Origin: Deltaproteobacteria bacterium | GTDB taxonomy: Bacteria > Desulfobacterota > Binatia > DP-6 | DNA length: 53,350 nt | Assembly (NCBI GenBank): GCA_005888095.1 | Contig: VBKF01000117.1 | Coordinates: 1-53,350 of the forward strand | Direction: 5' to 3' | Part shown: piece after piece, positions 1 through 53,350 of the stretch | Layout of the letters: every line of letters begins with the position of its first letter | Position numbering within the stretch: position 1 is the first letter of the stretch | Program-made: the position numbers and the translations under genes | The notes under the pieces: generated by a model | What the model was told of the DNA's origin: nothing | The model's database searches: none | What the model saw: the letters and a program-made list of their open reading frames with translations, nothing else

Positions 1-389
1 TCCTGGTAGTTCACGGCGATGGAGTGTCTGATCCGCTCGGCATCATGAGCCGAGAGGCCATACGCCCTTGCCGTCTCGATTACCGAGAGCGGGCGAGGCG
101 GGGTGCTGACGATCGGGAAGGGCTCCTTCATTTTGGTGTTCCCTCTACTCCATGATGCCCATGAGCGCGACCGGGGACAAGGGAAGCTTTGGCCAGGGTC
201 GATCGTCCTCCGAGAGACTCCCTGTGGCGGCTCGCGTACACCTGCGCGGCCCGCGCGAGTGAGAACCCGCGCAATCCCCTCGCCGAGCGCCTCTTCCACT
301 CCCTCGTAGGCAGTCTCGCGGCCGATCGCCGCATACCTTGGCGACGGCGCGCGCGCAGCCTCTTCATGGAAGCGCCAGACAAGAATCAT
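1..389 (-). CDS. Partial unknown protein running off the left edge
   Basis: A minus-strand frame is open from an ATG at 389 to the window edge, so its C-terminus is missing. A second in-frame ATG at 131 has a better ribosome site (GAGGG about 8 nt upstream), so the real protein may start there. The part after 131 has a helix-turn-helix-like stretch (SVIETARAYGLSAHD). The first 86 codons have weak, Arg-rich composition and may not be translated. I do not recognise the family. A small regulator or antitoxin-like protein is possible, but nothing here proves it. Confidence 0.3.
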   Translation of the reverse strand, partial: MILVWRFHEEAARAPSPRYAAIGRETAYEGVEEALGEGIARVLTRAGRAGVREPPQGVSRRTIDPGQSFPCPRSRSWASWSRGNTKMKEPFPIVSTPPRPLSVIETARAYGLSAHDAERIRHSIAVNYQ

Positions 390-2214
390 GAGCCGAGGAT
401 GGGAGGGTAGCGGGCTGGCTTCACCTCCGCTCCTGCTTGCCCCTGCCGCAAAGCGGATGAGATCGGCCCCCGTGCTGCACAGACGCGACAGCTACCTACG
501 CAAGATCTGGGCAGCCGGCAGACGACGCGCGCCGGTGGTCGTCGTCGCCGTCGCGCTCTGCGATCTCGCCCCGCCCGCCCGCGCCGCGCGCTGGGAAACC
601 ACCCGCAAGACGGTGATCGACCCGATCAACTCGGAGCTCCACCGGCATCTCCCATCGTTCGTCAAGGCTCGTGACCTGGACGCAGTCCTCGGCCTCTACG
701 CCACGGACACGGGAAGCGGACTCGCGTGGGAAGGAGCTCTGCCCGTCTACACCGGCGGCGAGGAGCAGACGTTCCGCTGGGAGGGAGCGCGGGGCGCCGA
801 GCGCCTTGCCGACCGCTACGGGCGCCTGCTCGACGTGTTCGGCACCATCGAGCGAGCGGAGCTGCGGATCGACCGGGTCGGGTGGCGGCAGCCAAGCGCG
901 GAAGGCTACCCTGCCTCCGTCCGCTTGATCGTCCGCGGCACTCGGCCCGACGGCGCCCGGGCCCAGCTCGAGCAGCAGGCGCTCCTTCGCATCGCACGGC
1001 AGGGCGACCACTGGCGGATCACCCGCGAGGAGATTACCGCCCGGCAGCTCGTTGTCCGCCGCGAGCCGCGCTACGCGGTCGCGACCGAGGTCGCGGGCAT
1101 CGCGAATGTCCAGAGCAACGGCGCCTCGCCGCCGTTCCATCTTTTCGGCGGCGCGGAGAGCCCCGTGCGGGCGAGCTCCGGCAGCGCGGTCGCGGACGTC
1201 GACGGCGACGGCTATGAGGATATCTTCCTCGCCGGCAGCCCCGACGCCGTCCTCTACCGCAACAACTGCGACGGGACCTTCACGGACGTGACAGAGGACG
1301 CCGGTCTGCCGCGGCCCTATCCCGCCGCCGCGACCGGCGCCCTCTTCTTCGACTACGACAACGACGGCTGGCCCGACCTCTACGTCGCCGCGGTCGCGGG
1401 CGGCGATCACCTGTTCCACAACACGGGCGGGGGCCGCTTCGTCGACGCGACTGCGAGCGCACGCATCCCGCCCGGCCGCTGGGCGAGCATGGCGACCGCC
1501 GCCGACTACGACCGTGACGGGTTCCTCGACCTGTACGTGGTCCGGATGGGAGACCACGAGAACGGCGCGCCACGACCGAACTACAACGCGCGCAATGGCG
1601 TCCCGAGCACGCTGTTCCACAACAACGGCGACGGGACGTTCACCGACGTGACTGCGCGTGCGGGGGTCGGCGACACCGGCTGGGACCTTGCCGGCGCCTG
1701 GGGCGACTATGACGACGACGGCTGGCCGGACCTTTACGTCGCCAACGAGTTCGGTGGCAACGCGCTCTACCACAACGAGGGCAATGGGACCTTCACCGAG
1801 CGGAGCGCTGCCGCCGGCGTGAACGACGGCGGCGCGGGCATGGGAGTTGCCTGGGGCGACTACGACGGCGATGGCCGCCTCGACCTCTTCGTTTCGAACA
1901 TGCACGCCAACTCCGGCTGGGCGCTCTTCCACCCCGACTTCCCGGCGCCCGTCCCACCGCTCTTCCGTCTGCTCGCCCTCTTCACCCCCGAGGTCCAGCG
2001 GCGGACCGAGGCGTTCCTCGATCGGCTCACGCGTGGCAGCACTCTCTTCCACAACGAGGGCGACGGCACCTTCACCGACGTGAGCGACAGGGCCGGCGTG
2101 CGGGACGCCCAGTGGGGCTGGTCGGCGGAATTCCTCGACTACGACAACGACGGCCGGCTCGACCTCTACAGCGTGAACGGGTTCATCTCCGGTCCCCTCC
2201 TGGACGACGTCTGA
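388..2214 (+). CDS. FG-GAP/VCBS repeat exported protein, N-terminal part (stopped by in-frame TGA)
   Basis: This is the front part of a CRTAC1/ASPIC-UnbV type surface protein. The likely start is ATG 457, which gives an Arg-rich n-region, a VVVVAVALC core and an ARA cleavage site. An NTF2/SnoaL-like domain of roughly 170 residues follows, then six calcium-loop repeats of the D-x-D-x-D-G type (for example DVDGDGYEDIF, DYDNDGWPDLY, DYDGDGRLDLF), as in integrin-like beta-propellers. The frame ends at TGA 2212-2214 and continues at 2221 in the same frame, where the expected C-terminal domain is found. The protein is therefore truncated, or the gene is a pseudogene or carries a sequence error. Homologues are secreted or outer-surface proteins with no defined reaction. 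Confidence 0.8.
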   Translation: MSRGWEGSGLASPPLLLAPAAKRMRSAPVLHRRDSYLRKIWAAGRRRAPVVVVAVALCDLAPPARAARWETTRKTVIDPINSELHRHLPSFVKARDLDAVLGLYATDTGSGLAWEGALPVYTGGEEQTFRWEGARGAERLADRYGRLLDVFGTIERAELRIDRVGWRQPSAEGYPASVRLIVRGTRPDGARAQLEQQALLRIARQGDHWRITREEITARQLVVRREPRYAVATEVAGIANVQSNGASPPFHLFGGAESPVRASSGSAVADVDGDGYEDIFLAGSPDAVLYRNNCDGTFTDVTEDAGLPRPYPAAATGALFFDYDNDGWPDLYVAAVAGGDHLFHNTGGGRFVDATASARIPPGRWASMATAADYDRDGFLDLYVVRMGDHENGAPRPNYNARNGVPSTLFHNNGDGTFTDVTARAGVGDTGWDLAGAWGDYDDDGWPDLYVANEFGGNALYHNEGNGTFTERSAAAGVNDGGAGMGVAWGDYDGDGRLDLFVSNMHANSGWALFHPDFPAPVPPLFRLLALFTPEVQRRTEAFLDRLTRGSTLFHNEGDGTFTDVSDRAGVRDAQWGWSAEFLDYDNDGRLDLYSVNGFISGPLLDDV

Positions 2215-2220
2215 CTGGAC

Positions 2221-2784
2221 ATGTTCGAGGGCGTCGGTCGACGCCAAGATGCGACGAGAGGGCTACTGGTCAACATCGGCCAGCACAGCCTGAACGGATA
2301 CGAGCGGAACGTCCTCTTCCGCAACGACGGTGACGGCACGTTCACCGACGTCGCCTTCGTCAACGCCGTCGACCGTGTCGAGGACGGCCGGGGTCTCTCC
2401 ATCTTCGACTACGACCGGCTGCTCCACAACCTCGGCGGGCGTGGCCACTGGATCCAACTCGAGCTGATCGGCGTGCGCTCGAACCGCGACGCCGTCGGCG
2501 CCCGGGTCCGCCTGCAGACGGCTAGGGGCTGGCAGACCCGCCAGGTGAGCGCCGGGTCGGCATACCTCTCGGGCCAGAGCCTGGTGCAGCACTTCGGGCT
2601 CGGGACCGAAACGACGGCAGCCGAGGTGGATATCCGGTGGCCATCGGGGCTTCGGACATCGCTGTGCGATCTTGCCGCCGATCGGCGTTACACGGTCGTC
2701 GAGGGTACCGAAACCCCCTTCCCGGCCCACACCCAGCGGACCACCGCTCGCTCCGGGCCGAGGAGGGCGAGCGGCTCTCGGTGA
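2221..2784 (+). CDS. ASPIC/UnbV domain, C-terminal part of the preceding interrupted gene
   Basis: This frame continues that of the upstream gene past the TGA. It holds one more FG-GAP unit (NDGDGTFTDV), then the ASPIC/UnbV domain (WIQLELIGVRSNRDAVGARV ... WPSGL) that normally closes CRTAC-type proteins. The last calcium loop is damaged: after IFDYDR the sequence jumps straight to LLHNLGG, where homologues have roughly 20-25 residues with the D-x-D-x-D-G loop. A nonsense codon and an internal deletion together suggest decay. It has no signal peptide, so the fragment is unlikely to work alone. Confidence 0.7.
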   Translation: MFEGVGRRQDATRGLLVNIGQHSLNGYERNVLFRNDGDGTFTDVAFVNAVDRVEDGRGLSIFDYDRLLHNLGGRGHWIQLELIGVRSNRDAVGARVRLQTARGWQTRQVSAGSAYLSGQSLVQHFGLGTETTAAEVDIRWPSGLRTSLCDLAADRRYTVVEGTETPFPAHTQRTTARSGPRRASGSR

Positions 2785-2919
2785 TTGCCGGGCGTCCCAC
2801 GAAGGGCTCCGCGCATGGGCGGAGAACGAGCGACACCGGCTCGCACAGCACTTGGGCGCGAGAAGGTGCGCCGGTGCCTCCGGATCCCCCCGGGATTGCC
2901 CCCGGCGGGGGATCGGTCT

Positions 2920-3333
2920 ATGCGACGTTCGGTGGCCCCGCATCACCACCGGATCCTCGTCGTCGAGGACGACATCGAGCTCCGGGACGCGCTCGGCCAG
3001 CTCCTGGAGGCGGAGGGCTACTTGGTCGAGTTCGCCCTCGACGGCAGCGAGGCGCTCGACCGGCTCGAGGTGCCCCAGCCGCCCTGCCTGATCCTGCTCG
3101 ACCTCATGATGCCGCGCGTGGACGGCTGGCAGTTCCGCGCGGCACAGGTCCGCAATCCGAAGATGGCGGCCATCCCCGTCATCGTCTGCTCGGGCGCGGG
3201 CAACGTCGGCGAGAAGGCGGCAAGCCTCGGGATCCCGAGCTACCTTCAGAAGCCGCTCGATCCCGACGCGTTGCTGACGCTCGTGAGACGGTACTGCGAG
3301 GAGCGCGAGCCGGAGCCGGCCGAGCTGAATTGA
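2920..3333 (+). CDS. Single-domain response regulator receiver (CheY-like)
   Basis: This is a stand-alone receiver of 137 residues. The acidic pocket is E16/D17/D18 (VVEDD), the phospho-acceptor is D61 (LLDLMMP), the switch residue is S91, and the conserved Lys is K111 (LQKPLD). There is no output domain, so it must act by phosphotransfer or by binding a partner. I chose ATG 2920 because it directly precedes the receiver fold. The longer upstream reading is compositionally random. No kinase is adjacent on the same strand. The nearest kinases are at 5.7-8.3 kb and no pairing is proven. Confidence 0.85.
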   Translation: MRRSVAPHHHRILVVEDDIELRDALGQLLEAEGYLVEFALDGSEALDRLEVPQPPCLILLDLMMPRVDGWQFRAAQVRNPKMAAIPVIVCSGAGNVGEKAASLGIPSYLQKPLDPDALLTLVRRYCEEREPEPAELN

Positions 3334-3369
3334 CAGGCTGGCAGCCGGTGTCCATCATTCGCCGGCTCG

Positions 3370-4731
3370 ATGCGCATCCAGCTCGTCTCGCCGACCCACT
3401 ACCTGCCCGACGGCAGCCTCCACAAGACGACGCGCTACTGGACGAGCGGCATCACCCTCCCGTACCTGAGGGCGCTCACGCCGGCGCCCCACCGCGTGGA
3501 GTTCACCGACGAGCTGATGGCCGATCTCGACCTCGCGCGCATCGAGCGCGAGGCCGACGTCGTGGGCCTCACGGCCATGGGGCCGCAGATCCGCCGCGCC
3601 TACGACCTCGCCGACCACTTCCGCGCGCGCGGCAAGCAGGTGGTCCTCGGCGGCACCTGGGTGACGCTCGCCGCGGACGAGTCGCTGCGCCACGCGGATG
3701 CCGTCGTCGCCGGCGAGGCCGAGTACGTCTGGGCCGACGTCCTCGCGGACCTGGAGGCCGGGCGCTCGCGCGGCATCTACCGCGCCGACCGCTGGCACGA
3801 CCTCCGCAACCTTCCCTCGATCGACCCCTGGTCGCTGCCGCTGCTCAAGCCCGAGGCCTTCCGTACGAGCTGGCTCTACCGCATGTACTTCTTCTGGCCG
3901 ATCCTCTTCTCCCGCGGCTGTCCGCACCCGTGCGAGTACTGCGCCATCCAGACCTACTACGAGCGGACGTACCGCACGCGGCCCGTCGACGACGTCATCG
4001 AGGACGTCCGCCGTCTCGGGTCGATCGGCGCTCGCCGCCTCCTCTTCCTGGACGACAACCCGGTCGCGCGCCCGGAAGAGGCCAAGGAGCTCTTCCGCCG
4101 CCTGATCCCGCTCCGCGTCCGGTGGGTCAGCCAGGCGACGATCAACATCGCCCGCGACCCCGACCTCCTCGAGCTCGCCGCCCGCTCCGGCGCCACGATC
4201 CTCTCGATCGGCTTCGAGAGCCTTTCCGAGGAGAGCCTCGCCGCCGTCGGCAAGGGCTTCAACCGCCCGAGTCGCTTCGCCGAGGACATTCGGCGCCTGC
4301 GTGCCCGCGGCATCCAGGTGATCGCGCTCATCATGGTCGGCCTCGACGGCGACACGCCGGAGAGCTTCGCGGCGACGCTCCGCTGGCTCGACGAGAACCA
4401 GATCAGCTTCTTGAAGCTCTTCACCCCGGCGCCGTATCCGGGCACGAAGTTCCACGCCGACATGCTCGCCGCCGGGCGGATCCTCGACCACGACTGGGGC
4501 CGCTACGACTACGGCACCGCCACCGTCCGCCCGCTCCACATGACGCCCGCCGAGATGCTCGACGGCTTCCGGCGCGTCTACACGGGCTTCTACTCCGTGC
4601 GCAGCATGCTCCGCCGCTTCGTCCCGCCGCCCCGCAAGCGGCCGCTCGAGTCGCTGGCGATGCTCGTCGCCAACGCCAAGGTGAACCGCTACCTCCGCCG
4701 CAACCCTGACGCCTGGGGCACCATCTCGTAG
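3370..4731 (+). CDS. B12-binding-type radical SAM protein
   Basis: This 453-residue protein has an N-terminal cobalamin-binding-like Rossmann domain (about 1-140) without an obvious DxHxxG motif. The radical SAM core has the cluster ligands C184, C188 and C191 (CPHPCEYC). An Elp3-type fold follows (LLFLDDNP, SIGFESLSEESL, MVGLDGDTPESF). This architecture is common among enzymes that methylate or rearrange lipids and natural products, hopanoid enzymes included. The substrate cannot be read from the sequence. The 3' end overlaps the convergent acyltransferase gene by 43 nt. Confidence 0.88.
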   Translation: MRIQLVSPTHYLPDGSLHKTTRYWTSGITLPYLRALTPAPHRVEFTDELMADLDLARIEREADVVGLTAMGPQIRRAYDLADHFRARGKQVVLGGTWVTLAADESLRHADAVVAGEAEYVWADVLADLEAGRSRGIYRADRWHDLRNLPSIDPWSLPLLKPEAFRTSWLYRMYFFWPILFSRGCPHPCEYCAIQTYYERTYRTRPVDDVIEDVRRLGSIGARRLLFLDDNPVARPEEAKELFRRLIPLRVRWVSQATINIARDPDLLELAARSGATILSIGFESLSEESLAAVGKGFNRPSRFAEDIRRLRARGIQVIALIMVGLDGDTPESFAATLRWLDENQISFLKLFTPAPYPGTKFHADMLAAGRILDHDWGRYDYGTATVRPLHMTPAEMLDGFRRVYTGFYSVRSMLRRFVPPPRKRPLESLAMLVANAKVNRYLRRNPDAWGTIS

Positions 4732-5633
4732 GCGGGCGCCCCCGCGGCCGCGTCGCGCCAGACATCGTCGAACATGAGCCACTGCTGCGGTCGCTCGCGG
4801 ACCAAACGCTCGTAGGCGCGGACCGTCGCGTGGAGGGCCGTGACCGCGTCTGCCGGCGTCACCGGATCGAAGCGCCCGGCGGTGCGCAGCTCGTAGCGGC
4901 GGATGCCCGTGCGCACCGCGAACACCGGCACGACGGGCGCGTGCGCGACCCGCGCGATCGCGAAGGGTCCGAGCTGGAAGCGCGCCGGCGCGCCGCAGAA
5001 GTCGATCGCGTGGCTGCCCTGCGGACCGGCCCAGGGGTCGATCTGCATGCCGACCACCTCGTGGCGGCGGAGGGCGTCGAGCACGGGCAGCGCCGCGAAC
5101 ACCGTGCGATCGGAGTAGATGAGCCGTATCCCGTGCCGGGTGCGGAGCTGGTGCATGAAGCGCTGGACGGTCGGATTCGGCTCGTGCGCCACGACGAGGT
5201 TGACGGGGCGCCCGAGGTCGGCGAGGAAACGCGCCCCTACCTCCCAGCCACCGAAGTGCGCCGTCGGGATGACCAGCCCGCGGCCCTCGGCCAGCGCCGC
5301 GCGGATGCACTCGGTGTCGCGGACCTCGAAGGCGATCGGCCTGGGCCGCGGTCCCCACTGCTCCATGCTCTCGGTGAGCGAGCGCGCGAACTCGGCGAAC
5401 ACGCGGTACGCATCCCACCGCTCGATCAGCCAGGAGCGGCGCCCGCGCACCCGGCGCTGGTTGCGCAGCACGGCCCCCCGCTGCGCGCGGGCGATCGAGA
5501 AGATGATCGCCGCGATCACGGGCGGCGAGCTGCGCTTCCACCACTCGGGCCCCCACACGCACCCGAGCTCCGCGAAGCGCCGCCAGCCGCCGCTGTCGAA
5601 GCGGAGCGCCGCCCGCAGCCCCCCGACGTCCAT
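4689..5633 (-). CDS. LpxL/HtrB-family lysophospholipid acyltransferase
   Basis: This 314-residue protein has the HX4E acyltransferase motif, H126-FGGW-E131, within a typical LPLAT core (ARFLADLGRPVNLV, QIDPW). The family transfers fatty acyl chains from acyl-ACP to lipid A or related glycolipids at the inner membrane. A hydrophobic segment near residues 38-48 could be the membrane anchor. The gene is not contiguous with the ketosynthase operon 3 kb away, although such acyltransferases often accompany aryl-polyene-type clusters. The exact acceptor is unknown. Confidence 0.85.
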   Translation of the reverse strand: MDVGGLRAALRFDSGGWRRFAELGCVWGPEWWKRSSPPVIAAIIFSIARAQRGAVLRNQRRVRGRRSWLIERWDAYRVFAEFARSLTESMEQWGPRPRPIAFEVRDTECIRAALAEGRGLVIPTAHFGGWEVGARFLADLGRPVNLVVAHEPNPTVQRFMHQLRTRHGIRLIYSDRTVFAALPVLDALRRHEVVGMQIDPWAGPQGSHAIDFCGAPARFQLGPFAIARVAHAPVVPVFAVRTGIRRYELRTAGRFDPVTPADAVTALHATVRAYERLVRERPQQWLMFDDVWRDAAAGAPAYEMVPQASGLRRR

Positions 5634-5673
5634 CGGCGCACCGCCTTATCCGAGCCCCCGTGCGGGGGCAAGC

Positions 5674-7080
5674 TCAGGCGGCGTTCGGCACCCGCACCGG
5701 GGCGTCGACGACGGGCGCGCCTCGCACCGCAGCGGCCCCGCGTACCGGAAGGCAGACGACGAAGTCCGAGCCCTCGCGGTAGCGGCTGCGGACGGCGATG
5801 CGGCCACCGAGCAGCTGGACGAGCTTCTTGGAGATGCTGAGCCCGAGCCCCGTGCCGCCGTACCTCGCCGCCGCCTCCGGGTCGACCTGCTGGAAGTCGG
5901 CGGCCAGCGTCGCGACGTCCGCCTGCCGGATGCCGATGCCGCTGTCCCGGACGAAGACGAGGACGCGCCGCGCATCGGACGCGCGCCAGCGGTGCGCCGC
6001 ATCGTCGATGAAGGTGAAGCCGGCGAGGCACTCGACGCCGCCCAGGCGCGCCTCGATGCGTACGCCGCCGTGCTCGGTGAACTTGACCGCATTGGCGATC
6101 AGGTTGCGGAGGATCTGCTCCACCTTCTCGCGGTCGGTGGTGAGGGTCGGCAGGCCGGGGTCGCACTCCACCACGAGCGTGAGCCCCTTGCGATCCATGA
6201 GGGGCCGGAAGCTCTCGGCCACCTCCTCGACCACCTCGGCGAGGCGAAGCGGCTGCGCGGCCACCTCCATCTTGCCGGCCTCGGCCTTGGCGTAGTCGAG
6301 CAGGTCGGAGATGAGCCGGTGGAGGAGCGCGCCGTGGCTGCGGATGTGCTGGACGAGCTCGCGCGCGTGCCGGCCGCCGGCGTCGAGCGCTTCCTCGAGC
6401 AGGATGTCGGCGTAGCCGATCATCACGTGGATCGGGGTGCGCAGCTCGTGCGACATCCGCGCCATGAAGTCGCTCTTGTGGCGGGCCGCCTCGACCAGCG
6501 CCATCCGGTGACTGAACTCGCGCCGTCTCAAGTGCTCGCGCACGAGGGTGCTGACGACGGTGATCGTTCCGGTGGTCGTGAGGAAGAAGAGGTTGCTCAC
6601 GAACGGCCGCAGGTCGGCGATCCGCTGGGTGGCGAGCGTACAGACGACGTAGCACCCGACGAGCACCGTGCAGGTGAACAGCGCAACCAGCGGCGGCCAG
6701 GGCATGAGCAGAGCGACCGCCACCATGACGAGGTTCACGCCGGCATAGTACGGGCTCGCCGCCCCTCCGGTGAAGATCGTCATGACGTCGATCATGAGAC
6801 CGACGACGCCCGCGACGAGGACGCCGAGCGCCACGGCGTGGACCTCACCGAGACGGCTCCGGAGAACGGACAGGATGAGTCCCATGATCACGACACAGCC
6901 GAGGCGCATGCCGAGGAAGAGCGAGAAGCACTGCCGGCACACGATGTAGTCCAGGAGCGCGAACGGCGGCACGAGCAGGATGGCGAGCAGGCACGCGGCC
7001 TCCGCACCCTGCCGGCAGAGCGCCCGTGTCTCGGTCTCGTACCCCGCGGTGATGGGCGGCGTCCCGGGCGGCCCCGTCAT
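5674..7080 (-). CDS. Membrane sensor histidine kinase
   Basis: This 468-residue kinase has about five or six hydrophobic segments (roughly 30-180) forming a membrane sensor with little periplasmic loop. HisKA follows with H211 (MSHELRTP), then a HATPase: N-box NLIANAVKF, G1 DSGIGI and G2 GGTGLGLSISK. No receiver is fused. It is transcribed divergently from a second kinase at 7273, with 192 nt between them, so the two may share control. Its partner regulator is not adjacent, although the lone receiver at 2920 is a candidate. Confidence 0.88.
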   Translation of the reverse strand: MTGPPGTPPITAGYETETRALCRQGAEAACLLAILLVPPFALLDYIVCRQCFSLFLGMRLGCVVIMGLILSVLRSRLGEVHAVALGVLVAGVVGLMIDVMTIFTGGAASPYYAGVNLVMVAVALLMPWPPLVALFTCTVLVGCYVVCTLATQRIADLRPFVSNLFFLTTTGTITVVSTLVREHLRRREFSHRMALVEAARHKSDFMARMSHELRTPIHVMIGYADILLEEALDAGGRHARELVQHIRSHGALLHRLISDLLDYAKAEAGKMEVAAQPLRLAEVVEEVAESFRPLMDRKGLTLVVECDPGLPTLTTDREKVEQILRNLIANAVKFTEHGGVRIEARLGGVECLAGFTFIDDAAHRWRASDARRVLVFVRDSGIGIRQADVATLAADFQQVDPEAAARYGGTGLGLSISKKLVQLLGGRIAVRSRYREGSDFVVCLPVRGAAAVRGAPVVDAPVRVPNAA

Positions 7081-7272
7081 GGAGAAGCACGCAGGTGTGC
7101 AAGGCGCATGCCCGCTGTCGTCCGCCGACTCGTCCCTGGTCCCACGCTGAAACGTTGGGCGAAAGGCGTGAGACGATGCAAAATTGACGCTGGCCGCCGG
7201 CCGGTGCCGGCCGTATTTTTTCCTCGACGGCCGTGGCCGTCCGTGCTAGGAGGCATCCGAGGGCAGCGAACC
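7081..7272. promoter_or_regulatory. Divergent intergenic region with two GC hairpins
   Basis: This is the only spacer between the two divergent kinase genes, so both promoters should lie here. On the plus strand GGCCGG-TG-CCGGCC (about 7199-7212) is followed by G and TATTTTTT, which looks like an intrinsic terminator or attenuator. Just after it GACGGCC-GT-GGCCGTC (about 7226-7241) is a second perfect inverted repeat. A TTGACG hexamer lies at 7183-7188, but no well-spaced -10 box is evident. No plus-strand gene lies upstream to be terminated, so a leader attenuator for the 7273 gene is the simplest reading. Confidence 0.4.
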
Positions 7273-8340
7273 ATGCGGCGGCGGGCGCAGCTCCGCGGCC
7301 CCATCTTCGGAAGGGTGGCACGCGGGGCGGGTCTCGGGGCCGGGGGCATGTGGGCCTACGGGATCGCCCTTCTCCTCACGCTCGTCGCGACGGGCTTCAC
7401 CGCCGTCTGCCACGAGCTCGGCCTGGGCGACGTCGAGTTCGCCTGGTTCTTCGTCTCGATCGCGCTCGCGTCCTGCTACGGAACCGCACCGGGCGTGTTC
7501 GCCGGCGTCCTGGCCGGTTTCCTGACCAACTTCGTCTTCATCCCGCCCCTCTACGACCTCCAGATCGAGATGGACGACGTCCTGCGCACCCTCGTGTACG
7601 TGACGGTCTCGCTCGTGATCGGGAAGCTCGTGCGCGCCCGCCAGCGGGCCGAGGCGGAGGCGAAGGACCGCGAGGGACTCCTCAGCTACGTCGCGCACGA
7701 GCTGAGGACGCCGCTCGGCGCGATCAGCAGCTGGGCCGAGCTCATCCGGCGCGGCACGATCCCGGCCGAACGGCTCCCGCACGCCGCGGAGGTGATCCTC
7801 CGCAACGGGAAGCTCCTGGGGCGCATCACCCAGGACTTGGTCGACCTGTCACGGATGGCGCTCGGGACCCTCTCGCTGCGACGCGAGCCTCTCGACCCCG
7901 CCCAGGTCGTGAGCGACTGCGTGGCCGGCGTGCGCGAGACCGCGCTCCAGAAGGGCGTCGTGATCGAGGAGGCCGTCCGGCCCGTCGGGGAGATGCTGGC
8001 GGATCGCGAGCGGCTCTCCCAGGTGGTCGGCAACGTCCTGAACAACGCGATCCGGTTCACACCGGCCGGCGGCGAGGTGCACGTCCAGCTGCGGGGAGAC
8101 GGCCGGCGGGCCGTGCTGACCGTCACCGACACGGGCGGAGGCATCCCGCCGCAGCTGCTCCCCCGCGTCTTCGAGCCGGGGATGCGGCACGCCGGAAGCG
8201 AGGGATTCGGCCTCGGCCTCACGATCGCCAGGGACATCGTCGAGCATCACGGCGGGACGATCTCCGCTCACAGCGACGGAGAAGGCCTCGGCGCGTCCTT
8301 CACGATCGTGCTTCCGGTCAGCGCGGCAGCGCGAGGGTGA
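7273..8340 (+). CDS. Sensor histidine kinase with DUF4118-like membrane domain
   Basis: This 355-residue kinase has three or four transmembrane helices (about 27-118) resembling the KdpD-type DUF4118 membrane region (ASCYGTAPGVFAGVLAGFLTN). HisKA follows with H142 (YVAHELRTPLG), then the N-box NVLNNAIRF, G1 DTGGGI and G2 GFGLGLTIA. ATG 7273 has GAGGG upstream. ATG 7348 is an alternative start just before the first helix. The 3' end overlaps the convergent dehydratase gene by 23 nt. DUF4118 kinases sense membrane or ion state in some bacteria, but the signal here is unknown. Confidence 0.85.
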   Translation: MRRRAQLRGPIFGRVARGAGLGAGGMWAYGIALLLTLVATGFTAVCHELGLGDVEFAWFFVSIALASCYGTAPGVFAGVLAGFLTNFVFIPPLYDLQIEMDDVLRTLVYVTVSLVIGKLVRARQRAEAEAKDREGLLSYVAHELRTPLGAISSWAELIRRGTIPAERLPHAAEVILRNGKLLGRITQDLVDLSRMALGTLSLRREPLDPAQVVSDCVAGVRETALQKGVVIEEAVRPVGEMLADRERLSQVVGNVLNNAIRFTPAGGEVHVQLRGDGRRAVLTVTDTGGGIPPQLLPRVFEPGMRHAGSEGFGLGLTIARDIVEHHGGTISAHSDGEGLGASFTIVLPVSAAARG

Positions 8341-8716
8341 AGCGGCCTTCGGCGCGGAGCGTGCCATCGACGAGCGCCCGGCCGCGGAGCAGCACCGCGC
8401 TGGAGAAGACGCGCACGACCTCGACCTCGATGCGCAGCGCGTCGCCGACGCGTACTTCGCCGTGGACGCGGAACTCGTCGACCGCCGCCAGATAGCCGGC
8501 GGCGGGCAGCTTTTCGTGGTGCGCGGCGACGAGGGCGCCGCCGGCCTGGGCCAGGGCCTCGAGGACGAAGGCCGCGGGCAGGAGTCCGTCGCGGCCGACG
8601 CATGGGTCGGCGGCGCTCACGAGCTTCAGGAAGGCGCCGCGCCGTTCCTCGACCTCGAGCACCTGGTCGAGCAACAGGAAGGGCGCCCCGTGGGGCAGAC
8701 GCGGAGTGCGGTTCAT
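8318..8716 (-). CDS. Hot-dog 3-hydroxyacyl-ACP dehydratase (FabZ/ApeP-like)
   Basis: Last gene of the lipid/polyketide operon, 132 residues. The N-terminus has the LPHGAPFLLLD motif (H9) and the central helix carries LEALAQAGG, both typical of FabA/FabZ-like hot-dog enzymes. The FabZ catalytic GHFPxxP segment is replaced by VGRDGLLPAAF, so this is closer to the dehydratases of aryl-polyene-type pathways than to housekeeping FabZ. It would dehydrate a beta-hydroxyacyl-ACP to the enoyl form. Its ATG overlaps the upstream stop by 4 nt (ATGA), so the two genes are translationally coupled. Confidence 0.78.
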   Translation of the reverse strand: MNRTPRLPHGAPFLLLDQVLEVEERRGAFLKLVSAADPCVGRDGLLPAAFVLEALAQAGGALVAAHHEKLPAAGYLAAVDEFRVHGEVRVGDALRIEVEVVRVFSSAVLLRGRALVDGTLRAEGRFTLALPR

Positions 8717-9882
8717 GGCGCCTCGAAACGAAGCGGACGGCATGCGCCGCCCCGCGCCAGGCCATCCACGACGGCCACCCGGACCTCCGCCGCCCGAGCC
8801 CGCCCGGCGACGACCCCGAGCCCGTGGCGGGCGGGCGGCACGTGACCCAGCGTGGGCGGCACGAGGTCGTGCGCCACGGCCAGCGCCGCGGTCGCCGCCG
8901 CGAGCGCACCGGCGGCGCCGAACCATCCCGTCGCGGCGCGCGGCGCCGTGACCAGCGCCCTCTGGCCACCGAGTGCCGCGGCGAGGGCCGCGGCCTCGAG
9001 CGCGTCGAGCTCCGGCTCTCCACTCGCCGCCGCCACCACCGCGTCGGCGTCGGCGACGAGCGGCGCGAGCCGCGCGCCGAGCGGCGCTGAATCACGCGAC
9101 CAGCCGTGCACGGGCGCCGGCAGCGCGAAGCCGGCCACCGGCACGAGCCGCGCGTAGACGCGGGCACCGCGCGCGCGGGCGTGCGCGACCGACTCGAGGA
9201 CGAGGACGGCGGCGCCCTCGCCGAGGGCAAAACCGTCCGCGCACGGATCGAGCGGCCGCGGCGTCGGGCTCAAGAGGCACGCCTCGTGGAATGCCTGGTG
9301 CAGCACCTCGCCGAGCTCGTCGACGCCGCCTGCCAGGCACACGTCCGCCCCGCCCTCCGCCACGAGCTCGGCGCCCCACGCGACCGCCGCTTCGCCCGAC
9401 ACCTCTCCGGCGGACAGCATGGCGCTCGGCCCCGTCAGGCCGAGCTCGATGGTCGTGTAGCTGAGGGGAGCGTTCATGACCAGGTTGGGAAAGAGGAACG
9501 GGTTCGCGGCCCCGCGCGCGAACAGCCGATCGAGGAAGGTCGTGGTTTCGTCGAGGTTTCCGAATTCGGAACCCAGGGCGAGCCCGGTGCGCGCGAGCGG
9601 CAGCTCCGTGGGGTCGAGTCCCGCGTCGAGGAGAGCGAGCCGGCAGGCAGCGAGCGCGAAGAGCGAGACGCGGTCGATCCGGCGCCCGAGGGGCGAGCGG
9701 ACGTGGGCCCGCGCTTCGACCGCCGGGACCTCGGCTGCCGGACCCGCGCCGGGGGGGGCGGTGAAGCGGCGGATCGGTCCGAGGCCGCTCTCGCCGGAAA
9801 CCAGCGCCGCCCAGAAGCGGTCCACTCCGTGCCCGAAGGCGCTCAGCACCCCGAGCCCCGTGACGGCGACGGGGACGCTCAC
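8713..9882 (-). CDS. Ketosynthase homologue without active-site Cys (chain-length-factor-like), copy A
   Basis: This 389-residue protein has the thiolase fold of KAS II (VAVTGLGVLSAFG; DPCADGFALGEGAAVLVLES). The catalytic Cys position, eight residues after the GP of LTGPSAMLSAGE, is Glu160. The HGTGT motif is absent (VHGWSRDSA), and the second His/Lys motif is reduced to ATGWFGAAG. It cannot condense by itself. In type II polyketide systems the KS-beta or chain-length factor has Gln at this position and pairs with an active KS. It starts with GTG 9882 inside the stop of the active ketosynthase (GTGA overlap), as expected for a heterodimer partner. Confidence 0.82.
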   Translation of the reverse strand: MSVPVAVTGLGVLSAFGHGVDRFWAALVSGESGLGPIRRFTAPPGAGPAAEVPAVEARAHVRSPLGRRIDRVSLFALAACRLALLDAGLDPTELPLARTGLALGSEFGNLDETTTFLDRLFARGAANPFLFPNLVMNAPLSYTTIELGLTGPSAMLSAGEVSGEAAVAWGAELVAEGGADVCLAGGVDELGEVLHQAFHEACLLSPTPRPLDPCADGFALGEGAAVLVLESVAHARARGARVYARLVPVAGFALPAPVHGWSRDSAPLGARLAPLVADADAVVAAASGEPELDALEAAALAAALGGQRALVTAPRAATGWFGAAGALAAATAALAVAHDLVPPTLGHVPPARHGLGVVAGRARAAEVRVAVVDGLARGGACRPLRFEAP

Positions 9883-11099
9883 CGCGCCACCCGCCCGAAG
9901 ACGAGGCTCACGTTGTGCCCGCCGAAGCCATAGGAAGAGCTCACCGCGACGGCGAGCCGCGCGCGGCGGCCCGCCTCCGGCACGAGGTCGAGGTCGTCCC
10001 ACGCGGGATCGAGATGCCGCAGGTTGACCGTCGGGGGCAGCAGCCCGTCGTCGAGCGCGAGCACGGTGGCCACCGCCTCGACCGCACCCGCTGCGCCGAG
10101 GCAGTGTCCCACCTGGGACTTGGTCGAGCTGACCGGTAGGCGCGCGAGCCGCCGGCCGAACACGCGGCGCAGCACGCCGATCTCCACCGCGTCGTTCTGG
10201 CGGGTGCCGCTGCCGTGCGCATTGACGTAATCGACCGCGTCGGGCGGCACGCGGGCGTCGGCGAGCGCACCGGCGAGCGCCGCCAGCGCCCCCGCGCCGT
10301 CGGGGTGCGGGGCGGTCACGTGGTGCGCGTCGCTCGTCGCGGCCCAGCCGAGCACCGCGGCCCGCGGCCGCGCCCCCCGAGCGCGGGCGTGCGCGTCGGT
10401 CTCCAGCACGAGCGCCGCCGCTCCCTCGCCGAGCGAGAGGCCGCGGCGGTCGCGATCGAACGGGCGGCAGGGCTCGGTGTCGAGGGCCTGGAGCGCATCG
10501 AAGCCGGCGTAGGTCAGCCGGCAGAGGCCGTCCGTGCCGACCGCCAGCGCGAGTGGGACGACGCCGCGGCGGACGGCGTCGGCGGCCATGGCTACCGCGA
10601 GCGCGCTCGACGAGCAGGCGGTCGAGAACGTCTCGCGCGGCCCGTAGAGACCGAACGCCTGGCTCACGACCGCGGCCGCGGTCGCGAGCGGCGTCCCGAG
10701 GAGCCGTGAGAGGCGAAAGCGAGGGTCCTCCCCCGCGCGCCGGCGACGGTACGCCTCCTCCGTCGCCAGCATGCCGCCGGTCGTCGTGCCGACGTAGACC
10801 CCCGCGTCGCGCCCGAACTCCGGTTCGAGCCCGGCCGTGCGGCACGCCTCGGCCGCGGCGAGGAGCGCGAAGCGGTCGGGACGCGACAGCCGGCGTGCCG
10901 TCGCCGGCGGCAGGCAGCCCACCACGGCGCTGGCCTCTTCGCGGACCTCGGCCGCCATCCCCGCGCGCCCCGTGGGCGCGAAGAGCGCCACGCGTCCGAT
11001 GCCGCAGCGGCCCTCGGCGAGCCCCGCGGCGAGCGCCCGCACGTCGCCGCCGAGCGCCGTGACTGCGCCGAGGCCCGTGATGACGACCGCTGGGGCCAC
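9879..11099 (-). CDS. Beta-ketoacyl-ACP synthase (KAS II/FabF-like), catalytically complete, copy A
   Basis: This 406-residue enzyme has the full catalytic set: C162 (STACSSSA), H295 (NAHGSGT) and K327/H332 (KSQVGHCLGAAG). It would condense malonyl-ACP with an acyl-ACP primer. It lies 9 nt after the ACP gene and overlaps its Cys-less partner by 4 nt, so the pair is probably made in equal amounts. A housekeeping FabF is possible, but the duplicated KS/partner arrangement in this operon argues for a specialised polyene or fatty-acid product. Confidence 0.88.
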   Translation of the reverse strand: MAPAVVITGLGAVTALGGDVRALAAGLAEGRCGIGRVALFAPTGRAGMAAEVREEASAVVGCLPPATARRLSRPDRFALLAAAEACRTAGLEPEFGRDAGVYVGTTTGGMLATEEAYRRRRAGEDPRFRLSRLLGTPLATAAAVVSQAFGLYGPRETFSTACSSSALAVAMAADAVRRGVVPLALAVGTDGLCRLTYAGFDALQALDTEPCRPFDRDRRGLSLGEGAAALVLETDAHARARGARPRAAVLGWAATSDAHHVTAPHPDGAGALAALAGALADARVPPDAVDYVNAHGSGTRQNDAVEIGVLRRVFGRRLARLPVSSTKSQVGHCLGAAGAVEAVATVLALDDGLLPPTVNLRHLDPAWDDLDLVPEAGRRARLAVAVSSSYGFGGHNVSLVFGRVAR

Positions 11100-11108
11100 C
11101 CCCGGAGG

Positions 11109-11369
11109 TTACTCCGCGCGCTCCTGCAGGATGAAGTCGACGAGCGCGTCCACGGAGGCGAAGGCGCGCTTGCCGACCTCCTCGTCCGGGATCGAGACCC
11201 GGAAGCGCTCCTCGACCAGCACGACCAGCTCGAGCGCGTCGATCGAGTCGAGGCCGAGGCCCTCGCCGAAGATCGGCGTGTCGTCGGCGATGTCGGCGGG
11301 ACGGACGTCGAGGCGGAGGCCGCTCACGAGCAGCTCCTTCACCTCGGCGCGCAGACGGTCGGTGTCCAT
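11109..11369 (-). CDS. Acyl carrier protein
   Basis: This 86-residue acidic helical protein has the phosphopantetheine attachment motif GLDSIDALEL (S42) and a C-terminal helix typical of ACPs. It carries the growing chain for the surrounding ketosynthases, reductase and dehydratase. Residues 1-15 form a typical helix I. It sits in the middle of the operon, 12 nt after the reductase and 9 nt before the second ketosynthase. Only one ACP is present, whereas aryl-polyene clusters usually have two. Confidence 0.9.
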   Translation of the reverse strand: MDTDRLRAEVKELLVSGLRLDVRPADIADDTPIFGEGLGLDSIDALELVVLVEERFRVSIPDEEVGKRAFASVDALVDFILQERAE

Positions 11370-11381
11370 CGGCGCTGCCTT

Positions 11382-12131
11382 TTAGAGCATCGTGAGGCCG
11401 CCGTCCACGTGAAGGGTCGTGCCCGTCACGTAGGAGGCGGCCGGCGACGCGAGAAAGAGGATCGCGGCCGCGATCTCCTCGGGAGTGCCCGGCCGCCCGA
11501 GCGCCACCTGGCGGTCCATCTCCTGCCGGCGTGCGGCCGGCAGGGTGGCGAGGAGGTGCGTCTCGACCAGGCCCGGCGACACGGCGTTCACCGTGACGCC
11601 GAAACGCGCCACCTCGCGGGCAAGACTCTTGGTGAGCGCCACGAGCCCCGCCTTCGCGGCGGCGTAGTTCGACGCCCCCTCCTGGCCGAGGAACGCGGCG
11701 GGCGACACAACGTTCACGATCCGGCCCCAGCGCGCGGCGATCATGCCGCGCAGCGCGAGCCGGCAGCAGAGCGCGGCGCCGGTCAGGTCCGTCCGGACGA
11801 CCCGATCCCATGCCTCCTCCGCGAGCATCATGAGGAGACCGTCCTCGGTGATCGCCGCGTTGTTCACGAGCACGTCCGGTGGGCCGCCGAGCGTCTCGGT
11901 GACCTCGGCGAACATGCGGCGCACGGCCGCCGGGTCGCCCACATCCGCCTCGAGGGCATGCGCCCTCGCGCCGCGCGCGGTGAGCGTCGCGAGCGCCGCC
12001 GCCGCGTCCTCGCGCGAGTGCGCCCAGCTCACGGCGACCGCCGCGCCCGCCTCGGCCAGCCCGAGCGCGGTGGCCAGGCCGATGCCGCGCGTGCCGCCGG
12101 TCACGAGAGCGCGGCGTCCTGCGAGGCTCAC
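11382..12131 (-). CDS. 3-oxoacyl-ACP reductase (FabG-like SDR)
   Basis: This 249-residue short-chain dehydrogenase has the cofactor loop TGGTRGIG (11-18), NNAAI (90-94) and the catalytic S143, Y156 and K160 (NVVSPAAF ... NYAAAKAG). The C-terminal YVTGTTLHVDGG motif is typical of FabG. It would reduce the beta-keto group made by the neighbouring ketosynthases with NADPH. The start is GTG 12131, overlapping the stop of the preceding Cys-less ketosynthase by 4 nt. Confidence 0.9.
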   Translation of the reverse strand: MSLAGRRALVTGGTRGIGLATALGLAEAGAAVAVSWAHSREDAAAALATLTARGARAHALEADVGDPAAVRRMFAEVTETLGGPPDVLVNNAAITEDGLLMMLAEEAWDRVVRTDLTGAALCCRLALRGMIAARWGRIVNVVSPAAFLGQEGASNYAAAKAGLVALTKSLAREVARFGVTVNAVSPGLVETHLLATLPAARRQEMDRQVALGRPGTPEEIAAAILFLASPAASYVTGTTLHVDGGLTML

Positions 12132-13135
12132 CGCGCCTCCGACGCCCGTGCCACCAGCGCTGCGACGTGCCCGCTCGGGCAGGCGTCGAGCACGAGGACG
12201 GGTAGGCCGGGCTCCGCCTCGGCGAGCGCGGCCAGGAGCGCGAGCGGTCCCGCCGCGCCGAGCGTCTCGCCGAACACGGTCTTCGGGCTCAGCCGCCGAC
12301 CCCCGGGCATCGCGGCGAGCGCCCGGTCCTCGAGCGCGGCGAGTTGAGGCGGCGCGCCGGAGACGATGACGGCGATCTCCCGGGGCGAGAGTCCGGCATC
12401 TGCGCAGGCCGCGTCGATGGCGCGCGCGAGGCCCTCGCCGGCAGCCGGGTCCAGCGGGTCGGGTTCGAAACCGGCCGCATGGCCGGCGAGCCGGCCGATC
12501 TCTGGCCGCGTGCGGCCAGGCCGCTCGAGCACCAGGACCGCCCCTGCCTCGGCGGGCGGCCTTCCGAATTCCAGCCCCGCCGCGTCGAGCCAGTCCGCGA
12601 CCGCGCCGCCGAGCGCGTCGACCCCGCCGGCGACGACGACGTCGGCGCGGCCGGCGCGGATGAGCTCGATGGCCTCGCCGAGCGCCGCGAGCCCGGAGGC
12701 GCCACCGGCAGTGACCGTCACCGCCGGACCGGCGAGACGGTAAGCGATGGCGAGCTCGCCGGCGGCGGCGTTCGAGACCGTCGCGGCGAACAGACGGGGG
12801 CTCGCGCCGGCGGGCCCTTCGGCCGCGAGCCGGCGCTGGTAGGCCGCGTTGGTCAAGAAGCACCCGAACGCCGTGCCGAGCACGATGCCGGCCCGCGTCT
12901 CGGGCGCCGCGGCGTCGAGGCCCGCCGCCGCGAGCGCCCGGCCCGCGGCGGCGAGCACGAGCTGGGTGACGCGCTCGGCGCGCGCCGCACGCCCGCGCAC
13001 CGCCTCCGGGAGGTGGCCGAGCGGGATGCTGCCGTCCGGGCCGATGACGAGCGCCGAGTCCGGTGGCAGGCGTCGGGGCTCCTGGCTGCGCTTGATGACG
13101 GCCCCGGCGCCGGTTACGGCGACGGCCGCGCTCAT
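12128..13135 (-). CDS. Ketosynthase homologue without active-site Cys (chain-length-factor-like), copy B
   Basis: This 335-residue protein is shorter than a normal KAS (about 400-410). The active-site Cys is replaced by Gly145 (GPAVTVTAGGAS). The first catalytic His motif is missing (VSGAPPQ). The last motif, KTVFGETLGAAG, keeps the Lys but has Glu instead of His. It should be inactive as a condensing enzyme and probably serves as the partner of the complete ketosynthase just upstream, whose stop overlaps this ATG by 4 nt. About 35 residues are missing after the first strand compared with copy A. Confidence 0.8.
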   Translation of the reverse strand: MSAAVAVTGAGAVIKRSQEPRRLPPDSALVIGPDGSIPLGHLPEAVRGRAARAERVTQLVLAAAGRALAAAGLDAAAPETRAGIVLGTAFGCFLTNAAYQRRLAAEGPAGASPRLFAATVSNAAAGELAIAYRLAGPAVTVTAGGASGLAALGEAIELIRAGRADVVVAGGVDALGGAVADWLDAAGLEFGRPPAEAGAVLVLERPGRTRPEIGRLAGHAAGFEPDPLDPAAGEGLARAIDAACADAGLSPREIAVIVSGAPPQLAALEDRALAAMPGGRRLSPKTVFGETLGAAGPLALLAALAEAEPGLPVLVLDACPSGHVAALVARASEAR

Positions 13136-14301
13136 CCCGCCCGCCCGAGGACGAGGGCCGCATTCACGCCGGCGAAGCCCGACGAGGTCGACACGGCAGT
13201 CTCTGCCGGATGGCGTCGCGGCTCGCCGTACACCAGGTCGAGGCCGGCACAGGCGGGATCGACGGTGGCGAGACCGACCGTCGGCGGGACAAGCCCTTCC
13301 GCCAGGACCTGGAGGCAGAGGATGGCCTCGAAGGCGCCGGCCGCGCCGAGCGTGTGGCCGATCGCTCCCTTGATGGAGTTGACGGGAACCTTGCGCGGGC
13401 CGAAGACACGCGTGATCGCCACCGCCTCCATCGCGTCGTTGAAGGGCGTACCGGTGCCGTGCGCGGAGACGAAGCCGACGCGCGCGGGCGCCACGTCCGC
13501 GTCCGCGAGCGCCGCCTCGATCGCCCGCGCCGCGCCGCGCCCCTCACGGTCCGGCGCGGTCATGTGCGTCGCGTCGGCCGCGGCGCCGACGCCGAGCACG
13601 CGCCCGCGCACCCGCGCTCCCCGCCGCGCCGCATGCCCGGCATCCTCCACCACCACGACCGCGCCACCCTCGCCGAGGACCAGCCCGCGGCGCGCGGCAT
13701 CGAAGGGGCGTGCCGCCTCGGCCGTCGCCCGCAGGCAGTTGAAGCCTGCCACCACGAACCGGCAGAGCAGGTCGGCGCCCCCGGCGAGCACCACGTCGGC
13801 GCGGCCGGAGCGCACCCAGTCGGTGGCGAGCGCGATCGCATGCGTACCCGAGGCGCAGGCGAGCTGGGGTGTCGCGACCGGGCCGCGGCACCCGAGCCGG
13901 CGCGCGACACGCACGGCGGGCGCGTAGTACGGGATCTGCGCGAGCCCCTCGGTCGGCTCCCCGTCGAGCCACCGCTCGAACAGCTGCATGCCGCCGAGGG
14001 TCGTGCCGAGCGCGACCCCGAGTCGCCGCGGGTCGACCGACGCGAGCTCGAGCGCGGCATCGGCCAGCGCCTGCGTGACCGCCTCGAGGGCGAACCCGCC
14101 GGCACGGTCCGGGTCCGTGCGCGGGACGTCGCGGACTTCCGCCGCGGCGCGGGGCGCGAGGTCGTCCGCCGGGAAGCCGGCGATGGGCCCCACGGCCGAG
14201 CGGCCCGCAAGGAGTCCTTCCCAGAAAGCGCGCAAACCCGTACCCAGCGGGGAGACGACCCCGCAGCCGGTGATCACGGCGGCGCGCGTCGGGCGGGGCA
14301 A
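13132..14301 (-). CDS. Beta-ketoacyl-ACP synthase (KAS II/FabF-like), catalytically complete, copy B
   Basis: First gene of the seven-gene operon, 389 residues. The catalytic set is complete: C149 (QLACASGTH), H281 (SAHGTGT), K311 and H316 (IKGAIGHTLGAAG). The Ala after the Cys and the GTHA that follows resemble standard FabF, whereas copy A has CSSSA, so the two ketosynthases may prefer different chain lengths or primers. The next gene is a Cys-less partner starting in a 4-nt overlap. The promoter is likely in the 80 nt before the gene or further upstream. Confidence 0.88.
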   Translation of the reverse strand: MPRPTRAAVITGCGVVSPLGTGLRAFWEGLLAGRSAVGPIAGFPADDLAPRAAAEVRDVPRTDPDRAGGFALEAVTQALADAALELASVDPRRLGVALGTTLGGMQLFERWLDGEPTEGLAQIPYYAPAVRVARRLGCRGPVATPQLACASGTHAIALATDWVRSGRADVVLAGGADLLCRFVVAGFNCLRATAEAARPFDAARRGLVLGEGGAVVVVEDAGHAARRGARVRGRVLGVGAAADATHMTAPDREGRGAARAIEAALADADVAPARVGFVSAHGTGTPFNDAMEAVAITRVFGPRKVPVNSIKGAIGHTLGAAGAFEAILCLQVLAEGLVPPTVGLATVDPACAGLDLVYGEPRRHPAETAVSTSSGFAGVNAALVLGRAG

Positions 14302-14383
14302 CCTCGTAGGCCGGCCCGTGGCGGGCCGTCAGCGGACTATTTCACGCGCGCCGCGACACGGTCAATTCGCAGAGCTGACCTGC

Positions 14384-14776
14384 TCAGCTGCCGCCGAGGC
14401 TCTGCTCGCGCACGCCCTGCGGGGTCCCGCCGTCGGCCGTCGGGCTGGTGTCGGCTTCGCCGCCCGGGGTTCCCGCGAAGGCGATCGGGTCCTCGCCCTG
14501 CAGCATGCGCGGCGTCACGACGTAGGTGCCGCCCATCGACGTCACCCACACCGTCTCCGCGGTCTTCAGGTCGCCGCCCGTGAGCGCGAAGGCGAACCCA
14601 CCCGTCAGGCCACCGAGCGTCGCGTAGGTGATCTTGGCGGGCATGTAGACGACGTTCGTGAGGACCGTGAGCGTCCCCCATCCCGCGTCCTCGAGATACC
14701 CCGCGCGCGCGGGCGCAGCCGTAGCCAGACAAGCGCCCAACGCCAGCACCGCGGCAAACCCTCTCCTCCTCTTCAT
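14384..14776 (-). CDS. Small exported protein of unknown function
   Basis: This 130-residue protein has a clear signal peptide (MKRRRGF, then a hydrophobic core ending in APARAG). The mature part has a hydrophobic, Gly-rich stretch around residues 33-68 (LTNVVYMPAK, GGLTGGFAFAL) that may be membrane-associated, followed by a Gly/Thr-rich tail. I recognise no catalytic motif. It lies upstream of the ketosynthase operon on the same strand with an 82-nt gap, so it may be cotranscribed. A GAGG-type ribosome site (AGGAGGGG) precedes the ATG. Confidence 0.7.
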   Translation of the reverse strand: MKRRRGFAAVLALGACLATAAPARAGYLEDAGWGTLTVLTNVVYMPAKITYATLGGLTGGFAFALTGGDLKTAETVWVTSMGGTYVVTPRMLQGEDPIAFAGTPGGEADTSPTADGGTPQGVREQSLGGS

Positions 14777-14867
14777 AACCCCTCCTCTTGGACCGCCGTC
14801 TCCCGGTCCCGAGACCGCTTCTAGCGGATCCGGCGCACCTGCGCGAGCGATTTCCCCCCGCCGGGTC

Positions 14868-15596
14868 CTACTCCGTCCGCACCACCGCCCCGCTCGGCAG
14901 GAGCGCGAGCAGATGCTCGAGCGCCCGCTCGACGTACTCGCGGTCCTTCGACTCGAGCGTCAGCTTCACGGCGTACTCGGGGTCCGCCATCTTCGGATAG
15001 GAGCCGAGCAGCAGGTCCGGAAAGGCGGCGAGCGTCGCGTGCAGGTGCTCGGCGATCGAGCCTTCGCTCTCGCGCGTGTAGACGACGCGCAGGAAGTAGG
15101 GCGAGGCCGCGAAGCGCTCGCGCAGCGCGGCGAACTTCTGCTCGAGGATCTCCGGGATGCCGGGCAGGATGTAGACGTTCTCGCACTGGACGGTCGGGAA
15201 GCCGAGCCGCGCATCGACGATCAGCTCGCTGCCCTCGGGGACCTCCGCCATCTTCAGGCGGGCGGCGTTCACCTTGTCCTTCAGGTACTCGCGCAGCCGC
15301 CCCTCGATCGCCGGATGGCGGACGACCCGGCGGCCGAGGCCGCGCGCGACCCCCTCCATGGTGACGTCGTCGTGCGTCGGGCCGACGCCGCCCGACGTGA
15401 ACACGACGTCGAAGCGGCCGTGAAACTCGCGCACCGCGGCCGCGATCGTCTCGACGTCGTCGGGGATGGTGAGGATGCGGAGCAGCGTGACGCCGAGGCT
15501 CCGGAGCTCGCGGGCGAGGAAGGGCGAGTTGGTGTCGACCACCTTGCCCGAGAGGATCTCGTTGCCGATGACGATGATGCCGGCGGTCCGGTCCAC
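14868..15596 (-). CDS. MoCF-domain protein (CinA N-terminal-like)
   Basis: This 242-residue protein has the molybdopterin-binding/MoCF fold seen in the N-terminal half of CinA and in FAD synthase regions. The motifs are IGNEILSGKVVDTN near the N-terminus and FTSGGVGPTHDDVT around 66-79. There is no C-terminal CinA amidase domain. CinA-type enzymes hydrolyse ADP-ribose or deamidate NMN. The stand-alone MoCF form is less well defined and may act as a nucleotide pyrophosphatase. It follows the ThDP enzyme gene by 9 nt, as the last gene of the rpoZ-rpoH operon. Confidence 0.82.
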   Translation of the reverse strand: MDRTAGIIVIGNEILSGKVVDTNSPFLARELRSLGVTLLRILTIPDDVETIAAAVREFHGRFDVVFTSGGVGPTHDDVTMEGVARGLGRRVVRHPAIEGRLREYLKDKVNAARLKMAEVPEGSELIVDARLGFPTVQCENVYILPGIPEILEQKFAALRERFAASPYFLRVVYTRESEGSIAEHLHATLAAFPDLLLGSYPKMADPEYAVKLTLESKDREYVERALEHLLALLPSGAVVRTE

Positions 15597-15605
15597 GGCC
15601 GCCCG

Positions 15606-17252
15606 CTAGACCGAGATCGCGTCCTTGCGGAAGTCGCTGGTGCCGATCTTCACGTTGACCAGCGCCGGCTTGCCCGCGCCGAGCGCTCGCTCGAGGGCCG
15701 GCCGGAGGTCCGCGGGCCGCTCGACCCACTCCCCGTGCCCGCCGAGCGCCTGGACCATCAGGTCGTAGCGGCTGTGGGCCAGCCGCGTCGCCGGCACGCG
15801 GTCGGGCCCGTACATCTGCACCTGCCCGCGCAGGATCTGCGTCCAGGCCGCATCGTTGCCGATCACGCCGACGATGTTGATCTTCTGGCGAATGCAGGCC
15901 TCGAACTCCATCATGTTGAGGCCGAAGGCGCCGTCGCCGTACACGACGATCACGTCGCTCTTCGGCCGGGCGAGCTTGGCCGCCATCGCATAGCCGGGGC
16001 CGGCGCCGAGCGTGCCGAGCGGCCCGGCGTCGAGCCAGTGGCCGAAGCCGCGCGGACGGAGCACGTTGGCCGCCGCGCCGACGAAGTCGCCGCCGTCGCC
16101 CACGACGATGGTGTCGGGCGTGATGAGCCGGTCGACCTCGGCGCACACCCGCAGCGGGTTGATCGGGACGTCGTCCGAAGTGAGCTGGGGACGGAGCCCC
16201 TCCCATTTCTGCCGCTCGAGCGCGCGCAGCTCCGTGAGCCAGCCGCGCGACAGCTCGGGGCTCCAGCGCGCGGCGCGCGCGCAGTCCGTGAGCGCCTCCA
16301 TGACGAGCCCGGTGTCGCCGATGAGGCCGACGTCGCAGCCGCGGTTCTTGCCGAGCTCCCGCCCGTCGAGGTCGACGTGGATCAGCTTGGCCGCCGCGTT
16401 CACGTGCGACGCGCGCCCGTAGCCGATCCGGAAGTCGAGGGGGGTGCCGAAGATCACGACCACGTCGGCCCGGCGGAGGGCCTCCTTGCGGGTCTGGAGG
16501 AACCAGTGCGGGTCGTCGGGGTCGAGGCTGCCACGCGCCTGGCCGTTCACGTAGATCGGCATGCCGAAGGTGCGCACGAACTCGGGGTACGCCTCGCGCC
16601 GGCGCGACCAGAAGAGCTGGCTGCCGACCAGACACACGGGTCGCTCGGCGCCCCGCAGCAGCTCGAAGGCGCGCGTCACGTAGCGGGGATCGGGCCCGAC
16701 CGCCGCCTCGGTGCGCGACTTCTCGGGCGCCACCACCTCGCGCTCCTCGACCTGCTCGAAGAGCATGTCGAGCGGCATCTCGAGGAAGACGGGACCGGGG
16801 ACGTTCGTCGTGGCGACGCGGAAGGCGGTGGCGACGTACTCGCCGAGCCGCCGCGCGTTCGGCACCGAGACCGCCCACTTGGTGATCGGCCGCATCATGT
16901 CGACGTGCGGCATGTCCTGGAGGCCGCCCATGTCCTGGAAGAAGCGCGGCGCCTGGCCGCCGATCACGACGATCGGGATGTTGGCGCGCCACGCCGTCGC
17001 GATGCCGGTGACCGCGTCGGTGGTGCCCGGGCCGGCGGTCACCAGCGCGACCCCCGGCTGCCCGGTGACGCGCGCCCAGCCGTCGGCGGCGTGCGCCGCC
17101 GACTGCTCGTGGCGGACGTCGATCACGCCGATGCCCTCGTCGAGACAGCCGTCGTAGATCGACATGATGTGCCCGCCGCAGAGCGTGAACACGTACGACA
17201 CGCCCTCGCGCCGGAGCGCCTGGGCCACGATCCGGCCACCGTGCATCGGCAT
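15606..17252 (-). CDS. Thiamine-diphosphate enzyme (acetolactate synthase/2-hydroxyacyl-CoA lyase-like)
   Basis: This 548-residue protein has the three-domain ThDP fold. The catalytic Glu is E49 (RHEQSAAHAADG), the middle domain carries GTPLDFRIGYGR, and the cofactor-binding motif GDGAFGLNMMEFE ends in a GNDAAW variant of the usual NN. Members make acetolactate, cleave 2-hydroxyacyl-CoA or decarboxylate oxalyl-CoA. The PLDFRIGYGR segment leans to the lyase/decarboxylase side, but no substrate can be fixed. No regulatory small subunit (ilvN) is adjacent, which argues against a biosynthetic IlvB. It starts 2 nt after rpoH. Confidence 0.83.
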   Translation of the reverse strand: MPMHGGRIVAQALRREGVSYVFTLCGGHIMSIYDGCLDEGIGVIDVRHEQSAAHAADGWARVTGQPGVALVTAGPGTTDAVTGIATAWRANIPIVVIGGQAPRFFQDMGGLQDMPHVDMMRPITKWAVSVPNARRLGEYVATAFRVATTNVPGPVFLEMPLDMLFEQVEEREVVAPEKSRTEAAVGPDPRYVTRAFELLRGAERPVCLVGSQLFWSRRREAYPEFVRTFGMPIYVNGQARGSLDPDDPHWFLQTRKEALRRADVVVIFGTPLDFRIGYGRASHVNAAAKLIHVDLDGRELGKNRGCDVGLIGDTGLVMEALTDCARAARWSPELSRGWLTELRALERQKWEGLRPQLTSDDVPINPLRVCAEVDRLITPDTIVVGDGGDFVGAAANVLRPRGFGHWLDAGPLGTLGAGPGYAMAAKLARPKSDVIVVYGDGAFGLNMMEFEACIRQKINIVGVIGNDAAWTQILRGQVQMYGPDRVPATRLAHSRYDLMVQALGGHGEWVERPADLRPALERALGAGKPALVNVKIGTSDFRKDAISV

Positions 17253-17254
17253 GG

Positions 17255-18217
17255 TCAGGCTCCGAACTCGATGTCCTTGATGTCGGGGATCTGCTCGCGG
17301 AGGTAGTCGCCGAGCCGCTTCTTCAGGCGCGCCTCGATCTGCCGCACGCGCTCGCGGCTGATGCCGTATTCCTCACCGATCTCCTGCAGCGTGACCGGGT
17401 CCTCGTCGCGCATGAGCGACTCCAGGCGGCGCTCGTAGATCACGCGGTCCTTTCCCTTGAGCGTACGCTTGAACTCTTCGGCCTTCTCGCGGACGAGGTG
17501 GTGGTACTCCTGGTCGGCGACCGCGTCGGCAGTCTGCGCGGAGCTCGGCAGAAAATCAAGGAGCGTCGCGTCCTCGCCCGGCTCGAGGGGGGCGTTGACC
17601 GAGATGTCGCGCGCCGCCAGACGCTGCTCCATCTCGATCACGTCCTTCTCCTTCACGTCGAGCCGCTGGGCGATGAGCTTGGGAGCGGGCGAGAAGCCCT
17701 CGCGCTCGAGGCGTTCGCGCTCCTTCCGCAGGTTGAAGAAGAGCTTGCGCTGCGCCTGGGTGGTCCCCACCTTCACCATCCGCCAGTTGTTCATGATGTA
17801 GCGGATGATGTAGGCGCGGATCCACCAGACCGCGTACGACGGGAAGCGGATGCCGCGGTACGGGTCGAAGTTCTTGACCGCCTCGAGGAGCCCGACGTTG
17901 CCTTCCTGGATCAGGTCGAGCAGGTTGTGGAGGGCGCGCTGGTATTCGCGCGCGACGAGCACGACGAGCCGCAGGTTCGACGTCACCAGCTTCCAGGCGG
18001 CTTGCCGATCGCCCTGCTCGCGCCAGCGCAGGGCGAGCGCGTGCTCCTCCTCGCGGGAAAGGATCGGGATGCGGCGGATCTCGGCGAGGTAGCGCTGGAG
18101 GGCGTCGGCGGGAACGAGCGCGCTCGCGCGTTCGGCCGACTCCTTCCGCTCCGCCTCCGCGAGCGCCGATGCCGCGGGCTGATCCTCGAGCTCGATGTCG
18201 CGGTCGTTGTCCGCCAT
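17255..18217 (-). CDS. rpoH: RNA polymerase heat-shock-type sigma factor (sigma-32)
   Basis: This 320-residue sigma-70 family protein has region 2 (DLIQEGNVGLLEAV, FPSYAVWWIRAYI), the RpoH box QRKLFFNLR (about 156-164) that identifies sigma-32, and region 4.2 helix-turn-helix (TLQEIGEEYGISRERVRQIE). It directs RNA polymerase to chaperone and protease promoters. It is encoded between a DnaJ-like gene (6 nt upstream) and a ThDP enzyme (2 nt downstream). DnaJ is a known negative regulator of sigma-32 in enterobacteria, so cotranscription would give a built-in feedback pair. Confidence 0.93.
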   Translation of the reverse strand: MADNDRDIELEDQPAASALAEAERKESAERASALVPADALQRYLAEIRRIPILSREEEHALALRWREQGDRQAAWKLVTSNLRLVVLVAREYQRALHNLLDLIQEGNVGLLEAVKNFDPYRGIRFPSYAVWWIRAYIIRYIMNNWRMVKVGTTQAQRKLFFNLRKERERLEREGFSPAPKLIAQRLDVKEKDVIEMEQRLAARDISVNAPLEPGEDATLLDFLPSSAQTADAVADQEYHHLVREKAEEFKRTLKGKDRVIYERRLESLMRDEDPVTLQEIGEEYGISRERVRQIEARLKKRLGDYLREQIPDIKDIEFGA

Positions 18218-18223
18218 GGGACG

Positions 18224-19300
18224 CTAGAGGGTCAGACGGGCGCGCGGATTCTCGCCGTAGGCGCGCTCGAGCGTCTCGACCGCTTCCCGGAGACGCTCGG
18301 CGCTGCCGTTCTTCGGGACCTGCACCATGAGGCGCACGTAGAGGTCGCCCGGCGGACCGCCCTTGGGGTCCGGCACGCCGCGACCGCTCAGCCGGAGCCG
18401 CTGCCCGCTCTGGCTGCCCTTCGGGACCTTCAGCTGCACGCGGCCGTCGGGCGTGGGGACGGTGATGGTCGAGCCGAGCATCGCCTCGCCGATCGTCACC
18501 GGCACCTCGATGGTGAGATCCTTGCCCTCACGCTGGATGTGCGCGTGCGGCCGGACCTTGACGACGAAGTAGAGGTCGCCCGGCTTGCCCCCGCCGCGAG
18601 GTGCACCGCCTTTGCCTTTCACCCGGACGCGCGCCCCGTCGCTCACGCCGGGCGGGATCTTGACCGTGAGACGCTCGCGCTCTTCGGTCTGCCCGGTCCC
18701 GGCGCAGCGCGTGCACGCGCGGCGACCCTGCCGCCCGGTCCCGCGGCAGTCCGGACAGGGCACGGGGCGGCGCACGGTCACCGCGGTCCGCGTGCCGCGA
18801 ATCGCGTCCCAGAAGTCGACCTCGAGCGGATACTCGATGCTCTGCCCGCCCTCTTCCGCCGTCCCGGCTCCCGAGCCCCCGAGGCCGCCGAACATCTCGT
18901 TCAGCATGTCGGCGAAGCCCCGCTCGTCGTCCGCCCGCCGCCGACCGCGGGGCGACTCGGAGCCGAAGCTCTCGAAATCGAAGCCCGGTCCCGCGCCCCG
19001 GCGGAACGAGAACCCATGACCGCTCTCGGCCCACCGCCGGTACTCGCGCGCGCGGGTCGCGTCGAAGCCGGGCTGGAGGCCCTCCGACCCGAACTCGTCG
19101 TAGAGCTTGCGCTTGTCGGGGTCGGAGAGGACGTCGTGCGCGAAGGAGATCTCCTTGAACCGCTCCTCGGCCTGCTTGTTCCCCGGGTTCAGGTCGGGGT
19201 GATACTTGCGGGCGAGCTTGCGGTACGCCTTCTTGACGTCCTCGATCTTGGCGTCTTTCGGAACACCGAGGACGGCGTAGAGATCCTTCTGGTTCGCCAT
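18224..19300 (-). CDS. DnaJ-like cochaperone with a half zinc finger
   Basis: This 358-residue protein has a J domain with the HPD motif (KYHPDLNPG), a Gly/Ser/Arg-rich linker, a short Cys region and two DnaJ C-terminal beta domains ([21 protein letters not shown]). The Cys region holds only two CxxCxGxG motifs ([16 protein letters not shown]), half the four of type I DnaJ, so it can form one zinc site. It is intermediate between DnaJ and CbpA. It probably stimulates DnaK and may deliver RpoH. It lies 22 nt after rpoZ. Confidence 0.9.
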
Positions 19301-19322
19301 CCGCGAGCCACCACGGGCCGCG

Positions 19323-19514
19323 TCACTCGTTGTAGCGCAGCCGGACCTTGTCGGCTGCGATCTCGCGGAGCCCGGTGACGATCTCCTTGTTGTCCGACTC
19401 GACCAGCGGCCGAGCGCCCTTCAAGAGCTGCTTGGCGCGGCGGGCGGCCAGCAGGACGAGCTCGAAGCGGTTCGGCACGCGTTCCAGGCAATCTTCCACA
19501 GTGATACGGGCCAT
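19323..19514 (-). CDS. rpoZ: RNA polymerase omega subunit
   Basis: This 63-residue protein has the family pattern: MARITVEDC start, [16 protein letters not shown] helix, and [12 protein letters not shown]. Omega assists folding of the beta-prime subunit and contributes to ppGpp response in proteobacteria. The gene heads a run rpoZ, dnaJ-like, rpoH, ThDP enzyme, MoCF protein with gaps of 2-22 nt. In many proteobacteria it follows gmk and precedes spoT; neither is present here. A ribosome site AAGGAGGA lies upstream of the ATG. Confidence 0.93.
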
Positions 19515-19644
19515 CGAGAAACAGTCCTCCTTGGGGGAATCTCTAACTGAAAACCGGCGCCAGGGAAACCCGTGCTGGAACGCGGTTCGGCGCCCGCGAC
19601 GAACCTTGACTTGCCGCCGCCCGACCGCTACGAGGCGCGGCGGA

Positions 19645-20103
19645 GTGGGACTCTGGTCGCGGCTGTTCGGCGCGGGCGAGGTACCGCGCGACCTGGTGGG
19701 CGATCTGCTCGAGGACTATCGCGCGGAGGCCGAGCAAGCGGTGCATCTCCTCCAGCACGCCGAGCGGGCGCGCTATCCACAGGTGGCCGAGACCCTGCGC
19801 AGGCTGGCGGAGATCGAGACCCGGCACGCCGGCTGGCTGCGCGACCGGTTGGCGCTCCTCGGCGCCACCGCGCCGGCCGTGGAGCCCGAACCCGCGCCGG
19901 GCGGCAACCAGTGGCAGCGCGCCGTGGCCGCGCTCCAGACCGCGCAGCGCAAGCGCAAGCGTCTCATCGAGCAGATCGTCCACTGGGATCCCGACGAGCC
20001 CGAGACCGTCGAGCTGCTCCAGCGCATCGAGCGCGAGGACGTGGGCGGGCACGAGGCCTACGAAGGCCTCATCATGCGCAGCGATCCGCACGCGATCGAC
20101 TGA
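19645..20103 (+). CDS. Ferritin-like helical protein (putative)
   Basis: This is a 152-residue all-helical protein starting at GTG 19645, with GAGG/GGCGGA upstream. Longer readings from an upstream ATG overlap rpoZ and are compositionally random. Two helices carry metal-ligand-like spacing: [13 protein letters not shown] and IETRHAGWL (E-x-x-H). A last helix reads [13 protein letters not shown]. These resemble ferritin-like or rubrerythrin-type diiron folds, but a full ExxH pair in each half is not certain. It converges with tlyA, overlapping it by 32 nt. Confidence 0.6.
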
Positions 20104-20821
20104 GCCAGAGGAACACCTCGCGGTTTCCCTTCGGACCCGGCAGCACCGACTCGGCCTCGCCGCGCACGCCGAAGCCGAGCGCCTCCGCCGCCTCGCGCAC
20201 GCGCGTCACGGCCGCCGCCCGCGCCGCCGGGTCGCGCACCACGCCGCCCTTGCCGACCTGTCCCCGGCCCACCTCGAACTGCGGCTTCACGAGCGCCAGC
20301 ACCGCGGCCCCCGGCGCGAGCACGGCGGCGACCCGGGGCAGGACGAGCGTCAGCGAGATGAACGACACGTCGATGGTCGCGAGGTCGGGCGTCTCGGGGA
20401 GCATCTCCGGTCCGAGCGCCCGGACGTTCGTCCGCTCCAGGACGAAGACGCGTGCGTCCTGCCGGAGCCGCCAGGCGAGCTGGCCGTAGCCCACGTCGAC
20501 GGCGATCACCCGCCGCGCGCCGCGCTGGAGGAGGCAGTCGGTGAACCCGCCGGTCGACGCGCCGACGTCGAGCGCCGTCCGGCCGGCGACGTCGATCCCG
20601 AAGGCGTCGAGCGCGCCGGCGAGCTTCTCGCCTCCCCGGCCCACGAAGGGCGCCTCGCCGCGCACCCGGACGGGTGCGTCCTCCGGCACCTCCGTCCCTG
20701 GCTTGGTGACCGGCCGCTCGCCGACCAGCACGTCGCCGGCCATGACCAGCCGGCGCGCACGCTCCCGGCTGGTGGCGAGGCCGCGCTCGACCAGGAGGCG
20801 GTCGATGCGGACCCTTCCCAT
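20072..20821 (-). CDS. tlyA: TlyA-family rRNA 2'-O-methyltransferase/hemolysin
   Basis: This 249-residue protein has an N-terminal S4 RNA-binding domain (RIDRLLVERGLATSRERA) and a C-terminal FtsJ-like methyltransferase with the SAM motif LDVGASTGGFTDC and the VKPQFEVGR motif. TlyA enzymes methylate ribose on 16S/23S rRNA. The start is ATG 20821, 5 nt after the prenyl synthase stop. The order xseA-xseB-ispA-tlyA is typical of deltaproteobacterial-type genomes, where dxs often sits between ispA and tlyA. It is absent here. Confidence 0.9.
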   Translation of the reverse strand: MGRVRIDRLLVERGLATSRERARRLVMAGDVLVGERPVTKPGTEVPEDAPVRVRGEAPFVGRGGEKLAGALDAFGIDVAGRTALDVGASTGGFTDCLLQRGARRVIAVDVGYGQLAWRLRQDARVFVLERTNVRALGPEMLPETPDLATIDVSFISLTLVLPRVAAVLAPGAAVLALVKPQFEVGRGQVGKGGVVRDPAARAAAVTRVREAAEALGFGVRGEAESVLPGPKGNREVFLWLSRSRADRCA

Positions 20822-20826
20822 GACGA

Positions 20827-21705
20827 CTACCAGGCCGCGGGCTCCGTGCGCGCCACGACGTGCCCCGCCAGTGCCCGGAGCGGGGCCGCCTTCGGGCCGA
20901 GCGGCGCCAGCGCTGCAAGCGCCCGGTCGCGGGCCCGGAGGAGATGCGACCGGGCGCCGGCGGTACCGAGCACCGCCGCATAGGTCGCCTTCCCGAGCTC
21001 CCGGTCCGTGCGACCGTCCGCCTCGGGGCCGCCCGCGGCATCGAGGATGTCGTCGGCGATCTGGAACGCGAGCCCGAGGTGCTCGCCGTAGTCCGTGAGA
21101 CGGCGGAGGACCGCGGGGGCCGCACCCGCGACGAGGCCGCCGGTGCGCGCCGCGACGCGGAACAGCGCACCCGTCTTGCGCGCGTGGATGGCGCGCAGCG
21201 TGGCGAGCGTCGCCCGCGTGCCCTCGGCGGCGAGATCGAGCGCCTGGCCGCCCACCATGCCGGCCGCGCCGGCGGCGCGCGCCACCTCGGCAACGGCTTC
21301 GAGCGCCCGGGGGGCACCTCGCGCGCTGGCCATCAAGCCGAACGCCTCGGTCAGGAGGGCGTCGCCGACCAGGATCGCCAACCCCTCGCCGTACACCTTG
21401 TGGCATGTCGGGCGGCCGCGGCGCAGGTCGTCGTCGTCCATCGCCGGAAGATCGTCGTGCACCAGCGAGTAGGTGTGGATCATCTCGAGGGCGCATGCGA
21501 ACGGGAGCACCTGGCGCGCCGAGCCGCCCGCCGCCTCGGCGGCGGCGAGCGCGACGATCGGGCGCAGCCGCTTGCCGCCGCCGAGCAGGCTGTAGCGCAT
21601 CGCCTGCCCGAGCCGGCTTCGCCCCTGCGGCAGGCAGGCGCGCAGCGCATTGTCCACGAGCCGGCGCCGCGCGGCGAGGTAGCGAGCCAGCTCGGCGTCG
21701 CTCAC
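20827..21705 (-). CDS. ispA: Polyprenyl diphosphate synthase (farnesyl/geranylgeranyl type)
   Basis: This 292-residue isoprenyl synthase has the first Asp-rich motif [14 protein letters not shown] and the second motif IADDILD. GGKRLRP, near the N-terminus, binds the isopentenyl diphosphate. It condenses IPP with allylic diphosphates to make FPP or GGPP for quinones, undecaprenol or hopanoids. The residues before the first DDxxD ([11 protein letters not shown]) are compatible with FPP or GGPP, so chain length is not decided. The start overlaps the xseB stop by 4 nt (ATGA). Confidence 0.9.
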
Positions 21706-21938
21706 GGCTCCTCGTCCTCCAGTGGGCGGCGGATGAGCCTCCCGGCCTCGGTCTTGAGCAGGACCTCGACCCGCTGCTCCACCTCGGCGAGCCGTTGGGT
21801 CAGGAGGCGGACGAGGTTGACGCCGCGCTCGAACGCGGCGAGCGACTCCTCGAGCGGCAGCTCGCCCTTCTCGAGGCGCTGCACGAGCCCCTCGAGCTCG
21901 GCCAGGGCCTCCTCGAACCTGGGTGCCTCCTCGGCCAT
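21702..21938 (-). CDS. xseB: Exodeoxyribonuclease VII small subunit
   Basis: This 78-residue protein matches XseB in size and motif: [31 protein letters not shown] and the acidic tail. Several copies bind the C-terminal helices of XseA to form exonuclease VII, which cuts single-stranded DNA into oligonucleotides. The start is ATG 21938, sharing one base with the xseA stop (TGATG), so translation is coupled. The reading frame stays open upstream, but that part is the antisense-like shadow of xseA. Confidence 0.92.
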
Positions 21939-23284
21939 CAGCCCTCCGTGTCCTCGACGCGCGCGCGAGCGCGGCTGCGGGCGAAGACGAGCGCCACCGT
22001 CTCGCCCGCTCGGAGCGCCGCCGCGTCGCTCACGACCGGGCCGGCGGCGTCGCCCCGGCGGACGATGGCGTAGCCGCGCTCGAGGCAGGCGAGCGGCGAG
22101 AGGGCGTCGAGCTGCGCCGCCGTTCGCTCGAGCGCGGCACGCGCGTGGCGTACGCGCATGGCGGCCGCGAAGCGGAGCCGGCCCATCGCGGCGTCGAGCT
22201 GCTCGCGAGCGCCGCGGAGGCGGGCGGGCGGGCCGCCCCGCTCGAGCCGTGCGCCCAGCGCCGCGAGCTCGCGGCGGTCCCAGGCGAGCCGCCGCATGAG
22301 CGCGCGATCCGCCCGCGCCCCGAGGTCGTCGACCCGGAGCGTGAGGTCGCGGAGCCGCCGCGCCGGATCGCCGAGCCGGCTGTCGAGCGTGACGAGCCGC
22401 TCGCGGGCCTGCCCGACCCGGCGGGCGAGCGCGCCACGGAGCCCGGCCTCGGCCCGGGCGAGCGCGCCCACCACCTCGGCCTGATCGGGCACGACGAGCG
22501 CCGCGGCGGCCGTCGGCGTCGGGGCGCGCGCGTCGGCGACGAAGTCGGCGATCGTGAAGTCCACCTCGTGGCCGACCGCGGAGACCACGGGCACCGTGGA
22601 CGCCGCGATCGCGCGCGCCACGACCTCCTCGTTGAACGCCCACAGGTCCTCGAGCGACCCGCCCCCGCGGCCGATGATCACCACGTCGACATCGGCGAGC
22701 CGGTTCAGGTCCTCGATGCCGGCCGCGATCTCGCGTGCCGCGCCTCGTCCCTGGACGCGCACCGGCCGGAGCACGACCGCCGCCGCGGGCCAGCGGCGCG
22801 CGAGCACCGTCCGCATGTCGTGGATGGCCGCGCCGTGGAGCGCGGTCACGATGCCGACCGCCCGCGGCCAGCGTGGCAGCGGCCGCTTGCGCGCGTCGGC
22901 GAACAGCCCCTCGGCGCCAAGCCGCGCCTTCAGCTGCTCGAAGGCGAGCGTGAGGGCGCCGAGGCCGCGCGGCTCCATCGCCTCGACGTAGAGCTGGAGC
23001 GCGCCGCGCGCCGGATAGAGGTCGGCGCGCGCCCGGACGACGACGTCCATCCCGTCGACAGGCTGGAAGACGAGGACCTGCGCGGCGCTGCGAAACATCA
23101 CCGCCGCGAGCTGGGTCCGGTCGTCCTTCAGCGTGAAGTAGAGGTGTCCCGAGGCAGGCCGCTTGAGGTTGGAGATCTCCCCCGCCACCCACACCGTACC
23201 GACCCCCGCGTCGAGCGCGCCGCGCAGCAGCTGCGCGAGCTCGGTGACGCTGAGGATGCGAGGGGCTCGCCCGGCGCGCAGCAT
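21938..23284 (-). CDS. xseA: Exodeoxyribonuclease VII large subunit
   Basis: This 448-residue protein begins with an OB-fold DNA-binding domain ([13 protein letters not shown] ... VWVAGEISN), then the catalytic core with [28 protein letters not shown] and [17 protein letters not shown], all hallmarks of XseA. A long helical stretch (about 290-400) fits the coiled region that binds XseB. It degrades single-stranded DNA in repair. It is followed without a gap by xseB. The start ATG 23284 lies 84 nt from the ctpA stop. Confidence 0.93.
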
Positions 23285-23368
23285 CGCCTCCGCATTATCA
23301 TGGATCAGCGCGACCCACGATGCACTGCGGAGAGGCGGGGCCCTTTGGCGGCGAGCAGCCCGCCGGCT

Positions 23369-24730
23369 TCAGCCGTCCCGGCGAGCGACGAACGTCTTGA
23401 AGACCTGCCAGCTCTTGAGCAGCTCGAGCGAGTGGTCGAGCTGCGGGTCGGAGCCGAGCTCGCCTTCCTTGACGTTGATGGCGCTCTCGCCCGGCGCGCC
23501 GCCCGGGGCGTCGTCGCCCTTGGCCGGTGCCGGCAGGTCGCGGTCGCCCTTCGAGTGCCCGAGGTGCCGCGGCAGGTTCGCCTCGCGCAGCAGCGCGCCG
23601 CCCGGCTTTTCCGCCTTGGCGAGGAGGGTGGTCTGGTCCATCACGATGTCGGGGACGATGCCCAGCGCCTGGATCGAGCGGCCGCTCGGCGTGTAGTAGC
23701 GGGCGGTCGTCAGCCTGAGCGCCGAGTTGTCGTCGAGCGGGAGGATGGTCTGCACCGAGCCCTTGCCGAAGGTCTGGGTACCGAGGACGAGCGCCCGCTT
23801 GTGGTCCTGGAGCGCGCCCGCCACGATCTCCGAGGCGCTCGCGGTGCCGCCGTTCACGAGCACCACCATCGGGAAGTCGCTCCAGGTACCCGGCTTGCGG
23901 GCGAAGTACTTCTGCTTCTGGTTCTCGAGCCGGCCGTCGGTGTAGACGATCAGCCCGGACTCGAGGAAGAGGTCGGCCACCCGCACGGCCTGGGTGAGGA
24001 GGCCCCCCGGGTCGTTGCGCAGGTCGAGCACGAGCCCCTGCAGGCCGGCCGTCTCCTTGTCGAGCGCCTTCAGCGCCCGCTCGAGGTCGTCGTCGGTCCG
24101 CTCCTGGAACTGCGTCAGGCGCACGTAGCCGTAGCCGGGCTCGAGCTTCTTCCACTTGACGCTCTGGATCTTGATGATCTCGCGCGTCATGGTGACGTCG
24201 AAGACCTCGGGCGTGTTCTCGCGCTTGAGGGTGAGCGTGACCTTCGTGTCCTTCGGCCCGCGCATCTTCTTGACCGCATCGACGAGCGTCATGTCCTTGG
24301 TGAACTCGCCGTTGATCTTCATGATCTGGTCGCCCGACTTGACACCGGCCCGATAGGCGGGCGTGTCCTCGATCGGCGACACGACGGTGAGCAGGCCGTT
24401 GCGGTTGGTGATCTCGATGCCGAGCCCGCCGAAGCTCCCCTTGGTATCGACCTGGAGCTCCTTGTAGAGATCGGGTGTCAGGTAGGCGCTGTGCGGATCG
24501 AGGGAGGCGAGCATGCCGTTGATCGCGCCCTCGATGAGCTGCTTGGTCTGGACGTCGTCGACGTAGTTCTTCTGGATGATGGAGAGGATGTTCGTGAAGG
24601 TCTCGAGGCCCTCGTAGGACTCCTTGGCCGCGGCGCCCCCCCGCGCGGGCTGACCGCCGCTCGAGAAGAGGACGGCCACCAGGACGGCCAGGCCGACGCT
24701 TGCTACCCACGGGGCGCGCTTGCTCTTCAT
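23369..24730 (-). CDS. Periplasmic C-terminal processing protease (S41, CtpA/Prc type)
   Basis: This 453-residue protease has a signal or anchor helix (residues 8-24), a PDZ domain (SFGGLGIEI ... GVKSGDQIMKINGE) and the S41 catalytic core. Ser298 (GGTASAS) and Lys323/Gln327 (FGKGSVQ) have the same 25- and 29-residue spacing as the Ser/Lys/Gln triad of CtpB. It trims C-termini of envelope proteins. The acidic, Pro-rich tail (about 400-440) is poorly conserved. AAGGAG precedes the ATG by about 11 nt. An ACT protein is divergently transcribed upstream. Confidence 0.92.
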   Translation of the reverse strand: MKSKRAPWVASVGLAVLVAVLFSSGGQPARGGAAAKESYEGLETFTNILSIIQKNYVDDVQTKQLIEGAINGMLASLDPHSAYLTPDLYKELQVDTKGSFGGLGIEITNRNGLLTVVSPIEDTPAYRAGVKSGDQIMKINGEFTKDMTLVDAVKKMRGPKDTKVTLTLKRENTPEVFDVTMTREIIKIQSVKWKKLEPGYGYVRLTQFQERTDDDLERALKALDKETAGLQGLVLDLRNDPGGLLTQAVRVADLFLESGLIVYTDGRLENQKQKYFARKPGTWSDFPMVVLVNGGTASASEIVAGALQDHKRALVLGTQTFGKGSVQTILPLDDNSALRLTTARYYTPSGRSIQALGIVPDIVMDQTTLLAKAEKPGGALLREANLPRHLGHSKGDRDLPAPAKGDDAPGGAPGESAINVKEGELGSDPQLDHSLELLKSWQVFKTFVARRDG

Positions 24731-24762
24731 CGGGTGCTCGGCTCCTTCATGGCCCGCCGACG

Positions 24763-24768
24763 ACTATA
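24763..24768 (-). promoter_or_regulatory. Possible -10 box for the protease gene
   Basis: In the 169-nt divergent spacer between the protease and the ACT-domain gene, the minus strand reads TATAGT about 35 nt before the protease start; the plus strand carries the overlapping TATACT. A/T-rich hexamers are rare in this GC-rich window. No convincing TTGACA-like -35 box is placed correctly, so this is only a candidate. The rest of the spacer shows no gene or repeat. Confidence 0.25.
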
Positions 24769-24899
24769 CTGGCCGACGGGCCGAGAGAAAAACGGCTCGA
24801 AAACGAATCACCTCTAGCCTTCCGCCCCCGCTCGGGCAAGGCCGAAGTCGCGTGTCGCTTGCAAACCCATCGGCCCCTCGCTACGGGAGCCGGGACCCC

Positions 24900-25319
24900 A
24901 TGCAGGTGACGACTCAGCTCTCGGTGTTCCTCGAGAACCGGGCCGGCGTCCTCGCCAGGCTCGCGGCAGACCTCGCGCGGCACCGGGTGAGCATCCGGGC
25001 GCTCACCGTCGCGAACCTGGTGGATCACGCGGTCGTCCGCCTGGTCGTGAGCGACCCGCGGCGCGCGCTCCACCTGCTCGGGGACCGCGGCGTCCTGGCC
25101 TTCACCTCCGACGTGCTGGCGGTCGAGGTTCCGGACGAGGACGGGACGATCGCCGACATCGCGCGCCGGCTCGGACGGGCGGGCATCAACATCGAGTATG
25201 CGTACGGCAGCGGACCGGCGGGAGGCGGGAAGGCGGTCATCTACCTGCACGTCTCCGACCTCAGGAAGGCCCGCGGCGTGCTTCGGCCGAAGCGGCCCCG
25301 GCCTCGCCGGCGGCGATGA
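24900..25319 (+). CDS. Tandem ACT-domain protein
   Basis: This 139-residue protein is made of two ACT domains: LSVFLENRAGVLARLAADL (first) and VEVPDEDGTIADIARRLG with INIEYAYGS (second). It has no catalytic domain. Such proteins bind amino acids and act as sensors or enzyme regulators. ATG 24900 begins exactly at the first ACT strand. The Arg/Lys-rich C-terminus overlaps the convergent thioredoxin gene by 59 nt, so the last residues may be poorly conserved. Its regulatory target is not evident. Confidence 0.85.
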   Translation: MQVTTQLSVFLENRAGVLARLAADLARHRVSIRALTVANLVDHAVVRLVVSDPRRALHLLGDRGVLAFTSDVLAVEVPDEDGTIADIARRLGRAGINIEYAYGSGPAGGGKAVIYLHVSDLRKARGVLRPKRPRPRRRR

Positions 25320-25845
25320 GGGCCTCGAGCAAGGCCACCTGCTCCGGCGACGCCCAGTCGCGCGGCCCGATCACGCGCTCGACGACATGCCCGGTGCGGT
25401 CGATCACGAACGTCTCCGGGTATCCCCATACGCCGTAGCGGTCCCCCACCTGGTGGTCGGGATCGACCAGCACCGGGAACGACAGCCGCATCTCCTTGAC
25501 GAACGGCTCGACCACCCGCTTGCCATCCTCGTCCTGGCTGACGGCGAGGAGCTGGAAGTCGCGATCGCGCAGCCGCTCGTACAGCCGCTGCATGGACGGC
25601 ATCTCCTCGCGGCAGGGCGGACACCAGGTCGTCCACAGGTTCAGGAGAACCACCTTGCCGCGCAATGCCGAGAGGCGAACGGCTTGTCCCGAGAGGTCGG
25701 GCACGGCGAAGTCGGGCGCGAGCCGGGGTCCCCGGTGCTGGAGCCAGACGAGCCCCACCGCGGCGGCGAGTCCGATCGCCGCCGCGGTGAGCCCGACGGT
25801 CAGGCCTCGGCGGCGTGCCACCGCCGCTGCGCGAGGAGCTGCCAT
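25261..25845 (-). CDS. TlpA/ResA-like membrane-anchored thiol-disulfide oxidoreductase
   Basis: This protein of up to 194 residues has an N-terminal anchor helix (LTAAAIGLAAAVGLVWL), then a thioredoxin fold with the redox motif WCPPC, GVWGYPETFVID and the cis-Pro context. It would act in the periplasm in cytochrome c or disulfide handling. ATG 25845 overlaps the Lgt gene by 46 nt; a start near 25821 (GTG) or at the Lgt stop is also possible. A CtpA, Lgt and thioredoxin neighbourhood points to envelope maturation. Its 3' end overlaps the ACT gene. Confidence 0.87.
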   Translation of the reverse strand: MAAPRAAAVARRRGLTVGLTAAAIGLAAAVGLVWLQHRGPRLAPDFAVPDLSGQAVRLSALRGKVVLLNLWTTWCPPCREEMPSMQRLYERLRDRDFQLLAVSQDEDGKRVVEPFVKEMRLSFPVLVDPDHQVGDRYGVWGYPETFVIDRTGHVVERVIGPRDWASPEQVALLEALIAAGEAGAASAEARRGPS

Positions 25846-26567
25846 CCCCCGATGCCGAGGAGGACCAGGCTCGTGAGCTGCGCCTCCGTGAGGCCGAGCG
25901 CCACCGGTGCGTTCACGCGCACGAACTCGACCAGGAAGCGGGCCGTGGAGGCGAGGAGGAGGTACCACCAGAACACCGTACCCTCGGGCGCTGTCACCCG
26001 TCGCATGCGCCAGAGGAAGAAGAACACGGCGAAGTACGCCGCGCTCTCGTAGAGCGGCGTCGGATGCACGACCACGCCCGCCGGCTTGTCCCAGCCGACC
26101 ACGGCGTAGGGATAGGCCATGCCCCACGGCAGCGTCGTCTCCTTCCCCCAGTCCCCGTCGCCCGCAAGCTGGCAGCCGAGGCGGCCGATCGCCTGCCCGA
26201 GGGCGATCGCCGGCGCGGCGACATCCGCGCCGCGCAGCCAGGGGATGCCGGCGCGGCGGAAGAAGATGGTCACCGCCAGCGCGCCGCCCACGAGCCCGCC
26301 GTAGAAGACGAAGCCGCCGCCGTTCCACAGGAAGTCCGCCGGCGCGCGCACGAACTCCGGCCACGCATCGAGCACGAGCCAGAGCCGAGCGCCCACGATG
26401 CCGCCCACTGCCGCCCACACGACCGCCGAGGAGCCGAGCGCCGGATCGTATCCCTTGCGTGCGAACTCGCGCGACGCCGCCGCGCTCGCCGCGAGGAAGG
26501 CGAGCGCGAGGAAGATGCCGAAGATGTGGATCGGGATGGGCCCCAGGTGGAGCACGTCCGGGATCAT
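25800..26567 (-). CDS. lgt: Prolipoprotein diacylglyceryl transferase
   Basis: This 255-residue, multi-spanning membrane enzyme transfers diacylglycerol from phosphatidylglycerol to the lipobox Cys. Motifs visible are HIFGIFLALAFL near the N-terminus, GGLVGG (FYGGLVGGALA), the Lgt signature in the variant form GRLGCQLAGDGDWG, and the Arg-containing RFLVEFVR. The classical GRxGNFxNxE is changed, as in several non-enterobacterial groups. ATG 26567 is placed at the conserved MIPDVLHLGPIPI start; upstream reading is random. At least two predicted lipoproteins in the window would use it. Confidence 0.9.
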   Translation of the reverse strand: MIPDVLHLGPIPIHIFGIFLALAFLAASAAASREFARKGYDPALGSSAVVWAAVGGIVGARLWLVLDAWPEFVRAPADFLWNGGGFVFYGGLVGGALAVTIFFRRAGIPWLRGADVAAPAIALGQAIGRLGCQLAGDGDWGKETTLPWGMAYPYAVVGWDKPAGVVVHPTPLYESAAYFAVFFFLWRMRRVTAPEGTVFWWYLLLASTARFLVEFVRVNAPVALGLTEAQLTSLVLLGIGGWQLLAQRRWHAAEA

Positions 26568-26613
26568 CTGGAAACGGTGATGATAGCGGACGCGCCGGGC
26601 CGCCGCTACCGAC

Positions 26614-27540
26614 TTACCCGGCCGCGGCGGTGAGGCGGCGGGGCAGCTCACAGATGAAGAGCGCACCGCCGTCGGGGGCGTTCTCGGCCCAGATCCGCCC
26701 GGCGTGTCCCTCGACGATCTCGCGACAGATGGCGAGGCCGAGTCCCGTCCCGCCGGCGGCGGACTTCGTCTTGCTCGACTGCACGAACTTGTCGAAGACG
26801 AGCTCGAGCTCCTCCGCGGGGATACCCGGGCCATGATCGCGCACCGTGAGCCTCACCAGGCGCTCCCCGGGTCGCAGGGTCACCGTGATCCGCCCGTTCC
26901 CCTCCGGGGAGAACTTGACGGCGTTGCTGAGCAGGTTGCGGAGGAGCTGGCGGATCTTGCCCCGGTCAACCGCCGCCAGGACGCCTTCCTCGGCGCCGGC
27001 GTACTCGATGACGAGGTGTTTCTCGCTGGCCAGCGAGCGAAACTCGTCCACCGCGTCGAGCACCTCGTGGCAGAGGTCGGCTTCCACGAGGTCGAAGGTC
27101 ATCTTCCCGGCCTCGAGCTTCGCGAGGTCGAGCAGGTCGTTGAGGAGCTGGAGGAGCGTGCTCCCGCTGTCCTCGATGTTCTCGAAGTAGTCCTCCAGCT
27201 CGTCGCGACCGACCGTGGCGCTGCCGCGCACGCCGAAGCGGGCGAAGCTCAGGATGCCGTGCAGCGGCGTGCGAAGCTCGTGCGACATGTTGGCGAGGAA
27301 TTCACTCTTGGCGCGGTTGGCGGCCTCGGCCGCCTCCTTCGCCCCCGCGAGGTCCCGCAGGACCGCCTCGAGCTGCGCGGTGCGCTCCCGGACGGTGGTC
27401 TCGAGCCGCTCGTTGTGCCGGCGGATGACCTCCTGGGCCGTGTAGAGCTCGGCGCTCTTCTCCTCGAGGAGACGCTCCGCTTCCTTGCGAGCTCGCCGTT
27501 CGCGCTCGGCGCGCCGGGAAAGGGCCTCTACGTCGGGCAC
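26614..27540 (-). CDS. Soluble coiled-coil histidine kinase, partner of H-NOX
   Basis: This 308-residue kinase has no transmembrane segment. A long charged coiled coil (about 5-75) leads into HisKA with H87 (ANMSHELRTPLHG), the N-box NLLSNAVKF, G1 DHGPGI and G2 AAGGTGLGLAI. The start is GTG 27540, 13 nt inside the end of the H-NOX gene. It has no sensor domain of its own, so H-NOX is the likely sensor in trans, as in NO-responsive H-NOX/HnoK pairs. The output regulator may be the receiver-kinase hybrid encoded first in this operon. Confidence 0.87.
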   Translation of the reverse strand: MPDVEALSRRAERERRARKEAERLLEEKSAELYTAQEVIRRHNERLETTVRERTAQLEAVLRDLAGAKEAAEAANRAKSEFLANMSHELRTPLHGILSFARFGVRGSATVGRDELEDYFENIEDSGSTLLQLLNDLLDLAKLEAGKMTFDLVEADLCHEVLDAVDEFRSLASEKHLVIEYAGAEEGVLAAVDRGKIRQLLRNLLSNAVKFSPEGNGRITVTLRPGERLVRLTVRDHGPGIPAEELELVFDKFVQSSKTKSAAGGTGLGLAICREIVEGHAGRIWAENAPDGGALFICELPRRLTAAAG

Positions 27541-28081
27541 GGCGCCGCGATGGTACGCTCGAGGGAGAAGCGCACGCCGCTTTCGCCGGGCAGGGCCTCC
27601 CGGGCGATCGCGATCCGCTCCCCGAAGTGCTCGGCGCAGCCGAGGATGAGGCCCTCGGCGAGGTCCGCAAACGGGCGCGACGAGCGGTAGACCATGTCGA
27701 GTCGATCGGGCGCCGGTGCCGAGCACTCGAAGCTCGGCAGCTCCGCGTCGGGGTAGAGCTTCTTCACCTCGGTGTGGATGTGCATCTCGATGCCCATGAG
27801 GAAGTCGAACGCCGACCCCACACCCGAGAAGAAGCGGGGATAGAGCTCGACGAACCGCCGGAAGAGATGCCGTCCGAATTCCCGCACCAGAACGGGGATC
27901 GCGAGCCCGGTCGCCCTGCTCAGGGCGGCCACCAGCGCGATCAGCTCGCCATGATCGTAGGTACCGACGGCGGTGTAGCTTCCGCCCGACGGCACCCCGC
28001 TGGCGTCGACGATCGCATCCGCCACGTCGGGGGAGAAGCGTTGCTCCACCATCTCGAGGAATTCCGTAAAGACGATGCCCT

Positions 28082-28085
<4 letters not shown>
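27528..28085 (-). CDS. H-NOX heme gas-sensor protein (HNOB domain)
   Basis: This 185-residue protein begins MKGIVFTEFLEMVE and carries the H-NOX signatures: proximal heme ligand H104 (HIHTEVKKLYPDAELP) and the YxSxR propionate motif Y133/S135/R137 (VYRSSRPF), then GLILGCAEHFGERI. It binds heme and senses nitric oxide, or oxygen in some lineages, in the cytoplasm. Residues for oxygen versus NO selectivity cannot be judged without an alignment. Its ATG overlaps the upstream hybrid kinase stop by 4 nt, and the downstream kinase starts inside its 3' end. Confidence 0.92.
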
Positions 28086-29185
<1,100 letters not shown>

Positions 29186-29290
29186 GCGGGTTCCGCTCGC
29201 CCGGCGGCGCAGCGGTTTTCGGCACGTTGGAGCCGGAACTTGAGTCGACGGCTGCCAGGGACGGAACGCGCGCGATCAGGGCCGCGCGAC

Positions 29291-29791
29291 CTAGCGCCCC
29301 AGCCGCCTGAGCTGGCGAGCGGTGAGCGCCCAGCGCAGGGTGGCGCCGGCGGGCGGTACGAGCTTCTCGACCTCGACCGCGACGCACCCGCCCTTCTTGA
29401 GGTCGATCGCGAGCCGATCGGGCGCCCCGGTCAACAGCAGGGAGGCGAGCCGCGACAGTCCCGGCTCGTGCCCGACCAGCATCACCTGCTCGTGGCGCGA
29501 CCACGGCCGGAGCGCCGCCAGCGTCTCGGCGGGCGGCACCCCCGGTGCGAGCGCTGGAAGCTCGCGGGGGGAGGGAGCGCGCTCGAACGCCGCGGCGACG
29601 ATCGCCGCCGTCTCGGCCGCGCGCGGCAGCGGGCTGGTCAGGATGACGCCGCACTCGATGCCGAGGGCCCGTATCCCCCGCGCGGCGACCGCCATCCTCG
29701 CGCGGCCCCGAGGCGTGAGCCGCCGTGCCCGGTCGTCGCCCCCGGGAGGGGCGTCCTCGGCGATTCCGTGGCGGAGGAGATAGACGGTCAT
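29291..29791 (-). CDS. sixA: SixA-type phosphohistidine phosphatase
   Basis: This 166-residue histidine phosphatase has the RHG motif (R7-H8-G9 in YLLRHGIAED), LTPRGRARM, TSPLPRAAETA and the second catalytic His in LVGHEPGLSRLASLL. SixA removes phosphate from phosphohistidine in phosphorelay or PTS proteins. It overlaps the CHAD gene by 4 nt (ATGA) and ends the five-gene phosphate operon. In this setting it could instead act on other phosphorylated substrates. ATG 29791 is at the canonical MTVYLLRHG start. Confidence 0.88.
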   Translation of the reverse strand: MTVYLLRHGIAEDAPPGGDDRARRLTPRGRARMAVAARGIRALGIECGVILTSPLPRAAETAAIVAAAFERAPSPRELPALAPGVPPAETLAALRPWSRHEQVMLVGHEPGLSRLASLLLTGAPDRLAIDLKKGGCVAVEVEKLVPPAGATLRWALTARQLRRLGR

Positions 29792-30759
29792 GTGCCGGTC
29801 GCCCGCACCAGGCGCAGCACGCGCGCGGCGCGCTTGTGCCGCGACAGCTCTTCGAGCACACCGCGCCGGAGCGTGGCACGGTCGAATCGGCGCCACAGGG
29901 CGGGAAATCGCCGCCGGCGCCGGCGGGCGCGACGTCCGAGCACGCGGATGAGCGCTCCCATGGCGAGCAGCGTGGCGGGCGGGAGCGACGCCGTATCCGC
30001 GAGCTCACGCAGCCGCGCGATCTGAGTGACCGCGTCCTGATGCGCGCCGAGCGTGTCCTGCAACCGCTCGAGCAGCCGGAGCATCCGGACGAGCCGCTTT
30101 CCGCCGAGACCGCGCAGCGTCTCGAGGGCGTACCGCAGCCGCTTCACCCGCACCCGAAGGCGATGAAACGCCTCGGGTGATGCGTCGTCGTCGAGCCGCC
30201 TCCCGGCGCGCAGGACGGCGCGGAGATGGGGCGCGGCCAGGTCGCGGGCGATCTGGCCGAGGCCGAGGTCCGGTCGCACGCCGCCGAGGGAGGCGAGGCG
30301 GGTCAGCACCCTGCGGCAGCGGGGCCCCTCGAGCGTGCGAACGAGGCCGTCGTGGGCGAGGGCGCGGCGCTCGCGGAGCACGGTCACGAGCGGCGCGAGC
30401 GCATCCCGCTCGACCGGATCGAGCCGCCGGCCGCGGGACGCGATCGCCATGAGCAGCACGTCCAGGTCGCGCACCGCGCCGATCGCGTCGGCGAGCCACG
30501 CGAGCTCCTGGGACGCGCGGCGCGCCGTGCCGGCGCCAAGGACGGGCTCGAACAGGCGCAGCGCAGCACGCAGGCGCCGGGTGGCCACGCGGAGCTGGTG
30601 CACGGGCTCGGCCTCGCCCGCGCGCGCACCGGCCTCCTCGCGCGCGAAGACCCGCAGCTGGAGCCGCAGCGCGCTCGCGAGCGCCTCCCCCGCCGGGTCG
30701 TTGGGCGAGAGCAGCAGGCCTCGCGGGCGGACCTGCCCCCGAGGGCGGCCTCCCCTCAC
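29788..30759 (-). CDS. CHAD-domain protein (polyphosphate-binding type)
   Basis: This 323-residue protein is almost entirely one CHAD domain: VHQLRVATRRLRAALRLF, AIGAVRDLDVLL, FHRLRVRVKRLRYALE and LGAHQDAVTQ. The conserved His and many Arg/Lys residues line a basic helical groove, and CHAD domains bind inorganic polyphosphate. Here no CYTH phosphatase is fused. It is wedged between the second thymidylate-kinase-like gene and sixA with 4-nt overlaps on both sides. This context ties it to phosphate chemistry. Confidence 0.88.
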   Translation of the reverse strand: MRGGRPRGQVRPRGLLLSPNDPAGEALASALRLQLRVFAREEAGARAGEAEPVHQLRVATRRLRAALRLFEPVLGAGTARRASQELAWLADAIGAVRDLDVLLMAIASRGRRLDPVERDALAPLVTVLRERRALAHDGLVRTLEGPRCRRVLTRLASLGGVRPDLGLGQIARDLAAPHLRAVLRAGRRLDDDASPEAFHRLRVRVKRLRYALETLRGLGGKRLVRMLRLLERLQDTLGAHQDAVTQIARLRELADTASLPPATLLAMGALIRVLGRRARRRRRRFPALWRRFDRATLRRGVLEELSRHKRAARVLRLVRATGT

Positions 30760-31511
30760 CGTCCGCGGCTCGCGCCCGCGTCGGCCGGCGGCGCCACGGC
30801 GAGCTGCCCGGCGCTGGCGAGGTAGCGGGCGATGTGGGCGCGGAGGTCGTCCTGGATCTCCTCCACCGAGCGCCGTGCGTCGACCCGGACGAAGCGGAAC
30901 TCGTCCGCGAGGCGATCGTACTCCTCGAGGAGGCGCCGCTGGTAGCGGTCGAACGACTCGAAGATGTCGGTGCCGAGCGCGAGATGCATGCCGGACTCCC
31001 AGTAGTTCATTCCCTTGCCCGCCAGCACCCGCGGCACCAGGTGCTCCAGGTCGATCTCGAGGTAGAGGACGAGGTCGGGCACCAGCGCCACGCCGAAGAG
31101 CTGGCGCGTCCAGCCGGGGTTCGCGCCCATCACGGCGTTGCGCGCGAACGCCGTGTACATGTAGCGGTCAGCGATCACGACGAAGCCCGCCTTGAGCGAC
31201 GGGATGATCTGATGCTCGAGCCGGTCTGCGAAGTCCGCGGCGTAGAGCAGGCTGAAGGTGGTGACCGTGAGGTAGTGCCCCGCCTTCGCCTCGTTGATCG
31301 TCTCCGAGAGGAGCGGCGAGCGGGTCCAGCCGGTGTTGCTCACCGCGTAGCCCTCGACCTCGAGCCACGAGCGCAGCATCTCGATCTGGGTCGACCGCCC
31401 CACGCCGTCGGTCCCCTCGATCACGATCAGGTGGCCGGGCAGCGGGCCGAGCTTCAGGTATGGGAGTCCGTGCCCGTACCACCGTTTCCTGCGCCTAGCG
31501 CCGGGAGCCAT
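30756..31511 (-). CDS. Thymidylate-kinase-like protein with P-loop Lys to Arg change
   Basis: This 251-residue protein has a dTMP-kinase fold: P-loop GTDGVGRST (R39 replaces the Walker A Lys), the DRY motif IADRYMYTAF, and a lid/C-terminal region. The usual length is about 210. I chose ATG 31511 for its GGAAGG ribosome site; ATG 31541 is also in frame. Loss of the Lys usually cripples ATP binding, so it may be a regulatory partner of the intact paralogue just upstream, or use a different phosphate donor. The neighbour overlaps are 4 nt (CHAD) and 17 nt (paralogue). Confidence 0.8.
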   Translation of the reverse strand: MAPGARRRKRWYGHGLPYLKLGPLPGHLIVIEGTDGVGRSTQIEMLRSWLEVEGYAVSNTGWTRSPLLSETINEAKAGHYLTVTTFSLLYAADFADRLEHQIIPSLKAGFVVIADRYMYTAFARNAVMGANPGWTRQLFGVALVPDLVLYLEIDLEHLVPRVLAGKGMNYWESGMHLALGTDIFESFDRYQRRLLEEYDRLADEFRFVRVDARRSVEEIQDDLRAHIARYLASAGQLAVAPPADAGASRGR

Positions 31512-32328
31512 TCCGGCCCTTCCGGTCCCGCGGTCCGTCATAGTCGCGGAGCATGGCCTGGACCACGCGGCGTACGGCCTTCTGCAGCGTCTTGATCTCG
31601 GCGGTGGCGTCCATGACCTCGAGCCCGAACTCCCCCGTCAGGCGATCGTAGGTGTCCAGCACCCGGCTCTGGAAGAGCCGGAAGCTCTCCACCGGATTCG
31701 CCGCCAACCCGAGGTCCATGCCGGCCTCGTGGTACTTGAGCTTCGAACGACCGGCGAGCAGGCGCTCGAGCGACACCTCGATCGGCACGCGGAAGTACAA
31801 CGTCAGGTCGGGCCGCGGGGCGAAGCTGTAGACCGCGCGGACCCATTCGGGGTGGACACCCCGCGCCACGTCACGGCCGAAGGCCGTGAAGGCGTAGCGG
31901 TCCGCCAGCACGATCATCCCGGCCTTGAGCGGCGGCATGATCTGGTAGGTCAGACGATCGGCGAAGTCGACCGCGTGCAGCAGGCTGAAGGTCGTCGGCG
32001 TGAGCAGGTCCTTCTTCTTCCCGCGCTTCATCGAGCGCCGGACCAGCCGCGAGGAGTTCCACTCCGTGAAGTGCACCCGGTAGCCGCGCGCCGCGAGCCA
32101 GCGCTGGAGGAGGAGGAGCTGGGTGGACTTGCCCGATCCGTCGACGCCTTCGACCGCGATCAGCCGCCCCGGATACGGGTGCGGGAGGTTGAGCAGGCTG
32201 TCGCTCAAGCGGCTCAGGCGCGAATCGCCGCGCGCGGCATCTCCGGCGTGGTCCGCTGCCGGAGCCGCAGGAGGACCGGCCGGTCGAGAAGCCGGGCGAG
32301 AAGATCCACCCGTCGCTGTGCTGCCCAT
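31495..32328 (-). CDS. Thymidylate-kinase-like protein, intact P-loop
   Basis: This dTMP-kinase-fold protein of up to 277 residues has the P-loop GVDGSGKST (K67 counted from ATG 32328), FTEWNSSRLVRRS in the substrate loop and the DRY motif LADRYAFTAF. ATG 32328 gives a 115-nt overlap with ppx and about 45 low-complexity residues; a start at about 32208-32217 near the ppx stop is equally plausible. The adjacent paralogue shares the same order of motifs. The housekeeping Tmk would not be expected as a tandem pair, so a specialised role is likely. Confidence 0.8.
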   Translation of the reverse strand: MGSTATGGSSRPASRPAGPPAAPAADHAGDAARGDSRLSRLSDSLLNLPHPYPGRLIAVEGVDGSGKSTQLLLLQRWLAARGYRVHFTEWNSSRLVRRSMKRGKKKDLLTPTTFSLLHAVDFADRLTYQIMPPLKAGMIVLADRYAFTAFGRDVARGVHPEWVRAVYSFAPRPDLTLYFRVPIEVSLERLLAGRSKLKYHEAGMDLGLAANPVESFRLFQSRVLDTYDRLTGEFGLEVMDATAEIKTLQKAVRRVVQAMLRDYDGPRDRKGRNGSRR

Positions 32329-33785
32329 AGCTCGAGTTCCGCGTTGTCTTTGCCGGAGTCCACCTCGATGAGCAGGCGGCCTCCCCGATGCGAGGTGCGT
32401 ATGCTTCTAACCACACTGAACTGGGTCCGGTCCAGTGCGTCGGAAACCCGAAGCAAGGCGGCCAGCGCACGCACCCGCCGCCGCATCGGAGGGGGCAGCA
32501 CCTGGACGTCCGGGTCTGACGGGCTCGGAAGTTGCTTTCGATGGCCCCTCGCCACCAGGGCGAGCATCTCGATGTCGAGCGGCTCGAAGCCGAGCAGCTC
32601 GCCCGTCCGGATGAGGTACGCGGAGTGGCGATGGTGGCGGCCGTGGTCGATCGCATGGCCGATGTCGTGCAGGAGCGCGGCGTACTCGAGCGGCTCGCGG
32701 GCCGAAGGCGGCAGCCGGAGCTCGTCGGCGGTGGCATCGAAGAGGGCGAGGGCGAGCCGGGCCACCTGGCGGCCATGCGCGTTCGGGCCTGCGAAGCGTT
32801 CCGCCAGCGCCTCGACGGAGCGACGGCGCACGCTGGCGGCGTCGCCGGGACCGGAGCGCAATCCAGCGAGCTCGAGCAGCAGTCCTTCGCGCAACGCCCA
32901 CGTGCAGGCCATCAGCTCGGGGATGCGGGCCTGCCCCAGCAGCAGGTCGAGCAGCACGACCGCGGCCGGCATGAGATCCACCCGCTTGGTGTCGATCCCG
33001 GGGAGCGACGCTCGCCGCGCCGCGCCCGCGCCAAGGATGCGCTGCCTCAGGCGCGCGATCTCCGCCGCCCTGGCGCGCGCCCCGTGCAGGCGCGCCACGT
33101 CCTCGCCGCGCGCCGCACAGGCCATCGCGACCAGCCCGTTGACCGTCCCGGAAGTCCCGATGGCACGCAGGGTTCCCGCCCGGCGCACCCGCGCCAGCAC
33201 CTCGCCGAGCTCCCGGCGGAGATGCTTCTCGAGCTGACGGACCTGCCCGGTCCGGGGCGGATCGTCGATGAGGAAGCGTTCGGTCAGCCGCGCCACGCCG
33301 AGCGGCAGGCTCCGCATCCAGAGTGCCCGCCCGTCGCGGACGAGCACGAGCTCGACGCTTCCGCCCCCCACGTCGACCAGCAGGTGGGGGCCGCCGTCGA
33401 GACCGAGGGCGTGGCGGGCGGCGCGGAAGATGAGACGCGCCTCGTCCGGACCCGAGATGATCCGAACCGGGATGCCCGTCTCCCGCCGGAGCAAGCGGAC
33501 GAAGGCGGCGCCGTTCCGCGCTTCGCGTACCGCGCTTGTCGCCACCGCGCCGAGGCGCTCGACGTGCCGCGCGCGCGCCAGACGCTCGAAGGTCTTGAGC
33601 GTGCGCAGGGCCAGCTCCGCCGCCTCGCGATCGAGCTTGCCGCTCGTGAAGGCACGGCGGCCGAGGCGTACCATCTCCTTCAGGCGATCGACCACCTGGA
33701 TCCGCCCATCCGGGCTGACGTCGGCCACGAGCATGTGCAGGGAGTTGGAGCCGACGTCGATCGCGGCCAGCCGCACCGCGGGCAT
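32214..33785 (-). CDS. Ppx/GppA phosphatase with C-terminal HD domain
   Basis: This 523-residue protein opens with the ASKHA phosphate-binding motif AAIDVGSNSLHMLV, followed by VDVGGGSVELVLV and GTSGTVNGLVAMA of exopolyphosphatase/guanosine pentaphosphate phosphatase. The C-terminal third is an HD domain (ALLHDIGHAIDHGRHHRHS), as in E. coli Ppx. It hydrolyses polyphosphate or pppGpp. ATG 33785 has AGGGGGG upstream. It is the first gene of a five-gene operon with two thymidylate-kinase-like proteins, CHAD and SixA. Confidence 0.9.
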   Translation of the reverse strand: MPAVRLAAIDVGSNSLHMLVADVSPDGRIQVVDRLKEMVRLGRRAFTSGKLDREAAELALRTLKTFERLARARHVERLGAVATSAVREARNGAAFVRLLRRETGIPVRIISGPDEARLIFRAARHALGLDGGPHLLVDVGGGSVELVLVRDGRALWMRSLPLGVARLTERFLIDDPPRTGQVRQLEKHLRRELGEVLARVRRAGTLRAIGTSGTVNGLVAMACAARGEDVARLHGARARAAEIARLRQRILGAGAARRASLPGIDTKRVDLMPAAVVLLDLLLGQARIPELMACTWALREGLLLELAGLRSGPGDAASVRRRSVEALAERFAGPNAHGRQVARLALALFDATADELRLPPSAREPLEYAALLHDIGHAIDHGRHHRHSAYLIRTGELLGFEPLDIEMLALVARGHRKQLPSPSDPDVQVLPPPMRRRVRALAALLRVSDALDRTQFSVVRSIRTSHRGGRLLIEVDSGKDNAELELWAAQRRVDLLARLLDRPVLLRLRQRTTPEMPRAAIRA

Positions 33786-34167
33786 GATACCCCCCTGCCG
33801 GTGCGAAGTCATGTGAAACGATCTTCTCGGTACCGTAACCGGGCCTTCACAATTTCCGCGGTCATGGATGAGTACGCTGGCTGTCATCGAAACGTCGGGC
33901 TCGTTGGGCAAGAGATCCGGCTACGTCCCACCGCTCTCATCAACTGAGCTCGTCATGCGTTGAATTTCCGTGTCCTCCGCCGCCGATCGGGACGCTCGGA
34001 GCTCTTCAGTTTCGCTCAGCGCATGAGTAACCCGCGTGCACGGTCACGTCCTTCGGTGAAACCGCAGGCGTAATTGCGTCTCTTTGTCCGGGGCGATAGG
34101 GGAGCGTCCACAATTTCGTGGACAACCGCTTCGGCGCGGCACTAGGTTCGCCCGCCTGGAGGAACCC
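33786..34167. other. Gene-free spacer with one operator-like inverted repeat
   Basis: This is a 382-nt divergent spacer between the Ppx gene and an exported-protein gene. It is visibly less GC-rich than its flanks. It contains GTCCAC-N6-GTGGAC, a perfect palindrome at 34106-34123, about 45 nt before the exported-protein start. The sequence CACAATTTC occurs at the palindrome and again near 33849. I see no convincing reading frame, tRNA or terminator. Confidence 0.5.
34106..34123. repeat. Perfect 6-bp inverted repeat, 6-nt spacer
   Basis: GTCCAC aatttc GTGGAC lies 44 nt upstream of the ATG at 34168. The spacing and palindrome suit a transcription-factor operator or a short mRNA hairpin. No poly-T follows, so it is not a terminator. 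A match to any known regulator motif was not established. Confidence 0.4.
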
Positions 34168-35913
34168 ATGCAGAGGAAGACGCTGCTTGCCGTCGGCCTG
34201 CTGCTCATCGCTCCGCGGCTCGCCCTGGCGGCGTACCGCGACAGCAACGAGGCGGTCTCCCCCCAAACGCAGATGAACGGCGGCGGCTGCTATCCCGTCT
34301 CGCGCACCGGGCCGCCGACGGAGATGCTGAACCTGCTCAATCCCGAGTGGGCCGCGATCGACGTGGGGTCGCATCTGCCGCCCGAGTCGGATCCGGTCGC
34401 GCTCCACGGAACGGTCGTTTTCGCGAAGATCAACGAGGGCGGCGACGACCCGGGCAACCACGACAGCGACGACCAGAACACGCTCATCGACGTCGACGCC
34501 GCCGACATGGGCCTCGTCGCGACGGGGAACATCGGGCCGCACGGCGAGGAGGCCGGCTCCCTCGAGTGGGAGCTCGAGATCGGAAAGTACCCCCTCTTCG
34601 CGTGGGCGGGCCACGGCGACCGGATCACCACCGTGGGCCGCTGGATCTGGGACTGCGGCCACCCGGACCCCGACCCGCTCGGCACCTGCTCGTTCACGAT
34701 GAGCCAGCAGTGCATCGTCGACAGCGACTGCGCGCAGCCCGGCTGCCCGACGTGTCTCCCGGGCGAGACCTGCGCCGGCACGGTGTTCAACTACCACAGC
34801 GAGATCCACCCGCCGCAGGCCGTCGCCGTGACCCGCCTCGGCGGGGGCTACTCCTTCAACCGCCGCCGGCGCGCGGGCCGGCGCGCCACCCGCACCGACA
34901 TCTGGATCACGCCCGACGGCGGGGGGGCCGGTGACCGCTGCGTCGTGACGCATCAGCCGAATTCGATCCAGCAGGCCACGATCGAGTGCTTCCCGCTCTC
35001 GCAGCCGCTCGCGAACGTGAACACGAGCAACGTGGCCTTCTACATCCCGCTGCCGCCGCGGCCGGCGAACGGGACCCGCCCGCCGCGCGTCAAGGTGTAC
35101 GACCACACGCCGCTCGGGCTTCCTCAGCCGGCGGTCACGACCACCTTCGTCGACGGGCCGACGCCGCTCGTGCACGCCGTGGTACACATGACGGCACCCG
35201 TCGGCGGCGTCCTGCCGAGCATGGTCGGCAAGACGATCATCGCGGGGTGGCGTGGCGACCGCACCCAGCTGGCGAAGGTGCGCCTGCAGGTGACCGCGAT
35301 CGAGATCGTGAACGCGCTCAAGCCCGTGAACCCCGCGGTGAGCGAGCGCATGCGCTGCTCCGAGACCTCGACCCAGGACTGCAGCGCGACGCCGTGCCCG
35401 CCGGGCGAGACGTGCCGAACCTTCGGCGGCACCATCCCCGGCTGGGAGGTATTCCTCGAGGCGAACGGCAACTGGCAGAAGCTCGCCGGCCTCGAGGGGA
35501 TCGTCGCGCCGGCGACCGTACCACAGAGCCTCGTCTACGACGAGGCGATCCCCCTCACCGGCGGCGTCCTTCGCCTGCACGCGACCGGTCACAGCCTGGA
35601 CTGCCGCGAGTCTGTCTACGGCATGTCGATCCGCCGGGACATCGAGATCTTCGGCCCGACGGACACCCTCGCCTGCCTCGAGAACGCCGAGAGCCACGAC
35701 GTCGGCGACCTCGACCTGACCTTCACCGCCGCGGCGCTCCCGCCCCGTGGGCGGTCCGCTTCCTACGTCACGCAGAGCGTGGGCGGCGAGGGGGGGAGCT
35801 GCTCGACGTCGACGGGGCAGCGCTGCCTGACCGACGCCGACTGCCCGAGCGGCGAGACGTGCATGGTGACCGGCGGCTCGTACCGGCTGCACTACACCAT
35901 CAGGCGCCGCTGA
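34168..35913 (+). CDS. Large exported protein with three Cys motifs of the D-C...G-E-x-C type
   Basis: This 581-residue protein starts with a signal peptide (MQRKTLLAVGLLLIAPRLALA, probable cleavage after about residue 21), with GGAGGAACCC before the ATG. Three short Cys-rich inserts recur near residues 171-205, 394-416 and 544-567. The core patterns are C-x-x-D-x-D-C and G-E-T-C (SDCAQPGCPTCLPGETC, CPPGETC, DADCPSGETC). The rest is a beta-rich, Pro/Asp-rich extracellular-type sequence that I do not recognise. The repeats could be disulfide-bonded loops. It has no lipobox and no C-terminal sorting tail. Confidence 0.75.
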   Translation: MQRKTLLAVGLLLIAPRLALAAYRDSNEAVSPQTQMNGGGCYPVSRTGPPTEMLNLLNPEWAAIDVGSHLPPESDPVALHGTVVFAKINEGGDDPGNHDSDDQNTLIDVDAADMGLVATGNIGPHGEEAGSLEWELEIGKYPLFAWAGHGDRITTVGRWIWDCGHPDPDPLGTCSFTMSQQCIVDSDCAQPGCPTCLPGETCAGTVFNYHSEIHPPQAVAVTRLGGGYSFNRRRRAGRRATRTDIWITPDGGGAGDRCVVTHQPNSIQQATIECFPLSQPLANVNTSNVAFYIPLPPRPANGTRPPRVKVYDHTPLGLPQPAVTTTFVDGPTPLVHAVVHMTAPVGGVLPSMVGKTIIAGWRGDRTQLAKVRLQVTAIEIVNALKPVNPAVSERMRCSETSTQDCSATPCPPGETCRTFGGTIPGWEVFLEANGNWQKLAGLEGIVAPATVPQSLVYDEAIPLTGGVLRLHATGHSLDCRESVYGMSIRRDIEIFGPTDTLACLENAESHDVGDLDLTFTAAALPPRGRSASYVTQSVGGEGGSCSTSTGQRCLTDADCPSGETCMVTGGSYRLHYTIRRR

Positions 35914-35985
35914 TCGCGGCCCGTCCCGCCCGCGAAATGACTGCGTTTTCTCGCCATCGGCGGGGAATCGTGCTTTAACCGCCCG

Positions 35986-36435
35986 GTGCGGGCCATCGTG
36001 CAACGCGTGACCGAGGCGCGGGTCTCGGTGGGCGGTGAGCTCGTCGGCGGCATCGGACGCGGGCTCTGCGTCCTCCTCGGGGTCGGACACGAGGACACCG
36101 AGGCGGACGCCGACGCGCTCTGTCGGAAGATCGTCGGCCTGCGCATCTTCGAGGACGGGGCGGGCCGCTTCGCCCGCTCGCTCGAGGACGTCGGCGGCGA
36201 GCTGCTCGTCGTCTCGGAGTTCACGCTCTACGGGGACTGCACGAAGGGGCGCCGCCCCTCGTTCACCGGCGCGGCGCCGCCCGCCCGCGCGGAGGCGCTC
36301 TACGAGCGCTTCGTCGCCTGCGCCCGCGCCACCCGCCGTCCGGTCGCCACCGGGCGTTTCCAGGCGACGATGGCCGTCGCGCTCGTCAACGACGGGCCCG
36401 TCACCTTCGTCCTCGACACCGCCGGGGGCATCTGA
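35986..36435 (+). CDS. dtd: D-aminoacyl-tRNA deacylase
   Basis: This 149-residue protein matches Dtd: N-terminal MRAIVQRVTEARVSVGG, the SxFTLYxD segment (VVSEFTLYGDCTKGRRPSF) and the Gly-cisPro motif region NDGPVTFVLDT. It hydrolyses D-amino acids from tRNA. The start is GTG 35986. The stop overlaps the ATG of the next gene (TGATG), so dtd, the DUF1285 gene, trmL and the MBL hydrolase form a tight plus-strand run. Confidence 0.93.
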   Translation: MRAIVQRVTEARVSVGGELVGGIGRGLCVLLGVGHEDTEADADALCRKIVGLRIFEDGAGRFARSLEDVGGELLVVSEFTLYGDCTKGRRPSFTGAAPPARAEALYERFVACARATRRPVATGRFQATMAVALVNDGPVTFVLDTAGGI

Positions 36436-36896
36436 TGGCGCGCGGCGGCTTCACCGCGATCAGCTCCGGGAAGATCAAGTTCGGCAAGGACGGCCGCTGG
36501 TACAGCGACGACGAGCTCGTCCCGAACCGCGCCATCGGCCGGCTCTTCAGCCGCGCCCTGCAGGTGCTGCCCGACGGGCGGGCGCGGCTCGAGCTGGGTG
36601 AAGACCGGGCCGACGTCATCATCGAGGACACGCCGTGGGTCGTGACCGCGGTCGAGGGCGGCCCGCAGCAGGGCTTCACCGTCGTGCTCAACGACGAGAC
36701 CCGCGAGCCCCTCGACCCGGCGACGTTGCGCATCGGCGCCGAGAACGTCCTCTACTGCCGCGTGAAGGGCGGCGCCCACGAAGCCCGCTGGCTGCGGCCC
36801 GCGTACTACGACCTCATGCGCCATGCGGAGACGGGTCCCGGCGGCGAGGCCGTGCTGCCCGTCGGCGGGCGGCGCATCCGGCTTGCCGCCGCCTGA
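36435..36896 (+). CDS. DUF1285-like protein
   Basis: This 153-residue protein resembles DUF1285 (COG3816). It has an N-terminal FGKDGRWYSDDELVPNRAIGRLFSRAL segment, then two related beta halves (VIIEDTPWVVTAVE, and LRIGAENVLYCRVKGGAHEARW). The function of the family is not established. It starts with ATG 36435, overlapping the dtd stop, and ends 4 nt before the GTG start of trmL, so it is translated with two tRNA-modification genes. Confidence 0.75.
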   Translation: MARGGFTAISSGKIKFGKDGRWYSDDELVPNRAIGRLFSRALQVLPDGRARLELGEDRADVIIEDTPWVVTAVEGGPQQGFTVVLNDETREPLDPATLRIGAENVLYCRVKGGAHEARWLRPAYYDLMRHAETGPGGEAVLPVGGRRIRLAAA

Positions 36897-36900
36897 GCCC

Positions 36901-37353
36901 GTGCACGTCGTCCTCGTCGCGCCCGAGATCCCGCAGAACACCGGCTCGATCGGCCGGCTCTGCGTGGCGTCCGGCGCGACGCTCCACCTGATCGAGCCGC
37001 TCGGCTTCCTGATCACCGACCGTCACCTGCGCCGCGCCGGGCTCGACTACTGGCCGCACGTCGACCTCGTGCGCCACCGGAGCTGGGAAGCCTTCGCGGC
37101 CGCGCGCCCGCCGGGACGCCTCCTCTGCTTCTCGGCCCGCGCCGCCCGCTCGTACACCACGGTGCGCTACCGGGACGACGACCTGCTGGTCTTCGGCGGC
37201 GAGAGCCGCGGGCTGCCGCCCGCCATCCGCGCTGCCCATGCGCACACCACGTTCGGCATCCCGATCGCCAGCGAGCACGTCCGGAGCCTGAACCTCGCGA
37301 CGGCGGTAGCCGTCGTCCTCTACGAGGCGCTCCGCCAGCTCGGCAAGGTCTGA
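36901..37353 (+). CDS. trmL: tRNA (cytidine/uridine-34 2'-O)-methyltransferase (TrmL type SPOUT)
   Basis: This 150-residue SPOUT methyltransferase has the trefoil-knot motifs APEIPQNTGSIGRLC, FGGESRGLP and IPIASEHVRSLNLATAVAVVLYEALRQ. TrmL methylates the wobble nucleotide of leucine tRNAs. The GTG start at 36901 follows the DUF1285 stop by 4 nt; the reading frame is open upstream, but that is the shadow of the other gene. The stop overlaps the ATG of the MBL gene (TGATG). Confidence 0.92.
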   Translation: MHVVLVAPEIPQNTGSIGRLCVASGATLHLIEPLGFLITDRHLRRAGLDYWPHVDLVRHRSWEAFAAARPPGRLLCFSARAARSYTTVRYRDDDLLVFGGESRGLPPAIRAAHAHTTFGIPIASEHVRSLNLATAVAVVLYEALRQLGKV

Positions 37354-38180
37354 TGCGGCCGCACCGCCTCCTCGTGGCGGCCGCGCTCGCCGCGGCCTGC
37401 GCCGCCGTCCCCCTCCCCCGCCACTCCGTCTACCATCCCTCGGATGCCGATCTCAGCGTGACGCGCATCGTGCACGCCTCCCTCATCCTCGAGATGCGCG
37501 GGACGCGAGTCGTCGTCGACCCGTGGTTCGAGTCGGGCTGGATGATCCGCCAGCAGGAGCCGCTCGGCCTGACGCCCGACGGCCTGCCGTCGTTCGCCGC
37601 GGTGCTCGTGACCCACCGCCACCACGACCACTTCGACCCCCGCGCGCTCCGCCGGCTCGCGGCGACCGTGCCCGAGGTGATCGCGCGCCCGGAGCTGCAC
37701 GCGCGGCTCGCCCACCTGGGCTTCCAGCGGGTGACCGACCTCGGCTGGTGGGACCGGACGCGCGTCGGCGACATCGACGTGACCGCGGTCCCGGCGCGCC
37801 ACGGCGTTCCCGAGAACGGCTACGTGCTCGCGGCCGGCGGCGTCACCGTCTACGTCGCCGGCGACACGCGCTACTTCGACGAGCTGGTCGACGTCGCGAC
37901 GGTCTTCCCCGCGCTCGACGCCGCGGTTCTCCCGGTCGGCGGCCTCAGGCTCCTCGGCTTCCCGCGCGAGATGGGACCGGGCGACGCCTCACGCGCCGCC
38001 GCGGTACTCGGCGCCCGACGGCTCATCCCGATGGGCTACGGCGAGGAGGGCGGCTTTCCGCTCCGGTGGCACGCGCTCAGGCCCGTCGAGCGGTTCATCA
38101 AGGCGTGTGCCGAGCGCGGCATCGACCGGCAGCGGATCGTCGTACTCGAGCCCGGGGAGAGCTGGCACTACTACAAGTAG
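37353..38180 (+). CDS. Exported MBL-fold metal-dependent hydrolase
   Basis: This 275-residue metallo-beta-lactamase-fold protein has the metal motif THRHHDHFD (H88, H90, D92, H93), a further His in PARHGVPENG and the AGDTRYFDE loop. It resembles UlaG/lactonase-type family members. A signal-like segment (LLVAAALAAACAAV) covers residues 6-19; the Cys in AAAC could be a lipobox. It lies after trmL with a 1-nt overlap. Its TAG stop is followed at once, in frame, by a remnant of another gene. Confidence 0.86.
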   Translation: MRPHRLLVAAALAAACAAVPLPRHSVYHPSDADLSVTRIVHASLILEMRGTRVVVDPWFESGWMIRQQEPLGLTPDGLPSFAAVLVTHRHHDHFDPRALRRLAATVPEVIARPELHARLAHLGFQRVTDLGWWDRTRVGDIDVTAVPARHGVPENGYVLAAGGVTVYVAGDTRYFDELVDVATVFPALDAAVLPVGGLRLLGFPREMGPGDASRAAAVLGARRLIPMGYGEEGGFPLRWHALRPVERFIKACAERGIDRQRIVVLEPGESWHYYK

Positions 38181-38297
38181 CCGGCGGACGACCCCGGCCT
38201 ACGACCCCAGGCACACATCTTCGTGGGCTCGAAGGCGCCCTGGTACGAGATCGCCGACGAGCTTCCACGGTACGACGAGTACGCGCCTGCAGCGTAG
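38181..38297 (+). pseudogene. C-terminal remnant of a GFA-family (glutathione-dependent formaldehyde-activating-like) gene
   Basis: The 39 codons directly after the MBL stop encode ADDPGLRPQAHIFVGSKAPW and then YEIADELPRYDEY before a TAG at 38295-38297. This matches the conserved C-terminus of GFA-type zinc proteins (a D-D-P-G-x-R-P-x-x-H-I-F-x-G-S-K-A-P-W pattern), but no Cys-rich N-terminal domain or start codon precedes it. It is a fragment, probably the 3' end of a gene lost by deletion or recombination. The identification rests on recognising the motif by eye. Confidence 0.65.
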
Positions 38298-38321
38298 CAA
38301 CTGTCGAGCGCCGTCCGGCCG

Positions 38322-39494
38322 TCAGTCGACGGGGGCGGCGCGGCTCACCGTCGGCTCGTCGAGATGGTCGACAAGCGGCCCACGGGTGAGCCAGTCGCTC
38401 GCCGCCCGCCGGCCCGCCTCGTACATCGCCGACAGGATGCGACGCTCGAAGTAGAGGTACGAGCCCGCGTTGAAGCAGGCGTCGCGCAACGGCCGCACCG
38501 CCTCGTAGAGGACCACGTCGCGGTACCGGCCCCCGTGCCGGCGCGTCACGCGGTTTCGTTCGAGAAGAAGCTTGCGGTCGATGTTGTAGGCGTTCTCGAG
38601 GAAGGTATCGACGATGCGCTCGACGGCGCGCCCGAAGTGGGCGAATGGCACCGGATTGGGCTCGGGCGGCGCGGTGACCAGCACGGTCACGACCTCGTCC
38701 GCGCCGAGGGCCACCACCGGCGCGAGCGGCGTGTTCACGAGCAGCCCGCCGTCCCACAGGAGGTGGGGGCCGATCTGCACCGGCGGAAAGAGAAGCGGGA
38801 TGCTCGCGCTCGCCAGAACCATGTCCACCGTGATCGCGTCCACGACCACGTACTCGGGCGAAGGCAGGACCGGCGCCGTCACGTAGCGCACCACCTGGCC
38901 GGTGTTGGCGTCGACCGTGTTGAGAGCGAGCCGGACGCCGCGGTTCGGCACGCGCTCGCCGCGGAACGCGTCGACCAGCCGGGCGCGGAGCGGGGCCGTG
39001 TCGACGAGGAAGGGCTCGCGAATGCCCTCGAGGAAGCGGCTCACGAGCTCGAAACGCGACGTCAGCAGGTACTCGATCCACGGGGCGACGAGGCCCCCGG
39101 GGCAACGCGGGAGGTGGCGCGGCAACCGCTGCAGGAAGGCGCGCAGCGGGCCGGTCGTGCTGAGCCAGCGGATCGCCTCGTCGATGCCGAGACGCACGAG
39201 CGTACGCAGTGCGCCGTCGAAGAAGGCCGGGCTCGCCGTGACCGGCGGGTGGTCGGCGATCTCGTTCCAGAACTGGAGCATCTCGCGCGGCGATTTTCCA
39301 GCGGCGATCAGAGCCGCGTTGATGCCGCCCGCCGACGTGCCGGAGATCACTGCGGGGCCGCGCGCGAAGCGCGGATCCTCGAGCAGCCGCTCGTAGACCC
39401 CCACCTGGAACACGCCCCGCGCCCCGCCACCCGACAGCACGAGCCCGGGAGTGCGCGGTCCGAGCCGGCCGTGAGCTGGTCGCATCACGCGCAC
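38322..39494 (-). CDS. Patatin-like phospholipase
   Basis: This 390-residue protein has the patatin signature: oxyanion motif LSGGGARGVFQVGVYE (from residue 20), the nucleophile elbow GTSAG (S54) and the catalytic Asp in WDGGLLVNTPL (D249). It would hydrolyse lipids as a Ser-Asp dyad enzyme. The C-terminal 130 residues are an extra helical region. The GTG at 39494 and ATG at 39485 are alternative starts. No obvious signal peptide is present, so it may act in the cytoplasm or at a membrane. Confidence 0.86.
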   Translation of the reverse strand: MRVMRPAHGRLGPRTPGLVLSGGGARGVFQVGVYERLLEDPRFARGPAVISGTSAGGINAALIAAGKSPREMLQFWNEIADHPPVTASPAFFDGALRTLVRLGIDEAIRWLSTTGPLRAFLQRLPRHLPRCPGGLVAPWIEYLLTSRFELVSRFLEGIREPFLVDTAPLRARLVDAFRGERVPNRGVRLALNTVDANTGQVVRYVTAPVLPSPEYVVVDAITVDMVLASASIPLLFPPVQIGPHLLWDGGLLVNTPLAPVVALGADEVVTVLVTAPPEPNPVPFAHFGRAVERIVDTFLENAYNIDRKLLLERNRVTRRHGGRYRDVVLYEAVRPLRDACFNAGSYLYFERRILSAMYEAGRRAASDWLTRGPLVDHLDEPTVSRAAPVD

Positions 39495-40148
39495 CCCACG
39501 GCCACCGCGATGCCAGGCTCAAGGTCGGCACCCTTCGCGCTGAGGGCAGCCACCGCCACGAAGTAGCCGCCGGCGGGGCGGCATCTGCGGGTCAACGAGT
39601 ACATCAAAGTGGCGTTCCCTGTGATCATCGCTATGCAGGATGCCGCCGCACCCTTCGTCAGGGAGGGTAAACCGAGATGCGACGCGTCCGTCCATTCAGA
39701 AATTCCCTCGGCTCGCTACGGGTGTTCCCGGATGCGTCGGCCAGACTCGTACAGAACCCGACAGGATGACGTATTTCCACGGTCTGCGGCGGAGACGGGT
39801 CGGCGCGCGGTTGAGTTGATCGAGTACTAACTATGTGTCAGACCGAGCGAATGTCGAACCCTCGACCTCTTGAATGCCATGTCAGCGGCGTCGGCAACGG
39901 CAGGGGCGGCATGAGGAGGTCCCAGCCTCTGCCATATAACTCGAGCCGGAAGATAGCTTCACGGGCGAGGTGCCGTCGCCCGGCAATGCGTGCCCGGCGT
40001 CGCATCCGGTCGCGTGTCGCGCCCGTTTTGTGATCCCTTCCAACCAGGCAAGTTTCACAGCCTGGATTTCCGCGGCCCGGTGCGATGCTACGGGGCTCGC
40101 GCCGTATTGCAAAACGGCCTCCGAACGAGGACAAGACAGCCGGCGCCG
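39495..40148. other. Gene-poor, less GC-rich spacer
   Basis: This is a 654-nt spacer between the patatin and the MMPL gene. The stretch from about 39600 to 39900 is clearly richer in A/T than the neighbouring genes. The minus strand just upstream of the patatin gene (about 39486-39585) keeps an open frame, ending GYFVAVAALSAKGA, that could be a gene tail, but it has no start and I do not recognise it. I see no tRNA or repeat. The MMPL promoter probably lies near 40000-40148. Confidence 0.45.
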
Positions 40149-42479
40149 ATGCCGCCCCTCGAGCGCTACGCCCGCTTCCTCATCCGCCGCGCCCCGGTTG
40201 TCGTGCTCGTCGTCCTGCTCGTGACGGCCGGCATGTTCGCCGGCATCCGGCGGCTGCGCGCCGAGTTCAGCATCGACGCGAGCCTGCCGCAGGGCCATCC
40301 CTTCGTCGAGATCGATCGCCAGATCCGCACCGAGTTCGGCGGCCGCAACACGATGATCGTGGCCGTCGTGCCCCGCGAGGGCGACGTGTGGCGGCCCGAG
40401 GTGCTGGAGGTCGTGCAGCGCCTGACGTTCGATGCGCTCGAGCTCGAGGACGTGATGGCGCAGAACGTGGTGAGCCTCGCCGCCCCGAGCGTGCGGTACC
40501 CAGAGGACCGCGGCGGGACGATCAGCGTCGGCTATTTGATGAAGGAGGTGCCGCGCACACCCGAAGACATCGCCGCGCTGCGGGCGCGGCTGCAGAGCGA
40601 CCCCCAGCTCGACGGCATGCTCGTCACCCGCGACCAGCGGGCGGCGCTCGTGCTGCTCGACTTCTGGCCGAGCGCGAGCGCCGAGGACGTCTTCGGCCGT
40701 ACGACACGGCTCGTCGAGCCGTATCGTGATCGCCCGCTCGACTTCTACTTCGCGGGCGAGCCGGTGCTCGCGATGAGCGACAAGGAGCAGTCCCGTGCGG
40801 TCGCGGTGCGTATCCCGTTCACGTTCCTCGTGATCGCGCTGATGCTCCTGCTCTCGTTCCGCAGCCTGCAGGGGATGTTCGTCCCCATGCTGACCGCGAC
40901 GCTCAGCACCGTCTGGGGCCTCGGCCTGATGGGCTTCACCGGCGTCGTCATCGACGGCTGGAACGTCGCTGTGCCGATCCTCCTGATCGCGGTCGCGGCC
41001 GCGCACTCGGCCCAGATGCTCAAGCGCTACGGCGAGGAGGTGGCGCGCTCGCACGACAACCGCGACGCGGTGATCCGCTCGACGGTGGCGATGGGGCCGG
41101 TCATGGTGGCGGCCGGGCTCACCGCGGCCCTCGGGTTTGCGTCGCTCGCCCTCTTCGGGGTGCGCTCGATCGGCAACTTCGGCCTCTCCTGCTCGTACGG
41201 CATCGCGAGCGCCGTCCTGCTGGAGATGACGTTCATCCCGGCGCTGCGCGCGCTCCTGCCCGCGCCGCGGCGCGTGCCGGGCGAGGGCGGGCCGACCCAC
41301 GCCTTCCTGAGCTTCCTCGCGCGGAGCATCCTCGGCCGGCGCGGCCGCGGGGTGGTGGTCGCCGCTGCGCTCGTCCTGGCGCTCGCCGTCGCCGGCGCGC
41401 TGCGTATCCGCACCTACGGGTCGGCGCGCGACTACATGCCGCGCGGCGGTGTCGCGCGCACGCATCTCGAGGCGATCGAGCAGCACTTTCCGGGCACGGT
41501 GACGATGACGGTACTCTACGTCGGTCCTCCGGGCAGCGTGCGCACCCTCGAGGTGGTCCGGCACGAGGCAGCGTTGCAGGAGGCGCTCGCGCGCGATCCG
41601 CTCGTCGAGCGCACCGCGTCGCTCGCCGACCTGGTGAAGACGCTGCACCGCACCTTCAACCCGGAGGACCCGCAGCCCTACCGGCTCCCGGACACGCAGG
41701 AGCTGCTCGCCCAGCTCATGTTCCTCGGCGACTCGCCCGCCTTCGAGCGCTTCACCGACCGCGCGCTCTCGAAGTCCCTCGTGGTCGCCTACCTGCGCAG
41801 CGACGACTCCGCGCGGGTCGGTCCGCTCGTCCGCCGGGCGCAGGCCTGGCTGCGGGACCATCCCGCGCCGGCCGGCACGACCGTGCTCGTCGCAGGCGGC
41901 GTCGGTCCGACGATCCTCGCCGTGAACGAGCACACGACCTACGGGAAGATCCTGAACATGCTGGCCGTGCTGGCGGCGATCTACGTCGTCTCCTCGCTCG
42001 TCCTGGGCTCGCCGCTCGCCGGCCTCTACGTCGTGACGCCGATCGCGGCGGCCGTCGTCTTCCTCTTCGGCTTCATCGGCTGGACCGGCATCCGGCTCGA
42101 CATGGGCTCCGCCTCGGTGATCGCGATGGCGACGGGGATCGGGGCCGATTACGCGATCTACTTCCTCTATCGCCTGCGCGAGGAGCGGGCGCGCCTCGGC
42201 AACGACGAGGCGGCGTTCCGCGAGGCGCTGCACACCTCGGGCCGTGCGGTCCTGTTCGTCGCGGCGAGCATCGGCGCGGGCTTCGGCGTGATGGCGTTCT
42301 CCCCCTACCTCGGCCTCTGGCTCTTCGGCACGCTCATGCCGCTCGCCATGGCCGTCTCGTGCGTGGCGGCGCTGTCGATCATGCCGGTGATGGTGCTGCG
42401 CATGCGGCCGGCGTTCGTGTTCGGGCGGGCGGCGCGCCCCGAGCCCGGTGCCGCGGCCGCGCGGCGCGTGGCCGGTTGA
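40149..42479 (+). CDS. MMPL/RND-family transporter
   Basis: This 776-residue membrane protein has the two-fold RND/MMPL layout. TM1 is near residues 17-37, followed by a large periplasmic loop, then TM2-6 (about 218-420). The second loop is followed by the last six helices (about 610-765). The sequence RYGEEVARSHD follows TM4, and GADYAIYFLYR occupies the second-half TM4 position. The domain fold and length fit the hopanoid/lipid exporter-like MMPL group, not the three-component drug pumps. No membrane-fusion partner is adjacent. Substrate unknown; lipids or polyenes are plausible. Confidence 0.85.
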   Translation: MPPLERYARFLIRRAPVVVLVVLLVTAGMFAGIRRLRAEFSIDASLPQGHPFVEIDRQIRTEFGGRNTMIVAVVPREGDVWRPEVLEVVQRLTFDALELEDVMAQNVVSLAAPSVRYPEDRGGTISVGYLMKEVPRTPEDIAALRARLQSDPQLDGMLVTRDQRAALVLLDFWPSASAEDVFGRTTRLVEPYRDRPLDFYFAGEPVLAMSDKEQSRAVAVRIPFTFLVIALMLLLSFRSLQGMFVPMLTATLSTVWGLGLMGFTGVVIDGWNVAVPILLIAVAAAHSAQMLKRYGEEVARSHDNRDAVIRSTVAMGPVMVAAGLTAALGFASLALFGVRSIGNFGLSCSYGIASAVLLEMTFIPALRALLPAPRRVPGEGGPTHAFLSFLARSILGRRGRGVVVAAALVLALAVAGALRIRTYGSARDYMPRGGVARTHLEAIEQHFPGTVTMTVLYVGPPGSVRTLEVVRHEAALQEALARDPLVERTASLADLVKTLHRTFNPEDPQPYRLPDTQELLAQLMFLGDSPAFERFTDRALSKSLVVAYLRSDDSARVGPLVRRAQAWLRDHPAPAGTTVLVAGGVGPTILAVNEHTTYGKILNMLAVLAAIYVVSSLVLGSPLAGLYVVTPIAAAVVFLFGFIGWTGIRLDMGSASVIAMATGIGADYAIYFLYRLREERARLGNDEAAFREALHTSGRAVLFVAASIGAGFGVMAFSPYLGLWLFGTLMPLAMAVSCVAALSIMPVMVLRMRPAFVFGRAARPEPGAAAARRVAG

Positions 42480-42520
42480 GCCGGACAGCGCGCCGTCGGG
42501 TGCGCCTCAGCCATCGCGGG

Positions 42521-43030
42521 TCAGGGGAACAGCTCGAGGGTGTCGCTCCAGTTCGCACGAGTGAGGCCCTCGGGCGTGTTGCAGTCCGTATCGTCGAGTA
42601 GGTCGGTGAGGAACTGTGCTTGCTCTGACCCCACGACGTTGCCGTCGGCGTCATACATGACGACCGGGGCAGTGCCCACCGCGCCGATCGTGCCTTCGGC
42701 GTACCTGATGGGGGGAAACCCCGTCGCGGTGGCACGGAACGGCGTCGCAACCAAGCAGGACATGCCGGGCTCCAGCACGCCGCGGAAGGTGAGCCTCCCC
42801 GTGCACCCTTCACCCCCGCCGAGCTCGCCGGTCGCCGTGAACTCGATCGGTCCCGTCGACGGCGAGTCCGTGATGCCCGGGCTGGCCGTGAAAACGCCGG
42901 TGGGCGCGTCTGGGGTGCCACCCCACGTGCACACCAAGGCGCCACGAGCCGGCGCCGCCCGACTGGCCGTCGCCCGGACGACTGCCAGCGCCAGGACGGC
43001 GATTGCAATGGCTGTGAGTCGCGCTCTCAT
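42521..43030 (-). CDS. Small exported protein of unknown function
   Basis: This 169-residue protein has a signal peptide (MRARLTAIAIAVLALAVV ... SRAA) and a secreted beta-rich mature part with four Cys residues (VCTW, GCTG, SCLV, DCNT) that could form two disulfides. A DADGNVVGSEQ turn is visible. A strong ribosome site (GGGAGG) precedes the ATG. It lies just downstream of the attC-like site in the same direction, so it could be part of the same imported block, but nothing proves that. The function is not recognised. Confidence 0.65.
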   Translation of the reverse strand: MRARLTAIAIAVLALAVVRATASRAAPARGALVCTWGGTPDAPTGVFTASPGITDSPSTGPIEFTATGELGGGEGCTGRLTFRGVLEPGMSCLVATPFRATATGFPPIRYAEGTIGAVGTAPVVMYDADGNVVGSEQAQFLTDLLDDTDCNTPEGLTRANWSDTLELFP

Positions 43031-43173
43031 TCCGATGTCCTCCCTTTCGAGGCCTCGCCTGAGCGTGAGGCAGGCCCTGACCTGGAGGCGCTAGTGCCAG
43101 AGGCGCGGGTGGTCTCGGCGAGGGGAGTGCAGCGCCAGGCGGGATCGGCGTACCCCGAGGTCCGTTCTCCTCT

Positions 43174-43266
43174 GGCGAACGACCTGCGCTTCAGCGGGCG
43201 CCGGCACGGAGCGCCCGGCGATGCTGAGCCGCTCACCCGGTGGTCCGCTGCAAGCGTTTGTTAGGC
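43174..43266 (-). other. attC-like site (degenerate right core), reading into the antitoxin tail
   Basis: On the minus strand GCCTAAC (43266-43260) is followed by CGCTTGCAGCGG (43256-43245), then about 47 nt, CCGCTGAAGCG (43197-43187) and GTTCGCC (43180-43174). The inner boxes pair with one extra G left unpaired, as in the extrahelical base of integron attC sites. The left box fits R-double-prime (RYYYAAC), but the right core is GTTCGCC where GTTRRRY is expected, so this looks decayed. It encodes the NKRLQRT tail of the BrnA gene, a tail common in cassette genes. Confidence 0.55.
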
Positions 43267-43556
43267 AACTGCTGCTCCGCCGCGACCCGCTCAGCGACGA
43301 AGACTTTGAGAAGTGACTGGTACGGCACGTCACGCTTGTTCGCGAGCGCCTTGAGGTCCGCGAGCAGCGGCGTGGGCAAGCGGAGCGATATCGTCGTGGT
43401 CGATGGCTTGAGGTTCGGGAAGCGGATGATTCGCCCCTGCGACCAATCGACGTAGTCGGTTGTATCGTGGGTCTCCCAGAACTCCCGTTCCGCTCGCTCG
43501 CTGCGGAACCTAGGAATCGGCTTCCTCTGGCGTCGGCGCGACTTGCGCATGTGCAT
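43233..43556 (-). CDS. brnA: BrnA-like antitoxin (CopG-type)
   Basis: This 107-residue protein has the BrnA pattern: REFWETHDTTDYVDW in the first half and a ribbon-helix-helix DNA-binding half with STTTISLRLPTPLLADLKAL and VPYQSLLKVFVAERV. It should neutralise the BrnT toxin encoded directly upstream and repress the operon. ATG 43556 lies 5-6 nt after an AAGGAG site; ATG 43550 is also possible. The tail PNKRLQRTTG is read from the attC-like site, so it may have been added by recombination. Confidence 0.85.
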   Translation of the reverse strand: MHMRKSRRRQRKPIPRFRSERAEREFWETHDTTDYVDWSQGRIIRFPNLKPSTTTISLRLPTPLLADLKALANKRDVPYQSLLKVFVAERVAAEQQLPNKRLQRTTG

Positions 43557-43815
43557 ACTCCTTCCGTTCGCGTCGACTCATCGGACGAGCTGAAATGACG
43601 CGAACCCTCTTACCTCTCACCGTGAAGACGACGGCGAGTTCCCTCACACCGTCCGTGCGGCCGAGTGCGAAGTAGCGGGGCTCGCCGCTCCCCGTCCCGG
43701 TGGCGACCGATACCAGGAGCGGCAGGTTGCCGAAGATCTGCTCGCACTCGGCCTGTGTAACCTGATGCCAAGCGGCGCCCGACGCGCTCCATTCGGGGAG
43801 TCGCGGATGCGTCAG
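43510..43815 (-). CDS. brnT: BrnT-like toxin without ATG start, probably 5'-truncated
   Basis: The frame ending at TAG 43510-43512 encodes [41 protein letters not shown] and [12 protein letters not shown], which match the core of BrnT toxins (DUF497, a ribosome-dependent or free RNase). Only a CTG at 43815, embedded in the glpX stop (TTCTGA), is available as a start, and the usual FEWDxxKxxxNxxKHG start is reduced to [13 protein letters not shown]. It overlaps the antitoxin gene by 47 nt, as in BrnTA operons. The toxin is either truncated at the glpX junction or uses a non-ATG start. Confidence 0.6.
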
Positions 43816-44816
43816 AACTCGATGACCGTGTCCTCCCCGTCGCCCACGTGGACGGTGTCGACGAAGCGGATCATGCGCCGGACGTTCGCCATCAGGACGG
43901 AGCTCGTCCGGATGCCGCCGCCGAAGTACCGCACGCCCCGCATGAGCGTGCCGTCGGTGACGCCGGTGGCGACGAAGAGGATGTCGGGCCCGGGGGCCAG
44001 CTCCTGCTCCGTGTAGACGCGCTTCACGTCGGTGATGCCCATGCGCCGCATCCGCTCCTCCTGGCCGGGCTTGGTCGGGACGAGCCGGGCCCGCATGCCG
44101 CCGTTGAGGCAGCGGAGCGCCGCGGCCGTCAGCACGCCCTCGGGCGCGCCGCCGATCCCCATGACGGCGTGGACGTTGGTGCGACGGATGGCGGCCGTGA
44201 TCCCGGCTGACAGGTCGCCGTCGCTGATCAGCTTGATGCGCGCGCCGGCGTGTCGGATGTCGGCGATCAGCTTCTCGTGCCGCGCCCGGTCGAGCACGAT
44301 GACCACCAGGTCGCGCACCCCGCGGCCGAGCGCGCGCGCGATCGCCTTCAGGTTGTCCTCCACCGGGGCATCGAGATCGATGACGTTGCGCGCGCCGGGC
44401 CCCACCACGATCTTCTCCATGTAGCAGTCGGGCGCGTGCAGGAGGCCGCCCCGGTTCGAGGCCGCGAGGACCGCAATCGCCCCCGGGGCCCCGGTGGCGC
44501 AGAGGTTCGTGCCCTCGAGCGGGTCGACGGCGATGTCGACCTCGAGGTCGTCGGGCCTGCCCCGCCCGACCTTCTCCCCGATGTAGAGCATCGGCGCCTC
44601 GTCGCGCTCACCCTCGCCGATCACCACCGTGCCGCGCATGGGCAGGCTGTCCATCGTCTTCCGCATCGCCTCGACGGCGACGTGGTCGGAGAGGCGGCGG
44701 TCGCCCTGCCCCATCGTGCGCGCCGCGTCGATCGCCGCCTCCTCGCATACGCGCAGGAACTCGCGCGAGAGCGTCTCGCCGGTCGTCTCCGGGGCCGTCT
44801 GCTTGTGCGCCGTCAC
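43812..44816 (-). CDS. glpX: Class II fructose-1,6-bisphosphatase
   Basis: This 334-residue GlpX-type enzyme has [20 protein letters not shown], the metal/phosphate motif [22 protein letters not shown] and [14 protein letters not shown]. It hydrolyses fructose-1,6-bisphosphate to fructose-6-phosphate, the gluconeogenic step after the adjacent aldolase. The start is GTG 44816, overlapping the aldolase stop by 4 nt; the upstream in-frame extension is the shadow of the aldolase. It ends an operon reading from an ABC exporter through aldolase. Confidence 0.92.
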
Positions 44817-45733
44817 TTGGTCTTCCCCGCGTAGATGTCCATGACCGTCTGGAGGAACTCGACCGCCTCCTTGCGCGGCCGCTGGAAGGAGTTGCGCCCG
44901 ATGATCGATCCGAAGCCGCCGCCGTCCCGGATGCCCCGGACCTCGTCGAGGATCGAGGCGGTGTCCTTCGCCTCCCCGCCGGAGAAGATCACGATGCGCC
45001 GGCCGTTGAAGGAGCTCTGCACCACGTGCCGCACCCGCTCGGCGAGCGTCGCGATCGGGATGCGCTCCTTGTCGTAGACCTTCTTGGCCGCCGCCTGCTC
45101 GATGTGCGCCGCCGGCAGCTTCACCTTGACGACGTGCGCGCCGAGCTGGCAGGCGATCTGCGCCGCGTAGGCGACGACGTCGATCGCGGTCTCGCCCTCC
45201 TTGGAGAGCCCGGAGCCGCGCGGGTACGACCACACCACCACCGCGAGCCCCTTCCGCTTGGCCTCCTCGCCGAGCGCGCGGATCTCCTCGTACATCGTGT
45301 TGCGCAGGCTCGACCCCGGGTAGATCGTGAAGCCGATGGCGGCGCAGCCGAGCCGGAGCGCGTCGTCGACGCTGCCCGTGATCGCCGGGCACGGCTCGCC
45401 GGTCGAGAGGCCGTCGGAGTTGTTGAGCTTCAGGATCAGCGGGATCTCGCCCGCGAACTCCGCCGCGCCCGCCTCGAGGAAGCCGAGCGGCGCCGCGTAG
45501 GCGTTGCACCCCGCACCGATCGCCAGCTCGAAGTGATAGCGCGGGTCGTAGCCCGCCGGGTTGGGGGCAAAGGAGCGCGCCGGCCCGTGCTCGAAGCCCT
45601 GGTCCACGGGGAGGATGACCAGGCGACCCGTGCCAGCGAGGCGCCCGTGGTTCAGCAGCCGCGCCAGGTTGCTGCGCGTGCCGGGACAATCGCTCCCGTA
45701 CCAGCCGAGAATCTCGTGGACTCGCTCGTTCAT
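44813..45733 (-). CDS. Class I fructose-bisphosphate aldolase (DhnA type)
   Basis: This 306-residue protein has the archaeal/DhnA-type class I fold: [33 protein letters not shown] and the Schiff-base Lys in VVKVKLPA (K203 or K205). It cleaves or forms fructose-1,6-bisphosphate without metal. It lies 27 nt after the zinc-ribbon gene and is coupled to glpX, so the two act together in gluconeogenesis. FBA and GlpX as a pair is typical of autotrophic or gluconeogenic lineages. Confidence 0.92.
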
Positions 45734-45760
45734 GTCGACGCTCCCCCTCTTCGCTGTCGG

Positions 45761-46018
45761 TTACGCTCGGCCGCAGCGACCGAACCCGCAGCCCGGTCTG
45801 CCGCACCCCCCACCTTCCCCGCGCACGCCGTAGCCGAAGTCGCCGAGCTTCGACTCCTCGACCCAGCGGACCTCCTCGGGATCCATCTCGGCGTCGCAGT
45901 GGAGGCAGAGCCGATGCGCCTCTCCGTGGTCGTCGAGATGGACGTGCAGCAGCACGTCGCGCCCGCAGCGGGCACAGTGGCTCACCGGGAAGCCGGAGTC
46001 GGCGCCGGGACCCGTCAC
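45761..46018 (-). CDS. Small zinc-ribbon protein
   Basis: This 85-residue protein has a CxxC...CxxC zinc ribbon ([15 protein letters not shown]) with a His-rich linker, then a charged helical segment ([13 protein letters not shown]) and a Cys/Gly-rich end with four more Cys residues ([15 protein letters not shown]). The start is GTG 46018, overlapping the Mut7-C stop by 4 nt. Such small ribbon proteins may act as RNA-, DNA- or protein-binding modules. The function of this one is not known, but it sits next to a predicted RNA-binding nuclease-like protein. Confidence 0.6.
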
Positions 46019-46515
46019 GCCCGCTCCTCGTGCACGATGCCGATGGCGGCAAGCTCGCGCAGCATGTGCGCGCGGTGCGTCGCGGGCCAGTACACCCGCC
46101 CGCAGCGGCCGCACGCGAGGAAGCGGGGTGCCGTGTCCCAGACGTAGGGCGGCACGCGGTCGCGCACCCGATCGCGTGGCACCTCGGTCAGCGGACGGTT
46201 GCAGTCGAGGCAGCGCGTGAGCAGCGGGGCCTTGCCGAGCGCCACGGCGGCAGCCACCTGCCGGAGCTGCTCCCGGAAGTGGTCGCTCTCGATGAACAGA
46301 TGGCGCGGCAGATGGGGATCGCGCAGGAGCCGCGTGTCGCGCGTCAGGAGGAGGCGGCCCTCACGGCGTGCGCAGTCGACCAGCGTGCGGTCGCGCAGGT
46401 GCCGTCCGTAGGCGACGTCGTGGCCGAGGATGCGGAGCCAGCGGGCGAGCCGGCCGAGCATCCAGTCGACGGCGAAACGCTGCACCTCGCCGGGCGTCCC
46501 CTCGAGCGCGGCCAT
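46015..46515 (-). CDS. Mut7-C RNase-type domain protein
   Basis: This 166-residue protein matches the Mut7-C domain (DUF82, PIN-like N-terminal region): [32 protein letters not shown] and a C-terminal zinc ribbon ([30 protein letters not shown]). It is a predicted RNA-binding or RNase protein with a PIN-like acidic core. It starts at ATG 46515, 8 nt after the aminopeptidase gene stop, and is coupled to the zinc-ribbon gene. Substrate unknown. Confidence 0.83.
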
Positions 46516-46523
46516 CGGCGACC

Positions 46524-47567
46524 TCAGTCTAGCGCCGTTCCCTCGCGCAGGCGAGCGGCCTCGCGCACCCGAGCGAGCGCGTCCCCGTCCCGCCCCGCAC
46601 GCACGAGCGCGCGGAGGGCCGGGCCGAGGTCCGCATCGCGCTCGGCCAGCCGATCGAAGACGTCGAGGTCGGTGCCGTAGACCAGCTCCCCGAGGAGGCG
46701 GGCGTTGTTCGGCGGCACGAGCTCCTCGCGCCGTCCGAGCCCCCGCCGCACGAGCGTCTCGGCCGCGGCGGCGGCCAGCCAGCTCCGGAGACGCTCGCGC
46801 CGCGCGGCCGGCAGCCCGGCCGCATAGACCCGGCGGAGCTGCGTCGCCACGCGCGCGAAGAGGGTCGCGCGCGCGCGGGTCACGGCCCAGCGCCGGCGCG
46901 CCTCGGCGCACGGCTTGGGCGCGGCACCCGGCCCCGAGCAGAAGAACGCGATGGCGCCCCGGTGGCCCGCGAAGGTCGCGGCCGACTCGTTGAACGTCGC
47001 GTCGCCCGGCACGTAGATCGTCGAGTGGAAGAGCTCGTGGATGACCGTGTCGGCGAGCGCCACCGGCGGCGCCTGGGCGACGGTCGAGAGCAGCGGGTCG
47101 GCGAACCAGCCGAGCGTGCTGAAGGCGACGGCGGGGCGGACCTCGACGTCGAGCGCCCGCGCGGCGAGCCGCCGCCCGGCCGCCTCGGCCGCACTCCGCT
47201 CGAAGAACCCCTGGTACGGCACGCGGCCGACGACCGGGTACCACCAGGTGTAGGGCGCGAGCCGGTCGCGATAGGCCGCCGAGAGCACGTAGGCGGTCGT
47301 GTCGCCGTCGAGCTCCGCGAAGGTCGCGTAGTTGTTGCCGACCCGGAGGCCGAGCGGCCCGGCCGCGAATGCCCGCACCGCGCGCACGAGCTCGAGCCGC
47401 TCGCGCAGCGTCGGGTCGAGGTCGGGACGGGCGAGCAGCTCCGCGATCGGACGCCGCCGGAGCAGGATGCGTGCCTCCGACCACCCGGCGCGGACGAGAT
47501 ACCCGGCCCCGCCCCCGCCGCACGCCTCGAGCACGGCCAGGGCGCACATGAGGACGAGCCGCGTCAC
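46524..47567 (-). CDS. Predicted aminopeptidase lipoprotein (COG4324-like)
   Basis: This 347-residue protein has a lipobox (VLEAC), so it is likely a lipoprotein; the helix is short. The zinc motif HELFH is in VIHELFHSTIYVPG, followed by FNESAATFAG, the glutamate-containing second part of the active site. FSTLGWFADP precedes it. The family is annotated as predicted aminopeptidase. The start is GTG 47567 within a 4-nt overlap with the ABC transporter stop; ATG 47549 would start at MCALAV just before the lipobox. Confidence 0.82.
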   Translation of the reverse strand: MTRLVLMCALAVLEACGGGGAGYLVRAGWSEARILLRRRPIAELLARPDLDPTLRERLELVRAVRAFAAGPLGLRVGNNYATFAELDGDTTAYVLSAAYRDRLAPYTWWYPVVGRVPYQGFFERSAAEAAGRRLAARALDVEVRPAVAFSTLGWFADPLLSTVAQAPPVALADTVIHELFHSTIYVPGDATFNESAATFAGHRGAIAFFCSGPGAAPKPCAEARRRWAVTRARATLFARVATQLRRVYAAGLPAARRERLRSWLAAAAAETLVRRGLGRREELVPPNNARLLGELVYGTDLDVFDRLAERDADLGPALRALVRAGRDGDALARVREAARLREGTALD

Positions 47568-49363
47568 GGCCGCGCCGCCGCCGGCTCGACGGGCGGCGCC
47601 TCGCCGCCGTACTGCAGGCGGTAGAGCCGGGCGTAGATGCCGCCGCGTGCCAGGAGCTCGGCGTGCGTCCCCTCCTCGCGCAGCCCGCCCTTGTGCATGA
47701 CGAGGATGCGGTCGGCGGTCTCGATGGTGGAGAGCCGGTGTGCGATCACCACCGCCGTGCGGCCGGCGAGCAGCTTGGCGAGCGCGTCCTGGACGAGCCA
47801 CTCGGTCTCGGGGTCGACGCTCGAGGTCGCCTCGTCGAGCACCAGCACCGCCGGGTCGTGCGCCAGCGCCCGCGCGAAGGCGAGCAGCTGGCGCTGGCCG
47901 CCGGAGAGGTTGCTGCCGCGCTCGCGCAGCAGGGCCTCGTAGCCCCCGAGGCGACGGATGAAGCCGTCGGCATTCACGTGTGCAGCGGCGGCCTCGACCG
48001 CCGCCCGCGAGCAGTCGGTGCGCCCGAGGGTGATGTTCGTCTCGACCGGGCCGCTGAACAGGAACACCTCCTGGAGCACGACCGCGATCCGCCGCCGCAG
48101 CGCCTGCGGGTCCCAGTCGCGCACGTCGATGCCGTCGACCAGGATACGCCCGCGCCCGACGTCGTACAGCCGGTCGAGCAGCTTGACGAGCGTCGTCTTG
48201 CCCGACCCCGTGGCGCCGACGATCGCCACGTGCTCGCCCGCCGCGACCCGGAACGACACGTCGCGGAGCACCCATTCCTCGCCGCGGTAGGCGAACCACA
48301 CGTGCTCGAACACGATCTCGCCGCGCACCCGTGCCGGCATCCGCGGCCGGGCCGGCGCGGGCTCCACCTCGAGGTCGAGGAGCGAGAAGATGCGCTCGGC
48401 TGCGGTCATCGAGGACTGCATGACGGCGTACTTGGCGCTGAAATCCCGGATCGGGACGAAGAACTGCTGGATGTACTGGATGAAGGCGACCAGCGTGCCG
48501 ATCTCGACCAGCCCGCCGCGGGTGAGCCGACCCCCCTCCCACAGGAGCATCGCGATCGACACGGTGCTCATCGCCTCGACGAAGGAGAAGAGCGCCGCTT
48601 CGAGCTTGTTGGAGAGGTGATAGGCGTCGCGATGGTCCGCGTTGAGGCGCTCGAACTCCGCGAAGGCGCGCACCTCGCGGTTCGCGAGCGCGATCGCCGT
48701 CATGCCCGTGATGGCCTCCTGGAGGTAGCCGTTGATGCGCGCGATGCGCTCGCGGATCATGCGATACGTGCGCCGCACCTGGCGCCGGAAGAAGTCGACC
48801 GCCCCCACGATCACCGGCAGCAACCCGAGACTCGTCAGCGCGAGGCGCCAGTCCATCCCCAGCATGACCGCGACGATCCCCACGAGCCCCAGCACGTCGA
48901 GGACGATGGTCATGGCGCCGGCGGCGAACATCTCCTGCAGCACGTCGACGTCGGTGGTGAGCCGGGAGACCACACGGCCGACGGGGTTCCGGTCGAAGAA
49001 GCGCATCGGGAAGCGCTGGACGCGGGCGAAGAGCGCGACGCGCAGATCGGCGAGACTCCGCTGGGCCAGCACCATCGTGAGGTACTGCTGGCCGTAGTAA
49101 GCCGCGAACTCGCCCGCAACCATCGCGAGATACACGAGCCCTAGCGCGCGCAGCCCGGCCGCGTCGCGGCGCTCGACGTAGCGGTCGATACCGATCTTCA
49201 CCAGATAGGGCTGCACGAGACGGAAGCCCTGCTGGGCCGCCGAGAGGACCAGCGCGAGCCAGAACACTTGCCGGTAAGGCCGCACGTACGTCCAGAGACG
49301 GCCGAGCAGGCGCGCATCGTAGGCCTTGCCGAACTCCTGCTCGCCGTGCAGGTCGGTCGCCAT
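47564..49363 (-). CDS. ABC exporter half-transporter, subunit 2 (canonical ATPase site)
   Basis: This 599-residue fused permease-ATPase has about six helices (30-320), then an ATPase with Walker A GATGSGKTT (K389), signature LSGGQ, Walker B LVLDEATSSVD with the catalytic Glu (E511), and H-loop IAHRLST. It couples with the preceding gene as a heterodimeric exporter of lipids, peptides or drugs. The start ATG 49363 shares a base with the upstream stop (TGATG). The in-frame open region upstream of that is a shadow of the other ABC gene. Confidence 0.9.
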   Translation of the reverse strand: MATDLHGEQEFGKAYDARLLGRLWTYVRPYRQVFWLALVLSAAQQGFRLVQPYLVKIGIDRYVERRDAAGLRALGLVYLAMVAGEFAAYYGQQYLTMVLAQRSLADLRVALFARVQRFPMRFFDRNPVGRVVSRLTTDVDVLQEMFAAGAMTIVLDVLGLVGIVAVMLGMDWRLALTSLGLLPVIVGAVDFFRRQVRRTYRMIRERIARINGYLQEAITGMTAIALANREVRAFAEFERLNADHRDAYHLSNKLEAALFSFVEAMSTVSIAMLLWEGGRLTRGGLVEIGTLVAFIQYIQQFFVPIRDFSAKYAVMQSSMTAAERIFSLLDLEVEPAPARPRMPARVRGEIVFEHVWFAYRGEEWVLRDVSFRVAAGEHVAIVGATGSGKTTLVKLLDRLYDVGRGRILVDGIDVRDWDPQALRRRIAVVLQEVFLFSGPVETNITLGRTDCSRAAVEAAAAHVNADGFIRRLGGYEALLRERGSNLSGGQRQLLAFARALAHDPAVLVLDEATSSVDPETEWLVQDALAKLLAGRTAVVIAHRLSTIETADRILVMHKGGLREEGTHAELLARGGIYARLYRLQYGGEAPPVEPAAARP

Positions 49364-51096
49364 CAGATCGCTTCCAGCTCCCCTTCGAGCGACTGCTGGC
49401 GGAAGAGATCGGCGTACACGCCGCCGCGCGCGAGCAGCGTCTCGTGGTCCCCGAACTCGACGATGCGGCCCTCGTCGACGACGAAGATCAGGTCGGCCTC
49501 CTTGACGGTGGTGATGCGGTGCGACACCAGGATCGTCGTCCGCGCCCGGAAGAACTCGCGCAGCCGGTCGAGGATCTCCCGCTCCGTCTGCGCGTCGACG
49601 CTCGACAGCGCGTCGTCGAGCACCAGCACGCGCGGCGCGGCCGCGACCACGCGCGCCAGCGCGACGCGCTGCTTCTGCCCGCCGGAGAGCGTCACCCCCC
49701 GTTCGCCGACGATCGTCTCGAGCCCGTGGGGGAACTCGGCCAGGTCGCGCGTGAGCGACGCCATGCGGACCGCCTGCTCGACGCGGCCGTTCCCGTCCGC
49801 CTCGAGCGCCCAGGCGACGTTGTCGCGCACCGAGCGCGAGAACAGGAAGGGGTCCTGCGGGACGAGGCCCACGTGGCGACGGAGCCAACCCAGCGGCAGC
49901 GTACGGATGTCGCGGCCGTCGAGCAGGACGGCCCCGGCGTCGACGTCGAACAGACGCGGGAGGAGCTGGACGAGCGTCGTCTTGCCGGCACCCGTCCGCC
50001 CCACGACCGCGATCGTGCTGCCGGCGGGAATGGCGAGGTCGACGTCGTCGAGCACGGGCGGCGCCTCGGGACGGCCGGGGTAACGGAAGGAGACCCCGCG
50101 CAGCACGAGGTCGCCGCGCACGTCGGCGGGCGGCACCGCATCGGGCAGACTGGTGATCGCGGGGGCCACGGCGAACAGCTCGTTCAGCCGCTGCATCGCG
50201 GCCCGGCCGCGCTGGACGATCGACAGCATCCACCCGAGCGCCATGGTCGGCCAGGCGAGCTGGCCGAGGTAGCCGATGAAGGCGACGAGGTCGCCCACCG
50301 ACAGCCTCCCGGCAATCGCCTCGCGGCCACCGTACCAGAGGACGACGAGGACACCCGCGCCGCCCACGATGTTCATCACCGGGCCGATGAACCCGCGCAC
50401 CCGCGCCAGGCGGAGGTTCAGCTCCTGGAAGCGGGCGTTGGCGCGCGCGAAGCTCTGCACCTCGTGCGCCTCGCAGGCATAGGCCTTGACGACGTGGATG
50501 CCGGAGAGGTTCTCCTGCACGCGGCTCGACAGCTCGCCGAGCCCCTCCTGGACGCGGAACGTCCGCTCCATGAGCAGCCGGCTCGTCCGCTTCACGACCA
50601 GGAAGGCGGCGGGGTACACCGCGAGCGCCGCCGCGGTGAGCCGGACGTCCTTCAGCAGCATGGCGCTCAGGCCGAGCGCGTAGGCGAGCGGCGCATCGAT
50701 GAAATTCAGGATGCCGAGCCCGAGCAGCAGGCGGACCGCGGTGACGTCGTTCACCAGCCGCGACATGAGGTCGCCGGTCTGGCGCTGCTGGTAGAAGGCG
50801 AGCGGCTGCGCCTCGAGGTGGCGGAAGAGGTCGTTGCGCAGGTCGTACTCGATGTCGCGGCCGATGTTGAAGATGACGAAGCGCGAGAAGGTGCGCACCA
50901 CGCCCTGGACGACGGCGATCGCCCCGATGACCGCGACGTACCGGGTGACGACCGGCGTGCTGCTGCGAATCGCATCCACGGTCATCCCCAGCAGCCAGGG
51001 CAGGGTCATGGCGAGGGCCCGCGAGCCGAGCAGGCAGGCGATGCCGGCCGCGTAGCGGAGGCGATAACGGACGAGGTAGGCCCAGAGGCGGGACAT
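49363..51096 (-). CDS. ABC exporter half-transporter, subunit 1 (degenerate ATPase site)
   Basis: This 577-residue fused permease-ATPase has an N-terminal six-helix domain (10-310) and an ATPase with Walker A GRTGAGKTT (K372), signature LSGGQKQR and Walker B LVLDDALSSVD, where the catalytic Glu is replaced by Asp495. The neighbour keeps Glu, so the pair has one active and one weakened ATP site, as in TM287/TM288 and BmrCD. It is the first gene of a seven-gene operon. The exported substrate is unknown; the operon's aminopeptidase lipoprotein hints at envelope material. Confidence 0.9.
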   Translation of the reverse strand: MSRLWAYLVRYRLRYAAGIACLLGSRALAMTLPWLLGMTVDAIRSSTPVVTRYVAVIGAIAVVQGVVRTFSRFVIFNIGRDIEYDLRNDLFRHLEAQPLAFYQQRQTGDLMSRLVNDVTAVRLLLGLGILNFIDAPLAYALGLSAMLLKDVRLTAAALAVYPAAFLVVKRTSRLLMERTFRVQEGLGELSSRVQENLSGIHVVKAYACEAHEVQSFARANARFQELNLRLARVRGFIGPVMNIVGGAGVLVVLWYGGREAIAGRLSVGDLVAFIGYLGQLAWPTMALGWMLSIVQRGRAAMQRLNELFAVAPAITSLPDAVPPADVRGDLVLRGVSFRYPGRPEAPPVLDDVDLAIPAGSTIAVVGRTGAGKTTLVQLLPRLFDVDAGAVLLDGRDIRTLPLGWLRRHVGLVPQDPFLFSRSVRDNVAWALEADGNGRVEQAVRMASLTRDLAEFPHGLETIVGERGVTLSGGQKQRVALARVVAAAPRVLVLDDALSSVDAQTEREILDRLREFFRARTTILVSHRITTVKEADLIFVVDEGRIVEFGDHETLLARGGVYADLFRQQSLEGELEAI

Positions 51097-51334
51097 CGCG
51101 GCGACTGTAGCGATCGGGAGCGACCTGAATCAACGGTCACCGATGGGCCGGCGAGCGGTCCCGATACGGGCGCGCTGCGGCTGGAAGCCCTCCATTCGAT
51201 CAAATTGCTCGCGCTTTTCCCCGCGCGCAACGAGGAGTTGCGCCCCGTGCTGCGGGGCAGCCTGACGGACGACGAGACTCCACAAGGATCCGTGCGGCAT
51301 CGGCGTTGCTGTCCGGCCTCCGCGTGGATGTGGT

Positions 51335-51922
51335 ATGGCTCACGACGTAGTGCAGACCAAGCGGCGCGCAACGTACGAGGACCTCCTCCGGGTGCCGGAT
51401 ACCATGGTGGCGGAGATCGTCGACGGGGAGTTGGTGGTGAGTCCGCGGCCTGCGACGCCGCACGCGTTCGCCGCAACCGAGATGGCGGCCGATCTGCTGC
51501 CGGTGTTTCACGGCACGGAGGCACGGTCCGGGCCCGGGGGATGGTGGATCCTCCCGGAGCCGGAGCTGCACTTCGCAGACGACGTCCTGGTGCCCGATCT
51601 TGCCGCGTGGCGTTGCGGGCGCATGCCGACGGTTCCGAACACGCCTGCCATCACCCTCGCGCCGGATTGGCTCTGCGAGATCATCTCTCCCTCGTCGGTG
51701 CGCCACGACCGGATCGTGAAGATGCGCTGTTACGCGCGGCAAGGCGTCACGTGGGTATGGCTCGTGGACCCGCTCGCTCGCACCCTGGAGGACCTTCACC
51801 TCGAGGGCGATCGCTGGACGGTCGTCGCCTCGCACGCGGGAGACGAGGTGGCGCAGATCGAACCGTTTGCGGCAGTGGACATTCGGCTCGCGCGATGGTG
51901 GCTGGCGGCTGACCCGCGCTGA
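51335..51922 (+). CDS. Uma2-family PD-(D/E)xK nuclease-like protein
   Basis: This 195-residue protein has the Uma2 (DUF820) layout: YEDLLRVPDTMVAEIVDGELVV, the Asp in VPDLAAW, EIISPSS and KMRCYARQGVTWVWLVDP, which give the D...E-x-K nuclease core. Uma2 proteins are common, often in multiple copies, and their substrate is not known. A gene-free stretch of 238 nt lies upstream. No partner or mobile element is adjacent. Confidence 0.82.
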   Translation: MAHDVVQTKRRATYEDLLRVPDTMVAEIVDGELVVSPRPATPHAFAATEMAADLLPVFHGTEARSGPGGWWILPEPELHFADDVLVPDLAAWRCGRMPTVPNTPAITLAPDWLCEIISPSSVRHDRIVKMRCYARQGVTWVWLVDPLARTLEDLHLEGDRWTVVASHAGDEVAQIEPFAAVDIRLARWWLAADPR

Positions 51923-51946
51923 CTCCCCGGTCGGGTGGGCCCCCGG

Positions 51947-52468
51947 CTACGGCCGAGGCCGATCTGCGCCTTCATCTGCGTCCTCCCCCGTCTTTCCCCC
52001 GGGGAGGACCATCCGTCGCGGCACGCGCGGGGCGGCCACGAGCTTGCCGGTGATGGTCACGTCGACGCCGCGCGTCCCGTCGGCCAGCGTCGCCACCACC
52101 GGCTCGCCCGGGCCGAAGGGGACGCCGGTCGAGAAGGTCGTGTGGGCATTCGTGAGCGTGTTGAACGCGGCCGGGTTGTTGGGGATCACGGTCGACTGAA
52201 GGAGCTCGACGGAGCAGAGCGTGCGCTTGGAGTCCGCGAGGTAGAGCGGGCCGGGCTCCTGCCCGTGGTTGGCGACCAGCACGTCGGTCACGAGAAGCGA
52301 GCGCCCGTCGGGCACGACGTAGAGCGTCACCGACGGCGCGGGCTCGTCGCTCGACGACCGCTTGCCGACGTTGGCCGCGAAGGCGCTGACCGGCTGCTCG
52401 AAGGCCCGTGCCGGATCGACTAGCACCGCCACGCCGAGGAGGCAGAGGGCGGCGGCAAGACCCCTCAT
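51947..52468 (-). CDS. Exported protein of unknown function
   Basis: This 173-residue protein has a signal peptide (MRGLAAALCLLGVAVLVDPARA). The mature part is a beta-sandwich-like region (VTLYVVPDGRSLLVTDVLVANHG) with a few Thr-rich loops and an acidic, Gly-rich tail. I do not recognise it. The start ATG 52468 overlaps the upstream methyltransferase stop by 4 nt, so both are translated together. It could modify or carry the glycoconjugate made by that enzyme, but this is only inference. Confidence 0.62.
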   Translation of the reverse strand: MRGLAAALCLLGVAVLVDPARAFEQPVSAFAANVGKRSSSDEPAPSVTLYVVPDGRSLLVTDVLVANHGQEPGPLYLADSKRTLCSVELLQSTVIPNNPAAFNTLTNAHTTFSTGVPFGPGEPVVATLADGTRGVDVTITGKLVAAPRVPRRMVLPGGKTGEDADEGADRPRP

Positions 52469-53350
52469 GAGCCGGCCCGGCCGACCGCCAGCAGCGACAT
52501 CCCGATCGGCGGGCTCAGGCGCCGCTCGAGGCGCAGGAGGGGCACCAGACGGTCGTTCAGGCGCGCCTGCAGCCCCGGCACCGTCCGGCGCCCCAGGATG
52601 CGCGCGTTCAGGAACCACCCCGCGACGCCGAGCATGTTGAAGTAGCTGACGTGCTCGACCGCCAGGCCGGCCCCCCGGAGCTTCCGGACGAGCTCCGTGC
52701 GGGTGTAGCGCCGGTGCTGCCCGATCGCACGGTCGATCGTCCCGTAGAGCGCGGGCAGCGCCGGGACGATCAGCACCACCCGCCCGCCGGGAGCGAGGAC
52801 GGCGCGCATCGCCCGCAGCGCCGCCTCGTCGTCCCGGAGGTGCTCGAGCAACCTGGCGCAGGTGACGGTGTCGAAGCTCCCGGGCGCGAAGCCGTCCAGG
52901 CTGACCTGCGCGAGGTCGAGCGCGCGCACCTCGACATTCGGCTTGCCGGCGTACCGCCGCTGGAGAAGCTCGAGGTACTCGGGGTCGAAGTCGGTGGCCA
53001 CCACGTGCTCGCGCGTCGCGAGGTACTGCGTCATGACGCCCGTCCCGGAACCGACCTCCAGGACGCGGCGGCCGACGTAGGGCCGCATGAGCTCCCATTG
53101 GAACTCGGTGTACCGCCGGAGCGCCTCGACGCGGCGGAGCGTGGTGAAGGCGTCGTCCTCGCGCCCGATGTCGGGCGAGATGCGGAAGCGCAGGATCGTC
53201 CACGCCGCCGACACGGCGTCCTTCCAGCCGATCTTCTTCCCGTCCGAGTAGCCCCGCCCGTAGTAGGCGATCGGCACCTCGTGGATGCGGCAGCGCAGGT
53301 GCGCCACCTTGGCGGTGAGCTCGGGCTCGAGGCCGAAGCGCTCCGAGCGG
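52465..53350 (-). CDS. Glycosyltransferase-SAM methyltransferase fusion, N-terminus outside the window
   Basis: This frame is open to the right edge, so only the C-terminal part is seen. The first residues in the window, RFGLEPELTAKVA and YYGRGYSDGKKIGWKD, match the C-terminal end of family 2 glycosyltransferases of the dolichyl-phosphate mannosyltransferase type. After that comes a class I SAM methyltransferase (LEVGSGTGVMTQYL, TDFDPEYLELL, TVTCARLLEHLRDDEA, GGRVVLIVPALP). The arrangement is a known bifunctional architecture. It would act on lipid-linked sugars or cell-surface glycan. The Met at 53307 is internal. Confidence 0.82.
   Translation of the reverse strand, partial: RSERFGLEPELTAKVAHLRCRIHEVPIAYYGRGYSDGKKIGWKDAVSAAWTILRFRISPDIGREDDAFTTLRRVEALRRYTEFQWELMRPYVGRRVLEVGSGTGVMTQYLATREHVVATDFDPEYLELLQRRYAGKPNVEVRALDLAQVSLDGFAPGSFDTVTCARLLEHLRDDEAALRAMRAVLAPGGRVVLIVPALPALYGTIDRAIGQHRRYTRTELVRKLRGAGLAVEHVSYFNMLGVAGWFLNARILGRRTVPGLQARLNDRLVPLLRLERRLSPPIGMSLLAVGRAGS

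Follow-up and report, generated by a model that had tools for sequence, protein, structure and literature searches.

A tandem thymidylate-kinase-like pair as a candidate two-subunit polyphosphate kinase

What do two tandem thymidylate-kinase-like (Tmk-like) genes do in a gene run that they share with families associated with polyphosphate, the phosphate chain stored by cells? The question is raised by the window, here meaning the entire 53,350-nucleotide stretch analysed, in which open reading frames and Pfam matches bear out the five-gene run that the original prediction had described at 29291-33785, all on the minus strand and head to tail. The first gene, ppx/gppA (32214..33785), encodes a 523-residue member of the exopolyphosphatase/pppGpp phosphatase family with a C-terminal domain III (PF02541, 2.4e-58; PF21447, Ppx-GppA_III, 2e-26), scoring 273.8 bits against TIGR03706, below the cut-off of 307. 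A sigma-70-like promoter match ends on its start codon, and was set aside as evidence. The catalytic candidate tmkA (A; 31495..32328, minus strand; PF02223, Thymidylate_kin, 5.6e-20) has an ambiguous start, yielding either 277 residues from ATG 32328, with a 115-nt overlap with ppx, or 237 residues from the in-frame TTG 32208 just past the ppx stop. It is followed by the pseudokinase candidate tmkB (B; 30756..31541, minus strand; 261 residues; PF02223, 2.6e-20), by a GTG-initiated CHAD-domain protein, a polyphosphate-binding module (29788..30759, minus strand; 323 residues; PF05235, 1.5e-50), and by a SixA-like histidine phosphatase (29291..29791, minus strand; 166 residues), for which TIGR00249 gives 79.8 bits, above the cut-off of 74.5, and PF00300 (His_Phos_1) 4.1e-8. 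The coordinates confirm the 4-nt overlaps of tmkB with the CHAD gene (30756-30759) and of the latter with the SixA gene (29788-29791), and the slight overlap of the two kinase-like genes amounts to 47 nt when the first ATG of tmkB is taken. After the run, still on the minus strand, come genes for a hybrid histidine kinase and for an HNOB/HisKA pair.

A recurrent pair with an arginine-bearing partner

TmkA and TmkB are 45% identical over 203 residues. The Walker A motif of TmkA is intact (GVDGSGKS with Lys67; 32125..32148, minus strand), and in that of TmkB the lysine is replaced by Arg49 (GTDGVGRS; 31392..31415, minus strand), a point absent from the original prediction. The recurrence of this arrangement was assessed in 128 loci from bacteria and Thermoplasmatota archaea, selected by likeness to A; 80 of them are the best 80 of 538, skewed to close relatives and Nitrospira. 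The Tmk-like genes stand in tandem on one strand in 124 of the 128, a frequency which, along with the recurrence of Ppx, CHAD and SixA beside them in several phyla, argues that the pairing is not due to chance. No natural A-B fusion was detected among the 128 loci.

Assigned by gene order alone, the first gene of the pair carries the Walker A lysine in 123 of 124 cases (one was read at another place), and the second the arginine in 121 of 124 (two, L046 and L100, were unreadable, and one was read elsewhere). Judged by likeness outside the P-loop, 121 of the 124 pairs have the order A then B, and three (L170, L172 and L173) come out as A-A; the second gene of L172 has a broken P-loop, though an arginine occupies the counted position. 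These recounts replace a first tally (125/125 lysine, 119/120 arginine) that was circular, as its rows had been assigned to A or B by that very motif. The rows of the tree, distance and pI comparisons were likewise assigned by the Walker motif. On such rows, E42, D45, D103, D125 and R126 of B are 99-100% kept, a 95-row tree (quick method, long branches) recovers A as one group and B nearly as one, and the A and B distance matrices mirror each other across 120 loci (r 0.91, Mantel p 0.0005). Mean identity is 51% among B and 59% among A proteins; with B thus conserved and its arginine recurring, we rejected the reading of TmkB as a decaying pseudogene. The median pI is 9.0 for A, which is mostly basic, and 5.4 for B (motif-assigned rows), yet the range for six canonical Tmk rows plus one piece is 5.8-12.0, and charge is thus not diagnostic.

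Polyphosphate genes around the pair and competing roles

The neighbourhood was surveyed at 125 loci, the 128 minus the single-Tmk loci L163-L165, with L177, which lacks any such neighbour, included. At least one of Ppx, CHAD and SixA is found within 10 kb of the pair at 95 of these loci, which were chosen by likeness to A: the Ppx N-domain at 67, Ppx domain III/HD at 69, CHAD at 52 and SixA at 56, and further PhoU at 26, PPK2 at 5 and PPK1 at 2. The adjacency anticipated for relatives hence holds in many, but not in all, as 25 of the 125 loci, among them all four from Verrucomicrobiota, have none of the sought polyphosphate or phosphate genes nearby. Of the 55 pair-bearing genomes in a less biased Chloroflexota sample, read by hand from match lists and giving a lower bound, at least 22, well under half, have CHAD or Ppx no farther than 10 kb from the pair. 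SixA was near none of the 14 named Chloroflexota loci.

Next, we related the pair to the established polyphosphate kinases. Neither PF03976 (PPK2) nor PF02503 (PPK1) matches TmkA or TmkB (Pfam, E 0.1); in the genome that holds the window PF02503 also found no match, and a separate true PPK2 is present. In a sample of 50 other pair-bearing genomes, hand-picked from the best 80 of 538 with Nitrospira thinned, PPK1 occurs in 16, PPK2 in 30 and either one in 36. Two cultured carriers of the pair, Longilinea arvoryzae and Thermanaerothrix daxensis, show PPK2 and no PPK1 match. Since these enzymes so often coexist with the pair, at times in its vicinity, we rejected the pair as a simple PPK1/PPK2 replacement as a general rule. 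The remaining 14 genomes have neither enzyme, and 12 of them match Ppx or CHAD no farther than 10 kb from the pair; in one of the 12 (L113) the match is an incomplete Ppx that lies behind a ROK domain where the contig ends. Within Chloroflexota PPK1 is rarer with the pair (20/55 versus 113/196, p 0.006), a comparison that ignores phylogeny and draws mostly on metagenome-assembled genomes (MAGs).

The original prediction linked the kinase pair to polyphosphate, a tie that the gene neighbourhood and the residue changes support. We lean, at slightly better than even confidence, towards A and B forming a two-subunit polyphosphate kinase built on the thymidylate kinase fold, with A catalytic and B a pseudokinase. 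TmkA, with an intact P-loop and an altered acceptor pocket, would pass the gamma-phosphate of ATP to the polyphosphate chain, and probably the reverse too, while TmkB, itself not catalytic, would complete the dimer as the second subunit and either retain the chain or regulate it. Polyphosphate is a ligand of CHAD domains (PMC6537752), and the one encoded here would keep hold of the polymer; its hydrolysis would fall to Ppx, and SixA may strip phosphate from some partner.

The same neighbourhood would also fit if A instead takes polyphosphate as the donor for nucleoside mono- or diphosphates, the operon then spending rather than building the polymer. The Tmk fold with its nucleotide-site residues kept, and the 36 genomes of the 50 that have PPK1 or PPK2 as well as the pair, are congruent with such a role, as is the class II enzyme PPK2C of related fold, which phosphorylates AMP with no detectable synthesis (PMC8776046). 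A spending-only role would nevertheless demand another polymer maker in the 14 genomes devoid of a known polyphosphate kinase, 12 of which have Ppx or CHAD beside the pair, MAG gaps aside. We regard a polyphosphate-driven nucleotide kinase as unlikely, albeit the likeliest of the alternatives.

Less probable still is an ATP-dependent nucleoside monophosphate kinase, for dTMP or another substrate, that merely happens to lie in a phosphate regulon with B as regulatory subunit. PF02223 and TIGR00041 match both proteins, and the predicted core models (pLDDT 94.1 for TmkA, 91.7 for TmkB) are nearest to Tmk structures: the best match of each is ST1543 of Sulfolobus tokodaii, deposited as a dTMP kinase (Z 28.8 and 26.1, with other Tmk at Z 22-25), of which 2plr is the nearest solved chain to TmkA at 193 bits. 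PPK2 chains are absent among the 50 matches listed for the models, which is uninformative either way. Against this role, the recurrent neighbours are phosphate and polyphosphate genes, and the genome has a canonical tmk with canonical motifs on another contig, as do 45 of the 50 other pair-bearing genomes in the form of a further Tmk match of at least 118 bits. Moreover, the REPG(G), aromatic-xxxR and AYQ motifs, which form the thymine site in Tmk structures, are replaced in A by EWNSS, HATDF and ARD. The canonical tmk elsewhere and the exchanged pocket motifs led us to reject a housekeeping Tmk, and the view that the pair is neither this enzyme nor the only tmk stands. The family name calls for caution here, considering that at the TIGR00041 equivalog cut-off of 83.25 bits TmkA falls below (75.9) and the likely inactive subunit TmkB passes (88.7).

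Finally, a kinase for a protein or a small phosphorylated metabolite, with SixA dephosphorylating the product in signalling rather than storage, would fit the presence of SixA near 56 of 125 pairs and the histidine kinase genes next on the same strand, but is very improbable given the many pairs with CHAD or Ppx and without SixA, as in the named Chloroflexota loci.

Should the two-subunit polyphosphate kinase prove true, many genes filed as "dTMP kinase" would each supply only half of an enzyme of polyphosphate, genomes that have Ppx and CHAD without PPK1 or PPK2 would have a synthase, and the conserved lysine-to-arginine subunit would offer a clean case for control of such a kinase by a pseudokinase partner. 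More tentatively, and with rather less than even confidence, the pair may constitute a further polyphosphate kinase class, in which a catalytic subunit derived from Tmk and an arginine-Walker pseudokinase form an obligate heteromer. Many PPK1-less bacteria, Sulfolobales and Thermoplasmata would then depend on it as their main or only polyphosphate synthase, and it would explain part of the bacteria reported to make polyphosphate by unknown mechanisms.

Relation to known systems

Canonical thymidylate kinases share the fold and the PF02223 profile with A and B, and are set apart from them by the replaced motifs of A, the tandem lysine-to-arginine partner and the phosphate neighbourhood of most gathered loci. 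PPK2 (PF03976) is likewise a P-loop kinase with a fold akin to that of thymidylate kinases, S. tokodaii Tmk being among its nearest non-PPK2 structures (PMC4748334), and PPK2C of P. aeruginosa combines two domains, one inactive and one active, in one protein (PMC8776046), whereas A and B are separate genes without a PF03976 match or any detected fusion.

The closest solved relative is the A-type ST1543 of S. tokodaii (2plr, 4nzy, 4rzx, 5h70), which aligns with the TmkA model across 205 residues at 45% identity, with EWNSS and ARD motifs and a GIDGSGKS P-loop of its own and a position inside clade A of the tree. It differs in its thermophilic archaeal source and its deposition as a dTMP kinase, including an ADP-bound structure; two 2017 papers treat it as such in their titles. 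The row that the tree places sister to it, L161, has a B partner, with Ppx and SixA nearby.

The original prediction was not aware of any earlier description of such a gene set. The claim fails, as a 2024 study of biomining archaea places SixA, PPX, dTMP kinase and CHAD, four gene kinds identical to those of the window, in one cluster (PMC10892726, Fig. 2 legend). For the archaeal kinase, the clustering with PPX is taken from this figure legend; the system is archaeal, the focus lies on CHAD and copper, and the passages concerned assign the kinase no polyphosphate role (PMC10892726). The claim is also countered by the title of a second report, on a distinct Crenarchaeota polyphosphate kinase family (Hofmann, Kogay, Schmerling et al. 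2026, J Biol Chem 302(4):111283, as cited in PMC13318637); our literature search reached it through that reference list only, and retrieved no paper directly on the A-B enzyme. Sulfolobales make polyphosphate (PMC7831078), and in our control set S. acidocaldarius has Ppx and lacks PPK1 (PF02503) and PPK2 (PF03976); a search for CHAD found no match in it. Judged by its title, the crenarchaeal family would fill the same gap, that of a polyphosphate kinase for Sulfolobus without PPK1 or PPK2, whereas the present loci are mostly bacterial. The crenarchaeal enzyme may be the Tmk-like protein. The proposed A-B polyphosphate kinase is probably of the kind just reported in archaea.

The gene run and its two Tmk-like proteins

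The predicted minus-strand run of five genes (ppx/gppA, two Tmk-like genes, CHAD and sixA, 29291-33785) was borne out together with its overlaps, the first Tmk-like gene (TmkA, here A) preceding the second (TmkB, here B) in transcription order, on a contig of 53,350 bases that belongs to a 5.46 Mb genome. The start of A is ambiguous, ATG at 32328 giving a 115-nt overlap with ppx and TTG at 32208 none. About 105 nt past the sixA stop begins a hybrid kinase gene (Receiver-HisKA-HATPase, 28082-29185, minus strand), which possibly shares a transcript with sixA, the phosphohistidine phosphatase gene. It is followed by an HNOB gene (Haem-NO-binding, 2.4e-39; 27528-28085, minus) and a HisKA/HATPase histidine kinase gene (26614-27480, minus), the latter two representing an H-NOX-type sensor pair. 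Upstream of ppx and divergent from it, a 609-aa ORF (34084-35913, plus) returned no Pfam match at 0.001.

Judged by their residues, A and B differ in kind. The Walker A motif reads GVDGSGKST in A and GTDGVGRST in B of the window. Since counting in motif-sorted proteins would be circular, we relied on gene order alone, which is independent of the motif: lysine is found in 123 of 124 first genes and arginine in 121 of 124 second genes, with second genes unreadable in two exceptional cases and another EG read in two. Likeness outside the P-loop returned the A-then-B order in 121 of the 124 pairs; the other three (L170, L172 and L173) came out as A-A. The second gene of L170 and L172 carries a further-departed loop (EGPEGAGRRE and EGPDIGPRPR, respectively), and is nearer A than B outside it. 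B is a maintained protein devoid of the catalytic lysine, because E42, D45, D103, D125 and R126 are kept at 99-100% (B rows sorted by Walker motif) and its conservation is close to that of A (mean identity 51% among B, 59% among A). Most A proteins are basic, whereas B tends to be acidic: pI is above 7 in 112/125 A versus 16/120 B, and in 113 of 120 loci A has a higher pI than the B next to it. The contrast is not diagnostic, as canonical Tmk rows cover pI 5.8-12.0.

Core fold models of both proteins were confident (pLDDT 94.1 for A and 91.7 for B), with Sulfolobus tokodaii ST1543 as the nearest structure (Z 28.8 and 26.1, respectively) and other Tmk next.

Pairing, spread and neighbouring genes

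A genome scan with the A profile, of which the best 80 of 538 relatives were kept, yielded 128 loci when combined with other fetched loci. Two tandem same-strand Tmk-like genes are present in 124 of these; of the remaining four, L108 lies at a contig end and the others carry a single Tmk gene each. No A-B fusion was found in the 128 loci. A 95-row tree puts A in one group at 97; the B group needs two changes, with one long row apart. Across 120 loci, the distance matrix of A is correlated with that of B (r 0.91, Mantel p 0.0005). Within the window's own phylum, 10 of 247 sampled genomes match at 1e-20, eight with two copies, the window's genome included; matches were also obtained in 55/251 genomes of Chloroflexota (two or more matches in 53) and 35/243 of Thermoplasmatota (two or more in 21). 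Taken together, A and B travel as a pair. Certain Thermoplasmatota loci (L153-L160) hold a divergent pair form with no Ppx or CHAD nearby, some adjoined by PhoU or Pst-like transporter genes.

The pair lies among polyphosphate and phosphate genes. For 125 loci, picked by likeness to the window's A, the counts within 10 kb were Ppx N-domain (67), Ppx domain III/HD (69), CHAD (52), SixA (56), PhoU (26), PstS (11), PPK2 (5) and PPK1 (2), the PhoU, Pst-like and PPK2 labels being Pfam names. At least one of Ppx, CHAD and SixA occurs in 95 of the loci, rising to 100 with PhoU, PstS and PPK added; 25 have none. Among named loci, the linkage to Ppx, CHAD or SixA holds for Nitrospirota (24/24), Myxococcota (5/5), Planctomycetota, Omnitrophota and Armatimonadota (4/4 each) and Chloroflexota (10/14), and was found in 0/4 Verrucomicrobiota and 0/2 Acidobacteriota. 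In a Chloroflexota sample drawn regardless of neighbours, with linkage counted by hand as lower bounds, the 55 pair-bearing genomes have CHAD within 10 kb in at least 21, Ppx in at least 11 and either in at least 22; CHAD is present in 41/55 genomes with the pair versus 105/196 without (p 0.005).

At Anaerolineae-type loci (L083 7297-8058; L084-L086, L099) a protein of about 210 aa after CHAD matches only the later part of the Ppx profile, and in L083 PPK2 adjoins this short gene. A Ser/Thr protein kinase gene, labelled by PF00069 from L097, the one locus scanned, lies near the pair in L089, L097, L104, L106, L166 and L178, several being Ktedonobacteria-like.

A putative polyphosphate kinase

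A housekeeping role was rejected, as a canonical tmk is located on another contig (C178) of the same genome and the pocket motifs are replaced. In Tmk structures REPG(G), aromatic-xxxR and AYQ bind thymine; aligned with the genome's own Tmk and others, A instead displays EWNSS, HATDF and ARD, and B rows likewise lack the canonical motifs. A further Tmk match of at least 118 bits was detected in 45 of 50 pair-bearing genomes; in G293, one of the five below that score, a separate match reaches 101 bits. Congruent with the original prediction, sequence comparison supports a pair distinct from the housekeeping kinase and, by its neighbours and replaced motifs, probably tied to polyphosphate.

The window's genome has one PPK2, with no PPK1 found. 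Across the 50 genomes, PPK1 occurs in 16, PPK2 in 30 and neither in 14. In 12 of these 14, the pair has Ppx or CHAD matched no more than 10 kb away (one match partial). In Chloroflexota, PPK1 is rarer with the pair (20/55 versus 113/196 without; odds ratio 0.42, p 0.006, kinship ignored), and large genomes tend toward both. PPK1 and the pair can share a locus, lying about 3-7 kb apart in G480, G402 and G248.

From neighbourhood and residues we infer that A-B is most likely a polyphosphate kinase. A would move phosphate between ATP and the polyphosphate chain, B, without the Walker lysine, would complete the dimer and hold or gate the polymer, CHAD would tether polyphosphate and Ppx would trim it. 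The main rivals to a polyphosphate kinase are a nucleotide kinase driven by polyphosphate and an NMP kinase sitting in a phosphate regulon.

Relation to archaeal and PPK2 systems

ST1543, deposited as a dTMP kinase, is an A-type protein like that of the window. Passages in three papers state that polyphosphate accumulates in Sulfolobales, yet that a PPK homologue was not found there (PMC7831078; PMC6864096; PMC8233210). In our control set, S. acidocaldarius has a Ppx match, and profile searches of it gave no PPK1, PPK2 or CHAD match. According to a figure legend, a single cluster of biomining archaea comprises SixA, PPX, dTMP kinase and CHAD (PMC10892726). PPK2 structures are described as resembling Tmk, ST1543 being one of the closest (PMC4748334), and a class II PPK2 as one inactive and one active domain joined (PMC8776046). 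Hofmann et al. 2026 is cited, in a passage of PMC13318637, for a distinct PPK-type enzyme in a Sulfolobus species, which we infer to belong to the A/B family. With a crenarchaeal family already announced, the novelty here would lie in the occurrence across bacteria and in the partner with an arginine Walker motif, unless Hofmann et al. 2026 already includes them.
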